From: Halorubrum lipolyticum DSM 21995
GTDB taxonomy: Archaea; Halobacteriota; Halobacteria; Halobacteriales; Haloferacaceae
Direction of reading: 5' to 3'
NCBI RefSeq assembly: GCF_000337375.1
Contig: NZ_AOJG01000028.1
Location: 152,628-204,235 of the forward strand
DNA length: 51,608 nt
The notes under the pieces were generated by a model. The model ran no database searches, had not been told where the DNA came from, and worked only from the letters and a program-made list of their open reading frames with translations. This document shows positions 1 through 51,608 of the stretch, in pieces (the stretch's first letter is position 1; every line of letters begins with the position of its first letter). The position numbers were made by a program, and so were the translations under genes.

Positions 1-35
1 TTGCCAGCCCGCTCAGAGATGTGTATAAGAGACAG
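1..35. other. Sequencing adaptor left at contig end
   Basis: Bases 17-35 read AGATGTGTATAAGAGACAG, the 19-bp Tn5 mosaic end used in Nextera libraries. Bases 1-16 (TTGCCAGCCCGCTCAG) match, from memory, the older 454-derived Nextera primer tail. The translated artefacts MCIRDR (+ strand) and VSYTHL (- strand) are familiar marks of this contamination. It is technical, not biological, and marks the physical end of an assembled contig. Confidence 0.97.
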
Positions 36-195
36 GTGGAAGAACTTCGAGCAGGCGCTGCGCCTGATGGAGAGCGGCGAGATCGACGTGGAAGCGATCC
101 AGGACACCTCCTACGGCATCGACGACGCGGCCGGGGCGTTCGAGGCGTTCCTCAACTCGGAGACCTGCAAGCCCGTCTTCAGCTTCGCCGAATGA
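36..195 (+). CDS. Zinc-type alcohol/polyol dehydrogenase, C-terminal fragment
   Basis: Only the last 53 or so codons are present; the 5' part is beyond the contig end and any methionine upstream of base 36 comes from the adaptor. The fragment (WKNFEQALRLMESGEIDVE..., then GIDDAAGAFEAF and a final KPVFSF) resembles the C-terminal helix and strand of medium-chain zinc-dependent dehydrogenases such as threonine or sorbitol dehydrogenase. It lies 64 nt before a rhamnonate dehydratase gene on the same strand, so it may be the sugar dehydrogenase that opens the rhamnose pathway, or an aldehyde/lactate-side enzyme. Substrate cannot be judged from this fragment. Confidence 0.6.
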
Positions 196-259
196 CGCCG
201 GCAGCACGCTCGCAAAGATTTAACCCGGTCTTACACGCATTGTCGGTCACACGGTAACT

Positions 260-1465
260 ATGGAAATCACAGACGTCTCAGCCACGAAGGTCAGTAACGA
301 ATCGTGGGGCGAATTCATCGAGTTCCCCCTCGTCACGATCATGTCGAAGTACGACGAGTACCGCAACACCGACGGCGGGAACCCGCAGGCCCGACGGAAG
401 TGGATGGGCCCGGTGGGCGACGTGGTCGTCGAAGTCGAGACGGACGCCGGCATCACCGGCGTCGGCGTCGGCAACTGGGGGACCGGCGCCATCGCCACCG
501 TCGTCGAGGAGACGCTCTCGAAGATCGTGACCGGCGAGGACCCGGCACAGCGCGAGCGCCTCTGGGAGCAGATGTACCGAGCGACGCTTCCGTTCGGCCG
601 GAAAGGGGTCGCCGTCATGGCGATCAGCGCGGTCGATCAGGCGCTGTGGGACATCGCGGGCAAGGACGCCGGTAAGCCGGTGTACGAGCTGCTCGGCGGG
701 CCGACCACCGACGAGATCCCCGCCTACGCCTCGAACCTCCACCCGGTCGACATGGAGACGCTCGAGCGCGAGGCCATCGAGTACGCCGAGGCGGGGTTCG
801 ACGCGGTGAAGCTCCGCTTCCTCCACGGTCCCGAGGCCGGTCGCTCGGGGATGGAAAAGAACGAGGAGATCGTCAGAACGGTTCGCGATGCGGTCGGCGA
901 CGAGCTCGAGATCGCGGGCGACGCCTACATGGGCTGGTCGGTCACGTACGCCAAGAAGATGACCAAGCGCCTCTCGAAGTACGACATGGCGTGGGTCGAA
1001 GAGCCGGTCATCGCCGACGACATCTCCGGCTACGCCGAGGTCCGCGAGGCCGCGCCCATGCCGATCTCCGGCGGCGAGCACGAGTTCACCCGCTGGGGCC
1101 ACGAGGACCTCCTCGAGGAGGGCGCCGTCGACATCCTTCAGCCCGACGTGGGGCGCGTCGGCGGCATCACGGAGCTCCGGAAGGTCGCGGACATGGCCGA
1201 AGTCCACGACGTGCCCGTGATCCCCCACGCCGGGACGAACCCGACGCTCCACTCGATCGCCGGCCACACCAACATGCCGATGGCGGAGTACTTCCCGACG
1301 CCCGAGTGGTTCCAGGAGCAACAGGAGGAACAGGAGTCGACCTACGCCGACGCCATCTTCGAGAACCCGCCCTCGCCCGAAGGCGGCTCGATCCCGCTGC
1401 CCGACGAGCCGGGGATCAGCACCCAGCTGAACCACGAGGCCCTCGAGCACTTCGCGGTCGAGTGA
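260..1465 (+). CDS. L-rhamnonate dehydratase (enolase superfamily)
   Basis: A 401-residue mandelate racemase/enolase-superfamily enzyme. The N-terminal capping domain contains TIMSKYDEYRN, which parallels the MSKYRDY segment I recall from bacterial RhmD, and the barrel has the same GEHE, LQPDVG and IPHAG order. Visible metal ligands are D221 (GDAYMGW), E247 (WVEEP) and E273 (GGEHE); D296 and H323 form the likely Asp-His catalytic dyad. The family removes water from L-rhamnonate to give 2-keto-3-deoxy-L-rhamnonate in the cytoplasm. The next gene starts 2 nt after the stop, so they are co-transcribed. The FAH hydrolase, SDR and lactonase downstream complete a rhamnose oxidation set. L-fuconate or another 6-deoxy acid is a less likely substrate. 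Confidence 0.85.
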   Translation: MEITDVSATKVSNESWGEFIEFPLVTIMSKYDEYRNTDGGNPQARRKWMGPVGDVVVEVETDAGITGVGVGNWGTGAIATVVEETLSKIVTGEDPAQRERLWEQMYRATLPFGRKGVAVMAISAVDQALWDIAGKDAGKPVYELLGGPTTDEIPAYASNLHPVDMETLEREAIEYAEAGFDAVKLRFLHGPEAGRSGMEKNEEIVRTVRDAVGDELEIAGDAYMGWSVTYAKKMTKRLSKYDMAWVEEPVIADDISGYAEVREAAPMPISGGEHEFTRWGHEDLLEEGAVDILQPDVGRVGGITELRKVADMAEVHDVPVIPHAGTNPTLHSIAGHTNMPMAEYFPTPEWFQEQQEEQESTYADAIFENPPSPEGGSIPLPDEPGISTQLNHEALEHFAVE

Positions 1466-1467
1466 GC

Positions 1468-2502
1468 ATGACCCGGGACATCAGCTTCGAGTACAACGTG
1501 CCCGTGTTCGCCGGCGCGCCCGACGCCGGCGCCGCCGAGCCCGAGCACCGCGACACGCCGGAGTACGAGGCGCTCGACTGGGAGAGTACGAAAGCGGGGA
1601 TCCTGCTGGCCGAGGAGCTCGGCTTCGACGCCGCGTGGGCCCCGGACCACCTGATGCTCGGACGCGACCACGCCGAGTACGAGTGCTGGACGCTCCTTTC
1701 GGCGATGGCGGGGTTCACCGACGACATCAACCTCGGCTCGCTCGTCCTCTGTAACGACTACCGGAACCCGGCGCTGGTCGGCAAGATGGCCGCCACCCTC
1801 GACGTTATCTCCGAGGGCCGACTCGAACTCGGCTTAGGCGCCGGCTGGCACGAACCGGAGTACGACGCCTACGGTTGGGAGTACCGCGACGGCTTCGAGC
1901 GCCTGATGCGCCTCGACGAGTCGATCCGACTGATGAAGCGGATGTGGGAGGCCGGCGGCGACGGCGCGAGCTTCGACGGCGACCACTACCAGATCGACGG
2001 CGCCACGTGCGCTCCCCAGCCGGTACAGGACCCGCACCCGCCGATCCTCGTGGGCGGGCAGGGAGAGCAAGTGACGCTCAAGCTCGTCGCCAAGCACGCG
2101 GACGTGTGGAACACGGACGTGTTCAACGGCGACGTGGACACGCTCGAACACAAGATCGACGTCATCGAGGATCACTGCGACACCGTCGACCGCGATCCCG
2201 ACGAGATCGAGTACTCGTGGGACGGCCACGTGATCTGTACGCGCGACGAGGAGAAGCTCGACCGCCTGCTCGATCTGATGCTCCCGATCCAGTTCGAGGA
2301 GGAGTACCAGGACCAGGCGCCGATCGAAACCGAGGAAGACGCCCGCGAGTACTTCGTCATGGGGACTCCGGAGGAGTGCGCCGAGGCGATCGAACGCCGG
2401 ATAGACGCCGGCGTCACGAAGTTCCAAGGCTGGTTCATCGACTTCCCCGACACGGACGGGATGGAGCTGTTCGCGGACGAAGTGATGCCGCAGTTCTCCT
2501 GA
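1468..2502 (+). CDS. LLM-class flavin/F420-dependent oxidoreductase
   Basis: The ATG at 1468 lies 2 nt after the preceding stop and gives a 344-residue protein; the open frame runs further upstream only as a shadow of the dehydratase gene. The luciferase-like TIM-barrel signature is clear: AEELGFDAAWAPDH near residue 50, LGSLVLCNDYRNPALVGKMAATLDVISEGRLELGLGAGWHEPEY in the middle, and PPILVGGQGEQ before the C-terminal half. In archaea this family usually uses coenzyme F420 or FMN. Nothing in the known diketo-hydrolase rhamnose pathway calls for such an enzyme, yet the spacing fixes it in the operon. It might oxidise the sugar, a lactone or a side product. The role is unknown. Confidence 0.8.
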   Translation: MTRDISFEYNVPVFAGAPDAGAAEPEHRDTPEYEALDWESTKAGILLAEELGFDAAWAPDHLMLGRDHAEYECWTLLSAMAGFTDDINLGSLVLCNDYRNPALVGKMAATLDVISEGRLELGLGAGWHEPEYDAYGWEYRDGFERLMRLDESIRLMKRMWEAGGDGASFDGDHYQIDGATCAPQPVQDPHPPILVGGQGEQVTLKLVAKHADVWNTDVFNGDVDTLEHKIDVIEDHCDTVDRDPDEIEYSWDGHVICTRDEEKLDRLLDLMLPIQFEEEYQDQAPIETEEDAREYFVMGTPEECAEAIERRIDAGVTKFQGWFIDFPDTDGMELFADEVMPQFS

Positions 2503-2536
2503 GGCCCGTTCGGGCCGCTTCGCGGCCGCTCGTTTT
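2503..2536 (+). terminator. Putative terminator after the oxidoreductase gene
   Basis: Immediately after the stop codon, GGCCCG-TT-CGGGCC (2503-2516) and GGCCGC-TTC-GCGGCC (2513-2527) form two overlapping hairpins, followed by a TTTT run at 2533-2536. This separates the dehydratase/oxidoreductase pair from the regulator gene. Confidence 0.5.
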
Positions 2537-2652
2537 CGCCGACATCGACGGCGACCACACGATTTTCGCCCGGGCACCGACCGGTGTCGTGCAGCCGTCT
2601 CTGTCGCGGTCTACCCCAAACGCCTAAGTTCCGACTCCCCTTTCATCCGGCT

Positions 2653-3411
2653 ATGACGGATAGCGTTCCGGTGAAAGCGGCAAAGACCTCTTTCGAGATC
2701 ATCCATGCGCTCCGGGAGCTGGAGGGGGCCGGCGTCTCGGAGCTTGCGGACGAGCTGGACAAGCCCACGAGCACGATCCACGACCACCTTCGAACGCTGG
2801 AAAGCGAAGAGTACCTGGTCAAATCTGACGGGAAGTACTACGTCGGAACGCGGTTTCTGGGTATCGGCGAACAGGCGCGAGCGCGCCAGAAAGTGTATCG
2901 GGTCGCCCGGCAGGAGGTCGACGAGCTCGCCGACGAGACTGGCGGACACACCAACCTGATGATCGAGGAACACGGCCGCGGCATCTTCCTCCACAAGTCC
3001 CGCGCTCCCGACGCCGTGCAGCTCGACACCCACGCCGGGATGCGCGTTCCGCTCCAGACGACCGCGATGGGCAAGGCGATCCTGGCGTTCCGCCCCAGAG
3101 AGGAGGTCGAGTCGATCATCGACCGCCACGGCCTCCCCCGGGTCACCGAGAAGACGATCACCGACCGCGGCGAGCTGTTCGACGAGCTCGCCGCGATCGC
3201 GGACCGAGGCCACGCCTACGACGACGAGGAACGCGTCAAGGGGATGCGCTGTGTCGCGGCGCCGATCACGAACGAAGACGGACGGGCCATCGCCGCGATC
3301 AGCGTCTCGAGCCCCAAGAGCCGGCTTCGCGGCGAGGAGTTCCGCGAGGAAGTCCCGGACCTGATCCTCAGCAAGGCCAACATCATCGAGGTCAACCTGA
3401 CCTACTCGTAG
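2653..3411 (+). CDS. IclR-family transcription regulator
   Basis: The ATG at 2653 gives 252 residues, the usual IclR length; the longer frame from 2584 has no support. Residues about 8-60 form the winged helix (AAKTSFEIIHALRELEGAGVSELADELDKPTSTIHDHLRTLE), followed by an effector domain with the typical VPLQTTAMGKAILAF and GMRCVAAPI segments. Haloarchaeal IclR proteins often control the sugar-acid operon they sit in, as activator or repressor. Its place between the dehydratase pair and the hydrolase/SDR pair makes a rhamnose-pathway intermediate the natural effector candidate (inference). A terminator-like hairpin lies just upstream, so it probably has its own promoter. Confidence 0.9.
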   Translation: MTDSVPVKAAKTSFEIIHALRELEGAGVSELADELDKPTSTIHDHLRTLESEEYLVKSDGKYYVGTRFLGIGEQARARQKVYRVARQEVDELADETGGHTNLMIEEHGRGIFLHKSRAPDAVQLDTHAGMRVPLQTTAMGKAILAFRPREEVESIIDRHGLPRVTEKTITDRGELFDELAAIADRGHAYDDEERVKGMRCVAAPITNEDGRAIAAISVSSPKSRLRGEEFREEVPDLILSKANIIEVNLTYS

Positions 3412-3474
3412 CACCCCCCGGGGCCCGGATCCGAAGGGAAACAATTAGGGTGATCCCGTGAGCACACTGGTTTG

Positions 3475-4317
3475 ATGCAATTTGTTCGATACGCGGCCGA
3501 CAGTACCCCGCAGTGGGGCGTTCGCCGCGACGAGGAGATCGTTCCGCTGAACGGGCTCCGGGAAGACGTGACGTACCAGCAGCTGACCGACTCCGGCTTC
3601 CTGAACGTCGTCGAGGACGCCGTCGAGGCGGCCGCCGATCGGGCGGTTCCCGTCGACGAGACGCGCCTTCTCGCGCCCGTTCCGCGGCCCGGCAAGATCG
3701 TGTGCGTCGGGCTGAACTACCACGACCACGCCGAGGAGCAGGACGAGGAGGTCCCCGAGCGCCCGCTCCTGTTCGGGAAGGCCGGAACGAGCGTCACCAA
3801 TCCCGACGACCCGATCGTCAACCCCTCCGACATCGACGAGTTGGATTACGAGGTCGAACTCGGCGTCGTTATCGGTCGGACCGCGAAGGACGTCGAGGCC
3901 GCCGACGCGCGTGACTACATCGCCGGGTACACCGCGATCAACGACGTGAGCGCCCGCGACGCCCAGTTCGAGGACGAGCAGTTCCTCCGGGGGAAAAGCT
4001 ACGACACGTTCGCCCCGATGGGCCCGACGCTCGTCCCCGACGAGCACCTCGACCCGGGCAACCTCGACGTGGCCTGCCGCGTGAACGGCGAGACGCGCCA
4101 GGAGTCGAACACCGATCAGTTCATTTTCGGCGTCGAGGAAGTCGTCGAGTACATCAGCGACGTCATGACGCTGCGTCCGGGCGACGTGATCTCGACCGGA
4201 ACGCCCGGCGGCGTCGGCATCTTCCGCGACCCGCCGGAACTGCTCGACGACGGCGACGTCGTCGACGTGGAAATCGAGGGGATCGGAACGCTGACCAACC
4301 ACGTCGCCGACGAGTGA
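3475..4317 (+). CDS. FAH-family 2,4-diketo-3-deoxy-L-rhamnonate hydrolase
   Basis: The ATG at 3475 gives 280 residues; a TTG one codon earlier is less likely. A TATA-like CAATTAG lies about 28 nt upstream. The protein is a fumarylacetoacetate hydrolase-fold enzyme: CVGLNYHDHAEE near residue 77, divalent-metal ligands E126 and E128 in YEVELGVVIG, D157 in NDVSARD, and GDVISTGTPGGVG near the end. In the diketo-hydrolase route of L-rhamnose (and L-fucose) breakdown, this family splits the 2,4-diketo acid to pyruvate plus L-lactate. The SDR that would make that diketo acid begins 4 nt downstream. General acylpyruvase activity is the alternative. Confidence 0.8.
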   Translation: MQFVRYAADSTPQWGVRRDEEIVPLNGLREDVTYQQLTDSGFLNVVEDAVEAAADRAVPVDETRLLAPVPRPGKIVCVGLNYHDHAEEQDEEVPERPLLFGKAGTSVTNPDDPIVNPSDIDELDYEVELGVVIGRTAKDVEAADARDYIAGYTAINDVSARDAQFEDEQFLRGKSYDTFAPMGPTLVPDEHLDPGNLDVACRVNGETRQESNTDQFIFGVEEVVEYISDVMTLRPGDVISTGTPGGVGIFRDPPELLDDGDVVDVEIEGIGTLTNHVADE

Positions 4318-4321
4318 GTCC

Positions 4322-5119
4322 ATGAGCTCACGAACGGACGACCGCTTGGACGGCGCCCACGTCGTGGTGACCGGCGGCGCCCGAGGTATCGGCCGCGGTA
4401 TCGCGGTCCGCTGCGCCCGCTCCGGAGCGGACGTGTCCCTGTTCGACCTGCGACCGGACGTGGCTGCAGAGACGGCCGAACGGGTCCGCGAGATCGGCCG
4501 CGACGCCGCGGTGTTCGAGGTCGACGTGACCGACGAGGCCGCCGTGTCGGAGGCGGTCGACGACGCTCGCGAGGGGCTGGGCGCAATCGACGGGCTGGTG
4601 AACAACGCGGGGATCCAGCAGGCGATCCCGCTCTTGGAGACGAGCGAAGCGGAGTGGGACCGCCACTTCGACGTGAACGCGAAGGGGTCGTTCCTCGTCG
4701 CCAAACACGTCGCGAAGCGGATGATCGCGGACGAGGTCGCCGGGAGCATCGTCAACGTCTCGTCGGTCGGCGCGGAGCGCCCCTTCCCGGGACAGGGAGC
4801 GTACGGGGCCTCGAAGGCGGCCGTGCTCGCGTTTACGACGGTGCTCGCGAAGGAGCTGGCCGAACACGACATCACGGTCAACGCGGTCAAGCCCGGCACG
4901 GTCGACACGCCGATGGTACAGCAGTGGCTCACGGAACGCGCCGAACAGCACGACACCAGCGAGGACCGGCTCCTCGCGGAGGCGCTCGACGACCACATCC
5001 TCGATCGGATCGGGCAGCCGGAGGAGGTCGGCCACGCCGTCGTGTTGTTGCTCTCGGAGGAGGGCGACTGGATCACCGGCGAATCGATCGCGGTCGACGG
5101 CGGGTATTTAAAAGCCTGA
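4322..5119 (+). CDS. SDR dehydrogenase, probably 2-keto-3-deoxy-L-rhamnonate dehydrogenase
   Basis: A 265-residue classical short-chain dehydrogenase. The cofactor motif is G18-G-A-R-G-I-G24, NNAG is at 94-97, and the catalytic residues are S147/S148, Y161 and K165 (YGASK). The acidic residue after strand 2 (FDLRP) favours NAD over NADP. It starts 4 nt after the FAH-family gene, so the two are translated as a pair. In the diketo-hydrolase pathway an SDR oxidises 2-keto-3-deoxy-L-rhamnonate at C4. It could also be the initial L-rhamnose 1-dehydrogenase or a KduD-like enzyme, since SDRs fill those roles elsewhere; pairing with the hydrolase favours the first reading. Confidence 0.75.
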   Translation: MSSRTDDRLDGAHVVVTGGARGIGRGIAVRCARSGADVSLFDLRPDVAAETAERVREIGRDAAVFEVDVTDEAAVSEAVDDAREGLGAIDGLVNNAGIQQAIPLLETSEAEWDRHFDVNAKGSFLVAKHVAKRMIADEVAGSIVNVSSVGAERPFPGQGAYGASKAAVLAFTTVLAKELAEHDITVNAVKPGTVDTPMVQQWLTERAEQHDTSEDRLLAEALDDHILDRIGQPEEVGHAVVLLLSEEGDWITGESIAVDGGYLKA

Positions 5120-5162
5120 GCGCTGGGGAACCTTTAGTAGTCGAGCCGTCGATGTCGCTTCC

Positions 5163-6035
5163 ATGATCGTCGATTCGCACACACACGCGTGGGCGGCGCC
5201 GAGCGAAGATCACCCGTGGGTCAACGGACCGTTGCTGGACGTCGTCGACGAGTTCGACGTGCACACGGTGTACACCGCGGAGCGGCTGCTCGACGACATG
5301 GACCGGAACGGGGTCGACGAGGCGGTCATCGTGGGGTATCCGATCTGCGACTGGCGAGACAACCGGTACACCGTCGAAGCCGCCCGCGAACACGACCGGC
5401 TGTACGGGATCGTCATGGTCGACCAGTTCGCGGACGACGCGGCCGACCGGCTGCGCGAGTACATGGCCGTCGACGGGGTGCTCGGGTTCCGCCTCGGCGC
5501 GGCCTGTCCGTACGACGAGATGTGGAAGCGGTTCGACCCGAACGTCGACTGGCTCCGCCGCGCGATCGGCGAAGCGGAGTTCTGGGAGGCGGCCCGCGAG
5601 ACGGACGCGACCGTGCAGATACTCTGTGACCACTCCCAGTTGGATCAGGCGCTGGAGCTCGTGGAGCGCTACCCCGACCTCACGTACCTGTTCGACCACT
5701 TCTCGCACGCCGGTCCGCAGACGCCGATCGAGGACGGTACGTTCGCGCGGTACGCCGAGCTGGCCGAGTACGACTCCGTCGCGGTCAAGGTCTCGGAGAT
5801 CCCCCACATGTCGGAGGAGGCGTTCCCCTACGCGGACATGCACGACCACGTGCGGTGGTTCGTCGACACGTTCGGCCGCGAGCGCGTGGTCTGGGGGTCG
5901 GACTACCCCAACGTCAGCGACGCCGCGGGATACGGCGACGCCCGCCACTGGCTCGACCGCGTGGAAGGGATCTCCGAAACCGATCGAGAGTGGATCACCG
6001 GGCGCGCGTTCCGAGAACACGTCCTCAGCGGGTGA
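5163..6035 (+). CDS. Amidohydrolase-2 family sugar lactonase (L-rhamnonolactonase-like)
   Basis: A 290-residue metal-dependent TIM-barrel hydrolase of the COG3618 type. The N-terminal metal site is DSHTHAW (H6, H8); later come the YLFDHFSH and WGSDYPN segments, which carry the distal His and Asp ligands. Members linked to deoxy-sugar oxidation open L-rhamnono- or L-fucono-lactone to the free acid, the step just before the dehydratase at 260. CTTTAGTA centred near 5136 lies about 26 nt before the ATG, so it may have an extra leaderless promoter inside the operon. A decarboxylase of the same superfamily is an alternative, but the context argues for lactonase. Confidence 0.7.
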   Translation: MIVDSHTHAWAAPSEDHPWVNGPLLDVVDEFDVHTVYTAERLLDDMDRNGVDEAVIVGYPICDWRDNRYTVEAAREHDRLYGIVMVDQFADDAADRLREYMAVDGVLGFRLGAACPYDEMWKRFDPNVDWLRRAIGEAEFWEAARETDATVQILCDHSQLDQALELVERYPDLTYLFDHFSHAGPQTPIEDGTFARYAELAEYDSVAVKVSEIPHMSEEAFPYADMHDHVRWFVDTFGRERVVWGSDYPNVSDAAGYGDARHWLDRVEGISETDREWITGRAFREHVLSG

Positions 6036-6202
6036 CGGTCGAGCCGACGGCGGCGGTGCTGACGGCGATAATAAAAGCGTGACGCCGGCCCCATCCGCTG
6101 TCGGCGACGACGGTTCGGTACCGAACGAAGCGCTGCGGCGTACGGGGTGAAGCACGCCGGGGAACACACGGTGCCAGTGAGATCCGTCGAAAAATCAGTA
6201 TG

Positions 6203-6217
6203 TCCGGTATTACCGGA
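6203..6217. promoter_or_regulatory. Dyad copy 1, TCCGG-TATTA-CCGGA
   Basis: A perfect 5-bp inverted repeat around a 5-nt AT spacer, the size and symmetry of a dimeric regulator site. Two related dyads follow at 6365 and 6577 in the same intergenic stretch. Confidence 0.5.
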
Positions 6218-6364
6218 AGAAACGACCGTGATGATTCAATTAACGATATCGGTGAACCGCGATCTCCCACATTACGCTAATTCGACCGGACCACCGTCCG
6301 AGACGCCTCGGATTCGTGAACAGCCACTCGAATCTCAACGTGTCTGGAAGCGCCTCGATAAGAC

Positions 6365-6385
6365 TTATCCGGTATAGCCGGATAA
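6365..6385. promoter_or_regulatory. Dyad copy 2, TTATCCGG-N5-CCGGATAA
   Basis: The best copy: an 8-bp perfect inverted repeat around the spacer TATAG. It shares the TCCGG/CCGGA core and 5-nt spacer with the copies at 6203 and 6577. Confidence 0.55.
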
Positions 6386-6576
6386 ATAGATACGCTCCGA
6401 GCGGCGCTTGTGAAACAGTCGAAGAGACCGTGAACCGACGTTCTCGCCACTATTTTCGGTATACACTGTTCCAATAGCGGAGATCACCGACACTCATGAG
6501 AGTGCATTGATCAGTTAGCGGGGGAGGAAATTACAACCATACGCGCGTAATTGCTCTCTGAAACCGTCGGTAGATG

Positions 6577-6591
6577 TCCGGCATTATCGGA
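6577..6591. promoter_or_regulatory. Dyad copy 3, TCCGG-CATTA-TCGGA
   Basis: The same 5+5+5 layout with one mismatch in the right arm. It is preceded by TG as in copy 1 (ATGTCCGG...), so copies 1 and 3 share a slightly longer match. Confidence 0.45.
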
Positions 6592-6755
6592 AATTTGGCG
6601 AGTTGCGCGTCGTAGTCCGTTGCTACTATCACGAGGTCAGCAGTCGTGAACACGCGATTCGGAGTCCCGAAGCGCAGAACATAAGCCAGACGGGATGACA
6701 CCGCGCCGATCGATGCAATAGAACGGCATCACGTAATCGACGCTGACCACGGTCG

Positions 6756-8585
6756 TCAGAGCGCGTCGGGCACGCACTCGAGCAGCGTCTCTCCGCCGGG
6801 CGTCTCGACCGTGAGGGCGTCGTCGTCGACCCCGCCCAGTTCCGGACGACCGTCCCACGTCGCCTCCGAGTCGGGGGCGGCCTTCACCGCCGAGACGAGC
6901 CACTGCTCGCCGGGGTCGTGGCTCGCCCGGAGCGTCGGGACCACGGTCCGTGGGTGGTTGAGGTTCGTGTTCGGCTCCTCGGCCAGGACGACCGGCGATC
7001 GTTCGCCGAGCGGGTCCGCGATTCCGCTCATACCGGACGGATACCTGGCGAGCGCAGTTCCGTCGCTCGCGTCGTGTGAAAACTGCGCGCGGTCGTCGTC
7101 GCCCGTTCGGTCGAGCGCGAATCCGCCTTCCTCGCTGTGTATCGGTCGACGCGTCTCGACGCGGTGAACGCGGACGTGCCACGGCAGCGCCGGTGCGAGC
7201 CACGTTTCGACGCTCACGCCGTCCCAGGGCTCCCAGCGGGAGCGGAGCGTCGTTCCCCTCACTTCGGTCGCCGTCGCCGACGCGGGGATCTTGTACTGGT
7301 CGCCGTCGAGACTGAGCGCGAGGGCGCTGTCGTGACCCGCCTTCCCGGGTCCGGGTCGTCGGCTCGCGACCGAGAAGGCGAACTCCGTCGAGTACGCGAA
7401 CTTGGTGTACTTCTCGCGCCCGTGAACGCTGTCTTGCGGTAGCGACAGCGCGAACAGGTGGTCGTCGCCCCGACAGACGACCTTCCTCGCTTCGGGCTGT
7501 GCCCTCGTCGCGGGCAGGTCCGGGAGCGGCGCCTCGTCGGCCCGCCAGAACGGGTGGTCCGCGTCGAGTGCCAGCGGGAAGAACGCCTTCATCGCCCAGT
7601 ACGGGGAGTTAGGCGAGTTGTAGCTCTCGGAGACCTTCAGCGACGGATAGCGGTAGCCGACCGACAGGAGCCCGCCGTCCGTGAATATCGGCTGGTCGAG
7701 CCACCACCTGACGTTTCGCGCCCAGACCCCGCGGATCTCCTCCCAGGGGAGGGGGTTCACGCCCGCGTACGCGAGGGCGCCCCAGAACGCCGCCTGCGCG
7801 AAGCGGTACGTCAGGCTCCGGCCGTGGGGAATGGCCCGTCCCTCGTCGTCGAACCAGTGCGCGTGGTGACTGGCGAACGCCGCGGCGCGGTCCCGAAATC
7901 GCTCCGCTCGCTCCGGGTCGTCGTCGACGACCGTCGCGTAGACGAGCCCGTAGAAGTGCATCGCCCACGGGAGGTAGTAGTCGGTCGGGCTCGCGTCCCC
8001 CGCCGGCCCGTCCGTGTACCACCCGTCGCCGCGGTAGAAGGACTCGAGGCGATCCAGCGAGGACTGGGTCCGTTCCCAGTCGTGGCGCGCCCCGACGGAC
8101 CGCAGCCCCGCGTTCACCATGACCCTGAAGAACAGCCAGTTGCAGTCGTAGAGTTCGGCCTCGTTGATCTGGTTCAGCCACTCGACGAGGCGCTCGCGCT
8201 CGCCTTCGGAAAGCGGCTCCCAGACGTGCTCCGGGGTCAGGGCGAGACCGACGCCGATCGCGGCCATCTCGACGTGTTTCTGGGCGTAATCGCCCGCGCG
8301 CCCCCAGTACTCCTCGTGTGACGGGTCCGTGCCGTTGACGAGTCCCGTCCGGAGACGGGGCCAGCCGTCGAACTCATCGCCGACGGCCAACGGAACGATC
8401 CCCCACAGGGGCCTCGAAAACCCCTCCAGTTCGGCGGCGACGTCCGGGAAGTGCGCCCCGCCCGCCGTCGGACGGACCCTGGCGTTGCCCGGGCTGTAAT
8501 GGCGCTGTAGCGGCTCGAAGAGCTGTTCGACCGCCCGTCCGAAATCCGCTCGCGTCTGGAGCGGGTTGTCTGCGACTGGGTTCAC
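6756..8585 (-). CDS. DUF2264-family protein, putative glycan-active enzyme
   Basis: 609 residues starting at GTG, with a TATA element about 26 nt upstream, so the transcript is probably leaderless. The N-terminal two thirds match the DUF2264 pattern: FSRPLWGIVPLAVGDEF, YWGRAGDYAQKHVEMAAIGVGLAL, an NWLFFRVMVNAGLR segment, GDGWYTDGPAGDASPTDYYLPWAMHFYGLVYA, and GRSLTYRFAQAAFWGALAYAG. This suggests an alpha/alpha-barrel followed by a beta-rich C-terminal part. The family sits in bacterial polysaccharide loci, and I recall that it has been linked to a beta-glucuronidase glycoside hydrolase family (GH154); I am not certain. There is no signal peptide, so it should act inside the cell on imported oligosaccharides. 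GH88 lies just upstream on the same strand. Confidence 0.65.
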   Translation of the reverse strand: MNPVADNPLQTRADFGRAVEQLFEPLQRHYSPGNARVRPTAGGAHFPDVAAELEGFSRPLWGIVPLAVGDEFDGWPRLRTGLVNGTDPSHEEYWGRAGDYAQKHVEMAAIGVGLALTPEHVWEPLSEGERERLVEWLNQINEAELYDCNWLFFRVMVNAGLRSVGARHDWERTQSSLDRLESFYRGDGWYTDGPAGDASPTDYYLPWAMHFYGLVYATVVDDDPERAERFRDRAAAFASHHAHWFDDEGRAIPHGRSLTYRFAQAAFWGALAYAGVNPLPWEEIRGVWARNVRWWLDQPIFTDGGLLSVGYRYPSLKVSESYNSPNSPYWAMKAFFPLALDADHPFWRADEAPLPDLPATRAQPEARKVVCRGDDHLFALSLPQDSVHGREKYTKFAYSTEFAFSVASRRPGPGKAGHDSALALSLDGDQYKIPASATATEVRGTTLRSRWEPWDGVSVETWLAPALPWHVRVHRVETRRPIHSEEGGFALDRTGDDDRAQFSHDASDGTALARYPSGMSGIADPLGERSPVVLAEEPNTNLNHPRTVVPTLRASHDPGEQWLVSAVKAAPDSEATWDGRPELGGVDDDALTVETPGGETLLECVPDAL

Positions 8586-8607
8586 ACTCGTACTCCGTCG
8601 ATATCCG

Positions 8608-8615
8608 AGTTAAAA
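8608..8615 (-). promoter_or_regulatory. TATA element of the DUF2264 gene
   Basis: TTTTAACT on the minus strand, centred about 26 nt before the GTG at 8585. This spacing is typical of leaderless haloarchaeal transcripts and supports the GTG as start. Confidence 0.55.
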
Positions 8616-8700
8616 GTGTGCCCTCTCGACCTTGCGTGCGCCCGGAGCGGGACGCGGTCAACGGAGAGTGAAAAGCGACGGGAGTTCCGGACGGGTTCGG

Positions 8701-9909
8701 CTACCAGTACCGCGACCAGGGTCGGGTCGCCCGGACGAGACCCTCGACGTAGAAGTAGTCGCCCCAGATGCAGCACTCGTCGTAGTCGCCTTCGGACGGG
8801 TCGTACGCCCCCTCTGTCAGCAGGCCGTTCGACTCCGTGCCCTCGGTCGTGTAGCTCGTCGCCAAGCTCTCGAGAGTGGCGAGCGCGGCGTTTTGGTAGG
8901 CCCGAGCGCGCTCGTCCGCGAGGGGGAGTCGCCTCGCGAGCTCGTCGAGACCGCACACCGCGATCGCGGCGGCCGAGGAGTCGCGGATCTCCGGGTCGGC
9001 GGGCGCGTCGAAGTCCCAGCGGGGGACCATATCGTCTTCCACGTTCGAGAGGTAGTAGTTCGCCAGCTTGGCCGACAGCCCGGCGTAGGCGGCTTCGTCG
9101 GCGTACTCCGCCGCGAGGGCGTAGCCGTATATCGCCCACGTCTGACCCCGTGACCAGGTCGAGTCGTCGTCGTGCCCTTGGACCGTCTCGCCGCCGATCG
9201 GAGCCCCGTTCCGAACGTCGCAGGTGAACGTGTGGAAGGTCGAGCCGTCCTCCCTGACCACGTGCTGGCCGTTCGTGCGCGCGTGGGTCTCGGCGATCGA
9301 GGCGTAGGTCGGATCGCCCGTCGTCTCGGTCGCCCAGAACAACAGCGGGAGGTTCATCATGGTATCGACGATCATCCGCCCCCGATTCCCGGTTTCGTCG
9401 TCGCTCTCGAGGTCGCCCCAGGCCTGGATGAGCCCCGGCGCCTCCCAGAATCGGTCGACCAGCAGGTCGGCGGCGGCGAGCGCCGCGGAGCGGTATCGGT
9501 CGTTCCCGGTGAGTCGATGCCCGGCGACCGCGGACAGCGTGTAGAGGAACCCGAGGTCGTGCGTCTCGACGTTTCCCTCGTCGAGTCGGCGTTCGAAGGT
9601 CTCGAGTTGCGCTTCGGCGGCCGACCGGTACCGGTCTTCGCCCGTGACTTCGTAGGCGAGCCAGCAGAGCCCGGTCCAGAACGAGGCCGTCCATCCGTCC
9701 GTGTTGTCGGTCGGCGCGTACTGCAGGTCCTCGCTCGACGGGCCGGGGAACCTGTCGTAGAACTCCTCGATACCGGCGTCGATACGGCCGATAGCGACCG
9801 AGAGAGCCCGGTCGAGTTCGTCCCGATCGACGCCGGGCGATTCAACGTGTCGCGCCGGGAGCCCCCGGTCCGAGACGCTCCCGAGTAACGCCGCTGGTTC
9901 GCGTGGCAT
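8701..9909 (-). CDS. GH88 unsaturated glucuronyl hydrolase
   Basis: A 402-residue alpha6/alpha6-barrel enzyme. The two catalytic aspartates of the family appear as D118 in ETHDLGFLY and D182 in VDTMMNLPLLFWA. Other hallmarks are DGWTASFWTGLCWLAYE (about 71-87) and WSRGQTWAIYG (252-262). GH88 removes 4,5-unsaturated uronic acid from the non-reducing end of oligosaccharides left by polysaccharide lyases, by hydrating the double bond. Here it would finish products of the PL11 lyase at 12958 or of the BNR_4 lyase candidate, whose gene is divergent across 175 nt. There is no signal peptide, so it is cytoplasmic. GH105 is the neighbouring family and the sugar preference (GlcA or GalA) cannot be settled by eye. 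Confidence 0.85.
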   Translation of the reverse strand: MPREPAALLGSVSDRGLPARHVESPGVDRDELDRALSVAIGRIDAGIEEFYDRFPGPSSEDLQYAPTDNTDGWTASFWTGLCWLAYEVTGEDRYRSAAEAQLETFERRLDEGNVETHDLGFLYTLSAVAGHRLTGNDRYRSAALAAADLLVDRFWEAPGLIQAWGDLESDDETGNRGRMIVDTMMNLPLLFWATETTGDPTYASIAETHARTNGQHVVREDGSTFHTFTCDVRNGAPIGGETVQGHDDDSTWSRGQTWAIYGYALAAEYADEAAYAGLSAKLANYYLSNVEDDMVPRWDFDAPADPEIRDSSAAAIAVCGLDELARRLPLADERARAYQNAALATLESLATSYTTEGTESNGLLTEGAYDPSEGDYDECCIWGDYFYVEGLVRATRPWSRYW

Positions 9910-9935
9910 CTCGACTCAAGTTGGTCACCCGCACG

Positions 9936-9942
9936 TCATAAA
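9936..9942 (-). promoter_or_regulatory. TATA element of the GH88 gene
   Basis: TTTATGA on the minus strand, centred about 30 nt before the ATG at 9909, inside the divergent GH88/BNR_4 intergenic region. Confidence 0.45.
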
Positions 9943-10084
9943 CCCACCGTCGGCCGTTCTCGGACGAACGCGACGCGGCACTCGAAACGGCGTCGACGGC
10001 GTCTTTCGCACCGGAGACGCGTCTCTGAGACGCTCCGCCCCCGAACGGGGAAGTATTAGTACGTCCCCCGCGCAGTGTCGGTCC

Positions 10085-11380
10085 GTGACGGATCGAACAA
10101 CGAGCGGAGCGATCGACGTCGCCGCGGTCTGGTCGGGGACGCCGGCCGAGTTCGAGCTGTACACCTGTCGCGAGCGCGGCCGGCAGGTCGTCGCCTTCTA
10201 CGACGCCGATCGATGGCCCACCGTCGGCGTTCGATCGCTCGGGGAATCGACGTGGACGACCGTCCGTCTCCCGGCTCTCGGTCGGATCGGCTGGGACGCC
10301 CACAACGACCTGGCGTTGACCGTCGACGACGACGGCCGGATTCACGTCGCGGGAAACGTTCACGGCGACCCGCTCGCGTACGTTCGGACGGCTGACCCGG
10401 GAGACGTGACCACCTTCGAACGGGTCCCGGAGATGGTCGGATCGAGGGAGCGGCGGGTGACCTATCCCCGGTTCTTCCGGGGCCCCGCGGACGAACTGGT
10501 CTTCGAGTACCGCGACGGGCGGAGCGGCGGCGGCGACTGGCTCTACAACGTCTACGACCACGACGCGAGGAGCTGGCGACGGCTGCTCGCGGACCCCCTC
10601 ACCGCCGGCCGCGACCGGATGAACGCGTATCCGCACGGGCCGATACCGGGGCCCGACGGGTACTACCACTGCTGTTGGGTGTGGCGGGACTCCCCCGACG
10701 CCGCGACGAACCACGACCTCTCGTACGCGCGGAGCGCGGATCTGCAGCAGTGGGAGACGAGCCGCGGAGACCCCCTTGAGTTGCCGATTACCATTGAGAC
10801 GGGAGAGATCGTCGATCCGGTCCCGCCGGGATCGGGGCTGATCAACGGGAACACGCCGATCGGGTTCGACGATCGAGGTCGCGCGGTCGTCAGCTACCAC
10901 AAGTACGATCCGGACGGACACACGCAGGTCTACAACGCCCGCTCGGACGGCGACGGCTGGACCGTCTCTCGGGTCAGCGACTGGGAGTACCGGTGGGAGT
11001 TCGGCGGTACCGGATCGATCCCCTTCGATATCGAGATCGGTCCGGTGACGGTCGGCGACACCGGCCGACTCGAGCAGTCGTATACGCACGCCGAGTACGG
11101 TTCGGGGACGTGGGTCCTCGACCCGGAGACGCTCGAACGGGTCGATCACGTCGCGCGATCGCGGCGTCCGGAGGGACTCGACGAGGCGCGGACGGCGTAT
11201 CCGGGAATGCGGGTCAACTGGGTCGACGACTCCGGGGTCGCTCCGGACGGCGTCGAGTACGCCCTTCGCTGGGAGACGCTCGGTCCGAACCGCGACCGCG
11301 AACGCGACCGCGACCCGCCGGCCACGACGTTGCGATGTCACGCGTTCGAGACTGGTTCGTCGACGCGGAGCCGCGACTGA
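10085..11380 (+). CDS. BNR_4 beta-propeller protein, polysaccharide lyase candidate
   Basis: 431 residues from a GTG start, with TATTAGT centred about 28 nt upstream. The sequence reads as a BNR_4 seven-bladed propeller: GWDAHNDLALTVDDDGRIHVAGNVHGDPLAYVRT (70-101), VTYPRF, ELVFEYRDGRSGGGDWLYNVYD, NAYPHGP, HCCWVWRDSPDAATNHDLSYARS, and GLINGNTPIGFDDRGRAVVSYHKYDPDGHTQVYNAR. The fold is shared by ulvan lyases of PL24/PL25; H73 and H93 are 20 residues apart, the spacing I recall for the catalytic His pair in PL25. There is no signal peptide, unlike secreted ulvan lyases, so it may cleave imported oligomers. It may instead be a non-enzymatic propeller or act on another rhamnose-uronate backbone. 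Confidence 0.6.
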   Translation: MTDRTTSGAIDVAAVWSGTPAEFELYTCRERGRQVVAFYDADRWPTVGVRSLGESTWTTVRLPALGRIGWDAHNDLALTVDDDGRIHVAGNVHGDPLAYVRTADPGDVTTFERVPEMVGSRERRVTYPRFFRGPADELVFEYRDGRSGGGDWLYNVYDHDARSWRRLLADPLTAGRDRMNAYPHGPIPGPDGYYHCCWVWRDSPDAATNHDLSYARSADLQQWETSRGDPLELPITIETGEIVDPVPPGSGLINGNTPIGFDDRGRAVVSYHKYDPDGHTQVYNARSDGDGWTVSRVSDWEYRWEFGGTGSIPFDIEIGPVTVGDTGRLEQSYTHAEYGSGTWVLDPETLERVDHVARSRRPEGLDEARTAYPGMRVNWVDDSGVAPDGVEYALRWETLGPNRDRERDRDPPATTLRCHAFETGSSTRSRD

Positions 11381-11381
11381 T

Positions 11382-12806
11382 TCATACGAGCGCGTCGGCG
11401 TCGAGGTCGTACGCTTCGAAGTAGTCGCGCTCGGTCTCGACGAGCCTGGCGAACAGCTCTCGAGCGTCCTCCGGCGGGACGGCGACGAGCGGGTCGTTGC
11501 GGAACGCCCGGAACGCCAGATCGAGATCGCCCGCGAAGCCGGCCTCGACGAGCGTCTCCTGGTTGGTCACGGCCCGCTGGACCAGCGTGCGAACCGCCGG
11601 GGGGAGTTCGCCGGCGGTGACCGGTGACACGCCGCTACCGGTGATCACCACGTTCGTCTCGACGACGGCGCCGTCGGTGAGGTCCGGCGTCTGGCCGACG
11701 TTCGGGCAGTTGACGTTCGTCTTGATCGGTTCGATGCCGAGCAGGGCGCGCATGATGTCGACGGCCTCCTCGCCGGACTCCCTGAACTCGAACGTCTCGT
11801 CGCCGTCGAGGTAGCGCTCCATCTTCGCCGGTCCCTCGCCGTCGCTGACCCGAGCCGAACTCGGCGTCATTCTGATACCCCATCGGTGGATCTCCTCGGG
11901 GTCGTCGATCGCGAGATACCACGGGACGAACTCCGCGAGGTGGCGGTCGCCGGCCGCCGCCAGGATGCCGAACGTGTCGTAGAGGTCGAAGGCGATCTGG
12001 TGATCGTTGATCCAGTACCCCGCGTCGGAGAAGTCTCCCGGCTCGTTGCTCGGGAGCGGCTTTCGTTCCGCGAGTTCCGCGTCGAGGTACTGGAAGATGT
12101 CGCGGTCGCGCCAGTGGGCCTCGTCGATCCACGTGAAGTGGTTGACGCCCTTGACGTTGACGTCGATGTCGTTCGCGTCGACGTCCTCGGCCTCCTCGAC
12201 GTATTTCTCGGCGATATCGGCCAGCAGTTCCTGCATGTGGAACACCTCGTGGCAGAGGCCGATCGCGTTGATCTCCGGAAACTCCTCGTAGAGCGCTCGC
12301 GTACAGACGGTCATCGGGTTCGTGTAGTTGAGCACCCACGCGTCGGGACATCGTTCGCGGACCGTCGCAGCGATCTCGCGGTACTGCGGAATCGCCCGCA
12401 GCGACCGTATCGTGCCGCCCGGACCGACGGTATCGGCGACCGGCTGGTAGATGCCGTACTCCTTCGGAAGGTCGATGTCGTGGACGAACGTCTCCTCGGG
12501 GGGATCCTGGATCGAACAGATCACGAAATCCGCGTCGTCGAGCGCGTCTCCGATCGACCGGTGGGCCTCGAACGTCCAGTCGCTCGCGGCCTCCTCGCGC
12601 GCGGCGAGGCGGTTGCCCAGTTCGGCGTTGGCCGCCGCCGGTTCGTAGTTGACGTCGTACAGTGCGACCCGCCCTGACACGTCCGCACACTGAAGGAGGT
12701 CGTTGATGAGCGTGTGTGCCCATCCCCGGCTACCGCCACCGATATATCCGATCTTCACGTCCGACCTCGACGCTTCGCCCGGTGCTGTCGGCTCGAGTGA
12801 GTGCAC
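11382..12806 (-). CDS. GH4 alpha-galacturonidase (CHEV type)
   Basis: 474 residues from GTG. Residues 17-30 are an N-terminal NAD-binding Rossmann motif (VKIGYIGGGSRGWA). The active-site motif is C185-H-E-V188, the version known for alpha-galacturonidases rather than the CHSV-type motif of alpha-glucosidases and alpha-galactosidases. NYTNPM (160-165) and VNHFTW (221-226) supply the other metal and substrate contacts. GH4 enzymes use NAD and Mn2+ in an oxidation-elimination mechanism. The likely role is to release free D-galacturonate from pectin or rhamnogalacturonan oligomers in the cytoplasm, feeding the uronate dehydrogenase at 25550. The gene ends 1 nt from the stop of the converging BNR_4 gene. 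Confidence 0.85.
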   Translation of the reverse strand: MHSLEPTAPGEASRSDVKIGYIGGGSRGWAHTLINDLLQCADVSGRVALYDVNYEPAAANAELGNRLAAREEAASDWTFEAHRSIGDALDDADFVICSIQDPPEETFVHDIDLPKEYGIYQPVADTVGPGGTIRSLRAIPQYREIAATVRERCPDAWVLNYTNPMTVCTRALYEEFPEINAIGLCHEVFHMQELLADIAEKYVEEAEDVDANDIDVNVKGVNHFTWIDEAHWRDRDIFQYLDAELAERKPLPSNEPGDFSDAGYWINDHQIAFDLYDTFGILAAAGDRHLAEFVPWYLAIDDPEEIHRWGIRMTPSSARVSDGEGPAKMERYLDGDETFEFRESGEEAVDIMRALLGIEPIKTNVNCPNVGQTPDLTDGAVVETNVVITGSGVSPVTAGELPPAVRTLVQRAVTNQETLVEAGFAGDLDLAFRAFRNDPLVAVPPEDARELFARLVETERDYFEAYDLDADALV

Positions 12807-12828
12807 GTTGTGCGACTCGTTGTCAGGC

Positions 12829-12836
12829 CTTAAAAA
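12829..12836 (-). promoter_or_regulatory. TATA element of the GH4 gene
   Basis: TTTTTAAG on the minus strand, centred about 27 nt before the GTG at 12806. It gives GH4 its own leaderless promoter apart from the upstream PL11 gene. Confidence 0.55.
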
Positions 12837-12957
12837 CGGTTACCATACCGACCCGCGGAGACTCCCCGAGCCTTCAGCCGCCGACTGCAGCCGGGACGAC
12901 CGGTCGCGAGCCCGCGGGCTGTGCGACCGGCTCCGGCGTCCCCGTGTTTGTCGGGAG

Positions 12958-15936
12958 TCAGGCCGACGGATCGAGGAAGGCGAACTGCTGGTTGTCGCCG
13001 TTGCTCACGGTCCAGATCCCGAGGGTGGCACCGTCCTCGGTGCTCACGCCGAAGACGTCGGCCGCGAAGTCGCCGGCACCGTCCAGCGGCCGGAGGCTGG
13101 AGTACCCGTCGCCCACGGGCACGATCTCCCACTTCTGGCGGTCCGCGTCCTCCCAGGTGCCCTGCACGACGTTCCCGCCCTCCGAGGCGCCGCCGTCGGC
13201 TTCCATCACGAGCCCGCTGTTGACGTTCTCGATCCGGTACACCTCGTCGTCGAGCTCCGTCACCTCCCAGCGCTGGGAGTCCGCGCCCTCCCAGACGCCC
13301 TGCTGGACGTTCGTCCCGTCCTCCGCGGAGCCGTCGACGACCTCGACGACCTTGTCGTCGGCGGTGTGTCTCGCGGTTAGTCGATAGGTGCCCGCCGCGA
13401 CGTCGACCGTGACCGTCACCGTGTACGACGCCGTGCAACCGCTTTCGGCGGTGGCGTTCAGCGTGACGGTGTACTCGCCGGGCACGTCGTAGCTGTGGGT
13501 GGCTGACCAGCCCGTCGCGGTCGTGCCGTCGCCGAACTCCCACGTCAGGGAGTCGACCGAGTTCTCGTCGCCCGAGATGTCCTCCGCCTCGAAGTCGACT
13601 GACTCGCCCATGTCGACGCGGGTCGCACTCGGCACGGCCCGCGCGATCGGGTCCAGCTCGTCGATCGTGATCGTCTCGAAGTCGGTCGTCGTCTCCCCGT
13701 TCTTGCCCGTCGCGGTCAGCTTGACGGGGTACACCCCCAGCTCCTCGTAGGTGTGGGTGACCGACGACCCCGTCGCGGTCGTGCCGTCGCCGAGCTCCCA
13801 CGAGAGCGAGCGGATCTTCCGGCCGTTCCCCGTCAGGTCCTCCGCGTCGAACTCGATGTCGTCGCAGAGGGTCGCGTCTGTCTCACTGGCGGAGATCTCG
13901 GCGAGCCGGTCGTGTCCGGCGGGTTCGAACGAGGTCTTGATGTCGGGTTCCGGCGGGGCGTCCATCCCGTGGCCCAGGAAGAAGCTCGGCCACGGCGGCT
14001 GGTTGTAGCCGACGTTCTGGCGCGCGATGCCGGTCCGGTACTGCGGGTCGTGTAACAGCGTGTACAGCCGGTGGTCGGTCTCGTGGGGCGTCGCGTACAG
14101 GCGTAACGCCTCGCTGTCGTCGGTCCGCCAGATCACCTCTTCGCGCCAGTCCCCGAGGAAATCGCCCGACAGACACGGGTTCCCCTTCGACGAGTTGTTC
14201 GAGCGCGTTCCCTCGAAGGACTGCAACAGGTCGAGCTCCTCCGTTTCCGGGTTCCACTTCTTGATCCAGCCGACGCCGTACCCCGCGTCCCAGCCTTGGA
14301 ACTCGTGGTCTAACAGCTCTCGGTGCAGGTCGCCGGTCCACCAGATCCCCGAGTTCACCGAATTGATGCCGGTCTCGCTGATCGGCTCACCGTCGGCGGT
14401 GAACGTGCCGGCGATGTCGCTCTCACTCTCCAGGGGCACGCCCGCCCACGCTTCCGCTCCGGCGTAGTTCGGATCCACGTCGGCGATCATCGCTCTGCCG
14501 ATGTCCGCGCCGTTCCTGACGGCCCAGATGTACTCGCCCGTCTCGGCGTCGCGCATCGACAGGCTCGGTGCCCCCTCGGCCGGGTACTCGGCGGGGACGA
14601 AGATCTCCAGGCCCTCCCGGTCGGGGAGGAAGTCACCGCAGTGCTGAGCGTCGGGGTTCGACATCGTCGTCGCGTGCAGGCCGGTGCCGTCGTGGTCGAT
14701 GACCGCTCCGCCGAAGACGATCTCGTCTTTGCCGTCGCCGTCGACGTCCGCGGTGCCCAGGGTGTGTGCGCCCACGCCCTCGTACTCCTCGTTCCCGTCC
14801 TCGCTGTCGAAGATCCAGCGCACGTCGAGCTCGCCCTGCCGGAAGTCCCACGCGGCGAGCATCGTCTTCTCGTAGTAGCCACGCGTGAACACGATACTCG
14901 GTCGCTCGCCGTCGATGTAGGCGGTCCCCGCGAGGAACCGGTCGACGCGGTTGCCGTAGCAGTCGCCCCAGTCACAGGCGTCTCCGCGCGCGGGCTGGAA
15001 ATCCTCCGTCGCGAGCTCCTCGCCCGTTTCCCCGTCGAAGACGGTGAGGTACTCCGGTCCCTCGAGGACGTATCCGGACGGGTTCGTCCAGTCGGCGTCC
15101 GGATCGCCGATGACGTTCCCGGCCGCGTCTTCGGTCCCGTCGGCCGTCCGCACCACCAGCTCCGCCTTGCCGTCACCGTCGAAGTCGTACACCAGGAACG
15201 GCGTGTAGTGCGCGCCGGCCCGGACGTTCTGGCCGAGGTTGATCCGCCAGAGGCGCTCCCCGTCCATCGTGTACCCGTCGATCAGGACGTCGCTCGTCTG
15301 CCCCGACTGGGAGTTGTCCTTCGCGTTCGACGGCGTCCACTTCTGGACGATGTCGAGCGTCCCGTCGCCGGTGAGATCGGCCGCACTCGCGTCGTTCGCG
15401 TGGTACGTGACCGTCTCGCCGTCCTCGCCCTCGACGGGATCGGGCTTGTCCAGCGGGATCTCCTTGTACTGGTCGTCCCACACCTCGACCGACTTCGACA
15501 TCCCGGGCTTTCGGTCGCTGTCGCGGCGCTCACCGCCGGCCCGCCCGTTGCCGACCGCTCGAACGGCGTAGGTCGAGTCGGTGGTCCCGTCGGGGTCGAG
15601 GTAGTTCGTGCTGTCGGTGATCGGCTCGTTGTTCACCCGGTCGCCGTCGCGATAGACGTGAAAACCGAGATCGGCGGGTTCGGTCCCGAACAGTCGCCAT
15701 CGGAGCAACACCCCGTCCCCCGTCGGAACCGCTACCAGCCCCCGATCGAGGGACTCCATCTGGCGCGTCCCGTCGCCGTCGTTTCCGTTCCGCTCCCCGC
15801 CCTCGGCGGCCGCCGCGCTGAAACCGCCGGTCCCCAGCAACGCCGTCCCGGCGGTGATCCCCCCGAGGAAGGTTCGCCGATGCTGTTCGTACCGTCCCGT
15901 ACCCTTGTCAAAACCTGGCAATGTCTCTTCTGTCAC
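12958..15936 (-). CDS. Secreted PL11 rhamnogalacturonan lyase with PKD and beta-trefoil domains
   Basis: 992 residues from GTG. Residues about 19-45 are a Tat signal (HRRTFLGGITAGTALLG... ending SAAAAEG), so it is exported folded. Residues about 58-657 match PL11: an N-terminal fibronectin-like piece (GLVAVPTGDGVLLRWRLFG...FHVYRDG), then an eight-bladed propeller with calcium-type loops (ADLTGDGTLDIVQKW, YDFDGDGKAELVVRTADGT, ADVDGDGKDEIVFGG) and a closing QNVGYNQPPWPSFFLG. Two PKD domains follow (about 680-757 and 762-845, each with WE(L/F)GDGTTATG), then a ricin-type beta-trefoil (about 850-992, repeated Q-x-W motifs). PL11 cuts rhamnogalacturonan I between Rha and GalA by beta-elimination. 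The tail domains probably bind carbohydrate or act as spacers. This is the clearest extracellular depolymerase of the locus. Confidence 0.92.
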   Translation of the reverse strand: MTEETLPGFDKGTGRYEQHRRTFLGGITAGTALLGTGGFSAAAAEGGERNGNDGDGTRQMESLDRGLVAVPTGDGVLLRWRLFGTEPADLGFHVYRDGDRVNNEPITDSTNYLDPDGTTDSTYAVRAVGNGRAGGERRDSDRKPGMSKSVEVWDDQYKEIPLDKPDPVEGEDGETVTYHANDASAADLTGDGTLDIVQKWTPSNAKDNSQSGQTSDVLIDGYTMDGERLWRINLGQNVRAGAHYTPFLVYDFDGDGKAELVVRTADGTEDAAGNVIGDPDADWTNPSGYVLEGPEYLTVFDGETGEELATEDFQPARGDACDWGDCYGNRVDRFLAGTAYIDGERPSIVFTRGYYEKTMLAAWDFRQGELDVRWIFDSEDGNEEYEGVGAHTLGTADVDGDGKDEIVFGGAVIDHDGTGLHATTMSNPDAQHCGDFLPDREGLEIFVPAEYPAEGAPSLSMRDAETGEYIWAVRNGADIGRAMIADVDPNYAGAEAWAGVPLESESDIAGTFTADGEPISETGINSVNSGIWWTGDLHRELLDHEFQGWDAGYGVGWIKKWNPETEELDLLQSFEGTRSNNSSKGNPCLSGDFLGDWREEVIWRTDDSEALRLYATPHETDHRLYTLLHDPQYRTGIARQNVGYNQPPWPSFFLGHGMDAPPEPDIKTSFEPAGHDRLAEISASETDATLCDDIEFDAEDLTGNGRKIRSLSWELGDGTTATGSSVTHTYEELGVYPVKLTATGKNGETTTDFETITIDELDPIARAVPSATRVDMGESVDFEAEDISGDENSVDSLTWEFGDGTTATGWSATHSYDVPGEYTVTLNATAESGCTASYTVTVTVDVAAGTYRLTARHTADDKVVEVVDGSAEDGTNVQQGVWEGADSQRWEVTELDDEVYRIENVNSGLVMEADGGASEGGNVVQGTWEDADRQKWEIVPVGDGYSSLRPLDGAGDFAADVFGVSTEDGATLGIWTVSNGDNQQFAFLDPSA

Positions 15937-15958
15937 GAACTTTCGTTCAAAGCCAGGT

Positions 15959-15966
15959 AATATAAA
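15959..15966 (-). promoter_or_regulatory. TATA element of the PL11 lyase gene
   Basis: TTTATATT on the minus strand, centred about 26 nt before the GTG at 15936, which supports a leaderless GTG start. Confidence 0.6.
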
Positions 15967-16200
15967 TGTTTGGGGGGTGTCACTAAGTGTAATGATTCCT
16001 TTATCGCATTCGACGACGGCGTCACTGTTTGAGAGCCCGCTCGAGGTCGTCGCCGGCGGCGGTCACCGAATGCGATCTCGATGGCTCCGTGCCAGCTCGG
16101 AATCGAGTCACACCTCGCATTCGGGGACTACACCCAGTCACGACGAGATTCGCATCCACCTCTCCGAAACAAATAACTGGGTTCGCGATGACGGGAGAGT

Positions 16201-16470
16201 ATGTCAACTGATACCGACGACAACAGTCCGGAGCGTCCTCGAGACCAGTCCGGATCCGCCGGATCGTCGCTGGCATCGATCCTCGGTCCGCTCCGGGGTT
16301 CGTACGCGCTCCAGACCGCCGCCGTCGGAGCGGTCGTCACCGTTATCGCGTTTATCGTCAACACCGGGATCTGGCCCGCGATCTTGGGCGTCTGGGGAAT
16401 CGCACTCGCTCTCGTCGGTGTGACCATTCACGTGGTCGTGACGATCTCGCAGCGAGGCAATCTCGGCTAA
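16201..16470 (+). CDS. Small two-helix membrane protein, function unknown
   Basis: 89 residues. A polar N-terminus (about 35 residues) is followed by two hydrophobic segments, roughly 38-58 (LQTAAVGAVVTVIAFIVNTGI) and 62-81 (ILGVWGIALALVGVTIHVVV). An AT-rich element (CAAATAAC, near 16172) lies about 28 nt before the ATG. It stands alone between the divergent PL11 gene and the converging transporter operon. Similar small membrane proteins are common in haloarchaea; I recognise no family and assign no role. Confidence 0.6.
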   Translation: MSTDTDDNSPERPRDQSGSAGSSLASILGPLRGSYALQTAAVGAVVTVIAFIVNTGIWPAILGVWGIALALVGVTIHVVVTISQRGNLG

Positions 16471-16593
16471 CTCGGGACAGGGGGCGGATTCAGTTCTCGC
16501 GGTCTCTCGGCGTTACGTAACGGTATTCGGGACGCTCAGTAGGCGTCACGGGGTTCGTCCGCGAGTCTCCACCCGCCGAACCGCCGCCGACGC

Positions 16594-18780
16594 TCAGTCG
16601 GCGCTCCCCGTCTCCTCGGCGGCCGGCGGCTCTTCCGCGATCGGCTCGCTGTCCCAGTACTCGTGGTCCTCGAGCGCGCGGAAGCAGGCGGTGTGTTGGA
16701 CGCCGTCCTCGTCGGAGCGGTCGATCAGCTCCGGTTTCTGGGTCCGACAGACCTCCCGCGCCTTCGGACAGCGCGTGTGGTAGCGACAGCCCGAGGGCAT
16801 GTTCGTCTGGTCGGGGACGTCGATCGTTCGCATCGGGTTGTCGTCGATGTCCTCGTCGCGGTCGAGCTCCGGAGTCGCCCAGCGCAGCGCCTGCGTGTAG
16901 GGATGCTTCGGGTCGTGGATGATCTGCTCGGGCGAACCGATCTCGACGAGTTCGCCGAGGTACATGACGCCGATCCGGCCGCCGGTCTTCTCGGCGAAGT
17001 ACCGAGCGTTCGAGAGGTCGTGGGAGATCGCGAGGTACGACGTGTTGAACACGTCTTGGAGCTCGATCATCAGGTCCATCGTGCTGACCCGCAGGGAGAC
17101 GTCCAGCGCCGACACCGCCTCGTCGGCGAGGATGAGGTCCGGATTGATCAGCATCGCGCGGATGAGCGCGACCCGCTGTTTCTCGCCGCCCGACAGCTGG
17201 TGCGGGTACCGATCGATGTAGTCCTCCGGCGGACTGATCCCGACGTACTCGAGCATTCCCAGGATCCGCTCTCGCCGGTCGTTCCCGTCGAGGTCGGAAT
17301 GCCACCGCTTGAGCGGCGTCTCGAGGATCGTCCGGACGCGGTGGTGGGAGTTGAGCGAACTGCCGGGGTCTTGGTGGACGATCTGGAGCGCCCGACGGAT
17401 CTCCTTGTCGGCGAGCGTGCTGCTGTTGCCGCTGCCCTCCCAGATGTCCCGTCCCTTGTATTCGATCGTTCCGTCCGTCGGTTGCTGTAGCCCGACGGCG
17501 GTCTTGCCGAGCGTCGTCTTGCCACAGCCCGATTCGCCGACGAGGACGACCACGTCGTTCTGATAGATGTCGAGCGAGATCCCGTCGACGGCCGTGACGA
17601 TCTCGGAGTCGCCGAAGTCGAGCAGGCCGTCGTTCTCGGAGCCGAACTCCACCTCGATGTCGTCCAGCGACACCACCGGCTCTTCGTCCGCCGACCGGTC
17701 GGCGGCCGTCCGCCTGGACCGATCCATCGAGCCGGAACTCGCCAACGCGTTATCGATGTTTTCGATGGAGTCCTCCCAGTGGTGGCAGTGCACGTCGTGG
17801 TCCGCTCCGGCGTCGTACGCGTCGGGATCGTGAGACCGACACATCTCGTCAGCGATCGGGCACCGCGGATGGTACGAACACCCCTCCGGGATGTTGACCG
17901 GATCCGGACTCTCGCCCTCGATCGGTCGCATCTCCTCGAGCGGCGCCGAGAGGTTCGGCGTCGCGTTCAGCAACGCCCGCGTGTAGGGGTGGGCGGGATC
18001 CTCGAGGATGTCGTCGGCGGGGCCGACCTCCGCGAACTCGAACGCGTACAGCACGGCGAGTCGGTCCGCGAGGTTGGCGACCAGCGGCAGGTCGTGCGTG
18101 ATGAAGACGATCGTCAGGTCGTGTTTGTCCTGAATGTCGTGCAACAGCGAGATGATCGACCGCTGCATCAGCAGGTCCAACGCCGCCGTCGGTTCGTCCA
18201 TCACCAGCATCTCCGGATCGAGAACCAGACTCAGCGCGATCAACACGCGCTGTTTCATCCCGCCGGAGAGCTCGTGGGGATACGACTCCAGCATGCGCTC
18301 GGGTTCGAGGTAGAGGTCCTCGAGGAGTTCTCTCACGCGTTCGAGGCCCCGTTCGACGTTGTAGTCGTGGGCGCTTAGCGTCTCGACGAAGTGGGTCCGG
18401 ATCTTCAGAACCGGATTGAAGGAGCTCATCGCCCCCTGGAACACCATCGAGACCTCCTCCCAGCGGAACCGCCGCAGCTCCTCTTTCGAGAGGTCGGTGA
18501 CCGACACCGGGTCGTCGTCCTCCGGGTAGTAGGTCACGTCGCCGGTCGTGACGCCCGGTTCGGGCACGGCGTCGAGCATCGCCGAGGCGAACATCGACTT
18601 TCCGGAGCCCGACTCGCCGATAACGCCGACGATCTCGTCGCGGGAGACCTCGAAGTCCACGCCGTTGAGGACGCGCGACCGCCCGCGGCTCATGCCGAAC
18701 TCGACGGACGTGTCGTCGAGCTCCATGATGACGTCCCCGTTCGGCCGATCGGCTTGCGCCGCCGACTGCGAGATCGTCAT
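16594..18780 (-). CDS. Fused double ATPase of a peptide-type ABC importer (DppD-DppF)
   Basis: 728 residues holding two complete ABC ATPases in one chain. Half 1 has Walker A GESGSGKS near residue 55, signature LSGGM and Walker B LVMDEPTAALD; half 2 has Walker A GESGCGKT, signature LSGGE and Walker B LILADEAVSALD. Each half ends with the oligopeptide-transporter extension and its cysteine cluster (CSYHPRCPIADEMC and CRYHTRCPKAREVC). These are normally two genes; here they are joined by a linker of about 40 residues rich in Ser, Arg and Asp. The ATG is preceded by GGAGGTG with 5-6 nt spacing. It is the last gene of an SBP-permease-permease-ATPase operon. In archaea peptide-type importers often carry oligosaccharides, which fits this locus. 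Confidence 0.92.
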   Translation of the reverse strand: MTISQSAAQADRPNGDVIMELDDTSVEFGMSRGRSRVLNGVDFEVSRDEIVGVIGESGSGKSMFASAMLDAVPEPGVTTGDVTYYPEDDDPVSVTDLSKEELRRFRWEEVSMVFQGAMSSFNPVLKIRTHFVETLSAHDYNVERGLERVRELLEDLYLEPERMLESYPHELSGGMKQRVLIALSLVLDPEMLVMDEPTAALDLLMQRSIISLLHDIQDKHDLTIVFITHDLPLVANLADRLAVLYAFEFAEVGPADDILEDPAHPYTRALLNATPNLSAPLEEMRPIEGESPDPVNIPEGCSYHPRCPIADEMCRSHDPDAYDAGADHDVHCHHWEDSIENIDNALASSGSMDRSRRTAADRSADEEPVVSLDDIEVEFGSENDGLLDFGDSEIVTAVDGISLDIYQNDVVVLVGESGCGKTTLGKTAVGLQQPTDGTIEYKGRDIWEGSGNSSTLADKEIRRALQIVHQDPGSSLNSHHRVRTILETPLKRWHSDLDGNDRRERILGMLEYVGISPPEDYIDRYPHQLSGGEKQRVALIRAMLINPDLILADEAVSALDVSLRVSTMDLMIELQDVFNTSYLAISHDLSNARYFAEKTGGRIGVMYLGELVEIGSPEQIIHDPKHPYTQALRWATPELDRDEDIDDNPMRTIDVPDQTNMPSGCRYHTRCPKAREVCRTQKPELIDRSDEDGVQHTACFRALEDHEYWDSEPIAEEPPAAEETGSAD

Positions 18781-18895
18781 GACGCCACCTCCGGTGCGGT
18801 TCGTCGGTCGCCGCTCTGCTCGGCGGCCGCGTGCGCGTGCGGTCGTCGAACCGGTCGCCCCGGTCGCGTCACGGTCGTGTTCGTCGTCGTCGAGA

Positions 18896-20047
18896 TCATA
18901 CGTTCATCATGTCCTTGGTGTCGGTTTCCGAGTCCGGTTCTATCTGGTCGTCGTCACCCAGGTCCTGGTGGCGCGCCCTGATCCGGGGGTTGAACACCTG
19001 GTCCAGCGACTGCGCGAGCAGGATGAGCCCGATCGCGATCCCCGTGATGGCGATCATCGGGACGAGCAGCCAGTGGATGGCACTGGTGCGGTAGAGCGCT
19101 CCGGCGTTGTACGCGTTGTTCAGCATGACGCCCCAGTTGGCGTCGGAGAACGGCAGCACGCCGAGGAAGTACAGCGCGACCGCCGCGAAGATGACCCGGC
19201 GAGCCGCGTTCATCATGTTCACCACGATGTACGGCAACAGGTGCGGAATTATCTCTCGCAGGAGGATCCACCGCGTCGGCAGGTCCATCGCTCGCGCCGC
19301 CTCGATGAACGACTCGCTGCGAATCGTTAGCACCTGCGATCGGATCGAACGAGCCAGGCCCGCCCACGCCGCGACGGCTAGCAGCACGCCGAGCGCCACG
19401 GGATTGTTGATCCACTCCTCTAACAGCATGGCCAGGACGATGACGAGCGGGAGTCCGGGAATGTTGATGAACACGTCCGTGATCGTACTGAGCACGGTGT
19501 CGACCATCCCGCCCTTGTAGCCGGCGACGACGCCGAAGAACGAGCCGATGACGACGGTGAAGACGGCGCCCGACGCCATCATGACCAGGATCGACGGCGT
19601 CGAGTGGACGGCCAGGGCGAGCACGTCCTTGCCCGACGAGGTGGTTCCGAGCGGGAACTCCCAGGTCTCGAACACGCCCAGCAACTGCGGTCCGTGGGCC
19701 GACTCGGTCGGTTCGATCAAGTACACCCCGACAGTCGCGATGAGGATGTAGGTGCCGAGGATCGCGAAGGCGGCGAGCGCCCGCCAGTCGGTGCGCAGGA
19801 TCGACCACGGCGTTCGGATGTACTCCTCGAAGAAGCGGTCGACCCGGTCGGTGCGCGTTTCCGCGACAGACGCGGTGGTCTCGAACGGCGAATCCGCGTC
19901 GACCGTTCCGCCGTCGCTCCGGACCGCCGTCGCGGAGTCGGCGGCGCCGTCCGTCGCGTCGTCGGGCCGGTCGGGGACGAACTCGTCGATCGACGCGCCC
20001 GCTCGCGGATCCGTCGCGTCGTCGGACGGATCTTCAGAAGGCTTCAC
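18896..20047 (-). CDS. ABC importer permease, DppC type
   Basis: A GTG at 20065 would give 389 residues, but GGAGGTGA at 20053-20060 sits 5 nt before the in-frame GTG at 20047, which is therefore the better start (383 residues). The N-terminal 80 or so residues are an acidic cytoplasmic extension; membrane spans then begin at ALAAFAILGTYILIATVGVYL. The GlyAla-type coupling motif EAARAMDLPTRWILLREIIPHLLPYIVV is typical of the family. The start overlaps the end of the upstream permease gene by 14 nt, implying coupled translation. It should form the channel with the DppB-type partner at 20034. Confidence 0.9.
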   Translation of the reverse strand: MKPSEDPSDDATDPRAGASIDEFVPDRPDDATDGAADSATAVRSDGGTVDADSPFETTASVAETRTDRVDRFFEEYIRTPWSILRTDWRALAAFAILGTYILIATVGVYLIEPTESAHGPQLLGVFETWEFPLGTTSSGKDVLALAVHSTPSILVMMASGAVFTVVIGSFFGVVAGYKGGMVDTVLSTITDVFINIPGLPLVIVLAMLLEEWINNPVALGVLLAVAAWAGLARSIRSQVLTIRSESFIEAARAMDLPTRWILLREIIPHLLPYIVVNMMNAARRVIFAAVALYFLGVLPFSDANWGVMLNNAYNAGALYRTSAIHWLLVPMIAITGIAIGLILLAQSLDQVFNPRIRARHQDLGDDDQIEPDSETDTKDMMNV

Positions 20048-21029
20048 GGTTCTCACCTCCCGCACGCGGGTCGATCTTCCCGTAGGTCAAGTCCGCGATC
20101 AACAGCGCGATGACGACCGCGATCGTGATGACGGTGAACGCGCCCATCATCAGCGGGTAGTCACGCATTCGGACGGCCTGAATCATGTAGTACCCCATCC
20201 CCCGGTACGTGTAGATCTCCTCGAGCACGACGGCGCCGCCGAACATCGTCCCGATGGCGATCATCAGCCCGGTGTACATCGGCAGGATGGCGTTCCGGGC
20301 GACGTACCGGACGGCGATCGTTCGGTCTGCCAGTCCGCGAAGGCGGGCGACGCGCAGGTAGTCCTCGCCGAGGATGCGAACGCTGTTTCCGCGCATCGTC
20401 AGCGAGGCCGCGCCCGACGCGACCAACATCGAGAAGACGGGTAACGCCGCGTGATGGATCATTCCCAACATGAACGGCAGGTTGAACCCGGCTTCCACCC
20501 CCGACGGCTGGCGTCCTCCCGTCGGGAACCAGCCGAGCTGGTACCCGAAGACCATCAACAGCAACAGCGCGAGGACGTAGAAGGGGATCGACGTGACAGT
20601 CGTCGCGTAGCCGGTGACCGCGGTGTCGAACGTGCTCCCCTCCCAGTACGCCATGATCGCCCCGAGCGAGATGCCGACGACGAAACTGATGGCGATCGCC
20701 CAGCTCATGACGAACAGCGTCCAGGGGACCGCTTCGGCCATGAGCTCGGTGACCTCCGCGTTCTGACTCATCGAGCGCCCCAGATCGCCCTGGACCATCG
20801 AGATCATGTAGTCCCGATAGGCGACGTGAAGCGGGGCCTCCGGATTGATGTTCATATAGGTCTCTGCGAGCTCGTAGGCCTCTTGCGGATTCTCCAGTTC
20901 CGGGCCGATCTGCGCGACGAACGCGTCGACCGGGTTCCCGGGCATCATCCGCGTGATGAAGAACGTCAGGGAAACCACTGCCCAGACGGTGAACAGGCCC
21001 TGGCCGAATCGTCGTATTTTCCAGTCCAT
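20034..21029 (-). CDS. ABC importer permease, DppB type
   Basis: 331 residues. The N-terminus (RRFGQGLFTVWAVVSLTFFITRMMPGNPV) is the first span plus the conserved RxxPGNP-like turn of DppB/OppB proteins. It is followed by a large external loop, four to five further spans and the coupling motif DYLRVARLRGLADRTIAVRYVARNAILP. It lies 70 nt downstream of the binding-protein gene and overlaps the next permease gene. It probably forms the membrane channel of an oligosaccharide importer, judged from the surrounding glycan-degrading genes rather than from the protein itself. Confidence 0.92.
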   Translation of the reverse strand: MDWKIRRFGQGLFTVWAVVSLTFFITRMMPGNPVDAFVAQIGPELENPQEAYELAETYMNINPEAPLHVAYRDYMISMVQGDLGRSMSQNAEVTELMAEAVPWTLFVMSWAIAISFVVGISLGAIMAYWEGSTFDTAVTGYATTVTSIPFYVLALLLLMVFGYQLGWFPTGGRQPSGVEAGFNLPFMLGMIHHAALPVFSMLVASGAASLTMRGNSVRILGEDYLRVARLRGLADRTIAVRYVARNAILPMYTGLMIAIGTMFGGAVVLEEIYTYRGMGYYMIQAVRMRDYPLMMGAFTVITIAVVIALLIADLTYGKIDPRAGGENREAF

Positions 21030-21099
21030 TGTGTGAGTGCGTCGTAATCTTATGTCATAACCATTTGTGCGTAATGCGTAGGTGTGGGTCCCGGGATAA

Positions 21100-22965
21100 T
21101 TACTCCTCGTACGGGATCAGTTCGGCGTCCGACACCTTCGTCAGGTAGAACTCGGCGGTACGGTTGTCGATCAGCGCCTCGGACGCGTCGACGTGCCAGT
21201 CGGTAGCGTTGATCGCGCCGTAATCGGCGGCGATAACGCAGTTGTACATCGGCAACACCTGATTGTACCACCAGGTCAGGTTCTGAATGTACTCGTTGTC
21301 ACCGGTGAGGTGCAGCTGCTCGATCTGGTTCCAGACGTTGAGCTCCATGGTGCTGCTCGCGTCGGAGTTCCCGATCTCCGCGGGGATCTCCCAGTTCGTG
21401 TTCTCGTAATCGGCGTGGTTCAGTTGGCTGAACCACGCCCAGACGAAGTCGACCCACGTGAGCCCCCGGATGGAAAACACCGGGTGGTTGTCGAAGATGA
21501 TGTCGTGGTCTCCGTTGAGGCGCGCTTCACCGTACGTCGCCTGGTCGACCGCTTCGAGGCTCACGTCGAACCCGAAGTCCTCCATCTCGCTTTGGACTGC
21601 ATCGAGCGCGTCCACCTGCACGCTGGTGTCCGACTGGGCGTACAGCACGAGCTGGGCCTCTTCGTCGTCTTCGTCGTACCACTGACCGTCGTCGCGCTGG
21701 TACCCCGCCTCTTCCATCAGCGACGCGGCCTTGTCTCGGTCCAGCGCGTACTCGTCGTACCCCTCGACGTCGACGATGCCTTCGTCGACCGCGGTCTCGT
21801 TGAGGAACGTCGACGGCAGTTCGTAGAGGTCGTATACCTGGGGGACCGACGACCAGAGCCGCTCCTTGTCGATGGCGTACGCGATCGCGTGTCGAACCCG
21901 CCTGTCGGCGGTGATCGGCTGGTTGCTCGGATTCTCGGTCGGCGAGTCGGGGAAGTCGTAGTTCCCGAAGTTGAACAGGACCGACCACGCGTGATTGTAG
22001 TCCCGGTTTATCTCGTGGTGGGGCGGTAGCTGGTCCATGACGTCGGGCGACGCGGGCAGGTTCAACGCGATCGCGTCGACCGACTCTTCCATGAACGCGA
22101 GCACCTGATCGTCGTGCTGTTCGATGGCGAACTCGGTGAAGTAGAGGTTGTCCGCGTTGGGGTGGTCTTCGTAGATTTCCCCGACGAAGACGGAGTCGGT
22201 GACGTCTTTGATCTGGAACGGCCCGTTCCCGACCACCTCGTCGAGTTCCGGCGACCACTCCTGGAAGTCCGAAACGACCTGTGACGCCTCGTCGCTCTCC
22301 GGGTCGACGTCCACGAGGTCGTCGCGCCACTCCCCGAAGGAGGGGTTCCCCGTGTCCTCTTTCACGCTGACCATCGCGGGGAGCGCGTTCGCGAGGACGG
22401 ACTTCATGGTGAAGTCGTCGTGCAGGTGGTATCGGATGGCGTAATCGTCGACCGCCTCGTAGTCCTGGATGTACGTGTTCGCGTTCGAGTCCGGGGACGT
22501 GATGTCGGAGATCGCGAACTCGATGTCCCGTCTGGTCGTCAGGTCGTGAGCGGTCACCGGATCGCCGTTGTGCCACGTCCACTCGTCGCTGAGCTCGACG
22601 AGGATGGAGCCGTCCTCCTCCTCCCAGTCGTTCGCGATCACGCCTTGGAGCTCGTCGTGGCTCTCGTGGTAGATGATCGGCGGATCGAATATCAGTCCGG
22701 GCGGATCGAAGTTATTCATCGAATTCGCCGGATCGAAGGGGTTCCACGACGCGTTGTCCATGTCGTAGGTCCCGCGGTGGAGCGCCTTGGTGAACCGTCT
22801 GTCGACGCGTTCCTCGACCGGTTCGCGGTCGTCCGCGGCGCCCTCGTTCCCGTTACCGCCCGACGAACATCCAGCGAGTGCCGCGACACCCCCGGCAACA
22901 CCGCTCTTCAGCGCGGTTCGACGAGTAATTCCGCTCCACTGACTATTGTCGTTCGTTGGCATCAT
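21100..22965 (-). CDS. Tat lipoprotein solute-binding protein (family 5) of ABC importer
   Basis: The chosen ATG at 22965 (MMPTNDNS..., 621 residues) is 26 nt from the centre of the TATA element at 22987-22995; an in-frame ATG at 22977 lies too close to it. The leader has TRRTALKSGVAGGVAALAGC, a Tat motif plus lipobox with Cys as the anchored residue, followed by a Gly/Asn/Glu-rich linker. The rest is a family 5 extracellular solute-binding protein (dipeptide/oligosaccharide cluster C fold), with VTAHDLTTRRDIEFAISD and the ADRRVRHAIAYAIDKERLW hinge region. It captures substrate outside the cell for the permeases encoded downstream. Confidence 0.9.
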   Translation of the reverse strand: MMPTNDNSQWSGITRRTALKSGVAGGVAALAGCSSGGNGNEGAADDREPVEERVDRRFTKALHRGTYDMDNASWNPFDPANSMNNFDPPGLIFDPPIIYHESHDELQGVIANDWEEEDGSILVELSDEWTWHNGDPVTAHDLTTRRDIEFAISDITSPDSNANTYIQDYEAVDDYAIRYHLHDDFTMKSVLANALPAMVSVKEDTGNPSFGEWRDDLVDVDPESDEASQVVSDFQEWSPELDEVVGNGPFQIKDVTDSVFVGEIYEDHPNADNLYFTEFAIEQHDDQVLAFMEESVDAIALNLPASPDVMDQLPPHHEINRDYNHAWSVLFNFGNYDFPDSPTENPSNQPITADRRVRHAIAYAIDKERLWSSVPQVYDLYELPSTFLNETAVDEGIVDVEGYDEYALDRDKAASLMEEAGYQRDDGQWYDEDDEEAQLVLYAQSDTSVQVDALDAVQSEMEDFGFDVSLEAVDQATYGEARLNGDHDIIFDNHPVFSIRGLTWVDFVWAWFSQLNHADYENTNWEIPAEIGNSDASSTMELNVWNQIEQLHLTGDNEYIQNLTWWYNQVLPMYNCVIAADYGAINATDWHVDASEALIDNRTAEFYLTKVSDAELIPYEE

Positions 22966-22986
22966 ACAGGCCGTCATTATCGAACC

Positions 22987-22995
22987 TTATATAAT
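22987..22995 (-). promoter_or_regulatory. TATA element of the first ABC importer operon
   Basis: ATTATATAA on the minus strand, 26 nt upstream of the ATG at 22965. It sets the start of the binding-protein gene and drives the four-gene operon. Confidence 0.6.
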
Positions 22996-23098
22996 TTGCC
23001 CATTCAATTGCTAAAGAGAGTACTAGAACCAGTGCGTCGCGCGTCACGACGTTCACTGCAGAAATTTTATACTCCGATAGCCCACCACTACTGCAACG

Positions 23099-23302
23099 AT
23101 GGACCGCACTCGATCGGTGCTCAAGTTCGTGTTCGGAATCAACGTCCTCTTTCTGATTCTGTTGGCCTTCTCCTACCCTTACCTCCAACCCGGTACCGGA
23201 TCGTACGTCGCGGCGACGCTGACGGCGGCCATCTGTCTGTTCATGCTGGCGCTCGTCGGGATCCTGTCGTACTTCCGGATCGACGTGTTCGGTCAGTTCT
23301 AA
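23099..23302 (+). CDS. Small two-helix membrane protein, function unknown
   Basis: 67 residues with two hydrophobic segments, about 10-27 (FVFGINVLFLILLAFSYP) and 38-59 (VAATLTAAICLFMLALVGILSY), and almost no soluble part. TTTTATAC at 23065-23072 is about 30 nt before the ATG, so it looks like a real leaderless gene. It is divergent from the ABC operon. No family recognised. Confidence 0.6.
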   Translation: MDRTRSVLKFVFGINVLFLILLAFSYPYLQPGTGSYVAATLTAAICLFMLALVGILSYFRIDVFGQF

Positions 23303-24286
23303 CTCTGTTCCGACCGGAGCGACCGCCCTCGATCTCGCCACCGATATCGCCGACGCCGGTCGGCAGTGTTCCCGTGAGGTTCCCGATGCGCGAACGACCG
23401 AGCGGGTCGTCGACCGATCGCAGCGGTCGCGGTGCGGCCGAGTCCACGACTCAGGCCGGTGCGTAAACTGTCGAAGGGTCTCGCGGGGGGTACTTCGAGC
23501 CCGGCGAGTCGTGCTCGCGGCCGGCAGCGTTCGGCGTCGCGGCCCGTCCGCGATCGGTCCACCTCGGATCGCCATCTCGTTCCCGACGGGGGAACAAGTA
23601 TGTTGCTTGTGACCAATCACCACGGTATTTCACACTCGTCGAACGAAGTTCCGGTCGGACCGTCCGTTTCCGACCCGTCGAATTGATTCACTGAGAGCCC
23701 CTTCTTGACGTTTCTCGCGGGACATCTCTCGCGGGACATCTCCGAGACGGTCACCTCTGCGACGATCGCCTTCTCGCAGTCCGGCTCGTTATTCACGCAC
23801 GTGCGAGAAGAGAGCGGTGCGGTCGACGGGAGTCGTCAAATTCTCTCCGGTGCCCCGATCGACCGTGTTCATCGACGACCGAAGGGAATCGCGGTGTGGG
23901 TTCCTGACTGGGGAACGTTACGCTCATACTAGTGTAATGGGCTCTGTGGAGGGACGGACGGAGGGACGGATTCAGCGGTGGCTCGGAGAGTCAGATCGGC
24001 GGTTGGTGCCGCCGAGATGGCGTATACTACCGTCAGTCGGTCCCGAATTCGATGTGCACAGGCGGCGTACGAATCCGATCGGTGTCGGTGAGTGAGTCTC
24101 ATTCGTCGGATATCTGTTCCCATCCGGGGAACGAATACCGGGGTAGCGGTGGGACGGGAATCGGCGACACCGGAGCGCGTTTTTCAGTGGGCCACTCTGA
24201 AAACTGGGCGCGAAGAGCTTCGAAGAGACGGGGGAGGTCGGTTTCGGTCGTACCGGTTCCGCGTCGACGCCGACGCGTCACACGCG
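23303..24286. other. Gene-free stretch of about 980 bases
   Basis: No open frame here has domain-like composition or a supported start. It contains small tandem duplications: CTCGCGGGACATCT twice in a row near 23714-23741, and a GGAGGGACGGAC-type repeat near 23947-23968. ACAAG-N7-CTTGT near 23593 is a weak dyad. The stretch may be decayed coding sequence or carry an RNA; nothing shows which. Confidence 0.5.
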
Positions 24287-25225
24287 TCACCCGATAACGC
24301 GGGCGACGCCGTCGGTCAGTTCCTCGTACAGTTCCTCGGCATGTCGCTCGTCGGCGGTCGAGAGCGGCCGAATCGGCTCGCGGACCGCTCCGCCGTGGAG
24401 GCCCGCGAGTTCGAGGCCCTTCTTTACCGCGGGGACGCTCACCGCGCCGGGGAGGTCGTTGCGTTCGCCGGTCTCGCCGCGGAAGTTCTGGTAGGGGAGG
24501 GTGAGGTTTCGGACCCGCCGGGCGCGCTCCCAGTCCTCCTCGGTGAGCGCGTCGAAGAGCTCGAGGCCGATCTCCGGTCGGAAATTGCTGACTCCGGCGG
24601 AGAAGCCTTCGACGCCCTCGTTCCAGAGCGAGACGGCGTGGGGTTCGGCGAGGCCGTCGACCCAGACCACGTCGTCGTCCGCGGCGGAGACCGCCGCGCC
24701 GAGTTTGACCGGGTCTTCGATCGCGTATTTGACGCCGACGACGCGGTCGATCCGCGAGAGGTCCCGAAGGAAACCGACGGAGGGGTCGAAGCCGCGGATG
24801 TACGGGACGAGCGGGGTGTCAGTCGCGTCGGCGAGTTTCTCGTAATAGCGCAGCAGGCCGCGTTCGTGGACGTAGGTGTGGTCCGGCGGCATGACCATCA
24901 TGGCGTCGACGCCGACGCGGTCGTAGCCCTCGATGAGCTGCGTCGCGGCCTTCGTCGCCCCGCCGACGCCGGCCAGGACGCACGCGTCGTCTGGGAGCGC
25001 TTCCACGCTCGTCTGAGCGATCTCGACGCGTTCCTGGTGCGTGAGCGAGTGGTACTCGCTGATGTTCGCGGCCGCGAGGAACGAGGAGATCCCGGCGTCG
25101 GAGAGCGACGCGGCGTTCGCTTCGAGCTTGTCGTGTTGGATCTCCAGGCTGTCGTCGAACGGCGTGAGCAAGCCGACGGCGACGCCACGGAGACGACTAC
25201 GTACCCGATCGTCTGCTAATGGCAT
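24287..25225 (-). CDS. DHDPS/NAL-superfamily enzyme for a keto-deoxy sugar acid
   Basis: The ATG at 25225 gives 312 residues; TTTATATT at 25249-25256 is 27 nt upstream, so the longer frame is spurious. It is a class I aldolase-type TIM barrel: GVAVGLLTPFDDSLEIQHDKL at the start, K166 in VVGVKYA as the Schiff-base lysine, and Y142 in VPYIRG as the conserved tyrosine. The usual GTTGE loop is replaced by AANISEYHSL, so it is not a dihydrodipicolinate synthase. Candidate reactions are 5-dehydro-4-deoxyglucarate dehydratase (to 2-oxoglutarate semialdehyde) or a 2-keto-3-deoxy-sugar-acid aldolase. Divergence from the uronate dehydrogenase gene favours the first. The stop codon region is a 9-bp tandem repeat. 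Confidence 0.8.
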   Translation of the reverse strand: MPLADDRVRSRLRGVAVGLLTPFDDSLEIQHDKLEANAASLSDAGISSFLAAANISEYHSLTHQERVEIAQTSVEALPDDACVLAGVGGATKAATQLIEGYDRVGVDAMMVMPPDHTYVHERGLLRYYEKLADATDTPLVPYIRGFDPSVGFLRDLSRIDRVVGVKYAIEDPVKLGAAVSAADDDVVWVDGLAEPHAVSLWNEGVEGFSAGVSNFRPEIGLELFDALTEEDWERARRVRNLTLPYQNFRGETGERNDLPGAVSVPAVKKGLELAGLHGGAVREPIRPLSTADERHAEELYEELTDGVARVIG

Positions 25226-25377
25226 AATACAAACGGACCGAGTCAACCAATATAAATCCATCGTCATCCTTGACCTCGAGTGTCCTCGAAAAGCCGATCT
25301 GCGTCGCGTATCGCTTATCAATTCGGAATTTATGCCAATTAAACTATTAATTTGAACTACAGAATTTTCAACAGACA

Positions 25378-25396
25378 CCCCCACTTACTGTGGGGG
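25378..25396. repeat. Perfect inverted repeat CCCCCAC-N5-GTGGGGG
   Basis: 7-bp arms around TTACT, next to a 50-nt AT-rich block and 172 nt before the dehydrogenase ATG. It could be an operator or an RNA hairpin. Confidence 0.5.
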
Positions 25397-25420
25397 AAGC
25401 GATCGATTCGGCGGCTGCCA

Positions 25421-25500
25421 TCGTCGGTCCGAATCGTCTCGTCGGTCCGAATCGTCTCGTCGCTCGAATCGTCCCGTCGCCCGAATCGTCCCGTCGGTCC
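25421..25500. repeat. Imperfect tandem repeat, unit about 17-18 nt
   Basis: About four and a half copies of a unit resembling TCGTCGGTCCGAATCGTC. The first two copies are identical and later ones drift (CTCGAATCG, CCCGAATCG). It ends about 20 nt before the TATA element of the dehydrogenase gene. It is too short and irregular for a CRISPR array. Confidence 0.65.
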
Positions 25501-25549
25501 GCTTCCTATCACCCATTCATTTATTACGATCAGTACGGATCGTTGCCGT

Positions 25550-26389
25550 ATGGACGTGTTAATGACCGGCGTCTACGGTCGGTGTGGCACCGCCGTCATC
25601 GATCACTTACACGATGACGAAGCGTACGACTTCACGTACTTCAACCGCTCAGACAGGCCGGACGACCACGAGTACGGCGGCTATGACACCGTCGTCGGCG
25701 ACGTGGCCGACTACGACGCGCTCGACGCCGCGGCCGAGGGACAGGACGCCATGGTCCACATGGCGGCGTACCCGTACACCGACGGGACCTGGGAGGACAT
25801 CTTCGAGCCGAACATCATCGGAATGTACAACGCGCTCGAAGTCGCCCGCGAGAACGAGATCGAGTCGATGGTCTTCCTCTCGACGAACCACGTCATGGGC
25901 GGCTACGAGGACGAGTTCGCCCCCGAGATCTACGAGCCGGGCCACGGCCTCGTCATCGGCCACGAGGACCCCGTTCGACCGGACTCGTTCTACGGCGCGT
26001 CGAAGGCCTACGGCGAGGACATGGGTCGGTACTACGTCGAGAACTACGAGTACCCCAAGCAGTTCTACGCGATCCGGGTGTGCAGCGTCCGGATGCCCGA
26101 GTACGACCACCCCTACGGCGACGCCGAGAAGGCCGTCGACGACGGCGAGATCGAGCGCGGGAGCGCCGAGTACGAGGAGACGGTCGGCCGCATGAAGGCG
26201 ATGTGGCAGTCGCGCCGCGACTTCGCACACGAGATCGACTGCTGTCTCCAGGACGACGGCGTCGAGTTCGGCATCTTCAGCGGCGTGAGCAACAACCAGC
26301 GTCGGTGGTACGAGCTCGAACACGCCCGCTCACAGATCGGCTACCACCCGCAGGACGACGGCGAGGAGTGGGATAGCCCGCCGGAGTAG
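25550..26389 (+). CDS. NAD-dependent uronate dehydrogenase
   Basis: The ATG at 25550 gives 279 residues and lies 26 nt after the TATA element; the frame upstream is a repeat artefact. It is an extended-type SDR: G7-V-Y-G10-R-C-G13 for cofactor binding, D51 in GDVADYDAL, S111 in LSTNHVMGGYE, and Y148/K152 in FYGASK. The STNHV segment is typical of uronate dehydrogenases, which oxidise D-galacturonate or D-glucuronate at C1 to the aldarolactone. It would take galacturonate from GH4/GH28 and glucuronate from GH115. The SMP-30 protein at 40293 could open the lactone and the enolase-superfamily enzymes could dehydrate the aldarate. Confidence 0.85.
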   Translation: MDVLMTGVYGRCGTAVIDHLHDDEAYDFTYFNRSDRPDDHEYGGYDTVVGDVADYDALDAAAEGQDAMVHMAAYPYTDGTWEDIFEPNIIGMYNALEVARENEIESMVFLSTNHVMGGYEDEFAPEIYEPGHGLVIGHEDPVRPDSFYGASKAYGEDMGRYYVENYEYPKQFYAIRVCSVRMPEYDHPYGDAEKAVDDGEIERGSAEYEETVGRMKAMWQSRRDFAHEIDCCLQDDGVEFGIFSGVSNNQRRWYELEHARSQIGYHPQDDGEEWDSPPE

Positions 26390-26518
26390 TCGGAGCGTCC
26401 GAGCGGCGTCCCCCGTCTGTCCCCTTTCGCTTTCTCCGACTACTGATAATCTTTGATATAAACAAATTTGATCTAACAATTACTTTTATATACATTCATT
26501 AAGGATATGGCCGTGGGT

Positions 26519-28171
26519 ATGAAAAACACACCCACAGCCAGCGACTCGAATCGAGCCCCGCTCGCCCGACGGACCGCGCTCGCGTTGCTCGGCGGCGCCG
26601 GCGTCGCGGCGCTCTCCGGCACCGCGGCCGCCCAATCCGACGACGAGGACGGCGGTGACGACGACCCGGGGAACGGCCGCGGAACGGACGGGAAGCCGTG
26701 GAACCGAGACGTCGACGCGAACGGGAACGACCTGTATAACCTCGCGTCGCTCGACGTGGACCACGTCTATACCTCGGCGCGCGACGCCGACGTCGTCGTC
26801 TGGAAGGACGGCGACGACACGTTCCACGCGGACGGCGCGGACGGCGAAGTCGCGTCCGGCGACAGCGTCCTCCCGGTCGCGCAGGCGGCCGTCGACAGCC
26901 TCACCGAGGACCGGACGTGGAACGAGAAGGTGCTCATCGCCTCGCCCGGCGAGATCACCGAGGGGGACGGTGACCTCGAACTCCCGAGTCACACGACCCT
27001 CGACGCGCCGGTGACGCTCTCGATCCCCGACGGGGAGTCGGTTCCGCCGGTCGTCAGGGCGGTCGACGCGGAGCACGTCGAGGTGGAGTCGCTCGTCGTC
27101 GAGGGGCCGGCTGCGATGGGCGTCCGGCTCACGAGCTGTTCGAACGTCCGCCTCGGCGATATCCGCGTCGCGGGCGTCACGAGCGACGGCATCCGTATCG
27201 ACGGCCGGGGCGACGCGCCCCGGTCGACCGACATCCAGATGGGTCAGGTGTACGTCGAGGGGAACGACCATCACGCCGTCGAGACCTACGGCGTCGACCG
27301 CATCCAGATCGAGCAGGTCGTCGGGAACGACCCCGCGAGCTGTGTCGTCCTCCTCAACGACACCGTTGACGCGACGGTGAACAGCGTCGTCGGCCTCGAG
27401 CCGGGCGACCCGGCGGGCTACGCGACGTTCCGCGTCGCCAACGGCGCGCACGACGTGACGGTCGGCGAGGTCGTCAGCCGCGGCGGCGCGCGCGGGGTCT
27501 TCGGCGTTTCCGAGTGCTACGACGTCACTATCGGCCACGTCAACATCGAGGGCGCGGAGGACCAGGGCATCCTCGTACAGAACTGCCAGGACTTCACGGT
27601 GCAGGGCGGCGTCGTCAAGAACACGAACGGCGACGGCGTCCGCGTCGACTCGCGGAACGACGGCCAGCAGATCCCGGCGGAGGGCGTTTCGATCAGCAAC
27701 CTCCGTATCTACGACGACCGCGACGAGCCGAAACAGACGTGGGGCATCCTCGAGACCGGCCCGGCGTGTAACCACAACCGCTTCGTCAACAACGACGTGC
27801 GGGACGGCGGGACGACCCGTAACATCGGGATCTTCTCGAACACGACGGTCGTGCGGGACAACGTCGGCGGCGGCTTCGCCGACGGCGAGGTGACGCTCTC
27901 GGCCGGCGAGTCGCCCGCGGCCCGCGTCGAGGGAGTCAGCGAGTTCCCCGAGGTGACCATCCCGGGGAGCGTCGACGAGCCGGAGGACTTCGAGGCGTCG
28001 GCGCTCGAGGTCCGCGCGAAGCCCGCGACGACGGGGTCTTCGGAGACGTACGCGTGGGAGAGATACGTGGAGTACGACGGCTCCGCCGGCAGTTGGGACC
28101 TCGTCTTCGAGTGGCGCACCGACCCCGGAGTCGACGTGGCGCTCGACTACGTCGTGGACAAGACGCGCTGA
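26519..28171 (+). CDS. Secreted right-handed beta-helix protein (pectate-lyase-like fold)
   Basis: TTTTATATA at 26484-26492 lies too near the ATG at 26507, so the in-frame ATG at 26519 (550 residues) is preferred; the longer form remains possible. The N-terminus has a Tat signal (ARRTALALLGGAGVAALSGTAAAQ) followed by an Asp/Gly-rich linker. The remainder shows repeating short strands (VEVESLVVEGP, VRLGDIRVAGVTSDGIRI, VTIGHVNIEGAEDQGILVQNC, FTVQGGVVKNTNGDGVRV), the pattern of a parallel beta-helix seen in pectate lyases, polygalacturonases and epimerases. I see no decisive catalytic motif, so enzyme class is open. With PL11 it is one of only two non-lipoprotein exported proteins here. A tandem duplication covers its stop codon. 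Confidence 0.7.
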   Translation: MKNTPTASDSNRAPLARRTALALLGGAGVAALSGTAAAQSDDEDGGDDDPGNGRGTDGKPWNRDVDANGNDLYNLASLDVDHVYTSARDADVVVWKDGDDTFHADGADGEVASGDSVLPVAQAAVDSLTEDRTWNEKVLIASPGEITEGDGDLELPSHTTLDAPVTLSIPDGESVPPVVRAVDAEHVEVESLVVEGPAAMGVRLTSCSNVRLGDIRVAGVTSDGIRIDGRGDAPRSTDIQMGQVYVEGNDHHAVETYGVDRIQIEQVVGNDPASCVVLLNDTVDATVNSVVGLEPGDPAGYATFRVANGAHDVTVGEVVSRGGARGVFGVSECYDVTIGHVNIEGAEDQGILVQNCQDFTVQGGVVKNTNGDGVRVDSRNDGQQIPAEGVSISNLRIYDDRDEPKQTWGILETGPACNHNRFVNNDVRDGGTTRNIGIFSNTTVVRDNVGGGFADGEVTLSAGESPAARVEGVSEFPEVTIPGSVDEPEDFEASALEVRAKPATTGSSETYAWERYVEYDGSAGSWDLVFEWRTDPGVDVALDYVVDKTR

Positions 28172-28196
28172 ACGAGTCGACAAGACGCGCTGAACG
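28157..28196. repeat. Tandem duplication of the 3' end and stop codon
   Basis: GACAAGACGCGCTGAACG occurs at 28157-28174 and again at 28179-28196 (period 22). The first copy holds the last codons and TGA of the beta-helix gene; the second repeats them in non-coding DNA. Confidence 0.85.
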
Positions 28197-28289
28197 CTGT
28201 CGGTACGAACCGACGGCCGAGAGCGACGACCGCCGACCGCCGGGACGACGAGTTCGAAAAACGAGGGTGTCAGACCGCCGCGGCGACGC

Positions 28290-28751
28290 TCACTCGGTCT
28301 GAAGCGTCACGTAGCCGTCGAAGTTGAGAACCACGTACTGCGCGAGGTCGCCGAAGAGCGCCTTTCCGGTCGGGGACCGCTTCTGACCGAGAGTGAACAC
28401 GTGGTCCGCGTCCATCTCTTCCGCGACTTCGATGACGGTCTCTCCGCGTTCTTTCTCGGAAGAGATACGCGGAACGATCTCGTATGTCACCTCGTCATCG
28501 TCGTCGAACACCGCTCGCGAGACCTCCTCGGCGTCGTTCATCGCCGCCTGGTAGGCGTCCTGATCCGTGTACGACGTCTGTTCGATGTTTCCGATCGTGT
28601 CCAGGACCTCCTGCGTCTCCTCGAACTCGTCTTCGGTGAGCGTGACGAGGAGGACGAGATCGGCGCCGGCGCCGAGCGCGTGTTCTTTCGCTTCTCGTAG
28701 GAGTTCCGCGTGGGACTCGGAGTTCTCGATGAGTACTAATCCTCTGTCCAT
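28290..28751 (-). CDS. Universal stress protein family (UspA)
   Basis: 153 residues. An N-terminal strand (GLVLIENSESHAELLREAKEHAL) and LVLLVTLTEDEF give the Usp alpha/beta fold. The C-terminal part, DADHVFTLGQKRSPTGKALFGDLAQYVVLNFDGYVTL, carries the G-x2-G-x9-type ATP-binding pattern in the form SPTGKALFGDLAQYVV. Usp proteins are small cytoplasmic, usually dimeric, nucleotide-binding proteins of stress and metabolic regulation. It stands alone, divergent from the HbpS-like gene. No direct link to the glycan pathway can be seen. Confidence 0.88.
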   Translation of the reverse strand: MDRGLVLIENSESHAELLREAKEHALGAGADLVLLVTLTEDEFEETQEVLDTIGNIEQTSYTDQDAYQAAMNDAEEVSRAVFDDDDEVTYEIVPRISSEKERGETVIEVAEEMDADHVFTLGQKRSPTGKALFGDLAQYVVLNFDGYVTLQTE

Positions 28752-28935
28752 GCTACTGCATTTATCTCACGTTATCTAAGTCTGTCGCAGCGGCCGACGG
28801 CGTCGAACTCGCTCGACTCGCCCGGCCGAGCGCGGAGTCACCCCGTTCGAGCTCCGTCAGACGGGACCCCTCGGCGAACCGCACGGCCCCTCGCGAACGG
28901 TAGTTTTTTCACCGTGCTCTCGACTTTCTTCTTTT

Positions 28936-29352
28936 ATGGTCCAAGAGTTGACGCTCGCGGAATCGAAGACAGTTCTCGACGCGGCGGAAGAGAAAGCCGA
29001 GGAACTCGGCGTCCCGCTGAATCTCGCGGTGACGAACAGCGAGGGGAACCTCCTCGGCTTCCGCCGGATGGACGGCGCGAAGCTCGTCGCGAGCAACATC
29101 GCACGGAACAAGGCCTACACGGCGGCCGCGGTGAAGAAGCCGACCCACGAGCTGAAGGAGGGCGCCGAGCCCGGCGGCGACGTGTACGGCCTCCACACGA
29201 CCGACGAGGGACGCGTCGTCGTCTTCGGAGGCGGGTTCCCGGTCGAACACGACGGCGTCGTCGTCGGTGCGGTCGGCGCGAGCGGCGGTGACGTCTCCGA
29301 GGACATGGAAGCGTCGCAGGCGGGGCTCGAAGCGTTCGAATCGCTCCGCTGA
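28936..29352 (+). CDS. HbpS/GlcG-family protein
   Basis: 138 residues matching the HbpS/GlcG (PF03928) pattern: LTLAESKTVLDAAEEKAEELGVPLNLAVTNSEGNLLGFRRMDGAKLVASNIARNKAYTAA, then GGGFPVEHDGVVVGAVGASGG. The family includes a haem-binding sensor-related protein in Streptomyces and proteins encoded beside glycolate or diol oxidation genes; its reaction is unknown in most members. It has no signal peptide. Its nearest neighbours on the other strand are sugar-acid dehydratase genes, and GlcG-like genes often sit near hydroxy-acid metabolism, so a link to lactate or sugar-acid oxidation is possible but unproven. Confidence 0.8.
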   Translation: MVQELTLAESKTVLDAAEEKAEELGVPLNLAVTNSEGNLLGFRRMDGAKLVASNIARNKAYTAAAVKKPTHELKEGAEPGGDVYGLHTTDEGRVVVFGGGFPVEHDGVVVGAVGASGGDVSEDMEASQAGLEAFESLR

Positions 29353-29665
29353 GAGGCTCGCGTCGGAATCGATGAGTTCATTCGGCGAATCCCCCCCGGT
29401 GCCTCCGTCTTCACCCTTTTTAAACGGGAAGATATAGCGGCGACCGCTCGCGGGAGGTGGGTGTCGCAGTTCGTCGGCAGCGGTGCGGCTCACCGTACCA
29501 CCGGCACACACGTATAAGCCGCCGACGGAAACACCGGAATCCCGCTTATAACTACCCACTCGACCAACCCGATACGCCCACTCGCTACCGATCAAGAGCA
29601 CCGGTCGTCGTTCGGCCGTTTCGAACGAATGAATAGCCGGCGAGGCGGGGCCCGACGGCGCCCGC
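29353..29665. other. Gene-free stretch between convergent genes
   Basis: 313 nt. CCCTTTTTAAACGGG near 29416-29430 combines a short dyad with a T run and may end the HbpS-like transcript. TATA-like pieces (CGTATAAG, CTTATAAC) occur near 29510-29550 without a gene to serve. No coding sequence seen. Confidence 0.45.
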
Positions 29666-30889
29666 TCAGTCGAATCCAGCGGTTCCCTCGAGGAGGTGTT
29701 CCGCCACGGCGTCGTCGTCGAGTTCGATACCGAGCCCGGGACCGGTCGGCACGTCGATGTAGCCGTCCTCGATGATCGGCTCCTCCCGCGACAGCAGGTC
29801 TCCCCACCAGTCGACCTCGAGCGCGTGGTACTCGAGCACGTCCGCGTTCGGGATCGCCGCACAGAGGTGCACGCACGCCATCGTCCCGACCGGGCTACAG
29901 ACGTTGTGCGGGGAGAACGGGATGTACCGTTCCTCTGCGCGCTGGGCGACGCGCTTCGACTCCGCGAGCCCGCCGAGCGTCGTCGGGTCCGGCGTCGCGA
30001 TGTCGACCGCGTACTCGTCGAGCAGCTCCGTGAGCTCGTGCACTCGGAACCGGTTCTCGCCGGTCGCCAGCGGCGTCGCCGTCGCCCGAGCCACGTGCTT
30101 CTGCGCCTCCGTCTCCTCCGGCGGGACGGGGTCCTCGAGCCACATCAAGTCGTACGGCTCGAGCTTCCTGGCGAGGCGCTTGGCGCTCTCGACCGTGTAA
30201 TCCCAGTGGCAGTCGAACGCGAGGTCGACGTCGTCGCCGATCGCGTCGCGCACCGCCTCGACGACGGCGACCTTGCGACGGATAGCCGCGTTCGACAGCC
30301 GGCCGTTGTGCGGGTCGGGATCGTTGTCGGTCTCCATGTCGAGGTCGAACTTGATCGCGTCGAACCCCATGTCGACGACGCGTTCGGCCTCGGCGGCGTA
30401 CGCCTCGGGCGTGTAGGCGTCGGCGTCGGCGTACTCGGTGAACCCCCCCTCGTCGACGGCGTACGCCTCGCCCGCGTGACAGTCGCAGTAGATCCGCATG
30501 CGGTCCCGGTACTTCGAGCCGAGCAGCTGGTAGACGGGGAGATCGAGGATCTTTCCGGCGGCGTCCCACAGCGCGATCTCGATGCCGGACGCGGCGGTGA
30601 CGACCTTCCCGGTCGTCCCGCCGTGGCCGGACATCTCCTGGACGATGTACCGGAAGAGCCGCTCGACGTCCAGGGGGTTCTCCCCGACGAGAAACCGGTT
30701 GGTGTACTCGACGAGTTCCGGGACGCCGCCGCCGCGGTACGCCTCGCCGACGCCGGTGACGCCGGCGTCCGTGTGGACCTTCACGAGGTTCCACTCGAAG
30801 TTCCCGTCGACCACCGCCGACTCCACCTCGGTGATCTCGACTTCGTGCCCCTCGGGTCGGTCCGCGGCGTGGTTCGTGTGGTCTCTCAT
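29666..30889 (-). CDS. Sugar-acid dehydratase, enolase superfamily (galactonate/aldarate type)
   Basis: 407 residues. The first 16 or so are a likely extension before VEITEVESAVVDG. Metal ligands are D226 (DCHWD), E252 (LEDP) and E278 (GEN); the barrel also shows K180-F-D182, H228 two residues after the first ligand, and D301/H328 (TPDP, SPHN). The D-x-H arrangement is that of galactonate or gluconate-type dehydratases of the mandelate racemase group. It begins 6 nt after the stop of uxuA and is co-transcribed with it. Galactarate, glucarate, galactonate and gluconate are all plausible substrates. Given the uronate dehydrogenase at 25550, an aldarate is attractive. Confidence 0.8.
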   Translation of the reverse strand: MRDHTNHAADRPEGHEVEITEVESAVVDGNFEWNLVKVHTDAGVTGVGEAYRGGGVPELVEYTNRFLVGENPLDVERLFRYIVQEMSGHGGTTGKVVTAASGIEIALWDAAGKILDLPVYQLLGSKYRDRMRIYCDCHAGEAYAVDEGGFTEYADADAYTPEAYAAEAERVVDMGFDAIKFDLDMETDNDPDPHNGRLSNAAIRRKVAVVEAVRDAIGDDVDLAFDCHWDYTVESAKRLARKLEPYDLMWLEDPVPPEETEAQKHVARATATPLATGENRFRVHELTELLDEYAVDIATPDPTTLGGLAESKRVAQRAEERYIPFSPHNVCSPVGTMACVHLCAAIPNADVLEYHALEVDWWGDLLSREEPIIEDGYIDVPTGPGLGIELDDDAVAEHLLEGTAGFD

Positions 30890-30895
30890 CTGTTT

Positions 30896-31942
30896 TCACT
30901 CGGATCGAACCGCGTCGATGACGCCGCGCAGGTAGCCGACGGTAAACCCGCGGCTGCGGTGTCGCCAGTCGTCGTCGCCGACCATCTCCGGAACGTGGTC
31001 CGGGATCACGGCGCCCTCGTAGCCGACGTCCCGCAGCGTTCGAACCGCCTCGACGGTGTCGAAGTTCCCGTCGTCGACGAACGTCTCGTGGAAGCTCGGC
31101 ACCGTTCCGACGACGTCGCGGAAGTGAATGAACACGATCTGATCGCGTTCTCCGAAGCGCTCGATGACGTCGACGACGTCTTCGCCCATCTGCGAGAAAC
31201 AACCGAGACACAGCTTCAGCCCGTGGTTGTCGCTCGGAACGAGCTCCATCCCCTTCTCGAAGTTCTCGACGCTCCGGAACAGGCGCGGGATCCCCCCCAG
31301 CGACTCGAGGACGGGCGGGTCGACCGGGTGTAACGCGAGTTTGACGCCGGCCTCCTCCGCGACCGGGAGCACGGTCTCCAAGAAGTACCGGTAGTTCTCC
31401 CAGAACTCCGCTTCCGTGTACGCTCGGTCCAGCCCGGGCGCGAGCTCGTGGGGGTCGTCGAGCTCCTCGAGGTCGAACGCGGTCGCCGTCGCCCCGCCGC
31501 GGGTCTCGGTCGGCGTCGTCCGCATCGGAACGACGCTGCGGGGGTTCCACTGGTAGCCCATGACGGGGATGTCGGCCTCCCCGAGGTTCCGAATGAGCGT
31601 GGTGATCTGGTCGAGCGCCTCGTCCGCGCCGCCTCGGTCGAACATGATGTCCCCGTAGAGTGAGTACGGGAGCGACTGGATACCGGTCAACGACAGCCCG
31701 GCGGCCTCGACGCGTTCCCGCGCGGATTCGAGCTCGGAGACGGACGGGATCGAGTCCGGGCCGACCGCGATCGTGTCGCTCCCGTCTCGGTCGTTGAACT
31801 CGTCCGGCTCCTCCTCGGTGTCGGCGTGGTCGATGAAGAGGTCTGTCGCCCCGATCTGGCGGACGTACCGGAGCCGGTCGTCCGACAGCGAGCGCGTTCT
31901 CACTCCGACGCGGATATCCGCCTCGTTCGCATTTTCACCCAT
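30896..31942 (-). CDS. uxuA: Mannonate dehydratase
   Basis: 348 residues, first gene of a two-gene operon. The UxuA pattern is visible: VRQIGATDLFI at the start, SLTGIQSLPYS, LALHPVDPPVLESLGGIPRLFRSVENF, NHGLKLCLGCFSQMGEDV, then IVFIHFRDVVGTVPSFHETFVDDGNFD and AVIPDHVPEM. The His, Cys and Asp in these segments are the usual metal ligands. UxuA dehydrates D-mannonate to 2-keto-3-deoxygluconate on the isomerase route of glucuronate. The partner enzymes UxaC and UxuB are not in the window, so it may serve an imported acid or belong to a pathway completed elsewhere. TTTATAAA lies 26 nt before the ATG. Confidence 0.82.
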   Translation of the reverse strand: MGENANEADIRVGVRTRSLSDDRLRYVRQIGATDLFIDHADTEEEPDEFNDRDGSDTIAVGPDSIPSVSELESARERVEAAGLSLTGIQSLPYSLYGDIMFDRGGADEALDQITTLIRNLGEADIPVMGYQWNPRSVVPMRTTPTETRGGATATAFDLEELDDPHELAPGLDRAYTEAEFWENYRYFLETVLPVAEEAGVKLALHPVDPPVLESLGGIPRLFRSVENFEKGMELVPSDNHGLKLCLGCFSQMGEDVVDVIERFGERDQIVFIHFRDVVGTVPSFHETFVDDGNFDTVEAVRTLRDVGYEGAVIPDHVPEMVGDDDWRHRSRGFTVGYLRGVIDAVRSE

Positions 31943-31963
31943 GCGACACGGTTAGAATCTGGA

Positions 31964-31971
31964 TTTATAAA
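31964..31971 (-). promoter_or_regulatory. TATA element of the uxuA operon
   Basis: TTTATAAA, centred 26 nt before the uxuA ATG at 31942. The octamer is self-complementary, so in principle it reads on both strands. Confidence 0.6.
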
Positions 31972-32085
31972 GCGTAGTGGTATAGTTATATTCGAACAGA
32001 CATTTCGAGCGGTCTCTGAGCCCGGACCGCTACCGTACGAGCGGAACACCTATGTGTACGTCCGTCGCACGCCGAACCAAATCGA

Positions 32086-34935
32086 ATGATAACGGAGTCA
32101 CCGCGAGCGGCGGACGTTCCGCTCGTCCAAGGCAGGACCGTCGCAGACGTCTACGTCGACGAGGCCGACGCGGCCGTCGCCGGTGTCGCGGCGTCCGACC
32201 TCAGGGACGACATCGAGCGCGTCACGGGCGAACGACCGGCTCTCAGGCACTCACTGGAGGACTGCTCTGACACCGCCGTCGTCGTCGGGACGGTCGGCCG
32301 CTCGGCGGGCGTCGACGCCTGTGCCGCGGCCGGTGACTCCGCGGCCGACCGGCTCAGAGGCCAGCGCGAGAGCTACCGCATCGAGACGCTTCGGGACCCG
32401 ACGCCGGAGCTCGACCGGTGCGTGCTCGTTACCGGGAGCGATCGCCGCGGGACTGCGTACGGCGCGTACGAGCTCTCGAAACGCGTCGGGGTCTCGCCGT
32501 GGTACTGGTGGGCCGATGTCGCACCGACTGAGCGCGAGACGGTCGCCGTCGAGGCGGGATCTTACGCCGACGGACCGCCGTCGGTGACCTATCGAGGGAT
32601 CTTCCTCAACGACGAGGACTGGGGGCTCCGGCCGTGGGCGAGCGAGACGTTCGCGCCCGAGGACGCCGAGGACCGTCCCGGCATCGGACCGAAGACGTAC
32701 GAACGCGTCTTCGAGCTACTGCTTCGGCTGAAGGCCAACACGATCTGGCCGGCGATGCACCCGGGGACGAAGGCGTTCTACCGCTACGCCGACCACGCGG
32801 AGCTGGCCGACAGGTACGCCGTCGTCGTCGGGACCTCCCACTGCGAGCCGATGCACCGGAACAACGTCGACGAGTGGGACGCTCCCGCCGAGGCGTGGAA
32901 CTACGAGACGAACCGGGAACGAATCGTCGAGTACTGGCGCTCTCGCGTCGAGTCGGTCGCCGATTACGAGAACGTCTTCACCGTGGGAATGCGCGGGATC
33001 CACGACTCCGGGATGCCCGGTGGAGAGACGCGCGGGGAGACGATCGACCTGCTACAGCGGGCGATCGACGACCAGCGGCGGCTCTTGGGCGAGGCACACG
33101 ACGTCCCCGTCGACGACGTTCCACAGGTGTTCTGCCCGTACAAGGAGGTCCTCGACCGCTATCGCGAGGGGGTGGACGTGCCCGACGACGTCTGTCTCAT
33201 GTGGCCCGACGACAGCCACGGCTACGTTCGAGAGCTACCGACGGAGGCCGAACGGGAACGACCGGGCGGATCGGGCGTCTACTACCACCTCTCGTACTGG
33301 GGGCGCCCCCACGACTACCTCTGGCTGTCGAGCGTCCCGCCGGCGCTCGTGAAACACGAGATGACGAGGGCGTACGACGCCGGCGCTCGGGAGTGTTGGG
33401 TCGTCAACGTCGGCGACATCAAGCCCACCGAAAAGGAGATGGAGTACTTCCTCGATCTGGCGTGGGACGTCGAGCGCGTCCGTGACACCTCGACCGACTC
33501 GTGGCTGACGGCCTGGGCCGACCGCGAGTTCGACGGGGGCCACGCGAGCGAGATCGCCGCCATCCTCCGAGAGTACTATCGGCTCGCCCGGTCGCGCAAG
33601 CCAGAGCACATGGGCTGGTCGACGGTGTACCCGGACACGCCGCCCGACGAGCCGGCGTACAGCGTCGTCGACGACGGCGACGAGGCCCGGCGCCGAGTCG
33701 AGTCGTTCGACCGACTCGTCGAGCGAGCGGAGGCCGTCGCCGACGACCTCGATCCGAATCACTGGCCGAGCTTCTACGAACTGGTCCTCTATCCGGTCCG
33801 CTGCGCCGCGGCGATGAGCGAGAAACACCTCCACGCGGCTCGGAGCCGCCGATACGCGGGACAGGGCCGCGTCTCCGCGAACCGGTACGCTGACCGCGCC
33901 GTCGCGGCCCACGAACGCATCGCGGCCGAGGCCCGGTACTACAACGAGGACCTACGCGACGGGAAGTGGGACGGGATGGCCTCGCGGAACCCGCGAGAGC
34001 TGCCGGTGTTCGCCTCTCCGAGCACCGCGAGCGTCACGCCCTACGACGGGTCCGCGCTCGGAGTCGTCCCGGAGGGCCACGAGCGACCGGTCCGCGGCGA
34101 CGAGAGTGTCCCGCCGACGCTCCCGACCGTCCACGAGCGCGTGGACCGCGACCGCTTTATCGACCTCTTCTCCCGCGGCACCGATCCCGTCGAATGGACG
34201 GCGGAGACCAGCGACGACTGGATCACCGTCAGCGAGTCCGGCGGAACGGTCGGCGACGAACGGCGGGTCTGGATCGGCGTCGACTGGGCGGTCGCACCGG
34301 CCGGTCGCGTGACCGGGACGGTGACGATCGCGGCCGAGGGCGCCCGCAAACCGGTCCGCGTCGAGGGCGTTGCGCCCGCGGTCGATCCCGGCGCGGACTT
34401 CGCCGTTGTCGACGGCGCGGCGGCCGTCGAGGCCGAGCATTTCAGCCGGGCGGCCCCCGGCGCGGACGGCGACGGCTGGGCGGAGAGCGACGTTCCGGGG
34501 CGCGTCTCGGGGGCGACCATGGCCGTCGACCTCCCGCCGGACGCTCCGACCGACCGTTCGGTCGCGGACGCGCCGCGGCTCGACTACGAGGTCGACGTTC
34601 CCTCGACCAGGACGGTCGCGGTCGAGGTTCACTGCGTCCCGACACAGGCGCTCAACGAGGGGCGGGACCTACGGTACGCGGTCGGCGTCGGCGACGCCGG
34701 TCCCGCGATCGTTTCGATCGATCCGGACGGCGGGGAACACGACCCCGAGTGGCAACGGAACGTCCTCCGCGGGGCGGCTATCGGGACGACGACGCACCGG
34801 ATCGAACGGACCGGGAGGCAGACGCTCCGGCTCTGGGGCCTCGATCCCGGTCTGGTCGTCGACCGGATCGTCCTCGTCGCGGACGGCGAGCGGTCGACGT
34901 ATCTCGGACCCCGCGAGACGGCCGTCGGCGATTGA
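32086..34935 (+). CDS. GH115 alpha-glucuronidase
   Basis: 949 residues. The N-terminal domain (AAVAGVAASDLRDDIERVTGERP...VVVGTVGRS...GTAYGAYELSKRVGVSPWYWWADV) leads into the GH115 barrel: VTYRGIFLNDEDWGLRPWA, RLKANTIWPAMHPGTKAF, YAVVVGTSHCEPMHRNNVDEW, VFTVGMRGIHDSGMPG, LMWPDDSHGYVRELP, and SGVYYHLSYWGRPHDYLWLSSVPPALV. The C-terminal part from about residue 680 (DPVEWTAETSDDWITVS) is the beta-rich accessory region found in the family. GH115 removes (4-O-methyl)-glucuronic acid side groups from xylan or other glycans. There is no signal peptide, so it works on imported oligosaccharides. Free glucuronate could feed uronate dehydrogenase. A duplication repeats its stop codon in frame. Confidence 0.92.
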   Translation: MITESPRAADVPLVQGRTVADVYVDEADAAVAGVAASDLRDDIERVTGERPALRHSLEDCSDTAVVVGTVGRSAGVDACAAAGDSAADRLRGQRESYRIETLRDPTPELDRCVLVTGSDRRGTAYGAYELSKRVGVSPWYWWADVAPTERETVAVEAGSYADGPPSVTYRGIFLNDEDWGLRPWASETFAPEDAEDRPGIGPKTYERVFELLLRLKANTIWPAMHPGTKAFYRYADHAELADRYAVVVGTSHCEPMHRNNVDEWDAPAEAWNYETNRERIVEYWRSRVESVADYENVFTVGMRGIHDSGMPGGETRGETIDLLQRAIDDQRRLLGEAHDVPVDDVPQVFCPYKEVLDRYREGVDVPDDVCLMWPDDSHGYVRELPTEAERERPGGSGVYYHLSYWGRPHDYLWLSSVPPALVKHEMTRAYDAGARECWVVNVGDIKPTEKEMEYFLDLAWDVERVRDTSTDSWLTAWADREFDGGHASEIAAILREYYRLARSRKPEHMGWSTVYPDTPPDEPAYSVVDDGDEARRRVESFDRLVERAEAVADDLDPNHWPSFYELVLYPVRCAAAMSEKHLHAARSRRYAGQGRVSANRYADRAVAAHERIAAEARYYNEDLRDGKWDGMASRNPRELPVFASPSTASVTPYDGSALGVVPEGHERPVRGDESVPPTLPTVHERVDRDRFIDLFSRGTDPVEWTAETSDDWITVSESGGTVGDERRVWIGVDWAVAPAGRVTGTVTIAAEGARKPVRVEGVAPAVDPGADFAVVDGAAAVEAEHFSRAAPGADGDGWAESDVPGRVSGATMAVDLPPDAPTDRSVADAPRLDYEVDVPSTRTVAVEVHCVPTQALNEGRDLRYAVGVGDAGPAIVSIDPDGGEHDPEWQRNVLRGAAIGTTTHRIERTGRQTLRLWGLDPGLVVDRIVLVADGERSTYLGPRETAVGD

Positions 34936-34956
34936 GACGTTCCCGTCGGCGATTGA
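34922..34956. repeat. Tandem duplication of the 3' end and stop codon
   Basis: CCGTCGGCGATTGA occurs at 34922-34935, ending in the GH115 stop, and again at 34943-34956 (period 21, so the second TGA stays in frame). Confidence 0.85.
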
Positions 34957-35080
34957 CGCGGTCGGCGGCCGGGAGACGATAGGGGGCGGCGGCGTCGAAG
35001 TCGACCGGAGCGCTCGGGCGTTTCGTACTGTGGTACTCCGGTTAACCTAAAAATCGTCTGGGCAAGGGGCCGCTCGCCGC

Positions 35081-35746
35081 TCAGTCGTCGCCGGCGGCCC
35101 ATCGGGTGCCGTCCCTGATGAGCCGTCGCACGCCGTCGTGGGTCAGCGACGGCGTGCCGTGGCCCAGCGAGCTGTAGAACACCCGGCCGTCGCCGTGGGA
35201 CTTGGTCCACACCACGGGCGTATCTGCGTGTTCGGGATGGTCCATCCGCGCCAGGACCCGCACGGAGTCGTCCACGTCGACGACGTACGGCTCGTCCCAC
35301 ACCGTGAGCGGGCCCATCGAGGCGGTGACGGGGTGGTGGTGGTCGACGATATTGACGTCAAGGGCGGCTCGTTCCGGGTGCGTGAGGAAGTGGCCGCCGA
35401 TGAGCTCCCGCAGTTCCGGGAAGGGGTCGTCACGGGAGTCGATGACGTCGTCCGGGTCGTCGGGCTCCGTGCTGGTGAGATCGGAGGCGCAGTGAACGCC
35501 CGCGTATCCCCCTCCGTCCTCGACGAACGAGAGGAGCCCCCGGAGCTGCCCGTCGGTCAGCGAGCTGTCCGTGAGGTAATCGACGACGGCGTCGTACCCC
35601 GACAGGTCGGCCAGGTCGTCCTTGTCGGTCGTGAGCGTCACGTCGGTCCGATCGCCGAACGCGGCGGCGATCTCCGGGCCGCGCGCCTCGAAGCGATGGA
35701 ACGGGAAGCGGTTGCCGCCGATCGCGAGTACCGATCGTAGTGCCAT
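35081..35746 (-). CDS. ThuA-like (trehalose-utilisation fold) protein
   Basis: 221 residues of the ThuA-like class I glutamine amidotransferase fold: VLAIGGNRFPFHRFEARGPEI, LSGYDAVVDYLTDSSLTDGQLRGLLSFVEDGGGYAGVHCASD, FPELRELIGGHFLTHP, HPVTASMGPLTVWDEPY, and the closing VVWTKSHGDGRVFYSSLGHG. The C in GVHCASD is at the nucleophile-elbow position. ThuA-like proteins are common in sugar loci, and some members modify the 3-position of disaccharides together with oxidoreductases. The exact role here is unknown. It lies upstream of none of its neighbours in an obvious operon; the next minus-strand gene upstream ends... at 35825 with a 78-nt gap, so co-transcription with the dehydratase is possible. 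Confidence 0.8.
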   Translation of the reverse strand: MALRSVLAIGGNRFPFHRFEARGPEIAAAFGDRTDVTLTTDKDDLADLSGYDAVVDYLTDSSLTDGQLRGLLSFVEDGGGYAGVHCASDLTSTEPDDPDDVIDSRDDPFPELRELIGGHFLTHPERAALDVNIVDHHHPVTASMGPLTVWDEPYVVDVDDSVRVLARMDHPEHADTPVVWTKSHGDGRVFYSSLGHGTPSLTHDGVRRLIRDGTRWAAGDD

Positions 35747-35824
35747 ACCACTACGACTAATCAGAACCGCTAAGAAAGCTCGGGTGTCCGCGCTCGATCG
35801 AGTCGGCTCCGCGCCCCGGAGCGG

Positions 35825-36955
35825 TCACTCGACGCGGTTGGCGTCGATGTAGTCCCAGTCGAACGCGTAGCCGAGCCCGGGCGTCTGGGACAGCGCCACC
35901 GCGCCGTTCTCGTCGATCTCGTCAGGCGGATGTTCGAGGCCGGGGAAGTACGTCTCGTAGTCGTGTTTCGGGTGGAGGAGACCGCGCTCGTAGTACCGAC
36001 CGGGGGACGCCATCGTCCCGAGCAGGTGGAGGTTCGGGGCGCCGCGGCCGTGGATCTCGCACTCGATGTTGAACGACTCGCAGAGGCCGACCGCCTTCAG
36101 TGCCGGCGTGATACCGCCAACGTCGTAGACGCCGACGCGGATGATGTCGGCGATGTCCCGCTTTATCCACTCGGCGCGGGTGTGCATCCGGCCCTCGGCG
36201 GTCTCTGGGCCGACGACGGCGATGTCGAGCTCGTTCGAGAGCCACTCGTAGGAGGACATCGAGTGTTCGTCCATCGGCTCCTCGATCCAACGGAAGTCGA
36301 GGTCCTCGAGCGCCCTCCCGATCGTCTTCGCCTCGCTTCGGCTGTAGAAGTGGTGGGCGTCGAGCATGAGGTCGACGTCGTCGCCGACGCGCTCGCGGAC
36401 CGCCCGACAGGCGGCGATGTCCCGCTCCGGGTCGTCGCCGAACGGCGGCATCCACGTGTGGAGCTTGACGGCCTCGTACCCCTCGTCGACGAGCTCCGCG
36501 GCGAAATCGGCGTACGCCTCGGGCGAGCCGAGTCCGTCGGGGTCGTCGTCGCCGACCATCGTGCTCCCGTAGGCCGGGACCGAGTCGCGCGCCGCGCCGA
36601 CGAGTTGGTAGACCGGGAGCCCGGCCTGCTTGCCGGCGGCGTCCCAGAGCGCGCAGTCGATGGCCGCGACGCGCTTGTCGGTGAGCGTGCCCTTGTTCAG
36701 CCGCTCGGCCCGGCAGAGCAGTTGCCAGAGCTTCTCGCGGTACAGCGGGTTCTCGCCGACGAGGTGCTTCTTGGCGAACTCGTTGGCCGCCTCGTGGCCG
36801 CCGCGGCAGTAGCCGTCGGGGCCGCCGTCGACGACGACGCGAGTGACGGTCCGTGTCGACTCCCTCGGCTCGCCGGGGTGGCCGTGGCCCTTCTCGTCGG
36901 GGTCGACGTGGGACGCACAGCGGAACCGGATCGTCCGGATGTCGGTGATCTCCAT
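35825..36955 (-). CDS. Second enolase-superfamily sugar-acid dehydratase
   Basis: The ATG at 36955 (MEITDIRTIRF, 376 residues) has TTTTATGG about 30 nt upstream; the longer frame is unsupported. Metal ligands are D199 (DAHH), E225 (IEEP) and E251 (GPET). Candidate acid/base residues are K164 with H166 (VKLH) and H302 (EIHGRG). It differs from the gene at 29666 in having KxH instead of KxD and GPET instead of GEN, so it should prefer another substrate. No specific member is recognised. It shares the strand with the sulfatase upstream and the ThuA-like gene downstream. Confidence 0.8.
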   Translation of the reverse strand: MEITDIRTIRFRCASHVDPDEKGHGHPGEPRESTRTVTRVVVDGGPDGYCRGGHEAANEFAKKHLVGENPLYREKLWQLLCRAERLNKGTLTDKRVAAIDCALWDAAGKQAGLPVYQLVGAARDSVPAYGSTMVGDDDPDGLGSPEAYADFAAELVDEGYEAVKLHTWMPPFGDDPERDIAACRAVRERVGDDVDLMLDAHHFYSRSEAKTIGRALEDLDFRWIEEPMDEHSMSSYEWLSNELDIAVVGPETAEGRMHTRAEWIKRDIADIIRVGVYDVGGITPALKAVGLCESFNIECEIHGRGAPNLHLLGTMASPGRYYERGLLHPKHDYETYFPGLEHPPDEIDENGAVALSQTPGLGYAFDWDYIDANRVE

Positions 36956-37066
36956 GCTTGGGTGTCGGATACGCGCATACCCCATAAAAGCGCGACGGAC
37001 CGGAGATTTCGGGACCGGACGACGGTGCAACGATCGCGCTCGCGGTGACGGCGTCGCCGCCGGCTC

Positions 37067-37141
37067 GTCAGTCCAGCACGTCGACCGGCTCGTCAGTCCA
37101 GCACGTCGACCGGCTCGTCAGTCCAGCACGTCGGCCGGCTC
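37067..37141. repeat. Three 25-nt tandem repeats over a gene end
   Basis: A 25-nt unit beginning GTCAGTCCAGCACGTCG starts at 37067, 37092 and 37117; the first two copies are identical and the third differs by one base. The third copy is the 3' end and stop codon (37118-37120) of the sulfatase gene, so the other two are downstream copies of it. Confidence 0.9.
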
Positions 37142-38545
37142 GTCGGGGTAGGGTTCGCGGACGAGCCGGCCCATGTCGATCTCCTGGTACGGGGCGCGCC
37201 GGAGCGTCCCGTTCTCGACGAACTCGTCCGCGCCCGCCTCGGTCAGTTTCGCAGCCAGCGCGTCGCGGAGTTCGGCGACGACCTCGGGGTTGTCGGCGGC
37301 GCAGTCGTCGAGTTCGTTCGGGTCGGCGGCGAGGTCGAACAGCTGTTCGCGGCCGCCGTTGCGCATGAACACGTACTTCCAGCGCCCCTCGCGCACCATC
37401 CCGGTGAAATTCGGCGGGAGCCGCGGCGTCCGGTGGTAGCCGAACAGCCGCTCCCGCGGCTCCACGTCGCCCCGGATCGCCCCGAGCACGTCGACGCCGT
37501 CGCGGAGTTCCTGGTCGCCGGCGGCCGTCGTCGCGATGCCGAACAGATCGGTCAGCGCCACGAGGTCGTCGCGGCGGACGCCGGCCGGGAGCTCCGCGGG
37601 CCAGCTCACGAGGAACGGGACGCGACAGGACGACTCGAAGAACGACGTCTTCTCCCAGCCCCGGTGGTCACCGAGCAGTTCGCCGTGGTCGGAGAAGAAG
37701 CAGACGAGCGTGTCGTCGGCGTCGTCTCGAGCCTCGACCGCGTCGAGCAGGCGACCGATGCGCCGGTCGAGCTCGGAGATCATCCCGTAGTAGTGCGCCT
37801 TTATCAGTCGGACGGTGGTGTCGTCGACGCCACCCTCGCGAGTCGTCCAGAAGTGGTGGTTCTGCGCCGGGATCTTCTCGTCCGCGTGGTCGGTCTCGAG
37901 GTCCCCTTTGATCGGATTGCCGAGACGGTCGGGGTCGTACATCCGGTCGAAGGGCGGCGACGGCGCGAACGGCGGATGGGGCGGTTCGTACGAGACGACG
38001 CCGAAGAACGGCTCGTCCGTGTCGCGGCCGACGAGGTCGACCGCGCGGTCGGTCGTCCACGCCTCGTAGTTGTCGTCCGGCGGGAGCCGGTTCTGTTGCG
38101 GGAGGTGCACCATCGCGCCCTGCCGGGCGGTCGTCTTGACCTCGTGGCCCGTGTCGTCGCGGAACGCCTCGAAGCTCAGGCGCCGGTCGTAGCCGAGGTC
38201 GATATCGCGGGGGTGCGCGTGGTACTTCCCGACGAGGAACGTCCGGTAGCCCCGCTCGCCCATGCTCCGGGCGAGGAAGGGACCGAACCGCTCTTCGAGG
38301 TGACTCGCGTCGCGCTTCTCGTTGCCGAGATACCCCGTCGAGACGGCCTCACAGCCGGTTCGAATCGTGTGTCGCGCCGGAATGCAGATGGGGTCCGGCG
38401 AGTAGGCGTTGGTGAAGGAGACGCCGCGGTCGACGAGCCGGTCGACGTTCGGGGTGCGGATTCGGCTGTTTCCGAGCGCGTGGATCGTGTCCGCCCGCTG
38501 CTGATCGGTCACCACGAACAGGACGTTGGGGCGAGTATCGCTCAC
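37118..38545 (-). CDS. Sulfatase (Cys-type formylglycine sulfatase, no signal peptide)
   Basis: The GTG at 38545 gives 475 residues and lies about 26 nt from the TATA element at 38569-38574; the GTG at 38584 lies upstream of that element and is rejected. The alkaline phosphatase-superfamily signature is clear: PNVLFVVTDQQRADT with D14, then C54-I-P56-A-R58, the C-x-P-x-R motif whose Cys becomes formylglycine. GKYHAHPRDID and FFSDHGELLGDH carry further metal and active-site residues. It needs a maturation enzyme, not seen in the window. With no export signal it would desulfate imported oligosaccharides. Its presence points to a sulfated polymer, such as algal ulvan, rather than plain pectin alone. 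Confidence 0.88.
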   Translation of the reverse strand: MSDTRPNVLFVVTDQQRADTIHALGNSRIRTPNVDRLVDRGVSFTNAYSPDPICIPARHTIRTGCEAVSTGYLGNEKRDASHLEERFGPFLARSMGERGYRTFLVGKYHAHPRDIDLGYDRRLSFEAFRDDTGHEVKTTARQGAMVHLPQQNRLPPDDNYEAWTTDRAVDLVGRDTDEPFFGVVSYEPPHPPFAPSPPFDRMYDPDRLGNPIKGDLETDHADEKIPAQNHHFWTTREGGVDDTTVRLIKAHYYGMISELDRRIGRLLDAVEARDDADDTLVCFFSDHGELLGDHRGWEKTSFFESSCRVPFLVSWPAELPAGVRRDDLVALTDLFGIATTAAGDQELRDGVDVLGAIRGDVEPRERLFGYHRTPRLPPNFTGMVREGRWKYVFMRNGGREQLFDLAADPNELDDCAADNPEVVAELRDALAAKLTEAGADEFVENGTLRRAPYQEIDMGRLVREPYPDEPADVLD

Positions 38546-38568
38546 GACCGACTTCCGACCACCAGTAG

Positions 38569-38574
38569 TATAAA
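38569..38574. promoter_or_regulatory. Shared TATA element for divergent sulfatase and GH28 genes
   Basis: TATAAA on + and TTTATA on -. The sulfatase GTG (38545) is about 26 nt away on one side and the GH28 ATG (38602) about 30 nt on the other. The whole intergenic gap is 56 nt, leaving little room for two separate promoters. Confidence 0.55.
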
Positions 38575-38601
38575 GATACGTCACCGCGAGAGTACGCGTA
38601 T

Positions 38602-40218
38602 ATGCCCCCTACAGCGAGTGCCTTCGACGTATCGGCCTACGTCGACGCGTCGGACGACCTCCAGACCGAGGCGTTCCAGACGGCGATCGACGAGTGCTCG
38701 GAGTCCGGCGGCGGAACCGTCACCGTCCCCAGCGGGACGTACACCGTCGGCACCGTTCGCCTCCGAAGTGACGTGAGACTCTATCTGGAGGCCGGGGCCG
38801 TCGTCACCCCCGCGAAAGACGAGTCCGAGTACACGGACGAGTATATCGGTCCCGACAACGAGCGGATCTTCTTCCTCGCCGAGGACGCGGAGAACGTCAC
38901 CATCGCCGGCGAGGGCGAGTTCGACGGCCTCGGGACCGAGTTCATGCGAATGGACACGCCCATTCAGGGCCATTCCAACGAGACGGCGTCGCACCCGCTC
39001 ATCTCGAACGGCCCCCACGAGGCGAGACAGGGCCACGCCTACCTCTCGCGGACGAAGGGGACCGACGGCTGGCCCGTCGCGAAGCCCGACTTCCGCCCCG
39101 GACCGATGTTCCAGTTCAACGACTGCACGAACGTCCGCGTCCGGGACGTGACCATCCGCGACATGCCCGCGTGGACGCTGTCGTTCCACGGGACTGAGGA
39201 GGTAGACATCCGCGGCGTCGACATCTACAACCACCTGCTCATCCCGAACTGCGACGGTATCGCGCTCGGCGACACGCGGAACGTTCACATCTCCGACTGC
39301 ACCATTCGCTCGTGCGACGACAGCATCACTCTCGGCGCGCGCCGCGACGAGCCGACGACCTGTGAGGGCATCGTCGTGACGAACTGCACGCTCCAGTCGA
39401 GCGCCTGCGCCATCAAGTTCGGCTCGGGCACCGACGACGCGATCCGCGACTGCCTGTTCCAGAACATCGTCGTCCAGGAGTCCAACCGCGGCCTCGGCAT
39501 CCAGCACCGCGACTCGGGCGTCGTGGAGAACGTGCTCTTCACCGACATCGTCGTCGACTCCAACCTGCTGCCCGGCCCGTGGTGGGGGAAGGGCGAACCC
39601 ATCTACGTCACGTCGGTCCCGCGGGACGGCGACACCGACCTCGGCGGGATCCGGAACGTCCGGTTCTCGAACATCCTCGCGCGCAGCGAGAACGGCGCGC
39701 TCGTCTACGGCTCCGAGGAGTCCGACATCGAGACCGTCGAGTTCGACGACGTCCGCATCGAGCTCTCCGGGAGCGAACACGCAGACGAGGTGGGCGGCAA
39801 CTTCGACCTCCAGCCGACCTCTGTCGTGACGCCCATCTTCGCCAACGACATCGCCGCCGTCCACGTCGAGAACGCAAGCGGGGTAACGATGCGGGACGTG
39901 ACCGTCGAGTGGGACGAGAGCGACGACCTGCCCGGGTACTACCGGAGCGGACTGGCCTGCGAGGGCGTGGACGGCCTGCTCGTCGACGGCTTCGTCGGCA
40001 GACAGGCCCACCGCGACGACGACGCGGCGGCGGTTTCGCTCGCCGACACCGCGGACGTCACGATCCGGAACTCGCGGGCGACCGAGGGAACGGGGACGTT
40101 CCTCTCGCTGTCGGACACGACCGGCGAGCGCCTGTTCGCGAACAACGACCTCGTCGACGGCGCCGACGCCGGCGACGTGGAGCCCTTCGAGCGGTCGGGG
40201 AACGCTTTCCCGCAGTAA
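38602..40218 (+). CDS. GH28-family polygalacturonase-like hydrolase
   Basis: 538 residues, no signal peptide. The N-terminal part (FDVSAYVDASDDLQTEAFQTAIDECSESGGGTVTVPSGTYTVGTVRLRSDVRLYLEAGA) is the usual start of GH28 beta-helices. Active-site motifs are N216-C-D218-G for NTD and C238-D239-D240 for the DD pair. The expected GHG histidine is not obvious (SSACAIKFGSGTD, 267-278) and the RIK site reads RGLGIQ (296-301), so this is an atypical branch. GH28 enzymes hydrolyse alpha-1,4-galacturonan or rhamnogalacturonan. A cytoplasmic exo-acting enzyme on imported oligogalacturonides would fit. It ends 75 nt from the converging SMP-30 gene. Confidence 0.8.
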   Translation: MPPTASAFDVSAYVDASDDLQTEAFQTAIDECSESGGGTVTVPSGTYTVGTVRLRSDVRLYLEAGAVVTPAKDESEYTDEYIGPDNERIFFLAEDAENVTIAGEGEFDGLGTEFMRMDTPIQGHSNETASHPLISNGPHEARQGHAYLSRTKGTDGWPVAKPDFRPGPMFQFNDCTNVRVRDVTIRDMPAWTLSFHGTEEVDIRGVDIYNHLLIPNCDGIALGDTRNVHISDCTIRSCDDSITLGARRDEPTTCEGIVVTNCTLQSSACAIKFGSGTDDAIRDCLFQNIVVQESNRGLGIQHRDSGVVENVLFTDIVVDSNLLPGPWWGKGEPIYVTSVPRDGDTDLGGIRNVRFSNILARSENGALVYGSEESDIETVEFDDVRIELSGSEHADEVGGNFDLQPTSVVTPIFANDIAAVHVENASGVTMRDVTVEWDESDDLPGYYRSGLACEGVDGLLVDGFVGRQAHRDDDAAAVSLADTADVTIRNSRATEGTGTFLSLSDTTGERLFANNDLVDGADAGDVEPFERSGNAFPQ

Positions 40219-40292
40219 CTCGACGTTCAGGCCGGCGAGCGTTCGACGTTCAGGTCGACAAGGGTCCGATATTTAAACCGGCGAGGTTCCGG

Positions 40293-41156
40293 TCAGTATC
40301 GGACGTACCCGGAGTGGTCGGTCTCCGCAGCGTGGAGACTGCCCGTCAGGTCCGTGACGTAGAGCGTCGAGCCGTCCGGGCCCCCGAACGTGCAGTTCGT
40401 CGGGCGGTTCTCGGGGAACGGGTGGCGGTCGAGCACCTCGCCCGACGGGGCGAACACGTATATCGACGGCCCCGGGCCGCTCTTCTCCCACCCGGCACAG
40501 GCGACGATCTCGCCCGACTCCGTGAGCGTCATGCCGTCGATGCCGCGGTGGTCGCCGAAGTCGTGGAGCACCTCCCGGGATCCGAGCGACCCGTCGTCGC
40601 GGATCGGGTAGGCCCGCAGATCGGTCTCTTGGTCCGGTCCGTAGGTGCACTCGGCGACGTAGAGCCGCCTCTCGTCCGGCGAGAGGAGGATCCCGTTCGG
40701 GCGGTCCATCTCGTCGGTGAGGCGGACGAGACGCGGGTCGTCTCCCACGGTTCCTCGCTCGATGCGGTAAACGGAGTCGTGACCGAGCAGCCCCCGGTCC
40801 TTGTCGTCGGGGTCCGTGAACCAGATGTCGCCGTCGCGGTCGATTTCGAGGTCGTTCGGCCCGTTGAGCGGGGTCCCTTCGAACTCGTCGACGACGACCG
40901 AGGCGGGCTCATCGGGTGCCAGCGCGGCGATTCGGTGTCCCTCGGCCTCGCAGGCGTACAGTTCTCCGTCCGGACCCTCGTGGAGCCCGACCGCGCCGGC
41001 GGTCGAGTCGAGATGGACGCTCGTCTCCCCCGTCTCCGGGTCGTACTCGAGGACCTGGTGCTGTTTTATCTCCGTGAATCGAACCGCGTCGTCGACCCAA
41101 ATCGGACCTTCGGTGGCCCGAAACGGTCCCGCGACCCGCTCGAATTCCCATGCCAT
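40293..41156 (-). CDS. SMP-30/gluconolactonase-family lactonase
   Basis: 287 residues of the six-bladed SMP-30 propeller: TEGPIWVDDAVRFTEI (metal ligand E16), GPDGELYACEAEGHRI, LNGPNDLEIDRDGDIWFTDPD, DRPNGILLSPDERRLYVAE and GIDGMTLTESGEIVA. The E, N and D residues in these blocks match the single metal site of the family. Members open sugar lactones. Here galactaro- or glucarolactone made by uronate dehydrogenase is a good candidate substrate, and rhamnonolactone is another. No signal peptide. The gene lies downstream of the ParA module on the same strand, with a TATA-like TATTTAAG about 35 nt before the ATG. Confidence 0.85.
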   Translation of the reverse strand: MAWEFERVAGPFRATEGPIWVDDAVRFTEIKQHQVLEYDPETGETSVHLDSTAGAVGLHEGPDGELYACEAEGHRIAALAPDEPASVVVDEFEGTPLNGPNDLEIDRDGDIWFTDPDDKDRGLLGHDSVYRIERGTVGDDPRLVRLTDEMDRPNGILLSPDERRLYVAECTYGPDQETDLRAYPIRDDGSLGSREVLHDFGDHRGIDGMTLTESGEIVACAGWEKSGPGPSIYVFAPSGEVLDRHPFPENRPTNCTFGGPDGSTLYVTDLTGSLHAAETDHSGYVRY

Positions 41157-41309
41157 CGAGTGGCCGTTCTTCCCAAGAGAACTTAAATATCGTCCGCCGA
41201 CCGCGGGGCGAATACAGTCGGCGACTGAAGCGGACGATAGCCGCCACGGAATCCAACGTCCGTAGGCGGTTCAGAACGCACCTCGACCGGAAATGCCCTC
41301 AAGAGCTCC

Positions 41310-41738
41310 TCACTCGAGGTCGTATCCCCACTCCCGCAGCGTCGCGGCGATCTCGTCCGTGTGTCGAAGTCCGACGAGGAGCGCGGCCTCACGGAGGTCG
41401 GCCTTCTTGACCTGTTCCCCGAGCTCCGACTCGAGCGTCCGTGTCGCCTCGCGCTGTGTGTCGACGGTCGACTGCTGGAGGTGGAGCTGTACGGTCTGTT
41501 CGCGGCCGTCAGTGATGCTGTTCCGCGTGAGCACCCACGGGAGGTCTCGCTGCGATGATCGGGCCGCGGCGTCTGTCGAAGATTGTATCGCGGTATCCGG
41601 TGTATCATCGGGTGCCGGTTCGGCCGTGTCGTCGGCCGCGTCGGCCTCGGTCTCCGTCTCTGCCGTCGACTCACTCCCCTCGTTCGCCGTCGTACTCCCC
41701 CAGTCGTCGTCGGCGGCGCCGCTCTTGAAGCCGCCCAT
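41310..41738 (-). CDS. Small partner protein encoded with ParA
   Basis: 142 residues from the ATG at 41738, whose first base is the last base of the parA stop codon. The N-terminal 65 or so residues are acidic and low in complexity (rich in Asp, Glu, Thr, Ala), probably disordered. The C-terminal half (SQRDLPWVLTRNSITDGREQTVQLHLQQSTVDTQREATRTLESELGEQVKKADLREAALLVGLRHTDEIAATLREWGYDLE) looks helical and may dimerise or bind DNA. Position and size fit the centromere-binding or adaptor partner of a ParA system. No recognised ParB fold; the role is inferred from the overlap. Confidence 0.65.
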   Translation of the reverse strand: MGGFKSGAADDDWGSTTANEGSESTAETETEADAADDTAEPAPDDTPDTAIQSSTDAAARSSQRDLPWVLTRNSITDGREQTVQLHLQQSTVDTQREATRTLESELGEQVKKADLREAALLVGLRHTDEIAATLREWGYDLE

Positions 41739-42616
41739 CACGCCGTCACCCCCTCTTCCTCGAGCGCCCCGGGTTCAGGCGGGTTCGGCGCCTCGATTCC
41801 GCCCTGCGTTTCGATGAATCGGGCGATGCGGTCAAACTGGGCGAGCGTCTCGACCTCGTAATCTCGGCGACGATCGCGGTGAGTCTGGACGTACTTGAAC
41901 GCGGAACACTGCTGACGCCAACACCCCTCCATCAGCGACGTTCGGTCCCCGATGACCTCGGGGACCTCGTACGGGATCGTCTCGAGCGTCTCTTCCTGGT
42001 CGCGCGTGCCTTTGAATCCGATCGGCACTGCACCCAGGACGCCGACGTCGATGTTGAGCTGGTCCGCGAAGTTCGTCGCGAGCTCTTCGAGCCCCTCGAC
42101 GGCGGCCTGTCCCTTCGCCGACGGTTCGATCGGGAGCAGCAGGTTCCGGGTGGCGTAAATCGCGTTGTAGAGGTGCGAACCCTCGGTCGCCGGTGGATCG
42201 CAGATGAGGATGTCGTATTTGTCGGGCACGCCCGCTTCCCCGAGAACCCGCCGCAACTGCGCGTGGACGTTGTACGCGTCACCGAAGTCCTCGGCTTTCT
42301 GCTGTTCTCTGTCGAGGTGTTGGGTGAGATCAGACAGCGAGTTGTGTTCCGGGATGATGTCGATCCCCTCGGCCGTCTCGATGAGGTCCTCGAACGGACC
42401 GCGCGGACTCCCGACCATGTGACGGACTAAGCTGTCCGCGTTGGCGTCCGCGCGATCGGTGTCAACGCCGAGGAGGCGGCTCAAGTCGCCGTCCTGTGGA
42501 TCGAGCGGGACGACGAGGACGTCGAGGCCGGCCCGCCGGTGAGCGACGGCCGCATTCGCTGCGAGCGAGGTCTTCCCGACGCCCCCCGCCTCACTGTATA
42601 CCGTGTACGCAAGCAT
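41738..42616 (-). CDS. parA: ParA-family partition ATPase
   Basis: 292 residues. The Walker A region is YSEAGGVGKTSLAANAA (K15-T16); A10 stands where ParA/MinD proteins usually have their signature lysine (KGGVGKT). Walker A' is VLVVPLDPQDGDLSRLLG and Walker B is YDILICDPPATEGSHL. The C-terminal part contains RRDYEVETLAQFDRIARFIE. ParA ATPases move plasmids or chromosomal origins with a partner protein bound to repeats. Here the partner gene overlaps the stop and a repeat array lies directly upstream. The module points to a megaplasmid or an integrated element. It could also be an orphan ParA with another cargo. Confidence 0.88.
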   Translation of the reverse strand: MLAYTVYSEAGGVGKTSLAANAAVAHRRAGLDVLVVPLDPQDGDLSRLLGVDTDRADANADSLVRHMVGSPRGPFEDLIETAEGIDIIPEHNSLSDLTQHLDREQQKAEDFGDAYNVHAQLRRVLGEAGVPDKYDILICDPPATEGSHLYNAIYATRNLLLPIEPSAKGQAAVEGLEELATNFADQLNIDVGVLGAVPIGFKGTRDQEETLETIPYEVPEVIGDRTSLMEGCWRQQCSAFKYVQTHRDRRRDYEVETLAQFDRIARFIETQGGIEAPNPPEPGALEEEGVTA

Positions 42617-42681
42617 AGGAGTATGATCAGGCTCTTGGCTAATGAATGTATGTCAGACACTCATCTGCGTCACCTGGATAT

Positions 42682-42863
42682 CTATCTTAGGCACCTGTCT
42701 TAGTCATCTATCTTAGATAACTGTCTTAGGTATCTTATTCATGCCTCTAACTCACGTGTCTGCCCCGTCTTTCTAAGACATCTAGGAAATGTTTATTAGG
42801 TATTCATCTTATGTTCCTATCTTAGTTCTCTATCTTATATTCTCACCTTAGATATCCTCCTTA
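42682..42863. repeat. 13-nt-phased repeat array upstream of parA (iteron/centromere-like)
   Basis: Block A (42682-42733) has four adjoining 13-mers beginning CTATCTTAG, CTGTCTTAG, CTATCTTAG and CTGTCTTAG. Block B (42799-42863) has five adjoining 13-mers each ending in CTTA (ATCTTA, ATCTTA, ATCTTA, ACCTTA, TCCTTA). An inverted copy, CTAAGACA, sits between them at 42773. The whole gene-free gap 42617-42954 is AT-rich against its flanks. Direct repeats in strict register next to parA are typical of partition centromeres or plasmid replication iterons. Confidence 0.8.
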
Positions 42864-42954
42864 GGCGTCTACATACGGCGGAAACGAACGATATCGAAGT
42901 CACAAACAGCAGTTCTCCGTCCGAGACCGGGACCGGCCAGTGCACCGGAGGCCG

Positions 42955-44256
42955 TCATCTGTCGTTCACCCGCCGATCCGTCTTCGAGAACGCTTCGGTC
43001 GCCATGTCCGCGCGTTCGGCCGCCTCGATGTGCTGGTACGCCGCTCGGACCTGTTCCTCGCTGTTATCGAGGTACCGAGCGGCCGCGGCGTAGCCGAACT
43101 GGCGGACGAGCACCTCCCCGACACCTCGGCGACCCCCGTGCAGTTCGAGGTAGTCGCCGTCGAGCGAGAGGTCCAGCTCGTCACGGCGCTCGGCGAGGGC
43201 GTCGTGCGTCCAGAGGCGTTTCATGATCGACCGGGCGCCGCCAGTGGTGAGCGGCTTCGGGGCGTCGAGGTCGTGCTCGGCGGCGACGATCAAGTCGGGG
43301 ACTCCGTCGCGGACGGTCTCGATCGCGTCCTCGTCGAGCCCGGCGTCGGCGAGTCCATCGGTAACGTGAGCCGCGAGCGACGGCCGGTGCAGCGTCGTGA
43401 ACACCGGCCACGACTCCGGAACGTCCAGTATCTCGGCGTAGCGCTCCAACGGCGTACTGACGGGATCCGGGAGCGAGGCCTCCTTCCACTCGCGACTCTT
43501 CCGGAACACCGTGACGCTGCTGTCCGCGAGGGACACGTCCCGCCAGCGGATCCCGTTTCGACCCTCGCGGTCCTCCTTCGGAGCCGAGAGGAACTCCGAA
43601 CCGCGTAGTCCGGTGTAGGCGATGACGTACACGAGCGCCTGCTCGCGACACCGCTGGTACGCTTCGAAGCGCGCCTGTTGTTTGGTCCGCCACAGCTCGC
43701 TCTCCGGATCGCCCCGGTCGGCGTGCGGAACCTCGATCGCGCCGAGCGCGTCGAACGCTTCGGAGACGCGACGATCGACGAACTGCGTGATCAGGTCGCG
43801 GTGAATCGGCCCCCACGCCTGCTGGTCGCCTGGACGGCGGCCGTCGTTCTCCGGCAGCGGATCTTCGGCGTCCGACTCGCGGGCGTAGTGCCGCGAGATG
43901 TATCCCTGCGCGTGGGCCCACCCGCACCACGACGCGACGTGTGCGTAGTAGGTGAGCACCGTCCCGGCGGCGTGTCCATCTGCCGAGAGATACCGCGCGT
44001 AGTCCGAGAAGACCGTCGTGTCGAGGTCTGCGAACCGCACCGTGTCGCCGTCGACGACGCCCGCCCACGACTCCGGCGGCGACGCGTTCGCCGGATCGCT
44101 CTTCCCGCCGAGACACCACTCCCTGAATCGGGTGAGCTCGCGCTCGGCGTCGACGCGGTATGCGCCCTGCCTGCCGAGGTCGCCTTTCCCCTTGTCGGCG
44201 TAGTATTTCGAGAACGTGTCGCCGATCGGCGTCTCGACGGAGCGGCGACCCGTCAT
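42955..44256 (-). CDS. Tyrosine recombinase/integrase
   Basis: The ATG at 44256 has a GGAG 5 nt upstream and gives 433 residues; a GTG two codons earlier is the alternative. An N-terminal core-binding domain (FSDYARYLSADGHAAGTVLTYYAHVASWCGWAHAQGYI) precedes the catalytic domain: R218 in AYTGLRGSEFL, H373-G-G-R376 in LHGGRRGVGEVL, and Y407 in VRAAYQHI as the nucleophile. It may resolve or integrate the element marked by ParA. No tRNA end or obvious att duplication flanks it. It lies just beyond the repeat array and is transcribed toward parA on the same strand. Confidence 0.9.
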   Translation of the reverse strand: MTGRRSVETPIGDTFSKYYADKGKGDLGRQGAYRVDAERELTRFREWCLGGKSDPANASPPESWAGVVDGDTVRFADLDTTVFSDYARYLSADGHAAGTVLTYYAHVASWCGWAHAQGYISRHYARESDAEDPLPENDGRRPGDQQAWGPIHRDLITQFVDRRVSEAFDALGAIEVPHADRGDPESELWRTKQQARFEAYQRCREQALVYVIAYTGLRGSEFLSAPKEDREGRNGIRWRDVSLADSSVTVFRKSREWKEASLPDPVSTPLERYAEILDVPESWPVFTTLHRPSLAAHVTDGLADAGLDEDAIETVRDGVPDLIVAAEHDLDAPKPLTTGGARSIMKRLWTHDALAERRDELDLSLDGDYLELHGGRRGVGEVLVRQFGYAAAARYLDNSEEQVRAAYQHIEAAERADMATEAFSKTDRRVNDR

Positions 44257-45058
44257 CGCCACTCCGGACCGGGGAGGTCGTGACGTCGCAATACCGCGAC
44301 AGCAGTGGCGATCCGGCGGGAGCGCCAGTGTGTGGAAGCGTCGGCCATAGTTCTGAATCTGTCTCGTTTGGGGCCACGGGTGGGGGTCACTAAGAACTTA
44401 CTCTGTCTTACTCAGCTAAGACAACGTAAATCATATTCCCGTCTGTTCGCGATCCCACGCGCTAACTGCCTGATTTCGGCCGCAAGAGCGAGTTTACTCG
44501 GGATAGGCAATGTATAAACTTCATATCGATATACGAAACTATCGCGCCCGGCGCGTGCTGTACGAACCTATGTATGAGACATCCAACGCAGACGGTGGGT
44601 CGCGTCCCGCTTGTGCAATTCGAAAGAGTCGGGAGACGGACCCGTCTTCCTTCTGTTCTGGAGGGCTTCCTGGGCCGTTACACGTGTATGCTTGTAATTA
44701 CAACAGGACGGAATGGCGGACACCACACCTGAGCCCGGAGTTTCCGCATAGACTGACAGGGATGACGGACTGAGATCGAGTTCGTGACGCCGCGATTCTC
44801 ACGCTCTCGATGGCGTCCGTGGAAACAATTATCAGTAAAATAGGACGATCACCGATCAGGCGAATAGAAAAAAAGACAGGTAATTGTGGTATATATTCTA
44901 TCATAACTAATATCGGAAGCAGCGGTGCTGAACAGTCATAACGCTCTCTTGTAAACGATACTGTGAGAAAGTATGTACGAGCATAATATAAAAGATATGA
45001 CTTATTTAAAATATTATAATGCCCATAGATTTTTCTCCAGCGGCTCTCACAGTGGTGT
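44257..45058. other. Long AT-rich gene-free stretch upstream of integrase and TrmB genes
   Basis: About 800 nt between divergent genes. The open frame at 44510-44773 has no domain or start signal. The part from 44820 to 45050 is strongly AT-rich with several TATA-like runs (ATATTCTATC, AATATAAAAG, TTATTTAAAATATTATAAT), more than one promoter needs. It includes the dyad at 44404-44423. It could hold an origin, an attachment site or an RNA; no proof is visible. Confidence 0.5.
44404..44423. promoter_or_regulatory. Dyad TGTCTTA-N6-TAAGACA upstream of the integrase gene
   Basis: Perfect 7-bp inverted repeat. Each arm is the same word as the TGTCTTA units in the array upstream of parA, suggesting one DNA-binding protein sees both places. 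Confidence 0.6.
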
Positions 45059-46174
45059 ATGGACGTAGATGCACTCCGTCGGGCTCTCGAGAACACGGAC
45101 CTCAAGAAGTACGAGGCGGCTGCGTATCTGACGCTGATCGAGCACGGTGAGTTGGCCGCGGTCGACGTTTCGAGTAAGTCGGAGATCCCGACGTCACAGG
45201 TGTACGATACGCTCCGTTCGCTGGAAGATCGCGGGCTCGTCGAAACGATAGACGGGGAGCGGCTCCGCGCGAAGCCGAGGGATCCGGACGCCATGCTGGA
45301 GGAGCTCCGATCGAGGGGATCGCTTCTGACGAACGCGGCAGACGCGCTCGAGGACCGATGGGAGGAACCGGAGTACGACGAACACCGGGTCGGCGTCGTG
45401 AAACGTCCCGAGACGGTGTACGAACACACCCGTGACCAGCTCAACAAGGCCAATCTCACGGCCGAGTTCACGATGTCGTTCGACCAGTTAGAGCTGCTGC
45501 TTCCGGAGCTCGAAGACGCCGCAGACCGCGGCGTCTTCGTCCGAATACACCTCTACGCCGAACCGGGTCTCCGTGAGAAGGCCGCCGCGGTGGGACTCGA
45601 AGACACCGACCTCCATATTCGGGTCGGAACGATCCCGGGGCCGTTTCTCTCGATCATCGACCGTCACTGGCTGTTCTTCACGCCGAACACGCGGGCGGAC
45701 GAGGATTACGGCGTCCTCATCAACGACTACATTCTCTCTTTTATCACCCACTGGTACTTCGTCAGCTGTCAGTGGCACATGTGGGAGCCGCTGTTCGACG
45801 CCGATGCGTCGTGGACCCAGTACGATTCGCTCGAGGAGTTCATGCGGGACACCGTCCCGCTGTTCGACGACGGCGCGGAAATCGAAGTCGAGATCCACGG
45901 GAACTACATCCGGAGCCGGGAGGACTGCGTCGTCAGCGGGCGTCTCACGGGCGCGTTCTACCCGTCCAGGTTCGGGGGCGGTCGCAACCAACTGGCACTG
46001 GAGGACCTCTCGAGTTACGCTACGGTGTATCTCGACACCGGCGACGAGACCCTCTCCGTCGGCTCGTGGGGCGCGGTCTACGAGGACGTCGAAGCCCACC
46101 GCATCAAGATCAAATCCATCGAGTTTCCGCTCGACGCCGCCGCGACCGAGACCGACGCGACGGGTCGGCCCTAG
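45059..46174 (+). CDS. TrmB-family sugar-responsive regulator
   Basis: 371 residues. Residues about 5-75 are a winged helix (NTDLKKYEAAAYLTLIEHGELAAVDVSSKSEIPTSQVYDTLRSLEDRGLVETID), followed by a helical linker and a C-terminal TrmB sensor domain (YEHTRDQLNKANLTAEFTMSFDQLELLLPEL ... GPFLSIIDRHWLFFTPNTRADEDYGVLINDYILSFITHWYFVSCQWHMWEPLF). TrmB proteins bind sugars and switch transport and catabolic genes on or off. It overlaps the converging GH3 gene by 4 nt and stands near the second ABC importer, so these are its likely targets. The upstream region is long and AT-rich. Confidence 0.88.
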   Translation: MDVDALRRALENTDLKKYEAAAYLTLIEHGELAAVDVSSKSEIPTSQVYDTLRSLEDRGLVETIDGERLRAKPRDPDAMLEELRSRGSLLTNAADALEDRWEEPEYDEHRVGVVKRPETVYEHTRDQLNKANLTAEFTMSFDQLELLLPELEDAADRGVFVRIHLYAEPGLREKAAAVGLEDTDLHIRVGTIPGPFLSIIDRHWLFFTPNTRADEDYGVLINDYILSFITHWYFVSCQWHMWEPLFDADASWTQYDSLEEFMRDTVPLFDDGAEIEVEIHGNYIRSREDCVVSGRLTGAFYPSRFGGGRNQLALEDLSSYATVYLDTGDETLSVGSWGAVYEDVEAHRIKIKSIEFPLDAAATETDATGRP

Positions 46175-48399
46175 TCGTCGGCCCGCGTGACGGTTACCGC
46201 CGCCTCTCGATCGGCCAGCTCGACGGTGTAGGTGCCCGGCTCCACGCTCCGGGTACCGTCCCGGTTCGCGAGGCCGAGCGACGCCGCGGAGAGAGTGATC
46301 TCGACGGTGTCCGACTCGCCGGCCGCGAGCGACACGCGGTCGGAGCCGCGGAGCTCTCGAACCGGCCGTACCCGCGAACTCACGTTCGGCCGGACGTATA
46401 CGTCCACGACTGCGGTCCCGACGCGGTCGCTCGTGTTCGTCACCGGGAGCGTCACCGTCGTCGACTCGTCGGGCCCGATCGTCGACTCGCTCAGGTCGAT
46501 ATCGCCGTATTCGAAGGTCGCGTAGCTCTCCCCGTGACCGAACGGGAACAGCGGGTCGTACGAATCGAGGTGTTCGTCTGGACCGATCGGCGTCGGATGG
46601 GGGTGGTAATTGAACCGGGTCGGGAGGTGTCCGGCGGACCGCGGCATCGAGATCGGAAGCCGGCCGCTCGGATCGTTCTCGCCGTAGAGCGTCTCCGCGA
46701 CCGCCCGTCCGCCCATCGTTCCCGGGTAGTACGCCATGAGAAGGCCCGCGGCGCGGTCCGCCAGCCCGGTGACGGCGAGCGGGCGGCCCGTGACGAGCAC
46801 CCCCACGACGGGGGTCCCGGTCTCGGCGATGGCTTCGACGAGGTCGCGCTGAGCCTCGGGGAGTTCGAGCTCCGTCCGGTTAGGGAACTCGTCGGTACCG
46901 GTCCCGCTGACCTCGTTCGGTCCGAACTCGTGGAGGTACCAGTTCTCTCCGAGCGCGACGACGGCGACGTCGGCGTCCTCCGCGGCGGCCGCCGCGGCGT
47001 CGATGTCCTCCGGGCGGGCGGTCTTCGCCCCGCGCTCGTAGGTGACCGTTCCCGTCGACATCGACTCGATGGCGTCCCGAATCGTGACGATATCGGTTCC
47101 CTCCGGGTCGGGCACGCTCCAGCCGCCCAGTTGGCTGATCGGGTCGTCGGCGTTCGGGCCCGTCACGAGCACGTCGTCGTCCGCGTCGAGCGGGAGGCGG
47201 CCGTCGTTCGAGAGGAGCGTCATCGACTGACGGGCCGCGTCGAGCGACCGGCGTCTGTGCTCGTCCGTGCCGACCGTCGCGTCGGCGGTCTCCGGATCGA
47301 CGAACGGGTCCTCGAACAGGCCGAGCTTGAACTTCTGGGTCAGGACGCGCCGAACGCTCTCGTCGACGAGCGACTCGGGCAGGTCGCCGGCCTCGACGAG
47401 CGACCGATACCGCTCGGCGTGGTCGACGGCGTCGACGGAGGCGAGATCGAGCCCGGCCTCGCGCGTCCGCCGTACCGACCCGCGGTGGTCGGCCGTCACG
47501 CGATGGTCGTCGTGTAACATTCGGACGCCGTTCCAGTCGGAGACGACCGTCCCGTCGAAGCCCAACTCGTCGCGGAGATACCCCGTGAGGAGCGACTTCG
47601 ATCCGTGGGCGGGTTCGCCGTTGGTCGCGTTGTACGCCGGCATCACCGATTCGACGCCTTCCCGTAACGCCTCCACGAACGGGGGAACGAACACGTTGCG
47701 GAGCGCGTACTCCGACACCTCGGCCGGCGAGGCGTCCTCCCCGCGGACGGGCTCGCCGTACGCGGGGAAGTGCTTCGCGGTGGCGATCACCGACGAGTCG
47801 TCGATGTCGTCGCCTTGGTACCCGCGGACCTTCGCCGCGGCGAGGGTCCCGCAGAGGGACGGGCTCTCGCCGAACGTCTCGAACGTCCGGCCCCACCTCG
47901 GATCGCGGGCGACGTCGCAGGTCGGCGAGTAGTTCTGGTGTGCGCCGGTGGCTCTGACTTCGTCGGCGGTGATCGCCGCCGTTGACTCCGCGAGCGATTC
48001 GTTCCGCGTCGCGGCCATGCCGAGCCCGTTCGGGAACGCGGTCCCCTCCGACACGTACGCGTGCCCGTGGACCGCGTCGACGTTGAACAGAAGCGGGATA
48101 CCGAGGCGCGTCTCCGACCGAGCGACTTCCTGGAGCCGGTTTACGGTTTCAACGACGTCGTCGAGGCGCGTGTCGTGTGCGCCGGCCCAGCCGAACGACG
48201 CCACGGCGCCGACGCCGTGGCCGACGATCTCCGCTTCGACGTCCTCGAGGTCCTTCGTCTCGTCGAGGTCTCCGGCCCAGGTACCGACGAGCTGTCCGAC
48301 TTTCTCGTCGAGCGTCATCCGGTCGAGGAGGTCCTCGACGCGCTGCGTTATCGGTAGGGACTCGTCGCGATACGCTAACGGCTCCGCTGTGCCTGCCAT
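46171..48399 (-). CDS. GH3 family beta-glycosidase
   Basis: The ATG at 48399 gives 742 residues and lies 26 nt after TTTATATT (48422-48429); the 795-residue frame is too long. Barrel features: MTLDEKVGQLVG, LGIPLLFNVDAVHGHAYVSEGTAFPNGLGMAAT, NYSPTCDVARDPRWGRTFETFGE, K209-H210 (AKHFPAYGEP) and the nucleophile D288 in VVSDWNGV. Then come the alpha/beta sandwich (MTLLSNDGRLPLD...VALGENWYLHEFGPNEVSG) and a C-terminal FnIII-like domain. No signal peptide. GH3 covers beta-glucosidases, xylosidases and others, so the sugar removed is uncertain. It converges on the TrmB gene and is divergent from the importer at 48612. Confidence 0.9.
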   Translation of the reverse strand: MAGTAEPLAYRDESLPITQRVEDLLDRMTLDEKVGQLVGTWAGDLDETKDLEDVEAEIVGHGVGAVASFGWAGAHDTRLDDVVETVNRLQEVARSETRLGIPLLFNVDAVHGHAYVSEGTAFPNGLGMAATRNESLAESTAAITADEVRATGAHQNYSPTCDVARDPRWGRTFETFGESPSLCGTLAAAKVRGYQGDDIDDSSVIATAKHFPAYGEPVRGEDASPAEVSEYALRNVFVPPFVEALREGVESVMPAYNATNGEPAHGSKSLLTGYLRDELGFDGTVVSDWNGVRMLHDDHRVTADHRGSVRRTREAGLDLASVDAVDHAERYRSLVEAGDLPESLVDESVRRVLTQKFKLGLFEDPFVDPETADATVGTDEHRRRSLDAARQSMTLLSNDGRLPLDADDDVLVTGPNADDPISQLGGWSVPDPEGTDIVTIRDAIESMSTGTVTYERGAKTARPEDIDAAAAAAEDADVAVVALGENWYLHEFGPNEVSGTGTDEFPNRTELELPEAQRDLVEAIAETGTPVVGVLVTGRPLAVTGLADRAAGLLMAYYPGTMGGRAVAETLYGENDPSGRLPISMPRSAGHLPTRFNYHPHPTPIGPDEHLDSYDPLFPFGHGESYATFEYGDIDLSESTIGPDESTTVTLPVTNTSDRVGTAVVDVYVRPNVSSRVRPVRELRGSDRVSLAAGESDTVEITLSAASLGLANRDGTRSVEPGTYTVELADREAAVTVTRADD

Positions 48400-48421
48400 G
48401 CAATAGCCGTCTCTGTAACCC

Positions 48422-48429
48422 AATATAAA
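48422..48429 (-). promoter_or_regulatory. TATA element of the GH3 gene
   Basis: TTTATATT on the minus strand, centred 26 nt before the ATG at 48399; it decides the start of the GH3 protein. Confidence 0.6.
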
Positions 48430-48577
48430 TCTTCGGTGGCCTCGATGAACTCGCCCCGAGATGCACGGACCCCACCGCTCCGAGCGCGCACTGCGTCGTC
48501 GTCCGACGCCGGATCCAGCACGACACGTCTGAGAATCTACTATTGATGGAATATACATAAACTATTGTATAGAATAA

Positions 48578-48585
48578 TTTATTAA
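48578..48585 (+). promoter_or_regulatory. TATA element of the second ABC importer operon
   Basis: TTTATTAA, centred about 30 nt before the ATG at 48612, in an AT-rich patch of the 212-nt divergent region with the GH3 gene. Confidence 0.5.
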
Positions 48586-48611
48586 CCGATACCCGAACGG
48601 TTCCAACGGAT

Positions 48612-50429
48612 ATGACACGAGATGGCAGCAGTGGTAACACCTACGTCGACCGTCGTCGATTACTCCAGGCGGCGGGAGCAGTGGGGGTCTCGGCGCTCGC
48701 CGGGTGCTCCGATAACAGCGCGTCCGACGACGGCTCCGGAAACGATGGCTCCGACGACGGGGGATCGGGAGACGACTCAGGGAGCGATGACGGGTCGTCC
48801 GGGCCCGAAGTCCGCGAGACCACGATGGTCTCTGCGACGAACAACGGCGTTCCGACGAACATGCACCTCAACCCCATCGCGACGCAGAACTACGACGACA
48901 TCGTCGGGGCACACGTGTTCGAGCGGTTCGTCGCGTACAACTTCGAGACGCAGGAGTTCGAGATGGCCGGACTCGAAGACTGGTCCGTCGACGGCGAGAC
49001 GTTCACCCTCACCATCAGGGAGGACCTCAACTGGGAGAACGGCGAACCGGTCACCGCCCGCGACCTCGTGACGCAGTTCCGACTCGAGAAGAAGACCTCG
49101 GGGGCGATATGGGACTTCGCGGAGAGCGTCGAAGAGGGAGACGACGAGAAAACGGTCGTGTTCCAACTCGCCGAGGAGACGAACCCACGGCTGTTGAGAT
49201 TCGCCATCGGCTCCCAGTCGGACCGGATATACGCGTACCACCCAGTCTACGAGGAGTTCCTCGACCAGGAGGCGTCCGCCGTCCAACAGTTCGAATGGGA
49301 GGACGACGTCGTCGCCAACGGGTCGTTTAGCCTCGAATCCAAGAGCGAGCAGGCGTGGACGCTCGCCCGGAACGAGGAGTACTACAACGCCGACAACGTG
49401 AATTTCACCGAGCTGCAGGTTCTGCAGCGAGCTGATAACACCGCCCTGCAACAGGGCATGCGCGGCGGCGAGCTCGACGCGATGTCCAGTATGTTCGCGC
49501 CGCCGAACATCGCGAACAGCATGCCCGATCAGGTCCAAGAGATCAACACGCCCGCGAAGTGGGGGTACGGGATCGTGTTCAACCACGAGCACGAGCACTT
49601 CGGGGACCAGAACGTGCGGCAGGCGATCGCCCACGTGTTGAACCGCGAGCTGATCGCCCAGAACGCCGGCCCGCGGACGAAGGCGGTTCCGGAGGTGGCG
49701 ACGGCGATCGCCGTCGACGACCAGGAGCGCTGGCTGGGTGATCAGATCGACCAGTACGAGACCTACGGTCCCGGAACGGCGCAGACGGACACCGCGGCCG
49801 AACTGCTTCGCGACGCCGGATACAGCAAGAGCGACGGCGTCTGGGAGGACGGAGAGGGCGACTCGATCAGCGCGCAGTTCGCGACCCCGAGCGGCTGGAC
49901 CGACTGGACCACCGCCACGGACACGGTCGCCGATCAGCTCAACTCGTTCGGGATCGAGGTCGAGATCGACTCGAAACCGATCGGCGACTTCTACGGCGAT
50001 TACATCGAGGGCAACTTCGGGATGGGCGCGTTCTACTGGCTGCCGGGCGGCGCGCGCTCGTCGTTCCCGTTCTACCCGCTCCGGTGGGAGATGCTCTGTC
50101 CCGACATCGACGGCGGCCACGGGTTCCCCACGGGCGAGAAGACGCTGCCGGCCATCGACGGCTCGGGTGAGATGACGATCAGCCCGCTCGAAGAGATCAA
50201 GGAGATCACCTCGATGACGAGCGACGAGGAGGCCACCGAGGTCATCCGACGGGTCGCCTGGCACCACAACCAGACGCTCCCGTTCATCCCGGTGACCGAA
50301 AAGCAGGAACAGACGTGGATCAGCGGCCAGAAGTTCAACACGCCCGAGTCTGACGCTCAGGTCCTCGGCGTGAAATGGGCGAGCCAGTGGCTCCCGCGCG
50401 TCGGTGAGTTCACGGCGGCCGGGAACTAA
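48612..50429 (+). CDS. Tat lipoprotein solute-binding protein of a second ABC importer
   Basis: 605 residues. The leader has DRRRLLQAAGAVGVSALAGC: a twin-arginine motif, hydrophobic stretch and lipobox. A 45-residue Ser/Asp/Gly linker then tethers the protein off the membrane. The body is a family 5 binding protein (DDIVGAHVFERFVAYN, WENGEPVTARDLVTQFRLEK, NGSFSLESKSEQAWTLARNEEYYNAD, QNVRQAIAHVLNRELIA). It differs clearly from the binding protein at 21100, so the two importers probably take different oligosaccharides. The permease gene follows 48 nt downstream. Confidence 0.9.
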   Translation: MTRDGSSGNTYVDRRRLLQAAGAVGVSALAGCSDNSASDDGSGNDGSDDGGSGDDSGSDDGSSGPEVRETTMVSATNNGVPTNMHLNPIATQNYDDIVGAHVFERFVAYNFETQEFEMAGLEDWSVDGETFTLTIREDLNWENGEPVTARDLVTQFRLEKKTSGAIWDFAESVEEGDDEKTVVFQLAEETNPRLLRFAIGSQSDRIYAYHPVYEEFLDQEASAVQQFEWEDDVVANGSFSLESKSEQAWTLARNEEYYNADNVNFTELQVLQRADNTALQQGMRGGELDAMSSMFAPPNIANSMPDQVQEINTPAKWGYGIVFNHEHEHFGDQNVRQAIAHVLNRELIAQNAGPRTKAVPEVATAIAVDDQERWLGDQIDQYETYGPGTAQTDTAAELLRDAGYSKSDGVWEDGEGDSISAQFATPSGWTDWTTATDTVADQLNSFGIEVEIDSKPIGDFYGDYIEGNFGMGAFYWLPGGARSSFPFYPLRWEMLCPDIDGGHGFPTGEKTLPAIDGSGEMTISPLEEIKEITSMTSDEEATEVIRRVAWHHNQTLPFIPVTEKQEQTWISGQKFNTPESDAQVLGVKWASQWLPRVGEFTAAGN

Positions 50430-50477
50430 CCGATGACCGACGCAGTTACGTACACGAGCTAACCATACGCACCACAG

Positions 50478-51479
50478 ATGGGACATTACTATTTACGGCG
50501 GACCGCTCGGGCGTTCGTTACCGTCTTCCTCGTCACCAGCCTGTCGTTCGGGCTGATCCGACTGCTCCCCGGCGGCCCGTTCACGCTGCTTCGCGCGAAC
50601 CTCCTCAGACAGGGGGTCCCCGCGTCGGAGGTCAACTCGCGGATCGCGAGTTTGCAGAACATCCAGCCGGACGCGCCGCTCTGGCGACAGTATCTCGACT
50701 ACATGGGTGCGGCCGCGCAGGGCGACTTTGGCACGTCGATCTCGCTCGACGAGCCGGTCGCACAGATCATCGCAGAGGCGGTGCCATGGACGGTGTTCAT
50801 CGTGCTCGTCTCGACGGTCCTGATCTTCGTATTCGGTATCCTGCTCGGGGCGATCCAAGCGTACTGGGAGGGGTCCCGGTTCGACCAACTCGTCTCGGGC
50901 GCGTCGATCACGTTGATGTCCGTGCCGTTCTACGTCGTCGCCGTGCTCGCGCTGTTCGTCTTCGCGTACCAGTTCGGATGGTTCCCGACCGCGGGGACCG
51001 TCGGGCCGACCGTCGAACCGGGACTGACGGCGGAGTTCGTGATCAGCGCGCTCAACCACGCGGCGCTGCCGATCTTCTCGTACACGATCACGGGGATCGG
51101 CGGACAGGCGCTCGCGATGCGAGGGAACAGCATCCAGGTCCTCGGGAACGACTACGTCGAAGTCGCTCGCCTTCGGGGCCTCTCAGACCGGCGAATCGCG
51201 ACGCGGTACGTCGCGAGAAACGCCATCTTGCCTCTGTACACCGGATTTCTCCTCCTATTGGGCTTCCGGCTCGGCGGCACGGTGATCCTCGAGCAGATCT
51301 TCTCGTATCCGGGTCTCGGCTACTACATGTGGTCGGCGCTGGAGTCGAACGACTATCCGCTGATGATGGGGACGTTCCTCGTCATCACCGTCGCGTTGGT
51401 GGTCGGCGTCTACATCGCGGACCTCACCTACGGGATAATCGATCCGCGTATCAGCAGGGGTGAGACCGATGCCTACTGA
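50478..51479 (+). CDS. ABC importer permease, DppB type (second importer)
   Basis: 333 residues. The first span (TARAFVTVFLVTSLSFGLIRLLPGGPF) carries the conserved RxLPGGP turn. An outer loop, later spans (VFIVLVSTVLIFVFGILLGAIQAYWEGS, VPFYVVAVLALFVFAYQFGWFP) and the coupling motif DYVEVARLRGLSDRRIATRYVARNAILP follow. It is the same type as the gene at 20034 and the two align over most of their length by eye. It overlaps the next permease gene by 11 nt. Confidence 0.92.
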   Translation: MGHYYLRRTARAFVTVFLVTSLSFGLIRLLPGGPFTLLRANLLRQGVPASEVNSRIASLQNIQPDAPLWRQYLDYMGAAAQGDFGTSISLDEPVAQIIAEAVPWTVFIVLVSTVLIFVFGILLGAIQAYWEGSRFDQLVSGASITLMSVPFYVVAVLALFVFAYQFGWFPTAGTVGPTVEPGLTAEFVISALNHAALPIFSYTITGIGGQALAMRGNSIQVLGNDYVEVARLRGLSDRRIATRYVARNAILPLYTGFLLLLGFRLGGTVILEQIFSYPGLGYYMWSALESNDYPLMMGTFLVITVALVVGVYIADLTYGIIDPRISRGETDAY

Positions 51480-51608
51480 GACCGAAGACGCCGAGACCGT
51501 CAGCTGGCAGAGCGACGGCGGCGCGTCGGCCGACGTGACCCGAGGCGAGCGTCTCGCGGAGTTGTTCGAAGAGCGGGTTCGCAAGCCGGCGATCGTCGCG
51601 TGGGCCGA
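51469..51608 (+). CDS. ABC importer permease, DppC type, N-terminal fragment
   Basis: Starts at the ATG at 51469, overlapping the end of the DppB-type gene, with GGGGTGA 5 nt upstream. Only 46 codons are in the window (MPTETEDAETVSWQSDGG..., ending ELFEERVRKPAIVAWA), an acidic cytoplasmic leader before the first span. The overlap and ribosome-binding site mirror those of the DppC-type gene at 20047. Identity rests on position and on this similar layout. The ATPase gene or genes should lie just beyond the window. Confidence 0.75.
   Translation, partial: MPTETEDAETVSWQSDGGASADVTRGERLAELFEERVRKPAIVAWA

Follow-up and report, generated by a model that had tools for sequence, protein, structure and literature searches.

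A 13-bp repeat array upstream of parA as the very probable centromere of a haloarchaeal plasmid-partition family

A parA gene of Halorubrum lipolyticum DSM 21995 is preceded by an array of 13-bp repeats. In all likelihood this array serves as centromere in a haloarchaeal family of plasmid-partition systems so far undescribed. It lies in a 51,608-nucleotide stretch of contig NZ_AOJG01000028.1 (the window). We read the locus as a par system of ParA, centromere-binding protein and 13-bp iterons, carried by a plasmid or megaplasmid-type replicon, with a probability of roughly four in five; DNA binding and movement are here predicted from sequence. The evidence is comparative: the array, its phasing and its conservation, the match of repeat word to partner protein, the exclusion of like types from one genome and a ribbon-helix-helix-like (RHH-like) model of the partner.

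The intergenic stretch between parA and a tyrosine recombinase gene measures 338 bp (42617-42954) and has a G+C content of 0.45, against 0.66 in the window. It holds two blocks, with nine clear units of 13 nt between them, plus one inverted unit. In block 1 (42682-42733, plus strand, supported by the shuffle test) four exact CTRTCTTAG units with the words CTATCTTAG/CTGTCTTAG start at 42682, 42695, 42708 and 42721, in exact 13-nt steps. On direct reading, three degenerate CT... units (42734-42772, plus strand, starting at 42734, 42747 and 42760) extend this lattice, and the inverted unit (42773-42781, minus strand) also falls within it, its distance of 91 nt to the start of the lattice being 7 x 13. 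Block 2 (42804-42868, plus strand) consists of five units with a ...CTTA core, starting at 42804, 42817, 42830, 42843 and 42856 in 13-nt steps, on a lattice shifted by 5 nt. Together the repeats span about 190 bp. At a distance of 13, the autocorrelation of the intergenic stretch is 35 of 52 positions, which none of 2,000 dinucleotide shuffles equals (mean 19.4, maximum 28), and the repeat word occurs 7 times where 0.29 would be expected from the shuffles. A stringent two-unit array pattern has its sole occurrence in the 3.4-Mb genome upstream of parA. With its exact steps and with shuffles that never match, the 13-nt phasing that the initial annotation had described between parA and the recombinase is borne out. 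Its layout had to be corrected: parA, the partner gene and the recombinase gene are all minus-strand genes. This makes the array the promoter region of parA and places it downstream of the recombinase gene, which is transcribed toward it.

The same pitch recurs beside related genes. Relatives of ParA (E <= 1e-30) are found in 236 of 392 genomes of the order, and 410 plasmid records contain a more or less distant match. For 75 loci (the named ones among L035-L112, plus the window), the 500-bp region before parA was surveyed: period 13 was the single strongest in 52, and on average 26 and 39 followed. Four control regions from the same loci gave period 13 as strongest in 0/71, 0/69, 3/79 and 1/78 cases, and multiples of three dominate there; with the shuffles, these controls rule out chance or codon periodicity as the source of the 13-nt period. 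Among 58 parA copies from multi-copy genomes, the strongest upstream period was 13, 26 or 39 in 53, down to 37% ParA identity; for four of the 58, with ParA at 32-33% identity, none of these three was strongest. The array is also carried by three virus-like IMG/VR contigs. Both its presence before homologous parA genes, not control regions, and its occurrence on the virus-like contigs argue for a par system. The initial annotation had proposed a search for the array beside this ParA family in other haloarchaea, and the array was indeed found beside most homologs. It had also named a lack of repeat conservation beside homologous parA genes as grounds for giving the idea up; the opposite is seen, as the array is kept and its word tracks the partner.

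Across lineages the pitch is conserved and the sequence of the repeat is not. TCTTAG words occur in the window and in Halorubrum, Haloarcula, Natrinema and others, TGTTCA words in Haloferax, Halobellus, Halobacterium and others, and further words include GTTNCAA, AGCTATAC, TTGAACC, CTACTA and CTGTTACAG. A putative DNA-reading strand of the partner protein pairs with the word: TVQLHL with TCTTAG (mean of 4.59 words per upstream region), RVPLFL with TGTTCA (4.97), LTFFV with GTTNCAA (4.43) and QxPxFx with AGCTA (4.94). For mismatched combinations the mean is mostly 0-0.4, with 1.38 as the largest value. The automatic partner finder made no assignment for 11 loci, among them the window, where TVQLHL in the partner nevertheless occurs together with TCTTAG in the array. 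Such a match, in four dialects, favors the partition reading. It is the pattern expected from co-evolution of a protein and its site, confounded by common descent.

The partner is a putative centromere-binding protein of 142 amino acids, encoded at 41310-41738 (minus strand, from ATG; a GTG at 41741 is an alternative start). Its gene overlaps the parA stop codon, as the initial annotation had it, and does so in nearly every locus. A relative is present in 77 of 79 loci by tblastn; a coarser neighbor caller gave 40 of 65, a shortfall probably due to long overlapping ORFs. ParA and the partner are universal among the loci and no other neighbor is, and this constant overlapping pair is a further reason to read a par system. 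In an alignment of 67 members, K5, G7, R72, R79, D114, R116, E117 and G138 are invariant.

Models of the partner combine an acidic, disordered N-terminus with an RHH-like C-terminal domain. When the whole protein was modelled with AlphaFold2, residues 15-62 and 64-71 stayed under pLDDT 50, and no useful fold match was obtained from this full-length model. The C-terminal domain modelled alone reaches pLDDT 86.5 and pTM 0.70, with an extended segment followed by three helices. The top five VIA-align matches of this monomer were TraM (Z 5.0), NikR (4.2), CopG (4.2), PrpA (3.5) and MazE-mt1 (3.3), all of which we take, partly on established knowledge, to be RHH proteins; CopG superposes at 1.6 A over 42 of the 42 residues of its chain. 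Foldseek alone gave nothing significant for the domain model. The family has no name: searches against Pfam, NCBIfam, PHROGs and PDB sequences returned zero matches, and hhalign against ParG (letters checked against 1p94), CopG and omega gave nothing. A phylum-wide search with the partner profile found members solely in the window's own order. The C-terminal domain is probably an RHH domain, on a monomer model whose best Z of 5.0 is low and with no link to RHH found by sequence profiles. This resemblance to RHH DNA-binding proteins supports the partition reading, and the claim that the small acidic protein has no known fold is probably wrong.

ParA itself (41738-42616, minus strand, 292 amino acids) matches Pfam AAA_31 (3.3e-16) and CbiA, PHROG 164 (ParA-like partition protein, 8.3e-24) and Soj of known structure (3e-6). 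It has the P-loop ATPase fold and family assignment of the ParA/MinD deviant Walker A ATPases. Its P-loop, YSEAGGVGKT, aligns to NQKGGVGKT of Soj and lacks the signature lysine of KGGxxK[ST]. In all 147 motif-matched homologs this lysine is absent, replaced by Ala in 143 and by Ser in 4; Ser stands in its place also in four SESGGTxKT variants. Judged by its sequence, then, the protein is ParA-like yet lacks one defining feature of the classical family, which is a point against the partition reading. A precedent is McdA type 1, a ParA-family ATPase of carboxysome positioning that is likewise without the signature lysine (SGGQGKT) (PMC8262871). The P-loop starts as early as residue 8 of 292, which leaves no room for an N-terminal extension; the length is somewhat above the usual type Ib range of about 200-250 amino acids.

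The recombinase (42955-44262, minus strand) is less firmly tied to the system. It is a tyrosine recombinase with weak Pfam and PHROG matches, and it lies next to the array as described before. The catalytic R, K, H-x-x-R and Y are present, and R220, K255, H375, R378 and Y409 are invariant among 11-12 homologs, so that the enzyme appears catalytically intact. Upstream of its gene, two inverted repeat words (44403-44424) form a possible second binding site. The dyad TGTCTTA-N6-TAAGACA was confirmed at 44404-44423, and its words start 13 nt apart, at 44403 (plus) and 44416 (minus), in the register of the array. Partition and recombinase could on these grounds form one maintenance unit, in which the partner controls or recruits the recombinase at the dyad, for example for multimer resolution. 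This proposal, which is compatible with a par locus and would be limited to the window's sublineage, is tentative and on balance doubtful. The intact catalytic residues and the 13-nt register speak for it, as does the retention of the dyad, at constant distance and with <=2 changes, in each of the five loci that have the recombinase upstream (window included). However, the entire upstream region of the recombinase is conserved in those five loci, so the dyad is not singled out, and most loci of this par system lack the recombinase or have it elsewhere. Besides the window, only L035-L038 have a close homolog upstream of parA, and a relative lies within about 5 kb of parA in 11 of 65 loci, at variable positions and on either strand. 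A role as core component was rejected on this count, and the recombinase is best described, from gene neighborhoods, as an accessory neighbor of the par locus; control by the partner through the dyad is only suggested. Of the self-contained partition and maintenance system first proposed, the partition module with a probably partner-bound array therefore stands, and the recombinase as a component of it does not.

Between the array and parA lie two conserved elements. A TATA-like element, TTCATTAG (42639-42646, minus strand), is conserved in relatives and may be the TATA box of parA; its distance of about 23-30 nt from the parA ATG would fit a leaderless transcript. The second, GTCTGAC (42652-42658, minus strand), is located at -42 from the parA start and conserved across the main dialects. 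In 67 of 97 loci it lies no more than 60 bp before parA, in 48 of them exactly at -42, against 6 matches in all other upstream DNA, and it is presumably read by something common to the dialects. With these elements in the parA promoter region, the array could be the autoregulatory operator of the parA operon and nothing more, the centromere being elsewhere. This is unlikely: about 190 bp of repeats far exceeds the needs of an operator, and the stringent pattern has no second occurrence in the genome. Type Ib systems, moreover, commonly use one stretch of DNA as both operator and centromere.

The array might instead consist of replication-origin iterons bound by an initiator. It is AT-rich, iteron-like and intergenic, and an AAA+ protein, which we take from its sequence to be Orc1/Cdc6, is found near parA in 11 of 65 loci, as frequently as the recombinase. 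Yet no initiator gene is consistently linked among these 65 loci, the Orc1/Cdc6 gene of the window's 242-kb contig is about 94 kb from parA, and the repeat word changes with the partner and not with the initiator; an origin is accordingly disfavored as very improbable. For the partition reading, the same Orc1/Cdc6 gene counts in favor, together with the many plasmids that carry ParA homologs. The flanking genes are catabolic (sulfatase, GH28, SMP-30, TrmB, GH3 and parts of ABC transporters), in agreement with the initial annotation, which had placed the module in a catabolic locus.

Genomes with several copies offered a further comparison. Across 26 multi-copy genomes (58 copies, 42 co-resident pairs), with copies shuffled among genomes as the null, no co-resident pair had ParA identity of 70% or more, where 5.4 were expected (P = 0.0015). 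At 75% the values were 0 and 3.2 (P = 0.03), and at 65% they were 5 and 9.0 (P = 0.06). The five pairs at 66-69% identity have different repeat words. That co-resident copies always differ in type supports the partition reading: type exclusion is what partition-mediated incompatibility predicts, although draft assemblies in which near-identical copies have been merged could give a similar picture.

In the proposed mechanism, the partner would bind the 13-bp repeats upstream of parA through its RHH-like C-terminal domain. With a unit every 13 bp, one phased nucleoprotein complex would form, and the array would act as plasmid centromere. Because the array includes the parA promoter region, it may also be the operator for self-repression of the operon. 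The partner's flexible N-terminus, with its invariant K/G motif, would contact and stimulate ParA, which would bind host DNA with ATP and move or space the plasmid copies. Lineages would differ in repeat word and matching binding domain at a fixed 13-bp geometry, and replicons of different type could therefore coexist.

The layout is best read as type Ib/SegAB-like, and the order of parA, small binding protein and upstream site, shared with these systems, is another argument for partition (PMC9178275, PMC12284271). Type Ib systems (ParF-ParG-parH of TP228, delta-omega-parS of pSM19035) have a ParA that lacks an N-terminal HTH domain. Directly downstream they encode a small binding protein with flexible N-terminus and RHH(-like) C-terminal domain, and upstream they have repeated sites overlapping the promoter (PMC9178275). 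The haloarchaeal locus has the same kind of ParA, the binding protein gene directly downstream and the repeats upstream of parA, and its partner may resemble theirs, to judge from the model. It differs in combining a fixed 13-bp pitch with many repeat words unrelated to one another, in a ParA of about 290 amino acids without signature lysine, and in a partner with no detectable sequence similarity to ParG, CopG or omega. SegAB of Sulfolobales and some Euryarchaeota is also archaeal; the 3' end of segA overlaps segB, whose product, an RHH protein, binds 13-bp palindromic sites upstream of segAB (PMC12284271, PMC5120986). No homology between SegB and the partner emerged from the phylum-wide profile search, whose members all belong to the window's own order. 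In contrast, SegAB belongs to the chromosome, where its sites occur singly at dispersed positions (PMC12284271, PMC5120986); instead of the dispersed palindrome TCTAGASTCTAGA (PMC12284271), the window has a tandem array of another word at one place in the genome. The lysine-less McdA type 1 positions carboxysomes with McdB, not DNA, and has a large mid-protein extension (PMC8262871). AspA-ParB-ParA of the Sulfolobus plasmid pNOB8 is an archaeal plasmid partition system with a ParA ATPase as well, but comprises three proteins (PMC5120986), whereas no third gene beside parA is conserved here.

What appears to be new is the fixed 13-bp pitch with interchangeable words, the unnamed partner and the lysine-less ParA. 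No published account of these arrays or of the partner was found in the accessible literature, nor a haloarchaeal megaplasmid centromere or centromere-binding protein in the literature searched. Haloarchaea carry many megaplasmids. For these the locus gives a defined candidate centromere, an unnamed partner family and a ParA without the hallmark lysine. We lean slightly towards a broader view, in which geometry (the 13-bp pitch) rather than sequence would define the centromere. At least seven words with matching RHH-like partners would form a code of plasmid identity and set the incompatibility groups, and a lysine-less ParA subfamily would drive the system. The locus also yields predicted incompatibility groups that can be read from sequence, and plasmids might be typed by their repeat word.

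On the minus strand, the heptamer GTCTGAC is located at 42652-42658, upstream of parA. The repeat words of the 13-nt arrays differ between haloarchaeal lineages; GTCTGAC recurs in these different dialects, at 67 of 97 loci within 60 bp of the parA start, and its place is nearly constant at -42 (exactly so in 48).

The two blocks of the array in the window are offset by 5 nt in phase (42733 to 42804). In the arrays of the relatives, secondary periods of 22/35 and 17/30 are repeatedly present, and together these observations suggest that arrays of this kind tend to change phase internally by a favoured step. Other tandem repeats also occur in the window: an 18-nt unit at 25421-25501 (~4.6 copies) and, flanked by enolase-superfamily and sulfatase genes, a 25-nt unit at 37060-37144 (3.4 copies, 98% identity).

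A 45-aa ORF (44253-44390, minus strand) precedes the tyrosine recombinase gene, and its stop overlaps the recombinase ATG (ATGA). Its GTG start is preceded, at a distance of 14-33 nt, by the dyad TGTCTTA-N6-TAAGACA. The frame is likewise open in the corresponding region of the relative L037.

The signature lysine is missing from the P-loop of ParA (SEAGGVGKT, residues 8-16; gene at 41738-42616, minus strand) and from every homolog matched. K168-G169 is near-invariant in the homolog comparison, and K168 could stand in for this lysine.

The 13-nt array was not found at loci L184, L185 and L188, whose divergent ParA copies are of 33% identity and lie on contigs of 1.9-3.2 Mb. Both the RHH-like partner and GTCTGAC are retained there, and these loci perhaps represent a chromosomal branch of the family.
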